Virus record (IMG/VR): IMGVR_UViG_3300028653_000067
Location: 1-20,304 of that record
DNA length: 20,304 nucleotides
Direction: 5' to 3' (one strand)
Source: a virus
Shown: positions 1 through 20,304 of the stretch, in pieces
Numbering within the stretch: the first letter of the stretch is position 1
How the letters are laid out: each line of letters starts with the position of its first letter
The notes under the pieces: generated by a model
Databases searched by the model: none
Told to the model about the DNA's origin: nothing
What the model saw: only the letters and a program-made list of their open reading frames with translations
Position numbers and translations under genes: made by a program

Positions 1-2
1 GT

Positions 3-2816
3 CATGGCTGGAGTCGTTTTGGCGATATGGGATTTGCTAATACAGGTTTGGAAGTTCCTGATGTCATGAATATTTCTAGTGCTGTCTTTGACTACGTTGC
101 TTCTGTTAGTGGAGGACTTAAGGAGATTACTGTAGCTTCGGCTGATTCTCCAGATTGGGGTTGGGTTACTTTGCCTATGGAAGAATTCCTGCAAGGTCAA
201 AAAGGAGTAAATAAAGCTATACAACGGATGAGACTACAGGGCTCTATTAAAGCAGCCTATCGTGGTGATGTATCTGGATGGCTCTCTCCTGATAGTAAAT
301 TGCACCCAGTATGGAATACTCATAGTGGATGGGTAGTTGATAATGCTCATGTTTTGAAAGAATATGGTTTAGATGCTAAGGAAATATTTGATTCTTCTGA
401 AGGTTCAATTGAAGCTTTGCTTATGCGTGGATGGGTTAGAGTTAATGGGCACTTACCAACAGAACTTGATTTAGAAGTAGCAGACATAAATAATATCCCC
501 CAAGTAGCAGAACAATTTGTTTGGAAATACAAACCTGAAGTGGTTATTGTGGAAGATTTAAATGGGAATGATGTCTCATTTGATAGGGAAGAATATTCTA
601 AGGGTATGATGAAGAAAGCTGAATTTCTTCCTTCCATGGCTGAGAATGCTCCTACAAATTTATGGCAATTTAATGAAGGAGGCAGTGACGTTGAAATTTG
701 TGAGCAGCCTGACCCAGTATCTGACGAGGAGACATTCTACGCCCCATGTACTGTACAAAAACCACGAGATCCTGATATATATCGCCAATTCCTAAGCATG
801 TTCTCGAAGCCTATTTCTAAGAAGGATGAGATGACAGTTGATAGTGCTTATGATCCAGAGTTTGAAGAGATCGAAAGGAAAGAGTTAGGAGAAGATGAAA
901 CTCTTAATGATTTCTCTAAGGGTATGTATGATCCTAAGAAACACGATTTCCCCCATAATACCACATGGGATGTAGGACCTGAGAAGGCCCCAAATCAGCA
1001 TGAGCCCTATTCCCCATTACCAGTTACTTTGGATATGGTGCAAAATCCTGCAAATAATGACCAAAACTCTCCAGGAGGATTTCCAGGCCGATTCTGTCAG
1101 CCACCGAAATCTGAATGGTTCTCTGACGAAGGAGAAATCGTTCCAGCTTTAAAGAATATGTTTAAGAATAGAGAAGCAGCTATTAATAGTTTAACAAGAG
1201 ATATTATCTCCTCATTAATTGATACAGGTGGTTGGATCTCTCCAAGTGGAAAATATATTGAAACTGATGATCATTATGGATATGTTGATCAGCATATGGA
1301 TGACTTTGGCTTATCTCAATTAAAAACTATGCCTCGATCTTTCGAACGAATTTCTGCTATTATTCGAAGTACTGAGTATATTTTTTCACAAGGCTGGATT
1401 AGAGTAAGAATCTGGGGTGATACAATAATGGTTCAGGGAAATACCTTCCAGAACATTAAAGCTCATGCTGAAGATTTTATTTATAATAATTTGAATAAGA
1501 CAAAAAAGATTCGTATTGAATTGAATGATGAGCAAGCTTATGTATGTACTACAGAAGAATTTAAACAAGATGGTTGGAATGCCTTTTTAAAGAAACCTGT
1601 AATGGCTAAACAAGCAGAGATTATTGAAGTTGGTCTACCTTATGTTGGTGCCCCCCTCCGAGTTATTGTGAATCCTACTTACAATGAAGCAATGGGAGCA
1701 TTTAAAAGAACTGAACATGGCCTTCGATATTTAGTAGATGATGAAGCCAATACATTTATTTGGAATTCTTGGAATGCTACACATACTGAGGTAGCTGGGA
1801 AGTTGGTTGAAAGTGGCTATAAAGTTTCTAATACTGATGTTGCAGGATTTTTAGAAGATGAAAGCTCTGTGGAAGAAATGTTTAGTTTATTGGCTAAGAA
1901 AGCAGGAATTCTTCCCCCACAGCAACCTATTACTGAAAATACAAATGCTGGTACAGCTATTATGATGGATGATGGTTCCATATATTTTAGTGATGAGCCC
2001 TATATGGTTCATGTTAAACTTATCAAGCGATTAGGACTTCCTGTTGAGCATATTGTAAGTGGGGGTCTTATAAAAGATGGCGTTTATTATGATCAGGGAG
2101 TCCAATCAACAGATACTATGAGGTATGTAGAACAGCAAATGGCTCAAAAACGTTGTGATGAGAAAGTTGAGCAATTAAAACGAGTAAGAGAGAAACAGGC
2201 CCAGCATAAGCAAGCAGAGGTTATTGAAATTGGTTTACCTTATGTTGGTGCTCCTCTCAGAGTTATTGTGAATCCTACCTACAATGAAGCATTAGGGGCA
2301 CTTAAAAGAACTGAACATGGTCTTCGATATTTAGAAGACGATGATGGCAATACATTTATTTGGAATTCCTGGAATGCTACACATGAAGAAGTAGCTGGGA
2401 AATTGCGTGAAAGTGGATACCGTGTTTCCAATACTGATTCTGCAGGATTTTTAGACAGTAAAAGCTGTGTGGATTATATGTTTGGTCCATCAGCTAAAAC
2501 AGCAGGTTCCTATAGTTCAACTTATACAGATGAACAAGGTGAACAATTCTTTAATGAGCAGCATCATGATAATGTGGATGAGGAGCCTTATGTAGATCAT
2601 TCGGAACGCGACTACGATGGGGGTTATTGGGATGCAGCTACGAATACAGGGCAAAATACCCCTTGGGCCAAGGATATCACCCCTTCTGTTTGTTTGCTAG
2701 ACCAACTCCAGAATCCAGCGGATAGAAACTATCCACCAGGGATGCCCGATTACTCAATCGTGTTCTATGAAGCTTTACCAGCTAGTGATGGAATTGAGAA
2801 ATCCAACCCAGATTAA
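3..2816 (+). CDS. Large modular phage protein of unknown function, 5' end cut by window
   Basis: I do not recognise a named family. The frame is open from base 3 to the TAA at 2814-2816, and the codons before the first ATG (base 27) read HGWSRFGD with no stop and no ribosome site, so the gene very likely begins upstream. From the ATG it is 929 aa. It has no signal peptide or membrane segment. It is built from repeats. A 100-aa module occurs twice (residues about 529-628 and 729-828), about 79% identical. A looser GW[LI]SP...GW[VI]RV module occurs at about 84-190 and 401-513, with a shorter relative at about 648-690. An LD-x-[VL]QNPA-[ND]...PGG/PGM segment occurs at about 335-355 and again near the C-terminus. 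Linkers such as AKQAE, AKKAG and AKTAG flank the modules. It sits at the upstream edge of the head genes, so an internal-head or virion role is possible but unproven. Confidence 0.8.
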   Translation, partial: HGWSRFGDMGFANTGLEVPDVMNISSAVFDYVASVSGGLKEITVASADSPDWGWVTLPMEEFLQGQKGVNKAIQRMRLQGSIKAAYRGDVSGWLSPDSKLHPVWNTHSGWVVDNAHVLKEYGLDAKEIFDSSEGSIEALLMRGWVRVNGHLPTELDLEVADINNIPQVAEQFVWKYKPEVVIVEDLNGNDVSFDREEYSKGMMKKAEFLPSMAENAPTNLWQFNEGGSDVEICEQPDPVSDEETFYAPCTVQKPRDPDIYRQFLSMFSKPISKKDEMTVDSAYDPEFEEIERKELGEDETLNDFSKGMYDPKKHDFPHNTTWDVGPEKAPNQHEPYSPLPVTLDMVQNPANNDQNSPGGFPGRFCQPPKSEWFSDEGEIVPALKNMFKNREAAINSLTRDIISSLIDTGGWISPSGKYIETDDHYGYVDQHMDDFGLSQLKTMPRSFERISAIIRSTEYIFSQGWIRVRIWGDTIMVQGNTFQNIKAHAEDFIYNNLNKTKKIRIELNDEQAYVCTTEEFKQDGWNAFLKKPVMAKQAEIIEVGLPYVGAPLRVIVNPTYNEAMGAFKRTEHGLRYLVDDEANTFIWNSWNATHTEVAGKLVESGYKVSNTDVAGFLEDESSVEEMFSLLAKKAGILPPQQPITENTNAGTAIMMDDGSIYFSDEPYMVHVKLIKRLGLPVEHIVSGGLIKDGVYYDQGVQSTDTMRYVEQQMAQKRCDEKVEQLKRVREKQAQHKQAEVIEIGLPYVGAPLRVIVNPTYNEALGALKRTEHGLRYLEDDDGNTFIWNSWNATHEEVAGKLRESGYRVSNTDSAGFLDSKSCVDYMFGPSAKTAGSYSSTYTDEQGEQFFNEQHHDNVDEEPYVDHSERDYDGGYWDAATNTGQNTPWAKDITPSVCLLDQLQNPADRNYPPGMPDYSIVFYEALPASDGIEKSNPD
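1611..1910 (+). repeat. Direct repeat copy A (100-codon module)
   Basis: First copy of a coding direct repeat inside the first gene. It starts at the codons for QAEIIEVG and ends at AKKAGI. It lies exactly 600 nt before copy B with no indels between the copies, which keeps both in frame. Shared cores include GLPYVGAPLRVIVNPTYNEA and NTFIWNSWNATH. Confidence 0.9.
2211..2510 (+). repeat. Direct repeat copy B (100-codon module)
   Basis: Second copy of the module at 1611-1910. It starts at QAEVIEIG and ends at AKTAGS. About 21 of 98 aligned residues differ, mostly conservatively in the first half (I/V, M/L, K/R) and more radically in the last 25 residues. This suggests an intragenic duplication under purifying selection. 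Confidence 0.9.
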
Positions 2817-2933
2817 GAGTAGATAAGTTTGTTTAGTAGACAATAAAGTATAATAAAACCGAGTATATATAGAGATACTGCACCCAGTAGCTCAAAATTT
2901 TGCTATCCAGACACTCCTAAAAGGAAATTTCCC
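2817..2933 (+). promoter_or_regulatory. Promoter/leader element, copy 1
   Basis: Gene-free gap before the 460-aa gene. It holds AGTAGATAAGT (2818-2828), a TATAAT box followed by AAA (2849-2857), GTATATATAGAGATACT (2863-2879), a small hairpin ACTG-cacc-CAGT (2877-2888) and TAGCTCA, in that order. The same set with nearly the same spacing recurs at 16132-16207, also before a new run of genes. TATAAT matches a sigma70 -10 box, but I see no TTGACA at the usual distance; the AGTAGATAAGT box, 31 nt upstream start-to-start, may replace it. A ribosome site AAAAGGA near 2919-2925 serves the ATG at 2934. That this is a promoter is inferred from position and recurrence. Confidence 0.65.
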
Positions 2934-4316
2934 ATGACAAATAACAATTTTAATGACTATATTAATGAACTAGTAAAAATCTCAAGTGAGGTGGCACCTA
3001 ACATGACTATAAACGATAAAAATCCTAATGTTGACTCCGAGAAATCAACCCAGGCTAAGATTGAGGAAGCAGTAAACGCCAACCGAGAAGATCAATCAAT
3101 CTCTGCCGCTTTGGATGCCTTTACACTTACAGACGATGGGACACCTTATTTACAGGTCAAACATGCCGCTTTAAATGCCGCTTGTATAGGTAAGGTTGGA
3201 AAGGCAGAATTTGCAACCTCTAAGGACAAGGTAGCCTTGCTTAAAAGCATTGTAAAAGATGCATTTCCACAAACTAAGATCGCTTTTGAAGGTTCCTTTG
3301 TGGAACCAGTTATTGAGAAAATAGCTCGTGGTTGTGATCAATGTGAAGCCACTATGATTAATGGTGTATTTTGTCATGAAACAGGTTGCCCTAATGCTCG
3401 TAAAGTAAAACCATTTGAGGAAGAACCATGGGAAGATATAGAGATGGAAGGTAAGGTTGAACCTAAGCAATCATGGCTTACAGATACTGAATTTGATACA
3501 GAGCTTCCTATGGCTGGTGCAGAATTTATGGAATATGAATGCCCAGTTTGCAAAGAAACTTTTGAAGACTTTGATCTGAATCAGCATGATAAATTGTGCC
3601 CAGGTACTCCTGAAGTGATGCAAGATAAACCAGCAATTTCAATTAAAGAAGATTTGCCAATGGCTCATGCAAGTGATTCTTTGGCTCAAAGTATGCAAGC
3701 GGAGCAGCAAAATATTTCCGCTTCTCAAGAGAAAATTAAAACTGAAGCTGTTAATGCTCTAGTAGCAATGCTTCAGCAGCTTGGGCATGGCTCAGCTAAA
3801 GTAGCAGAAGTTACAGAATCGAAGACAGGTTATGATGTTATGGTAACTGTTGATGCAGATTCTGCTTTAAGGGCTGTAAGTATCCCCGTTGAAGTGAAAG
3901 CATCTAAAGTTGTTCTTCCTAAGAAAGCACTCGTAAGTGAACTTATCAGTAAAGGGCTTGATATTAATGCTAAATTAGCTGAATCCTTTTCACAGGAAGT
4001 GCTGGTTAAGATGGCCGAAGCAGATGAGAAGTCTGCTTTTGAGAAAGCTGAAGCGGAAGCTATTATCAACGAGAAAGTTGCAAGTTTAGATAAAACCGCT
4101 GGAGACGAACCGAAAACCCAGTTCGAGGGAACTAATGAAACCGTTTTTATGAACAAGCATTTGATTCCAGATGGGTTAGATTTAGAGATTTCAGATGTTG
4201 TACATATCGACGGGGTTTCGTATCGTTTAGTCTCTAAGTCCAAAGACCAGCTTAGTCGTGGAGATGGGGATGCATCGACTTGGATCTTTGAAAAAGTTAC
4301 TCCTGTTGTAAAGTAA
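2934..4316 (+). CDS. Zinc-finger phage protein, 460 aa, unknown function
   Basis: The start has a good AAAAGGA ribosome site and follows the promoter/leader. Two metal-binding clusters are visible: C134-x2-C137...C147-x4-C152, around the core NGVFCHETGCPN, and C203-x2-C206...H218-x3-C222, a C2HC finger. From memory the first resembles a cysteine motif seen in other phage hypothetical proteins, but no function is known to me. The N-terminal 130 residues are mostly helical. Residues about 260-390 are rich in A, E and K and probably coiled coil. The last 60 residues (about 400-455) look like a small beta domain. The segments ELPMAGAE (190-197) and DLPMAHAS (240-247) resemble the interdomain linkers of the 1511-aa protein downstream. 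It may be a virion-internal or assembly protein, by context only. Confidence 0.8.
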   Translation: MTNNNFNDYINELVKISSEVAPNMTINDKNPNVDSEKSTQAKIEEAVNANREDQSISAALDAFTLTDDGTPYLQVKHAALNAACIGKVGKAEFATSKDKVALLKSIVKDAFPQTKIAFEGSFVEPVIEKIARGCDQCEATMINGVFCHETGCPNARKVKPFEEEPWEDIEMEGKVEPKQSWLTDTEFDTELPMAGAEFMEYECPVCKETFEDFDLNQHDKLCPGTPEVMQDKPAISIKEDLPMAHASDSLAQSMQAEQQNISASQEKIKTEAVNALVAMLQQLGHGSAKVAEVTESKTGYDVMVTVDADSALRAVSIPVEVKASKVVLPKKALVSELISKGLDINAKLAESFSQEVLVKMAEADEKSAFEKAEAEAIINEKVASLDKTAGDEPKTQFEGTNETVFMNKHLIPDGLDLEISDVVHIDGVSYRLVSKSKDQLSRGDGDASTWIFEKVTPVVK

Positions 4317-4339
4317 AATAGTAAAAGAAAAGGTAAGAT

Positions 4340-5227
4340 ATGAGTAAGAGAAGGCATAGTTGGAACTTTAAAGACTTAACTGGTTATACTTATGGGCGAT
4401 TAACAGTTACAGATTTTTCTCATTTTAATAATAAGCATAAATCATTTTGGAAAGTTAAATGTTCTTGTGGAAATGCAACAATTGTTGAAGCAAGTAAGCT
4501 AAAAAGTAGTCATACGAGATCCTGTGGTTGCCTTAATTTAGAGCATGTAAAAACACATGGTATGTCTCAGACTCGTATTTATGGTATTTGGCATCAAATG
4601 AAAGTAAGAACTTTCTTGCAACCTAATAGCCCATTGTATAGAATTTATGGTGGACGTAATATAACGTTATATCCTAAATGGGTTGATTTTGAAGAATTCT
4701 ATAAAGATATGGGTGAAAGTTATAATAAACATGTAGAAGAATTTGGAGAAGATAATACTTCTATTGATCGTTGGCCCAATGTAGATGGTAATTATGAACC
4801 AGGAAATGTAAGATGGGCAACGAATAAAGAGCAAAGTAGAAATCGACGGATAATGCCTGAAACAGAGGATTATGATGAACATTTAAAATGGAGAAGGAGA
4901 TTAACTGATATTGTAAATTCTTCTTTGAGATATCACGTTAAAAATTCCCCACTTTTTGAACATTATGTTAGATGTACCCCAAATGAATTTAGAGATTATA
5001 TAACTTCTTTATTTGAATCTTGGATGACTTGGGATAATAAAGGAGTTTTAAGAAAGAATAGTAAGAAAATAGTATGGCATTTAGATCATATTAAGCCTTG
5101 TCATGATTTTGATTTATCTAAAGAAGAAGATCGTTTAGTTTGTTTTAATTTTAGGAATTTTCGACCAAAAGAAGCTCTTAAGAATATTACAGATGGGAAT
5201 AATCCAAATTACTTTGCTAAAGTTTAG
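4340..5227 (+). CDS. Free-standing HNH homing-type endonuclease with two nuclease modules
   Basis: Predicted site-specific DNA endonuclease of the HNH group, 295 aa. The N-terminal part (about 15-170) has a C41-x-C43...C62-x-C64 zinc knuckle, the pattern YGGRNITLYPKWVDFEEF, and SIDRWPNVDG...NVRWAT..EQSRNRR, a degenerate HNH-like core usual in phage homing enzymes. The C-terminal part (about 185-290) is a second HNH module: MTWDN, then WHLDHIKP with catalytic-type H247, D249 and H250, then FRNFRP with N273 and a final N282. It looks like a fusion of two common endonuclease types. The gene lies alone between two structural-type genes in the same direction, 23 nt after one and 9 nt before the next, and is visibly more AT-rich than they are. 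Both facts fit later insertion. The ribosome site is AAAAGG. Confidence 0.88.
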   Translation: MSKRRHSWNFKDLTGYTYGRLTVTDFSHFNNKHKSFWKVKCSCGNATIVEASKLKSSHTRSCGCLNLEHVKTHGMSQTRIYGIWHQMKVRTFLQPNSPLYRIYGGRNITLYPKWVDFEEFYKDMGESYNKHVEEFGEDNTSIDRWPNVDGNYEPGNVRWATNKEQSRNRRIMPETEDYDEHLKWRRRLTDIVNSSLRYHVKNSPLFEHYVRCTPNEFRDYITSLFESWMTWDNKGVLRKNSKKIVWHLDHIKPCHDFDLSKEEDRLVCFNFRNFRPKEALKNITDGNNPNYFAKV

Positions 5228-5236
5228 GAGACACAA

Positions 5237-8200
5237 ATGAAATTTTTCGATGAAATTATTAAACCCCTATTTAAAACAGCAGATGAATCTACTTCAACTC
5301 ATTCTTCTTTTCGTATAGCGGATTCAACAGCTGTAGGTGATAACCCAGTCAGAGAACTATCTTTGGATGTAGTGGCCATTAGCCCAGAATCGGCTATTGT
5401 GACTCTCGCTTGGAAAGACTCTGCAGAAAAAATTCTCGAAAAGAAAACTTCTCCCGAAGAAGCCTCACATTTGAGTCAGCTCCTCGCAACAGACCTTGCA
5501 CAGTTGGTAAAGCTTACTGATGAAAATAAATACGACGAGGCTAAAGAAGTTCTTAATAGTATGTTGAAAGAATACTCTCAAGATTCCTCCACCCCCATTG
5601 AAACAAATCTCCCTAAATTAAATACGACCCAAGCAGAAAAAGATATTGATGAAGGATTATGGAAGGCAGCAGGGCAGGTGAAATTACAAAATATTTTCCC
5701 CTCTGGCACTGTGCAGAATTTAGTTTTTGAAAGCCAAGAAGACTTGGCCGCTTATCAAGGAAAGCAAAAAGGAACTGGAAAGGAAGTTCCTTTATGGGAG
5801 CAAGAGGGAAAAGGCAAATCCCCTGAGTCACGAGACCAACTTAGTCCTGCTTCACTTTCCTATGAAGATGTCGAAAATCAGAAAGAAGAAGAGCATGAAA
5901 ATATGAAAGATCATATTGATGAAACCATTAAGAAAGAGCTAGAGAGCGCATTACAGGAAAAGGCTGCTTCTGTATTTGGTCCTGAGCAAGTTGAGCTTGT
6001 TAAAGTGCTTAGGAAGAATGGACGCAATTGGGATGAAATCACCAAAATGCTCACAAAAGACTTCCATTATGATAAAGATGCTACCACAATATTTGTGGAT
6101 CAACAGAGACAGGCAGCAGGAGATGAAGGTATCGAAATTAAGAAAGAAGAACCTTCTCCTTTGAAGCCACCTGAGAATCTAGTTTCGCCTGAAACGCATG
6201 ACAAATTGCTTGAGGATCTTAAGAAGGATAAAGAGCCAGTTGAAGAAGTTAAAGAGATTGAGAAAGTTGATGAGTCTCCTATCGTCGAGGAATCAGCTTT
6301 GGATGAAAAATGTCCTTCTTGTGGACATACGAAACCTGTTAAAGGAGAATGTCCATCTTGTAAGAGATGTGATTGTGAGCAGGGTCATGTGGAATCAGCT
6401 AAGAAATCTGTTTGCCCTGAATGTAATGGTGAGGGAGATGTTCCAGCCGTTCGTGGTGGTCATGTGGTAGCTATTTCTTGTCCTTCTTGTTCTGGAGATA
6501 AACATATTGAACATGCACCTAAAGAGATCGAATCAGCTATTGAAGAAATTTCTAGGGCTGATAATGCAGATATTAGAAAAGTAGCTGGTGATCCAGAAGT
6601 TAAAACATGTCCTGATTGTGAGACACCCAATCAATTTGGGGAAGTTTGTCATAAATGCCAGCAAGAACGAGAAGAGAATCCAGAAAGATATGCTTCATTA
6701 GTTAGAGCTAAAGTAGCTTCTTACATGAGAATCCCCGAAACAGATTCTATTGTAAAGGTAGCATTAGAACTTTGGAAATATCCATCCAATTATATGGGTG
6801 ATGATTTGAGTGATTATTATAAAGGCCCAGCTAAGGGATATGATGCTGATGCTTTAGATAAGTCTAATTTTAAAGTTGCTTTGGAAATGCTTGGTGGAGA
6901 AGGCAACGGAGTACTAGTAGGTAGCTTTGGTGGATTTGGTGGTGGGCATGAGCAGATCTTTGTCCATAAAGATGCCGCTGACAAAGTAGCTATTCTCCAG
7001 GATATTGAAAATAAGATGTCAGAGTATCCAGTTTTGGATGATAGTGACTATTCTGAGGCACAGATGGAAGAAGAACAGGAAAGTTATGATTCTTGGGCTA
7101 AGGGTGATGCACTAAAAATTATTGACCAAGAACTTCATAGGCAGAATCCTGATTTACAAAACTCTGTAACGGAATTAGAACTTTCTCCAGAATTAGAAAA
7201 TAAATTGAGAATGGTTGTATTGGATGGTCTTACTTATGGGGATGGGTCAGCTCTTGGAGATAAACATCTAATTGAAGAAGCAGATAGAGAAGGACTTTTA
7301 AATGACTTTAGAAATGCCTTAAGTGGAACGGAAGTTGTTCCTGAAGATCCAGCTCAGATGAAGCTTTTTGAGTCTTCTTTACGAAGCAAGTTAGTAAAGA
7401 ATGCTCTAAAGAAACGAGCTGCAGATAATCCTTTACAGGAACCTATTTCTGAAGAGCCCACAATGGAAACTCCTAAACAGGATATTGTTCCATTTGGTCA
7501 GGCTCAGCATAGGGCTCCTAAACCAGAATCTTGGGTAGTAGTCCAGTCAGATCTAAAAAGTGAACTACCAGCATTTAGAGCTAAATTTGTTAGTGAGGAA
7601 ACTGAGAGTGATGGTACAAAATGGGGTATTGTAGATAAAGATGGTGAACTACTAAAAGTAGAGATGCATCGTATTACTCCTGAAACGGAAGGTGCCCAAA
7701 CATCTGATCCAATTGCTGAACCTCAAATTGAGAAGCCTCAAGAAGCTGATATTCCAGTAACTCCTAAAATGGATGATTTCCATACCAGTTCCTTGAAACA
7801 AGCTGATGAAGCTTCTGATGAACTTAGATTTGAACGAGCAGTAGATATGCTTGATAAGAAACTGATGAGAGGAGATATTCATCAAGAGGAATATGATGCT
7901 GCATATGAAGCATTAAAGAAGCAAATGTTTCCTAATGAGATCGATCCTAATAAGCATTTATATGCTGCTAAATGTTCTGATACATCTGGAACTGAACATG
8001 CTGGACCTGTAGTTAAACATCAGCATGGTACTGATTCTACTATGTATTGTGACAAGCATTTGCCAAGTCATATTAAATATAATACACCAGAACCTAAAGA
8101 ATCTTCCCAAGATGACCTACTCTCTATTAAAGCTGAAGTAGAAGAGCTATTAAAAAAAGTAGCTGCCTTAGAAGTTGAGGGATCTGAAACCTTCACTTGC

Positions 8201-9772
8201 CCAGTCGCAGTTGATATTTCTGGTGCAAATCAGTTATTAGGACATGAAGATGTTTCTTTTATGAAAGAGACAGCCATTAAGTGGACTTTTGAACTTGAAA
8301 TGAGAGAATGGGGAGTAAAGAGTGTTTATGTTTCTGTTCCTGATCAGGTAATAAATTTACAATATGAATATTTTAAAGAAGAAAGTGTTCCTGGAGCTTC
8401 CGATGATGGCTATGTTAAAGAAGAGAAGCAAGTTCAAATTACTGATGCTCAAGTAGAAGGTCTTGATCGAACTGGATTTGATTCTCTAGCCCCCCAGGTA
8501 CTAGAATATCGTGACGGGAAGTGGGTCTTAGATTTTGGAACTTCTTCCCATTATTCTTCTAAGTATCCTCGTTTAACAAGAACTGCAGAACTTCCTCCAG
8601 AGCATATTTGTGAGCAATGTAAGCAGCCTATGGGATATCAAGGTTTCTTAGGTCCTGTTTGTGATAAATGTGTTCGTAAGAATCATAAGAAAGTTACTGG
8701 ATCTGGAGTTGGAGATGTAATGAGAGGGCAAGCAGGTCCTCGTCAAATTGGTAAAGTGTGGGTAAAGGATAACTATGATGGTGAAGTTATGGTCTATTCC
8801 ACTCATTTCGCTGATAAGGCAGAATTTGATAAGTGGGTAGCTTCGAAGATTGAGGGATCTACCACTAAGGAAATAGTTAAATCAGAATTTCCAGTAGCTA
8901 AAAAAGCATCTGATTTTGAAAAAGGAATTTCTCAGAATAAGACCTCTTTCCTTTGTGGGCGTTGTGGATTGGATAAATCTGAAGATGGGAAAAAACCTTA
9001 TCTAAATAAGGATGTCTGTAAGGATTGTGCAGCAAAGATTTGGCACAAGGATGATCTTCCTGTTAATAAGACAGCTATTGCAGGACAATGTAATAATTGT
9101 GGCAAACCATTAGGTGAAGGTGAAGAAGAGTTTTGTGCGCCTTGTAGAGAGGAATTACGTGATGATCTTCCTGTTGAGAAGCAAGCAGATGAACCAGCAG
9201 TAGAGCCTAAGACTCAATATAAAGAGCTTAAGAAAGCTCCCGCTGGAGTAGACCGTGAGAAGGCTGTTCCAGCAACTCCTGAGCTAGATGTCGTTTTAGC
9301 CCGAATGGATGCCTTAGAACAGAACCTAGCCACCTTGGACACCACTAAGAAGCAGATTCTAGCTAAAGCAAAAGAAGAAGTAGCTAAACTTGAACAATCT
9401 GCTGAACGAGTGCAGATGGAAGCTGATCTTCAGGAATCAATCAATAAAACTGGTGTGCTTATAGAGGCATTAGAAAGTAAAGTTGTCTCATGGAGAGACA
9501 AGATTTATGTAATGCAAAATCAGGAAGTCAGCTATGTGCCTAATATCACACCTAAAGAGATGCTTTCTAAAATATATGCTAAGTTTGAAGGCGCAGAAAA
9601 GTTCGTGGAGGCTGTACTTTCAGGCATGAAGTCCCAAGCAGTCAATGTCCTCGAAAAGACCCTAGTTAAATTTCCTGCTAAGAAATCCTCATTAAATAAA
9701 AATGCTTCTGTAATTGACCAATGGAATGAAGAACTATTAGCTGCATTAAAAGAACTTTCCTCACCCTTATAA
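5237..9772 (+). CDS. Giant 1511-aa multi-zinc-ribbon phage protein
   Basis: Not assignable to a named family. The start follows AGGAG 9 nt after the HNH stop. It is a chain of small domains: a helical N-terminus; acidic linkers (about 190-350); a first zinc cluster with cysteines at 359, 362, 372, 375, 378 and 380; a DnaJ-like pair CPECNGEG (393-400) and CPSCSGDK (415-422); a ribbon at C458/C461/C471/C474; a glycine-rich patch (about 553-570) followed by a helical domain (580-695); a mixed domain (about 985-1105); ribbons at 1125-1145, 1240-1264 and 1285-1303; and a long coiled coil (about 1345-1420). Linkers such as DDLPVNKTA (1273-1281) and DDLPVEKQA (1309-1317) recur between domains. It has no membrane segment or signal peptide. 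Lying between zinc-finger proteins and terminase, it may be a virion or assembly protein or a precursor cut into pieces; this is inference. Confidence 0.85.
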   Translation: MKFFDEIIKPLFKTADESTSTHSSFRIADSTAVGDNPVRELSLDVVAISPESAIVTLAWKDSAEKILEKKTSPEEASHLSQLLATDLAQLVKLTDENKYDEAKEVLNSMLKEYSQDSSTPIETNLPKLNTTQAEKDIDEGLWKAAGQVKLQNIFPSGTVQNLVFESQEDLAAYQGKQKGTGKEVPLWEQEGKGKSPESRDQLSPASLSYEDVENQKEEEHENMKDHIDETIKKELESALQEKAASVFGPEQVELVKVLRKNGRNWDEITKMLTKDFHYDKDATTIFVDQQRQAAGDEGIEIKKEEPSPLKPPENLVSPETHDKLLEDLKKDKEPVEEVKEIEKVDESPIVEESALDEKCPSCGHTKPVKGECPSCKRCDCEQGHVESAKKSVCPECNGEGDVPAVRGGHVVAISCPSCSGDKHIEHAPKEIESAIEEISRADNADIRKVAGDPEVKTCPDCETPNQFGEVCHKCQQEREENPERYASLVRAKVASYMRIPETDSIVKVALELWKYPSNYMGDDLSDYYKGPAKGYDADALDKSNFKVALEMLGGEGNGVLVGSFGGFGGGHEQIFVHKDAADKVAILQDIENKMSEYPVLDDSDYSEAQMEEEQESYDSWAKGDALKIIDQELHRQNPDLQNSVTELELSPELENKLRMVVLDGLTYGDGSALGDKHLIEEADREGLLNDFRNALSGTEVVPEDPAQMKLFESSLRSKLVKNALKKRAADNPLQEPISEEPTMETPKQDIVPFGQAQHRAPKPESWVVVQSDLKSELPAFRAKFVSEETESDGTKWGIVDKDGELLKVEMHRITPETEGAQTSDPIAEPQIEKPQEADIPVTPKMDDFHTSSLKQADEASDELRFERAVDMLDKKLMRGDIHQEEYDAAYEALKKQMFPNEIDPNKHLYAAKCSDTSGTEHAGPVVKHQHGTDSTMYCDKHLPSHIKYNTPEPKESSQDDLLSIKAEVEELLKKVAALEVEGSETFTCPVAVDISGANQLLGHEDVSFMKETAIKWTFELEMREWGVKSVYVSVPDQVINLQYEYFKEESVPGASDDGYVKEEKQVQITDAQVEGLDRTGFDSLAPQVLEYRDGKWVLDFGTSSHYSSKYPRLTRTAELPPEHICEQCKQPMGYQGFLGPVCDKCVRKNHKKVTGSGVGDVMRGQAGPRQIGKVWVKDNYDGEVMVYSTHFADKAEFDKWVASKIEGSTTKEIVKSEFPVAKKASDFEKGISQNKTSFLCGRCGLDKSEDGKKPYLNKDVCKDCAAKIWHKDDLPVNKTAIAGQCNNCGKPLGEGEEEFCAPCREELRDDLPVEKQADEPAVEPKTQYKELKKAPAGVDREKAVPATPELDVVLARMDALEQNLATLDTTKKQILAKAKEEVAKLEQSAERVQMEADLQESINKTGVLIEALESKVVSWRDKIYVMQNQEVSYVPNITPKEMLSKIYAKFEGAEKFVEAVLSGMKSQAVNVLEKTLVKFPAKKSSLNKNASVIDQWNEELLAALKELSSPL
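8954..9187 (+). repeat. Tandem zinc-ribbon plus linker repeat inside the giant gene
   Basis: Two consecutive units, each a four-cysteine ribbon followed by the same linker: CGRCG...CKDC...DDLPVNKTA (codons 1240-1281) and CNNCG...CAPC...DDLPVEKQA (1285-1317). The linker is better conserved than the ribbons' loops. It is a protein-level repeat, weak at DNA level. Confidence 0.65.
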
Positions 9773-9781
9773 GGAATAAAT

Positions 9782-10036
9782 ATGGAGCTTCTAGCAGATC
9801 TTCTTACAAACCCGCACCTCTGGTCAATCATCACACCTGCAGGTTTAGTGATGGCTATTTTGGGATATGCCTTATATCGTCTTTTTCAGAAATATGACAG
9901 ACTTCAGGAACAGAGAGTTACAGATATTAAAAAATTTAATGAGGAATATCAGCAATTGGCAAAAGATGTGAATGCTACATTGGATTTGCTTATTAAATTG
10001 ACTGGCAGCAAAAATGGTAATGGAGGCAACAAATAA
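9782..10036 (+). CDS. Small single-pass membrane protein with coiled coil (holin-like?)
   Basis: 84 aa. Residues about 16-34 (ITPAGLVMAILGYALYRLF) form one hydrophobic segment. A charged helical region follows (about 35-75, rich in K, E and Q), then a GNGGNK tail. The start has a TAAGGA site and lies 9 nt after the giant gene. The next gene begins 1 nt after its stop, so the three are probably co-translated. The topology (short exposed N-terminus, one membrane span, coiled coil) fits small phage holins or other membrane-anchored accessory proteins. No sequence motif decides, so the holin label is a guess. Confidence 0.72.
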   Translation: MELLADLLTNPHLWSIITPAGLVMAILGYALYRLFQKYDRLQEQRVTDIKKFNEEYQQLAKDVNATLDLLIKLTGSKNGNGGNK

Positions 10037-10037
10037 C

Positions 10038-10205
10038 ATGGGTGCAGATAAGCAGCGCAAGATCGATCATGAGGTACGTGAGATCCATGCTCAAGTAAAA
10101 AAGAGCAGTCTAATTCTCAGACAGCGAATGCGTGACTTGAAAACTGAGATGACAGAATGGACTCTGGGTGAAGAGAATGGCGAAAGCGAGGGCATTACAG
10201 AATAA
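10038..10205 (+). CDS. Small charged helical protein, unknown function
   Basis: 55 aa, highly charged (many K, R and E), predicted all helix with an acidic C-terminus ending GEENGESEGITE. I chose ATG 10038 over an in-frame ATG at 10014 because a GGAGG box (about 10022-10026) stands 11 nt before it and it follows the TAA of the membrane protein by one base. Its C-terminal coding region overlaps the next mini-gene (start 10177). No family recognised. Confidence 0.65.
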   Translation: MGADKQRKIDHEVREIHAQVKKSSLILRQRMRDLKTEMTEWTLGEENGESEGITE

Positions 10206-10335
10206 AAAATGTAATCATAGCTACGGAGAGATCTATTCCTTTTTAATGGGGAAAGAATCTTCTCTTATCGCTTTTTGGAAACTTTTCCGTTGTTCTTCTT
10301 GTCGTGATCTTAAACTTGTATCGAGTGAAAAATAA
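10177..10335 (+). CDS. Mini-protein with C/H residues, 52 aa
   Basis: Short ORF starting inside the end of the preceding gene (29-nt overlap) and ending at TAA 10333-10335. The product has KCNHSY near residue 11 and FRCSSCRDL near residue 38, a C-x-H...C-x2-C layout that could hold one zinc. Without it, 10206-10376 would be an unexplained gap in a densely packed region. The ribosome site (GAAGA just before the ATG) is weak and close, and an internal ATG at 10246 would give only 29 aa and lose the first Cys/His pair. The reading rests on the cysteine pattern and gap-filling. Confidence 0.5.
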   Translation: MAKARALQNKKCNHSYGEIYSFLMGKESSLIAFWKLFRCSSCRDLKLVSSEK

Positions 10336-10376
10336 ATTTTATATGTGCTAAATGGTCTGACAAATAAGGGGTAATA

Positions 10377-10556
10377 ATGCCAATTATTAACTGTCCTGAT
10401 TGTGGTCATTTGAAAGCGTTTCATCATAGTATGGTAGGGTTTCATGTAACAAGTGAAGGAAAAAGTTGTAGTAAGGCCTCTTTGAATGGTTGTCATTTTA
10501 GTGTAGAAATAGATAAGGAAAAATTTTTAGAATGCGAGTGTAACCAGAATTATTAA
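10377..10556 (+). CDS. Cys/His-rich mini-protein, putative zinc knuckle, 59 aa
   Basis: A short ORF with a strong AAGGGG ribosome site 7 nt before ATG 10377. The product starts MPIINCPDCGH and ends LECECNQNY. Cysteines at 6 and 9, H11, H16/H17, then C31, C39, and C53/C55 fit the C-x2-C-x-H...C...C-x-C plan shared with the small proteins at 12290, 14666 and 16495. It stops 10 nt before the terminase start. The role is unknown; metal binding is inferred from residue spacing. Confidence 0.7.
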   Translation: MPIINCPDCGHLKAFHHSMVGFHVTSEGKSCSKASLNGCHFSVEIDKEKFLECECNQNY

Positions 10557-10566
10557 AGGATAAGAA

Positions 10567-12213
10567 ATGTCTCGATTTTACGGAATGATTTCCCAAGAGT
10601 TGTCAGCACAAATAACCGATATTAATCAAGCAGCCATTAATCCCAGTTATTGGAGCTTGGTTAATCTCGGTATTGATTTGTATAACAACCAAATTGAGAT
10701 CCTAGATGCCGTCCTTGACTTGAGTTTGCCCTATGTAGCCATACTTGCCAGCCGTGGTTCTGGTAAGACATATAGTGTTGCCATTGCTCTTGTTAAAGCT
10801 TGCCTTGATAATCCAGGTTTCCGTGTTGGTGTATTCGGTCCTAAAATGGAAACCTCCAAACGTTTATTGAAAGAAGATATTATCGGGCGTATTCTCACCC
10901 CTTCCTCTAAAATCCACGATTTAATTAATTGGGAACGTACCTCGAATTCATTTGTTCAATTCAAAAACGGATCGTCAATAAAAGCACTTTCTGCAAGTGT
11001 TACGGCAACAACAGAATCTGAGCACTTCAATTTCTTGGTATTGGATGAGGCGCATAAGATCTCAGATTGGGTCCTTCGTGAGCGTATCGTACCAATGGCT
11101 TCACTTGGTATTTCTAAGACAATAAAGATTGGAATTTCTCTTTACAAGAATAACTTCTGGCACAGTTGCCAGGATAATGGGACAAAGTATAAACTTTTAA
11201 GAAAATCATGGGAAGAGTGTGATATTTATTGGCTGCAGGGTTCGATCCGTTATGAGGGAAAGGATTACCCTAAACGTATTGTGGACTTGATGCCCAAGAG
11301 TGTTAAAGAGGAACTTTTTCCTAATGATCCTGCTTTACATTATGATTCGGTAGAAGGATATTCTGAAATTGAGTGGAATACTCAATACGCTATGAAATGG
11401 ATGGAGGATATTAACCTCGTCCTATCAGGTGAGCAACAACAGAAACTAGCTTCTGGACTTTTCAGCATCCTTGAGAAAGGCCGTCCTGAAATGACCGAGA
11501 AGTATTATTTTGGGTTGGATACAGCCTCTGGAACATTAATGCCAGGGCAGAAAGATTTGGACTGGACTGTGTTAACAATTCTTAGGAAGAATGGTGATAA
11601 CACAAAAGATATAGTAGCTAAGTATATGTGGCAGGGTGATGTCGTAGCTCAGATGCAGGAGATTAGGGACATCATTCATCCTACAGAGGGCTTGTTTCAT
11701 TGTGTTATGGGCCTTGCCGATTATTCAAATATTGCAATTGGTATTGTAGAGCTGTTCAAGAAAGAGGGTATTCCTATAGCTGGGGTTACTTTTGGGGCAT
11801 CTGAGCCAATTACCAAGAAGAATTATAAAAACGCTATGTTTGATCAATTCGTTTTTGAACTTGACAGTGGGAGAGTATTTTACCCTAACATTGAAAAAAT
11901 TAAGAAGAATAAAACTTTTAAAGAAGGATTTGACCAATGGGGTCTTGTTGAGAGACATCGTAGTAGTGCAGGTATAAATGATAAAATCTTTGTAGATCCT
12001 TCTTCTGGTCATGATGATCATTGCAGTGCTGACGTACTTGCTGTATGGGCTGCAGACCAAGAAAAATCCTATGCAGGTAAAGTCCCACAAACGTTAAAGA
12101 ATATCACTATGGGTATAGCTGGGCCAGTCAATATAAGCGGATCTTCAGTTCCCTTACCTGGACAAAATGGTGATCCTTCAGCTGGAAAATTCCTTAAGGA
12201 CCGTTTAACATAA
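10567..12213 (+). CDS. terL: Large terminase subunit (DNA-packaging ATPase/nuclease)
   Basis: Motor protein that pumps DNA into the prohead through the portal and cuts the concatemer. It is 548 aa, a normal length. The N-terminal ATPase has Walker A ASRGSGKT (61-68) and Walker B NFLVLDEAH (155-163), in which the glutamate after the aspartate is the usual catalytic base. The C-terminal RNase H-like nuclease shows FGLDTASG (D318), LADYSN (D385) and HDDHCSAD (D483/D484/D489), candidates for the metal-binding acidic residues. ATG 10567 follows AAAGGA. The portal gene lies 0.5 kb downstream, the usual order. No small terminase subunit can be recognised; one of the short helical genes nearby could fill that role, but nothing in their sequence shows it. 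Confidence 0.95.
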   Translation: MSRFYGMISQELSAQITDINQAAINPSYWSLVNLGIDLYNNQIEILDAVLDLSLPYVAILASRGSGKTYSVAIALVKACLDNPGFRVGVFGPKMETSKRLLKEDIIGRILTPSSKIHDLINWERTSNSFVQFKNGSSIKALSASVTATTESEHFNFLVLDEAHKISDWVLRERIVPMASLGISKTIKIGISLYKNNFWHSCQDNGTKYKLLRKSWEECDIYWLQGSIRYEGKDYPKRIVDLMPKSVKEELFPNDPALHYDSVEGYSEIEWNTQYAMKWMEDINLVLSGEQQQKLASGLFSILEKGRPEMTEKYYFGLDTASGTLMPGQKDLDWTVLTILRKNGDNTKDIVAKYMWQGDVVAQMQEIRDIIHPTEGLFHCVMGLADYSNIAIGIVELFKKEGIPIAGVTFGASEPITKKNYKNAMFDQFVFELDSGRVFYPNIEKIKKNKTFKEGFDQWGLVERHRSSAGINDKIFVDPSSGHDDHCSADVLAVWAADQEKSYAGKVPQTLKNITMGIAGPVNISGSSVPLPGQNGDPSAGKFLKDRLT

Positions 12214-12289
12214 GTTCATAAGTAAATAACAATGCTAAATACAGGTGTAAAATAGTGCATTAATGTGCTAGACTTGTACTAGAGAGATT

Positions 12290-12490
12290 ATGAAAAGACG
12301 CAAGCCTCAACCAAGATGTAAATGTGGCCATGCGAAAACTTCTCATTGGTATCTTGGGAAAACTCATCCTTGCCAATATGGGGATAGTTTATGTTTAGGT
12401 ACTTACCATGTCTGTACTGATTATAAACAAGATAATTTAGCAACATTGGAAAGACTATCAGAATTTTATGAAACCAATTCCCACTCTTGA
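12290..12490 (+). CDS. Zinc-knuckle mini-protein A, 66 aa
   Basis: Basic N-terminus (MKRRKPQPR), then CKCGH...H...C...C...C in the layout of the small proteins at 14666 and 16495. It ends with YKQDNLATLERL, matching their C-terminal PKDNLE[YF]LEY. It lies 76 nt after terminase behind a weak AGAGAG ribosome site. The 76-nt gap holds no gene and no clear promoter. A likely metal-binding protein of unknown role. Confidence 0.75.
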   Translation: MKRRKPQPRCKCGHAKTSHWYLGKTHPCQYGDSLCLGTYHVCTDYKQDNLATLERLSEFYETNSHS

Positions 12491-12698
12491 CGAAGCTCAC
12501 AAATATCTTCTCTATATAGCAGATGCTCTATGGAACGTTGGATCTGGTTTTCATATAGATAAACAGGATAAAGGAATATTGGAAAAGTGTGCCAATGATT
12601 TAGCTGAGTATGCTAAGGTAGTTGATCAGGTAAAGAATAGGATGAGAGCAAAAGAGCAAATGAGAAAGGAAGAGATAGAAGAAGAGGATAAGAAGTAA
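12468..12698 (+). CDS. Small helical charged protein, 76 aa
   Basis: Begins inside the end of the zinc-knuckle gene (23-nt overlap), so it is probably translated by coupling. The product is predicted helical and ends in a very charged stretch (KEQMRKEEIEEEDKK). No cysteine cluster except C47, no membrane segment, no family recognised. It ends 11 nt before the portal start. Size and position would allow a small terminase subunit or portal helper, but nothing specific supports that. Confidence 0.65.
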   Translation: MKPIPTLDEAHKYLLYIADALWNVGSGFHIDKQDKGILEKCANDLAEYAKVVDQVKNRMRAKEQMRKEEIEEEDKK

Positions 12699-12709
12699 AG
12701 GAGAATAGT

Positions 12710-12929
12710 ATGGCTAGACCTCGTGGTAGTAAAAATAAAGTTACCAAATCGGGCACTCTTTCACCTGAAGGATTTCATGGTGGGATTCAGGACCCGAATT
12801 CTGGGGCTAATGCCTTTTCTATTGGCATGAATAAAACTGCATCATTGGAAAAAACTGGAGAATATTCTGTTACACAAACACAGTCATTCTTCTACTCACC
12901 TGAGCTTAACATAATGGGCTCCTTATCCT
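12710..12929 (+). CDS. Portal protein, exon 1 (73 codons plus 1 nt)
   Basis: ATG 12710 has an AGGAG site 8 nt upstream. The exon encodes a basic N-terminus (MARPRGSKNK) and the segment SFFYSPELNIMGSLS. Read without splicing, it stops at TAA 12929-12931, giving a 73-aa stub. The stop is created by the exon-intron border. Joining T12929 to A13156 makes TAT (Tyr) and continues SLS-Y-SWVLPKSRQ into exon 2. The spliced product is 577 aa. Confidence 0.75.
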
Positions 12930-13155
12930 AAAGGGATAATGAAAAACTTGGCCGTATCGGTGAAACTCCTACTCAATAGAGAGGACAATACCGAGGAAAG
13001 ACTGGAAAGAAGTTTTCCAGAATCCGTAACGACTAAACGCCAAGCTCCTTGTAAAAGGATGAAGTTATAGTCTGAACTCCATAGAAATATGGAGAGTTAA
13101 TCAGAAATGATTAGCCGCCTCGAAAGAGGTTTAAAAGCAACATAGTGCACATCAG
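12930..13155 (+). ncRNA. Group I self-splicing intron in the portal gene
   Basis: 226 nt with no ORF. The core helices can be traced. P1: TTATCCT 12923-12929 with GGGATAA 12933-12939, giving the required U-G pair at the 5' site. P3: CTTGGC 12947-12952 with GCCAAG 13039-13044. P4: TCGGT 12957-12961 with ACCGA 12990-12994. P6-type hairpin: CTGGAAA 13002-13008 with TTTCCAG 13014-13020. P7: GACTA 13031-13035 with TAGTC 13068-13072. P8: TCCTT 13046-13050 with AAGGA 13055-13059. Then come three hairpins with GAAA loops: 13077-13094, 13099-13112 and 13118-13129. The 3' site is set at G13155, the only G near the end that keeps the frame and avoids the in-frame TAG at 13143-13145. P5 and P10 are not clear. 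The exact 3' border is less certain than the core. Confidence 0.88.
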
Positions 13156-14669
13156 ATAGCTGGGTTCTTCCAAAAAGCAGACAAGAGATCCTTAAGTGGA
13201 TTCGTATTTTCTTTAATCTAGAACCTTATATTCAGCAGATCACAATGATGCATTCATTGTACCCATTTTCTAAATTTGATTTAGTTGTTGCTGATCCTAC
13301 TGTTAAGAAATTCTATGAAGAGATGTCTTCTAATGGAGATTTCAATCTCTTTGAATTTATTCTTCAAGCCTCTTTATCAAGAGAAAAATTTGGTGAGGCA
13401 ATTCCCTTTGGTAACTTGACCCAAGATGAAACTGCAAATAAAGCAGGGAAGAAATTATTTCGATGGCATAATTTTATTTTGTTAGAGCCAGAACTTGTTG
13501 AAATTAAGACAGACATGCTATCAGGTAAGAAAACGTTTGAAATGGTTCCAACTGAAGAAATTAAAGCACTTGTTTCTTCAACACGTCCTGAAGATCAAGA
13601 GAGAGTGGAAGAGCTTAAGAAAACTTCTCCTGAGCTTGTTAATGCCGTTTTGGAGCATAGAAATATTAAACTTGAGGAAGAATGTGTTTCTCAAATTGCT
13701 CGTATTACAGACCCCTCTGCTACTCGTGGCACATCTCGAATTCAATCTTGCTTCAAGGCATTAATTCTTCAAGATTGGATTCGTCTTGCACAATCTGCAT
13801 ATGCAAAAAATTATGTATTCCCCAAAGAACTATGGACGATTGGTGATTTGGCAAGTAACACAATGCCTTCACAAAATGATCTACAAAATTGGAGACAATT
13901 AATTAACCAGTCCATTCAAAGTCCTCCATTTACAATTATTGCACCTCCTATTGTGCATTATGAGCCTCTATCAGTTATGGGTAAGCAGTTCCCTCTAAAT
14001 GCTGAGTATGACTACATTCAAGATCAGCTTTTAGTTGGATTGGGTGTTAACAAGAATATTATTTTAGGAGAAGGTCCAAACTTTGGTAATAGTAAGACAA
14101 TGGCATTGCAAGCTCTTGTTATGCAATATAAAGCTGTGCGTGATAAATTTGAAGACTGGATGATTAATAAGTATTTTAGACCTATTGCTGAGAAAAATGA
14201 ATTCTATACAGTTGATCCTGATACTGGTGAGAAGCAGCTTATTTTGCCTCAGATCTCTTGGTATAAATCTTTGGATATTGATGCTCAGGAAAGAGAGCAG
14301 GAACAGTTTGCTGAATTCCATAAAGAGGGCCTTATTTCAACTAAGACGCTATTTAGTAAGTATCCTAACTTGGATTATGAGACTGAACGTAAGCAGTTGG
14401 AAGAGGAACGTGGGACGATATTTGATAAGGGTTCCAAGGATAGTCGCTTACCAGCTCAGATCTCTAGACCTAGCGGAGAAGGTATGGGTGGTGGGGGAGG
14501 AGATATGGGTGGTGGCCCAGTAGAGCCAATTGAGCCTATAGAGCCCACAGAGCCTGGAGAAGAGCTTCCAGGGGTAGAAGGTACTCCAGAGGCTGCTACA
14601 GAAGGCACTACGGATGTCGGAGAGCCTAATGTAGGTGGAGCTTCAGATTTAGGGATGCCAGAAGTATGA
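13156..14669 (+). CDS. Portal protein, exon 2
   Basis: Twelve-subunit ring protein at the capsid vertex through which terminase moves DNA. Exon 2 gives residues 74-577 of the spliced 577-aa product. The frame is open back past ATG 13245 through SWVLPKSRQEILKWIRIFF, so 13245 is only the first ATG of the open frame and not the gene start. Portal-like features are the N-terminal arm ending in LEPYIQ...LYPFSKF, a helical middle, and the late LGEGPNFGNSKTMALQAL...QYKAVRDKFEDW region typical of long-helix portal proteins. The C-terminus (about 60 residues) is a low-complexity G/P/E tail with a GGGGG run and an EPIEPIEPTEP stretch. The stop TGA overlaps the next ATG (ATGA). Confidence 0.85.
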
Positions 14670-15019
14670 GTATAGAAATTCATCCTAGTAATTTAGCTCA
14701 ATGGAATGGGGTTACTTCTGCAACTTCTGCAACTACTAATACTGGTGGTAATGTATTAGGTGGTGTATTGTATCCTGGATCTTATACAATTGGTACTGGA
14801 GGCTTAAGTAACACTACAACCACTTATAATCCAATACAAGTAACAGTTGACATTAAACGATGTAGAAATTGCAATCATGCCCACTTAGCTGAGCAACCAG
14901 GATGTATTGATCAAGAAGGTTGGAATACTGTATTTGTAATATGTAAATGCAAAGAATACCTGCCTAAAGACAATTTAGAGTATTTAGAATACCTAGCCAA
15001 GAAAAAAGAATCGCACTAA
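14666..15019 (+). CDS. Zinc-knuckle protein B with low-complexity N-terminus, 117 aa
   Basis: Its ATG overlaps the portal stop (ATGA), so translation is coupled to portal. Residues 1-60 are rich in T, G, S and N without charge. The C-terminal half carries CRNCNHAHL...C...CKCKEYLPKDNLEYLEY. That last segment is nearly the same as CKCKEFLPKDNLEFLEY in the protein at 16495, so the two are paralogues. The cysteine and histidine layout suggests one or two zinc sites. Function unknown. The link to portal suggests a head or connector accessory role, by inference only. Confidence 0.8.
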   Translation: MSIEIHPSNLAQWNGVTSATSATTNTGGNVLGGVLYPGSYTIGTGGLSNTTTTYNPIQVTVDIKRCRNCNHAHLAEQPGCIDQEGWNTVFVICKCKEYLPKDNLEYLEYLAKKKESH

Positions 15020-15042
15020 GTCGTATTTTCCAAAAGGAATTT

Positions 15043-15690
15043 ATGAAAAAAATAATGGTTTCCCTTCTATCCGTTCTGCTCGTTTTACCTGCCTGTGCAA
15101 TAAATATTTCAAAGAAAATGGAGCCTTCTACAGTTTTAATTAAAATGAAAATACATAGAGATGAAGGCAATAAAACGGGGTGGGGATCATGTAGTGGAGT
15201 ATATATTAAAAAGAATATTATTCTTTCTGCAGCTCATTGTGTTGCATTTCCTGCAGATGAGGGGATACAATTAAAAGAGATTTGGATAAAGAAAGGGGAT
15301 GAGTCTGAAAGAGCGATAGTTGTCAAAGTAGATGCCCAAGCTGATTTATTGCTTCTTTATACTCCTTTGTCAGGTAAACCAGTTAAATTTGCTCATAAAG
15401 TGGAACGAGGTGAGGATTGCTGGGTTATTGGAAATCCATTAGGGCTTGTAGATATTTTGACGAAAGGGATTGTGAGTCAGATGAATTTGAAACATAAAAG
15501 TGAAAAAGCTACATTCATTGTGGTAGACGCGACAGCTCTTCCAGGCAACTCAGGTGGTGCAGTTGTGGATCGTAGAGGGCATTTGATCGGAATTTTAACT
15601 AGATCTACCTCGTTATTTGGATCTTTTGGAGCAGCTGGACTTGGATTGGCTGTAGATTTGGGAACAATTAGAGAATTTTTAAAGTCATAA
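15043..15690 (+). CDS. Exported trypsin-like (HtrA/S1-type) serine protease
   Basis: 215 aa. The first 19 residues are a Sec signal peptide (MKKIMVSLLSVLLVLPACA). Cleavage may follow ACA, or LPAC may act as a poor lipobox with C18. The chymotrypsin-fold triad is clear: H65 in LSAAHC, D101 in QADLLLL, S170 in LPGNSGGAVV, with the oxyanion glycine. IGNPLG (129-134) is typical of the DegP/HtrA branch, but there is no PDZ domain. The predicted site of action is the host periplasm, envelope or outside, not the prohead, so it is unlikely to be the capsid maturation enzyme. It has its own AAAAGGA site 23 nt after the previous gene. It looks like a cargo (moron-type) gene between head genes. Confidence 0.9.
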   Translation: MKKIMVSLLSVLLVLPACAINISKKMEPSTVLIKMKIHRDEGNKTGWGSCSGVYIKKNIILSAAHCVAFPADEGIQLKEIWIKKGDESERAIVVKVDAQADLLLLYTPLSGKPVKFAHKVERGEDCWVIGNPLGLVDILTKGIVSQMNLKHKSEKATFIVVDATALPGNSGGAVVDRRGHLIGILTRSTSLFGSFGAAGLGLAVDLGTIREFLKS

Positions 15691-15705
15691 AAGAGGAGAA
15701 AAGAT

Positions 15706-15870
15706 ATGAAAAAAGCAGAATTAGAAAAAGAATTATTAGAATTAAAGGCAAAGATAATAGCACTTGAAGCACGTCCAATTTGCTATGGGCATGTCTGTGG
15801 GTGTAATCATTATAATTATCCACAATATCCAGGTTATTATCCTACGTATGTTTCTCCAATTATAAGTTAA
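15706..15870 (+). CDS. Mini-protein with coiled coil and Cys/His/Tyr-rich tail, 54 aa
   Basis: A short ORF with a strong AGGAG ribosome site 8 nt before the ATG. The N-terminal half is a K/E/L heptad-like helix (MKKAELEKELLELKAKI). The C-terminal half is CYGHVCGCNHYNYPQYPGYY, with three cysteines, two histidines and many tyrosines and prolines. The tail could bind metal. It fills the gap between the protease and the next gene with normal spacing. Function unknown. Confidence 0.7.
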   Translation: MKKAELEKELLELKAKIIALEARPICYGHVCGCNHYNYPQYPGYYPTYVSPIIS

Positions 15871-15891
15871 AATTAAAAATAAGAGGCTAAC

Positions 15892-16128
15892 ATGGCACTT
15901 TCTAAAAAAGGTAGTCCAACGAAGATTAGGGTCGTTAAAAATGCATCTTTTGCTGTGGACGTGAATTCATTGGCTGAACGATTTCTTAAGGATTGGCCTA
16001 ATAAGAAGATAACAATAGATCAGATCCATAATTCCTTAAAATCTATTGGTATTGTAAATTATAGTTCAGATGATATGTCTGTCTTAACAAGTCGTCTTCA
16101 GGCAATCGGTTTTTCCCTTCAGAAATAA
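15892..16128 (+). CDS. Small basic protein, possible winged-helix fold, 78 aa
   Basis: 78 aa with an AAGAGG site 6 nt before the ATG. After a basic start (MALSKKGSPTK) it reads as three helices and a short C-terminal strand pair: SLAERFLKDW, TIDQIHNSLKSIG, MSVLTSRLQAIGFSL. The pattern is compatible with a small helix-turn-helix or winged-helix domain, but no family motif is certain. It is the last gene before the second promoter/leader copy. Confidence 0.7.
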   Translation: MALSKKGSPTKIRVVKNASFAVDVNSLAERFLKDWPNKKITIDQIHNSLKSIGIVNYSSDDMSVLTSRLQAIGFSLQK

Positions 16129-16247
16129 CCTAGTAGATAAGTATAAAATTAGTTCAAAAAGTATAATAAATTCGCGTATATATAGAGATACTACACTCTA
16201 GTAGCTCACAAATTTTATTTTAAGTCTAGATTCGAGGAGAAATTTCA
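16129..16247 (+). promoter_or_regulatory. Promoter/leader element, copy 2
   Basis: Gene-free gap carrying the same ordered parts as 2817-2933: AGTAGATAAGT (16132-16142), TATAAT plus AAA (16162-16170), GTATATATAGAGATACT (16176-16192), a hairpin ACTA-cactc-TAGT (16190-16202) and TAGCTCA (16201-16207, sharing GTAGCTCA). Compared with copy 1 the hairpin changes G-C to A-T on both arms, which keeps pairing. The bases between AGTAGATAAGT and TATAAT are mostly different, so conservation is local to the boxes. An AGGAG site (about 16234-16238) serves ATG 16248. Confidence 0.65.
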
Positions 16248-16493
16248 ATGGTTTATAGCAATGATGAAAGACATGAGAAGAAAGAATTAAATTATTTAAC
16301 AGAGGAAGGTCTGAGCGTTTCTGTTTTGTTCGAAGCGGTCATGGTAAAAATGATGGGGAAGACCCTGGATCTTATTAGGATTTCAGATATTTCAGATCGC
16401 CAAATGACGCAGTTGGCCCGTACAATTAAAGATGATTGCTATGAGAAGATCAAGTTTGCTAAAGCAATTTTGAAAGATCATAACATTGAATAA
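16248..16493 (+). CDS. Small helical protein, first gene after second leader, 81 aa
   Basis: 81 aa, strong AGGAG site, directly after the second promoter/leader. Predicted mostly helical, with MVYSNDERHEKKEL at the start and a long amphipathic helix at the end (ARTIKDDCYEKIKFAKAIL). No cysteine cluster, signal peptide or membrane segment. No family recognised. It is first in a run of genes ending with the minor head and prohead protease genes. Confidence 0.75.
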   Translation: MVYSNDERHEKKELNYLTEEGLSVSVLFEAVMVKMMGKTLDLIRISDISDRQMTQLARTIKDDCYEKIKFAKAILKDHNIE

Positions 16494-16494
16494 G

Positions 16495-16704
16495 ATGCCA
16501 ATTAGGAAGATTAAAAATCCAAAATCTTTTGATCTTTGTAGAACCTGTGATCATTACTATTTGAGTCATACCGATATAGGTCATGAACCAAGTTTTTGCC
16601 ATAATATTACAAGAAGTTGTAAGTGTAAAGAATTTTTACCAAAGGATAATTTAGAATTTTTGGAATATAAACATGGACAATTGGATAAAAAATTTAGCAA
16701 TTAA
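16495..16704 (+). CDS. Zinc-knuckle mini-protein C, 69 aa
   Basis: Paralogue of the C-terminal half of the 14666 protein. It reads LCRTCDHYYLSH...H...C...CKCKEFLPKDNLEFLEY. I chose ATG 16495, one base after the previous stop, over an in-frame TTG at 16486 that would overlap that gene; neither has a strong ribosome site. The layout C-x2-C-x-H...H...C...C-x-C suggests a single zinc knuckle. It overlaps the next gene by 32 nt. Confidence 0.78.
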   Translation: MPIRKIKNPKSFDLCRTCDHYYLSHTDIGHEPSFCHNITRSCKCKEFLPKDNLEFLEYKHGQLDKKFSN

Positions 16705-17368
16705 AGCAATCCATGTTTGCCGCTTAAACAAAGAGGCAGCAGGTAATCACCGTCAAGACATGACGGGGCCAGTTTTAGATCGATTACAGAATGAAGGTTA
16801 TAATCAAGTAACATGGAATTCTAGCAATTCTACTCACAGTGAATGCAGAGATTTAAATCGACAACGATGGGATCTTGCAGATTTTTTGGCTACAACTGAG
16901 TATGATGCTCCTCTGTTTTCTCGTAGTCATCCTGGGGATGCTAATTGTACTTTAACTGTTAGTGGTGCAGGTCTTCCTGATATTGAAGTGGATAGCTATG
17001 GGGATACTGATGAGGCTATTGGAACTTCAAGACCTGTTAAAGCTCCACCAGCACCCAAAGTTGTACAAAAAGTTTTAGCCCCAACTCCAGCACCTAAAGT
17101 AGTTGAGAAACCAGTGCAACCTGAGAAGGTTGTCAAGTATGTTCCCAAAGAAGTTCATAAACAGATGAAAGACCCCTTTGAGAAGCAAGATCTTAGTGAA
17201 CAGGACAAAGAAGATTGGCTTAAAGATTTAGAGAAAGAGAATGTTGAAGAGTCTATTCCAGAATATAAACCTACAGAAGAAGATGTGGAGGAATGGAATA
17301 AAGATTTAGAGAGAGAAACCAGCAAGAAAGTTCCCCATTGGATTACAGGGTTGTTTAAAGGAAATTGA
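16673..17368 (+). CDS. Mu gpF-like minor head protein fragment with Pro-rich and acidic tail
   Basis: 231 aa. Residues about 46-100 resemble the C-terminal part of Mu gpF/SPP1 gp7-type head morphogenesis proteins: STHSECRDLNRQRWDLADFL, then APLFSRSHPGDANCTLTVSG, with the conserved C58 and the H86-P...C92 motif. The usual long N-terminal helical part is absent, so this is a short or trimmed member. Residues 120-165 are P/V/K-rich (PAPKVV twice). Residues 172-215 hold two acidic units, DWLKDLEKE and EWNKDLERE. It ends PHWITGLFKGN. The start overlaps the zinc-knuckle gene by 32 nt with a weak ribosome site. Position just before the prohead protease fits a head role. Confidence 0.72.
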   Translation: MDNWIKNLAIKAIHVCRLNKEAAGNHRQDMTGPVLDRLQNEGYNQVTWNSSNSTHSECRDLNRQRWDLADFLATTEYDAPLFSRSHPGDANCTLTVSGAGLPDIEVDSYGDTDEAIGTSRPVKAPPAPKVVQKVLAPTPAPKVVEKPVQPEKVVKYVPKEVHKQMKDPFEKQDLSEQDKEDWLKDLEKENVEESIPEYKPTEEDVEEWNKDLERETSKKVPHWITGLFKGN

Positions 17369-17370
17369 AC

Positions 17371-20304
17371 ATGAGCTTGTATAAAATTGGATCTACTTTA
17401 AAAATTTTAAAGACTGCTGCAGCTGTAGAAGAACTAGTTATGGATAAACCTTTAGATGAAAAGGCTCCAGGAACTAAGATTATCGAACCTAAACATTCAG
17501 ATTTCCTTTACTATCGAGCAAGAGCCATTTCAGCTGGTGATCAAGGACCTATTGGTAAAGATGGATCTCGTACTTTTAATTACAATGGCAATTTTGACTA
17601 TTTTAGTCGTAAGCAGCTTGAAGCTTCTTACGAATCCTTCGTCGGTAGAAATATTTTTCTAGACCATAATTCTGAGAGTTCTCTCTATTCCATTGGTAAG
17701 CTGATTGATGCTGTTCCAGTAGATGATCAAGAAACGGGTGAATTTTATATTGAGATTGTTGGGAAGATTGATCGCACACTTCATCCTGAGATTTGTCGCA
17801 AAATTGAAACTGGCGAATTGAATAGCACTTCAATGGGCTGTTCTGTTGATGAGTCCAAGTGCTCTATTTGTGGCCATATTCTCCATTCAGACGCTGATGA
17901 GAAGTGTGAACATCTATCACATGGCCTTGGAAAGAGATATGAAGCAGAGATTGATATCCCTGAAGCTAATATTAAGCAGGGTGAAGCAGTTCCTTGTTTC
18001 TCTATTAACAGCGGGATCGTATTTAATGAGGATAGCATTGTAGGCGTTCCTGCAGATCCAGCAGCTGTTATTAAAACGGTCCTTTCAAATATGCGTCATT
18101 CGTTAACAAAGAAAGCTTCATTATCATCTGATGAGCAAACCGATTTTGTAAAGCAGTTTGAGAATTTATTGACTAAAGTTGACGAAAATACGAAGATCAG
18201 TTTAAAAGCTGAGTTTAATTCTATTTTTAATAAAGAAGTTTCTAAGGAGTCTTCTATGTCCGAAACGAATTTGCCTAATTCTGAAGTAAAGAAAGTGTTA
18301 GATAAAATTTCAGCTTTGGAGATGGAACAGCTCGAATCTTACATTGCAGGTAAGACTAAGAAAGCTAATGAAATTGTTAATAAAGAAGTGGTTGCCAATG
18401 CCACTAAGAAAGAAGAAACATTCCTATCTAAGATTGTTGCTAAAGTGAAAGATAGTTTTGCTGCTCAACTACTGGAAAAGAAAATTGAGACAGTTGCTAA
18501 AGAAGAATTAGGGAAAGAAGCTGAACGTACACCTAATTGTAAGTCATGCAAGCATTCTATGGGTACACATAAAGAAGATTCTTGCCATGGCGATGGTTCT
18601 CCCTGTGAGTGTTCTGGATATAAAGCTATGGAAGATAAAAAGTCTTCCATTTCAGCCAAATTTAATGAGGATAAAAATAATGTATTAGCCTCCACATGGG
18701 AAGTGTATGCTGGAGATAAGCTTGTTCTAGATGCTTCTCTTAAAGATATTTGGGGCTCACAATTTGAAACGCTCTCATTTGCTGATCAGAAATGGGCAAC
18801 CAGTGAAGCATATGGTAAAGAAGCAATTGCTCGTTATCAGAAAGAAGGTATTGCAAAACTTGCAGATTTATGGGATGTAAGCCATAAGCTATCAAAGACA
18901 GCTAAAGGCCCAGAACTAGGACCTGATGGTTCTTATGCAAAGCCCTCTACTGGCACAGATAACAAGAAGCACAATTATCCTACACAGCCTAAATTTACAG
19001 ATTCTAAACCAGGAGCAAATTCAAAAGGTCCAGCAGCTCCTAAGCCAGCAGAAGTTAAAACGGAGACAAAGCTTGATATGCCTGGGCAGGAAAAGGGTCA
19101 AACAGGACCAGCAGCCCCTAAAGCAAAAGAAGTAAAAACAGATTATGCAGAACCAAAGGTAGAAGCAGAAGGTAAGGAAGTTAAAACCACTCCTAAGAAT
19201 CCAGAAGAGAAGAAAATGGAGAAATCGGAGAAAGAGGTTGAAACTTCTTATGTAGCTAAAGGTACTGAAGCAATGGAAGCTGAAGAGAAAGGTGAGAAGA
19301 AAGAGAAATCAGATAAAAAGGCAGCAGTATTAGATTCTCATAATCTCCATACATTTCATTGTCCAAATTGTACCTATGAGGGCAATGATTTTAGTGCTGT
19401 AAATCTTACAAAATTAAATGATCCCCAGCACACAGGTTGGGTATGTCCTAAATGTAATAAAGAACAAGGTGTAGAAAAGAAAGCCTCCCTTATTAGCTGG
19501 GCCTCTCTTACACCTAAAGCACAAAATTTTATTAAAACAGCCACAAAGACTTATATTGCCAGTGGAATGAAAAATGCTGAAGCTGTTGCCAAGGCACACA
19601 GCGAATTTACAGCCCAGGAGACAGATATGAAAAAGCAAGCAGCTGATAAGCCAGTAGAGAGTTCTGAGACATCTACTCTTCCAGATGGTACAAAAGAAAT
19701 GGGAGATAAGCCTGAAGAGGCAGTAAAAGGTACAACTCTTCCTGGCGGTGCTGCTCCAGGTTCTGCTCCTGAAACAAGTGCTCAGGGTGATACAGAACAT
19801 AAGACTCCAGATTTAACTAAGAAACCCGATGAAGCAGTAAAGGGTACAACCACTCCTGCAGATCATATTTCTAATACTGAGAAGAGTGATGAATCTGTAG
19901 ATGGAACTACTTTCCCTGCGGATAAAAAAGAAGTTGGTGATAAGGCTGAATCTGCTGTAAAAGAAGCTGCTAAAATGAAAAAAGCCGATACTGATCCTGA
20001 TAAATGTGCAGTTTGTGAGAAAAAGCTTAGTGATAATGATGATTATATTTGTACTAAATGCAAAGCTTTGGATAAAGAAGCTTCCAAATCTGAAAGCTCT
20101 GCTCCAATTGAAGCTGTTCAGGATAAACCAGCACTCTCTCATAAAACCGTAGGTGATAAAGCAGAACAGTCTTCTCAGGGTGATACAGAGCCAAAGGGAT
20201 CTGCTCCTGAGAACTCTAGTGATGAATCAGTAAAGAAATCAGCCGCAACTGAAATGCCTATGCCAGAAGATAAACCAGCTATTGAAGAAAAACCTGAAAT
20301 TCCA
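17371..20304 (+). CDS. Prohead (capsid maturation) protease fused to scaffold-like tail, 3' end beyond window
   Basis: Open from ATG 17371 to the window end, 978 codons with no stop. Residues about 45-240 look like an assemblin-fold prohead protease: FLDHNS with candidate catalytic H99, then GKIDRTLHPEI, then STSMGCSVD with candidate nucleophile S154. They also hold a C164-x2-C167...C179-x-H181 zinc insert. After TKKAS (247-250), a helical, charged region (250-385) resembles an internal scaffold. A zinc knuckle follows (390-414, CKSCKH...CEC), then GPAAPK-x2-EVKT repeats (about 553-590), a ribbon C664/C667/C692/C695, degenerate EAVKGTT-x-PAD repeats (about 768-865) and a ribbon C879/C882/C894/C897. 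T4- and herpes-type systems also make scaffold and protease together. The major capsid gene is expected downstream. The TGA of the previous gene lies 2 nt before the start. Confidence 0.8.
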   Translation, partial: MSLYKIGSTLKILKTAAAVEELVMDKPLDEKAPGTKIIEPKHSDFLYYRARAISAGDQGPIGKDGSRTFNYNGNFDYFSRKQLEASYESFVGRNIFLDHNSESSLYSIGKLIDAVPVDDQETGEFYIEIVGKIDRTLHPEICRKIETGELNSTSMGCSVDESKCSICGHILHSDADEKCEHLSHGLGKRYEAEIDIPEANIKQGEAVPCFSINSGIVFNEDSIVGVPADPAAVIKTVLSNMRHSLTKKASLSSDEQTDFVKQFENLLTKVDENTKISLKAEFNSIFNKEVSKESSMSETNLPNSEVKKVLDKISALEMEQLESYIAGKTKKANEIVNKEVVANATKKEETFLSKIVAKVKDSFAAQLLEKKIETVAKEELGKEAERTPNCKSCKHSMGTHKEDSCHGDGSPCECSGYKAMEDKKSSISAKFNEDKNNVLASTWEVYAGDKLVLDASLKDIWGSQFETLSFADQKWATSEAYGKEAIARYQKEGIAKLADLWDVSHKLSKTAKGPELGPDGSYAKPSTGTDNKKHNYPTQPKFTDSKPGANSKGPAAPKPAEVKTETKLDMPGQEKGQTGPAAPKAKEVKTDYAEPKVEAEGKEVKTTPKNPEEKKMEKSEKEVETSYVAKGTEAMEAEEKGEKKEKSDKKAAVLDSHNLHTFHCPNCTYEGNDFSAVNLTKLNDPQHTGWVCPKCNKEQGVEKKASLISWASLTPKAQNFIKTATKTYIASGMKNAEAVAKAHSEFTAQETDMKKQAADKPVESSETSTLPDGTKEMGDKPEEAVKGTTLPGGAAPGSAPETSAQGDTEHKTPDLTKKPDEAVKGTTTPADHISNTEKSDESVDGTTFPADKKEVGDKAESAVKEAAKMKKADTDPDKCAVCEKKLSDNDDYICTKCKALDKEASKSESSAPIEAVQDKPALSHKTVGDKAEQSSQGDTEPKGSAPENSSDESVKKSAATEMPMPEDKPAIEEKPEIP
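19672..20250 (+). repeat. Degenerate repeats in the protease-fusion tail
   Basis: Coding repeats of about 20-30 codons: GDKPEEAVKGTTLPGG, KKPDEAVKGTTTPAD, KSDESVDGTTFPAD, GDKAESAVKEA. A second motif, SAQGDTE and SSQGDTE next to GSAPE[TN]S, occurs twice. They look like an extended, flexible, probably disordered tail segment. Confidence 0.6.

Follow-up and report, generated by a model that had tools for sequence, protein, structure and literature searches.

Short group I introns are common in the essential genes of large phages (PMC12363816, PMC7886860). In the Jug (jumbo gut) phages they average about 206 nt and interrupt essential genes including terL; splicing is supported by metatranscriptomes for 37 of 76 introns, and inteins occur in the same genomes (PMC12363816). 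The Delta and Zeta groups of crAss-like phages combine TerL inteins with group I introns in MCP and other core genes (PMC7886860). In the mycobacteriophages BAKA and Optimus, a tail gene contains a 265-bp intron without an ORF, the splicing of which was shown by RT-PCR, and the capsid gene of LittleE is interrupted by an 819-bp intron bearing an endonuclease (PMC3706429). In T4-like phages, free-standing endonucleases that act in trans can move ORF-less introns (PMC2988022, PMC3984707), and a tract of co-converted exon sequence is a pattern known from the homing of td (PMC2988022). Our literature search, which was partial and is no proof of absence, found no portal gene for which a group I intron had been reported before. 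The element described here is thus of a known kind, in a host gene apparently unreported for it.

The window, by which we mean the whole stretch of 20,304 nt that was analysed (IMG/VR record IMGVR_UViG_3300028653_000067), belongs to a tailed phage that is known only from a metagenome contig. All features of the window given below lie on its plus strand. We read positions 12907..13147 as a 241-nt ORF-less group I intron in the portal gene, which would be spliced under the direction of its internal guide and would have moved by DNA-level recombination, and we assign this reading, drawn from sequence comparison, a probability of about 95%. The Rfam model Intron_gpI (RF00028) matches positions 12897-13094 with 65.1 bits (cmscan, E 9.7e-15), above its gathering score of 50, and the match spans model positions 1-253. 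This is the sole Rfam match in the whole 20,304-base virus record, with no second group I match. The fold of the intron is much more stable than that of its dinucleotide shuffles (z -5.84), none of 200 shuffles being equally good. These results bear out the central claim of the initial annotation, made from the letters alone, that an ORF-less group I intron lies inside the portal gene and that its removal joins the ORF at 12710 to the portal frame. No ORF of at least 60 codons is found inside 12907-13147, so the intron does not carry the endonuclease of its own by which a mobile group I intron is recognized.

The insertion point follows the second base of portal codon 66 (CU|CA). The 5' exon of 197 nt (12710..12906) encodes the first 65 residues and contributes two bases to codon 66, and it aligns with intron-less portals; the 3' exon (13148..14669) supplies the third base of that codon and continues to the stop that follows residue 572. 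Unspliced, the reading frame from 12710 stops after 73 codons; joined, it encodes a portal protein of 572 residues (577 had been predicted) that matches PHROG portal families with E 2e-31, while Pfam has no family for it. The large terminase gene (10567..12213) lies upstream. A Shine-Dalgarno-like AAGGAG at 12698..12703 precedes the start, which supports translation from ATG 12710 over ATG 13245. Automatic gene finding would call the latter and so truncate the portal by 98 residues, not the 103 counted initially (197 nt of 5' exon and 97 nt of 3' exon precede that ATG), and portal-based surveys of this clade would misread the gene.

Most portal relatives from IMG/VR show 79-94% identity, and almost all lack an interruption. 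About 16 intron-less loci run through the site with the invariant sequence SPELTSDSWVLPKSRQEILKW, which excision at 12906/13147 restores exactly. Only two of about 30 portal records covering the site carry the intron, and no portal relatives were found in bacterial and archaeal genomes.

The other carrier, L015, has its intron at the same site; it is 84% identical to that of the window and by itself scores 60.8 bits on Intron_gpI. A third homologue was found in another gene, the probable major capsid gene of a related 180-kb record (180,416 bases, the record that also contains L020). This gene (L056 1227-200, minus strand) has two group I introns, and the second of them, of 1028 nt, has the ends AACU|UAACACAAUGGGUUCC ... 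GUAAUAGACAG|CA, matching those of the portal introns. When it is taken out, the joined exons give NRTQERAKASIM, exactly the sequence found in intron-less relatives. The host gene is called a capsid gene from its position in the structural region, without a family match, and the identity is therefore given as probable. An ORF of 289 codons (DUF7487) is located in the P6 region of this intron. When IMG/VR was searched with a core pattern and a 5'-end pattern, no further copies were found beyond the contig of L015; a match in L024 was rejected as a chance match in an unrelated region. Comparison of the intron with 50,697 phage records gave short core matches only, of about 65 nt at best. It should be mentioned that one relative with an intron-less portal shows a sub-threshold group I match (25.3 bits; L057, G009 3676-3820) next to the capsid gene.

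How the intron came to its present place is suggested by the exon that follows it. Identity between the window and the closest intron-less allele, that of the sister L021, is 93-94% immediately before the site and 99% at +53 to +156. Over 46 nt at the start of the 3' exon (13148..13193) there are 18 differences between the two, whereas the next 83 nt contain none; elsewhere, 33 differences are spread over 531 nt (Fisher p 2.5e-9). All the differences in the tract are silent. Six of the tract variants are common only to the window and L015 and occur in no intron-less allele. The tract looks like the product of co-conversion during DNA-level movement of the intron, although ordinary recombination between co-infecting phages would give such a tract too. 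The intron would have entered the portal allele of the window (or left that of its sister) by recombination at the level of DNA, and the same event would have exchanged about 46 nt of the downstream exon. Without an endonuclease gene of its own, it may move with the help of an endonuclease acting in trans or by recombination during co-infection.

The exchange may also have run the other way: the insertion would be old and common to the window, L021, and L015, and L021 would have lost its intron through recombination with an intron-less allele, which also replaced the initial 46 nt of the 3' exon in L021. In favour of such a loss, the comparison of the tracts is symmetric, and the tract of L021 resembles those of other intron-less alleles. 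Against it stand the six variants shared by the two carriers and absent from every intron-less allele. Since carriers are rare, it is also simpler to suppose that the window lineage gained the intron. We consider the loss in L021, including the overwriting of its exon, unlikely without being far-fetched, and prefer a gain by the window lineage. Whichever lineage changed, the carrier, its intron-less sister, the carrier with both an intron and an intein, and the ORF-bearing homologue in the capsid gene form a set of alleles in which the movement of the intron between phages is naturally recorded.

A candidate for a partner in trans is encoded elsewhere in the window. A free-standing HNH endonuclease gene at 4340..5227 matches PHROG 374 (E 7e-51) and has no family in Pfam or NCBIfam. 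A homologue, 40% identical, lies in the same place in the record of L015, between the same two flanking genes. The gene is present at that locus in both carriers and in none of the five intron-less relatives whose contigs cover it. Judging from this pattern, the HNH protein might act in trans as the homing endonuclease of the portal intron: it would cut intron-less portal alleles at the site or just downstream of it, and repair would copy in the intron together with about 46 nt of the 3' exon. The one-sided, downstream tract is in keeping with such collaborative homing, and phages have been described in which free-standing endonucleases bring about the homing of ORF-less introns in trans (PMC3984707). 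On the other hand, the HNH proteins of the two carriers share only 40% identity, and the two carriers are related at the HNH locus, where their flanking proteins are 68-71% identical compared with 37-50% for the others, so that shared ancestry explains the pattern equally well. With just two carriers, and these closer kin at this locus, we take the co-occurrence as a lead only; both the cutting by this HNH protein and the copying that would follow from it seem to us improbable. The intron and the HNH gene nevertheless provide a concrete pair in which trans homing can be considered.

The portal gene of this clade has been interrupted repeatedly. L015 carries, in addition to its intron, an intein 52 nt downstream, at residue 83/84 (4848-6100). 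Insertions at residue 83/84 are also present in other records (L020 3159-4411; L045 and L051 about 2743-3998; L047 2752-4001), and they are inteins wherever they were read. In L015 and L020, these inteins apparently begin with Pro and end with Asn ahead of a Cys, which is unusual for inteins. Further portal inteins are found near residue 265 and near residue 379 (L020 about 4959-6001; L043 and L044 5080-6161; L047 about 4972-5975; L050 4654-5102 and 5461-6569); of those near residue 265, one has an HNH domain and one is short. Introns were considered for the interruptions at residues 83/84, about 265, and about 379, and were rejected in favour of inteins because Rfam finds nothing in the portal insertions of L015 and L020 and the frames are open in those examined. 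Between the end of the tract in the window and the 83/84 intein site lie about 6 nt, a proximity that may be a coincidence. It is a doubtful speculation, drawn from these arrangements, that the portal intron and the unlinked but syntenic HNH gene could be a trans-homing pair of an uncultivated phage clade in which an intron and an intein have invaded one short stretch of the portal gene.

Several other features of the neighbourhood were observed. At L015 826-2542, about 1.7 kb of additional sequence breaks the large terminase gene at residue 155-158 and ends in an intein-like C-terminus. An AP2/HNH endonuclease gene directly follows the portal gene in L015 (7563-8039), L016, and L022, and is absent from that position in the window. 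In the structural region of the window, positions 15043-15690 encode a trypsin-like serine protease whose N-terminus has a signal-like stretch (Pfam Trypsin_2, E 4e-21). Two paralogous small Cys/His-rich proteins (14666-15019 and 16486-16704; 45% identical over 44 residues) are repeated downstream of the portal gene, and most relatives have homologues of them.

The secondary structure of the intron bears on both its class and its borders. P1 is formed by the exon end GAGCU (12902-12906) and the internal guide GGCUC (12917-12921), as given by the Rfam alignment and the homologue in the capsid gene, with the U12906-G12917 pair at the 5' splice site. P2 (12923-12929/12933-12939) follows as a helix of its own, a separation also seen in the homologue in the capsid gene, which forms P1 and P2 as distinct hairpins and whose P2 reads AAUCUC-GAAA-GAGAUU. 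The Rfam alignment also gives P3 (12947-12952/13039-13044), with four compensatory pairs among the three introns, and P4 (12957-12961/12990-12994; seen in the three-intron comparison as well). P4 encloses P5 (UCCU...AGGA, 12967-12970/12982-12985, with an inner helix at 12972-12974/12979-12981); this helix, at 12967-12985, had been left unpaired in the initial annotation. Comparison of the three introns yields P6 (12995-12997/13023-13025) and P6a (13002-13008/13014-13020). P7, the expected guanosine site (GACUA, 13031-13035; UAGUC, 13068-13072), and P8, which it encloses (13046-13050/13055-13059), are again from Rfam. P9 (13077-13094), P9.1 (13097-13114), and P9.2 (13118-13129) each have a GAAA loop in the window, and all three hairpins show compensatory changes among the three introns. 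The loops, for which the initial annotation suggested tertiary docking contacts, vary in the relatives: in L015, P9 has GAGA and P9.2 has GUAA, while in the capsid-gene intron P9 has GUAA and P9.2 has CUCA. With helices assigned by hand and P5 left out of the count, double compensatory changes occur in 19 of the 59 pairs of the window, L015, and capsid-gene introns, and 166 of 167 cells are paired; P7, identical in all three, is uninformative here. There is no room for P7.1/P7.2 between P7 and P3, which argues against subgroup IA, and the absence of P5abc argues against subgroups IC1 and IC2.

The borders were sought by enumerating all in-frame splice pairs near both ends and filtering them for a U at the end of the 5' exon and a G at the end of the intron. 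A single pair restores the sequence of the family in each carrier: 12906/13147 among 40 in the window, and 4551/4796 among 103 in L015. The 5' exon ends in U and the intron in G (G13147) in the window, and likewise in the copies of L015 and the capsid gene. Moving both ends by +1 or +2 gives an identical protein, so that only the terminal-G rule fixes the choice to the single base. Only the splice at 12907-13147 rebuilds SPELTSDSWVLP, which is invariant in intron-less relatives.

The initial annotation had instead placed the intron at 12930-13155 (226 nt), with UUAUCCU/GGGAUAA (12923-12939) as P1 and with NIMGSLSY replacing TSD in the protein. In both carriers this splice preserves an open reading frame; it also has a U at the exon end and a G at the intron end, and it offers a plausible P9.0 (UGA/UCA). 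It is, however, very improbable. The Rfam alignment puts P1 upstream, and the hairpin in question corresponds to P2 of the capsid-gene intron, whose ends match the borders at 12907-13147. The product would be SPELNIMGSLSYSWVLP, not the invariant sequence, whereas TSD is present in all intron-less relatives and no related portal gene carries the 226 nt as coding sequence. Bases 13149-13157, most of which these borders would assign to the intron, encode TSD, and since only silent changes separate the carriers there (ACA TCA GAT in the window, ACT TCG GAT in L015), these bases belong to the exon. The weakest point of our model is the pairing at P10 and P9.0: by inspection, P10 has two pairs at most, CA/UG (C13148-G12916 and A13149-U12915), and no clear P9.0 is seen, the better-looking P9.0 favouring the 3' site that leads to a non-conserved protein.

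With the borders at 12907-13147, the guide GGCUC would pair with the exon end GAGCU in the transcript, the first cut would be made after the U of the U-G pair with a guanosine bound at P7, and the second after the terminal G, joining CU to CA and restoring the 572-residue portal. We infer from these features that the intron splices itself in the infected cell. That the interruption is an artefact or a pseudogene, with the portal broken by a stop or two contigs misjoined, is barely credible even for a metagenome assembly, given that an independent record has this intron at the identical site, and given the compensatory changes and the intact protein on both sides; an assembly chimera around 12907-13193 is likewise unlikely.

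Among described systems, the introns of BAKA and Optimus are similar in several respects: each is a small intron free of an endonuclease in a gene for a virion structural protein, with a U at the exon end and a G at the intron end, and was recognized by comparison with intron-less alleles. With LittleE included, copies with and without an endonuclease occur in different structural genes within one phage cluster, as they do here. The differences, compared by description only, are that those phages belong to another group and that a tail gene is interrupted rather than a portal gene. The type of their intron is unclear, although most likely group I (PMC3706429), whereas the Rfam match and the covariation place the present one in group I. 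The Jug phages average 18.5 introns per genome, whereas few were found in the clade studied here; this comparison, too, is by description only. The mixed load of introns and inteins recalls the crAss-like phages, whose introns were identified mainly through endonuclease domains, unlike the portal intron, which has none. Finally, the co-conversion of flanking exon during DNA-level homing is a likeness to the T4 td intron; td carries its own endonuclease, while for the portal intron, which has none, a partner in trans is a candidate.
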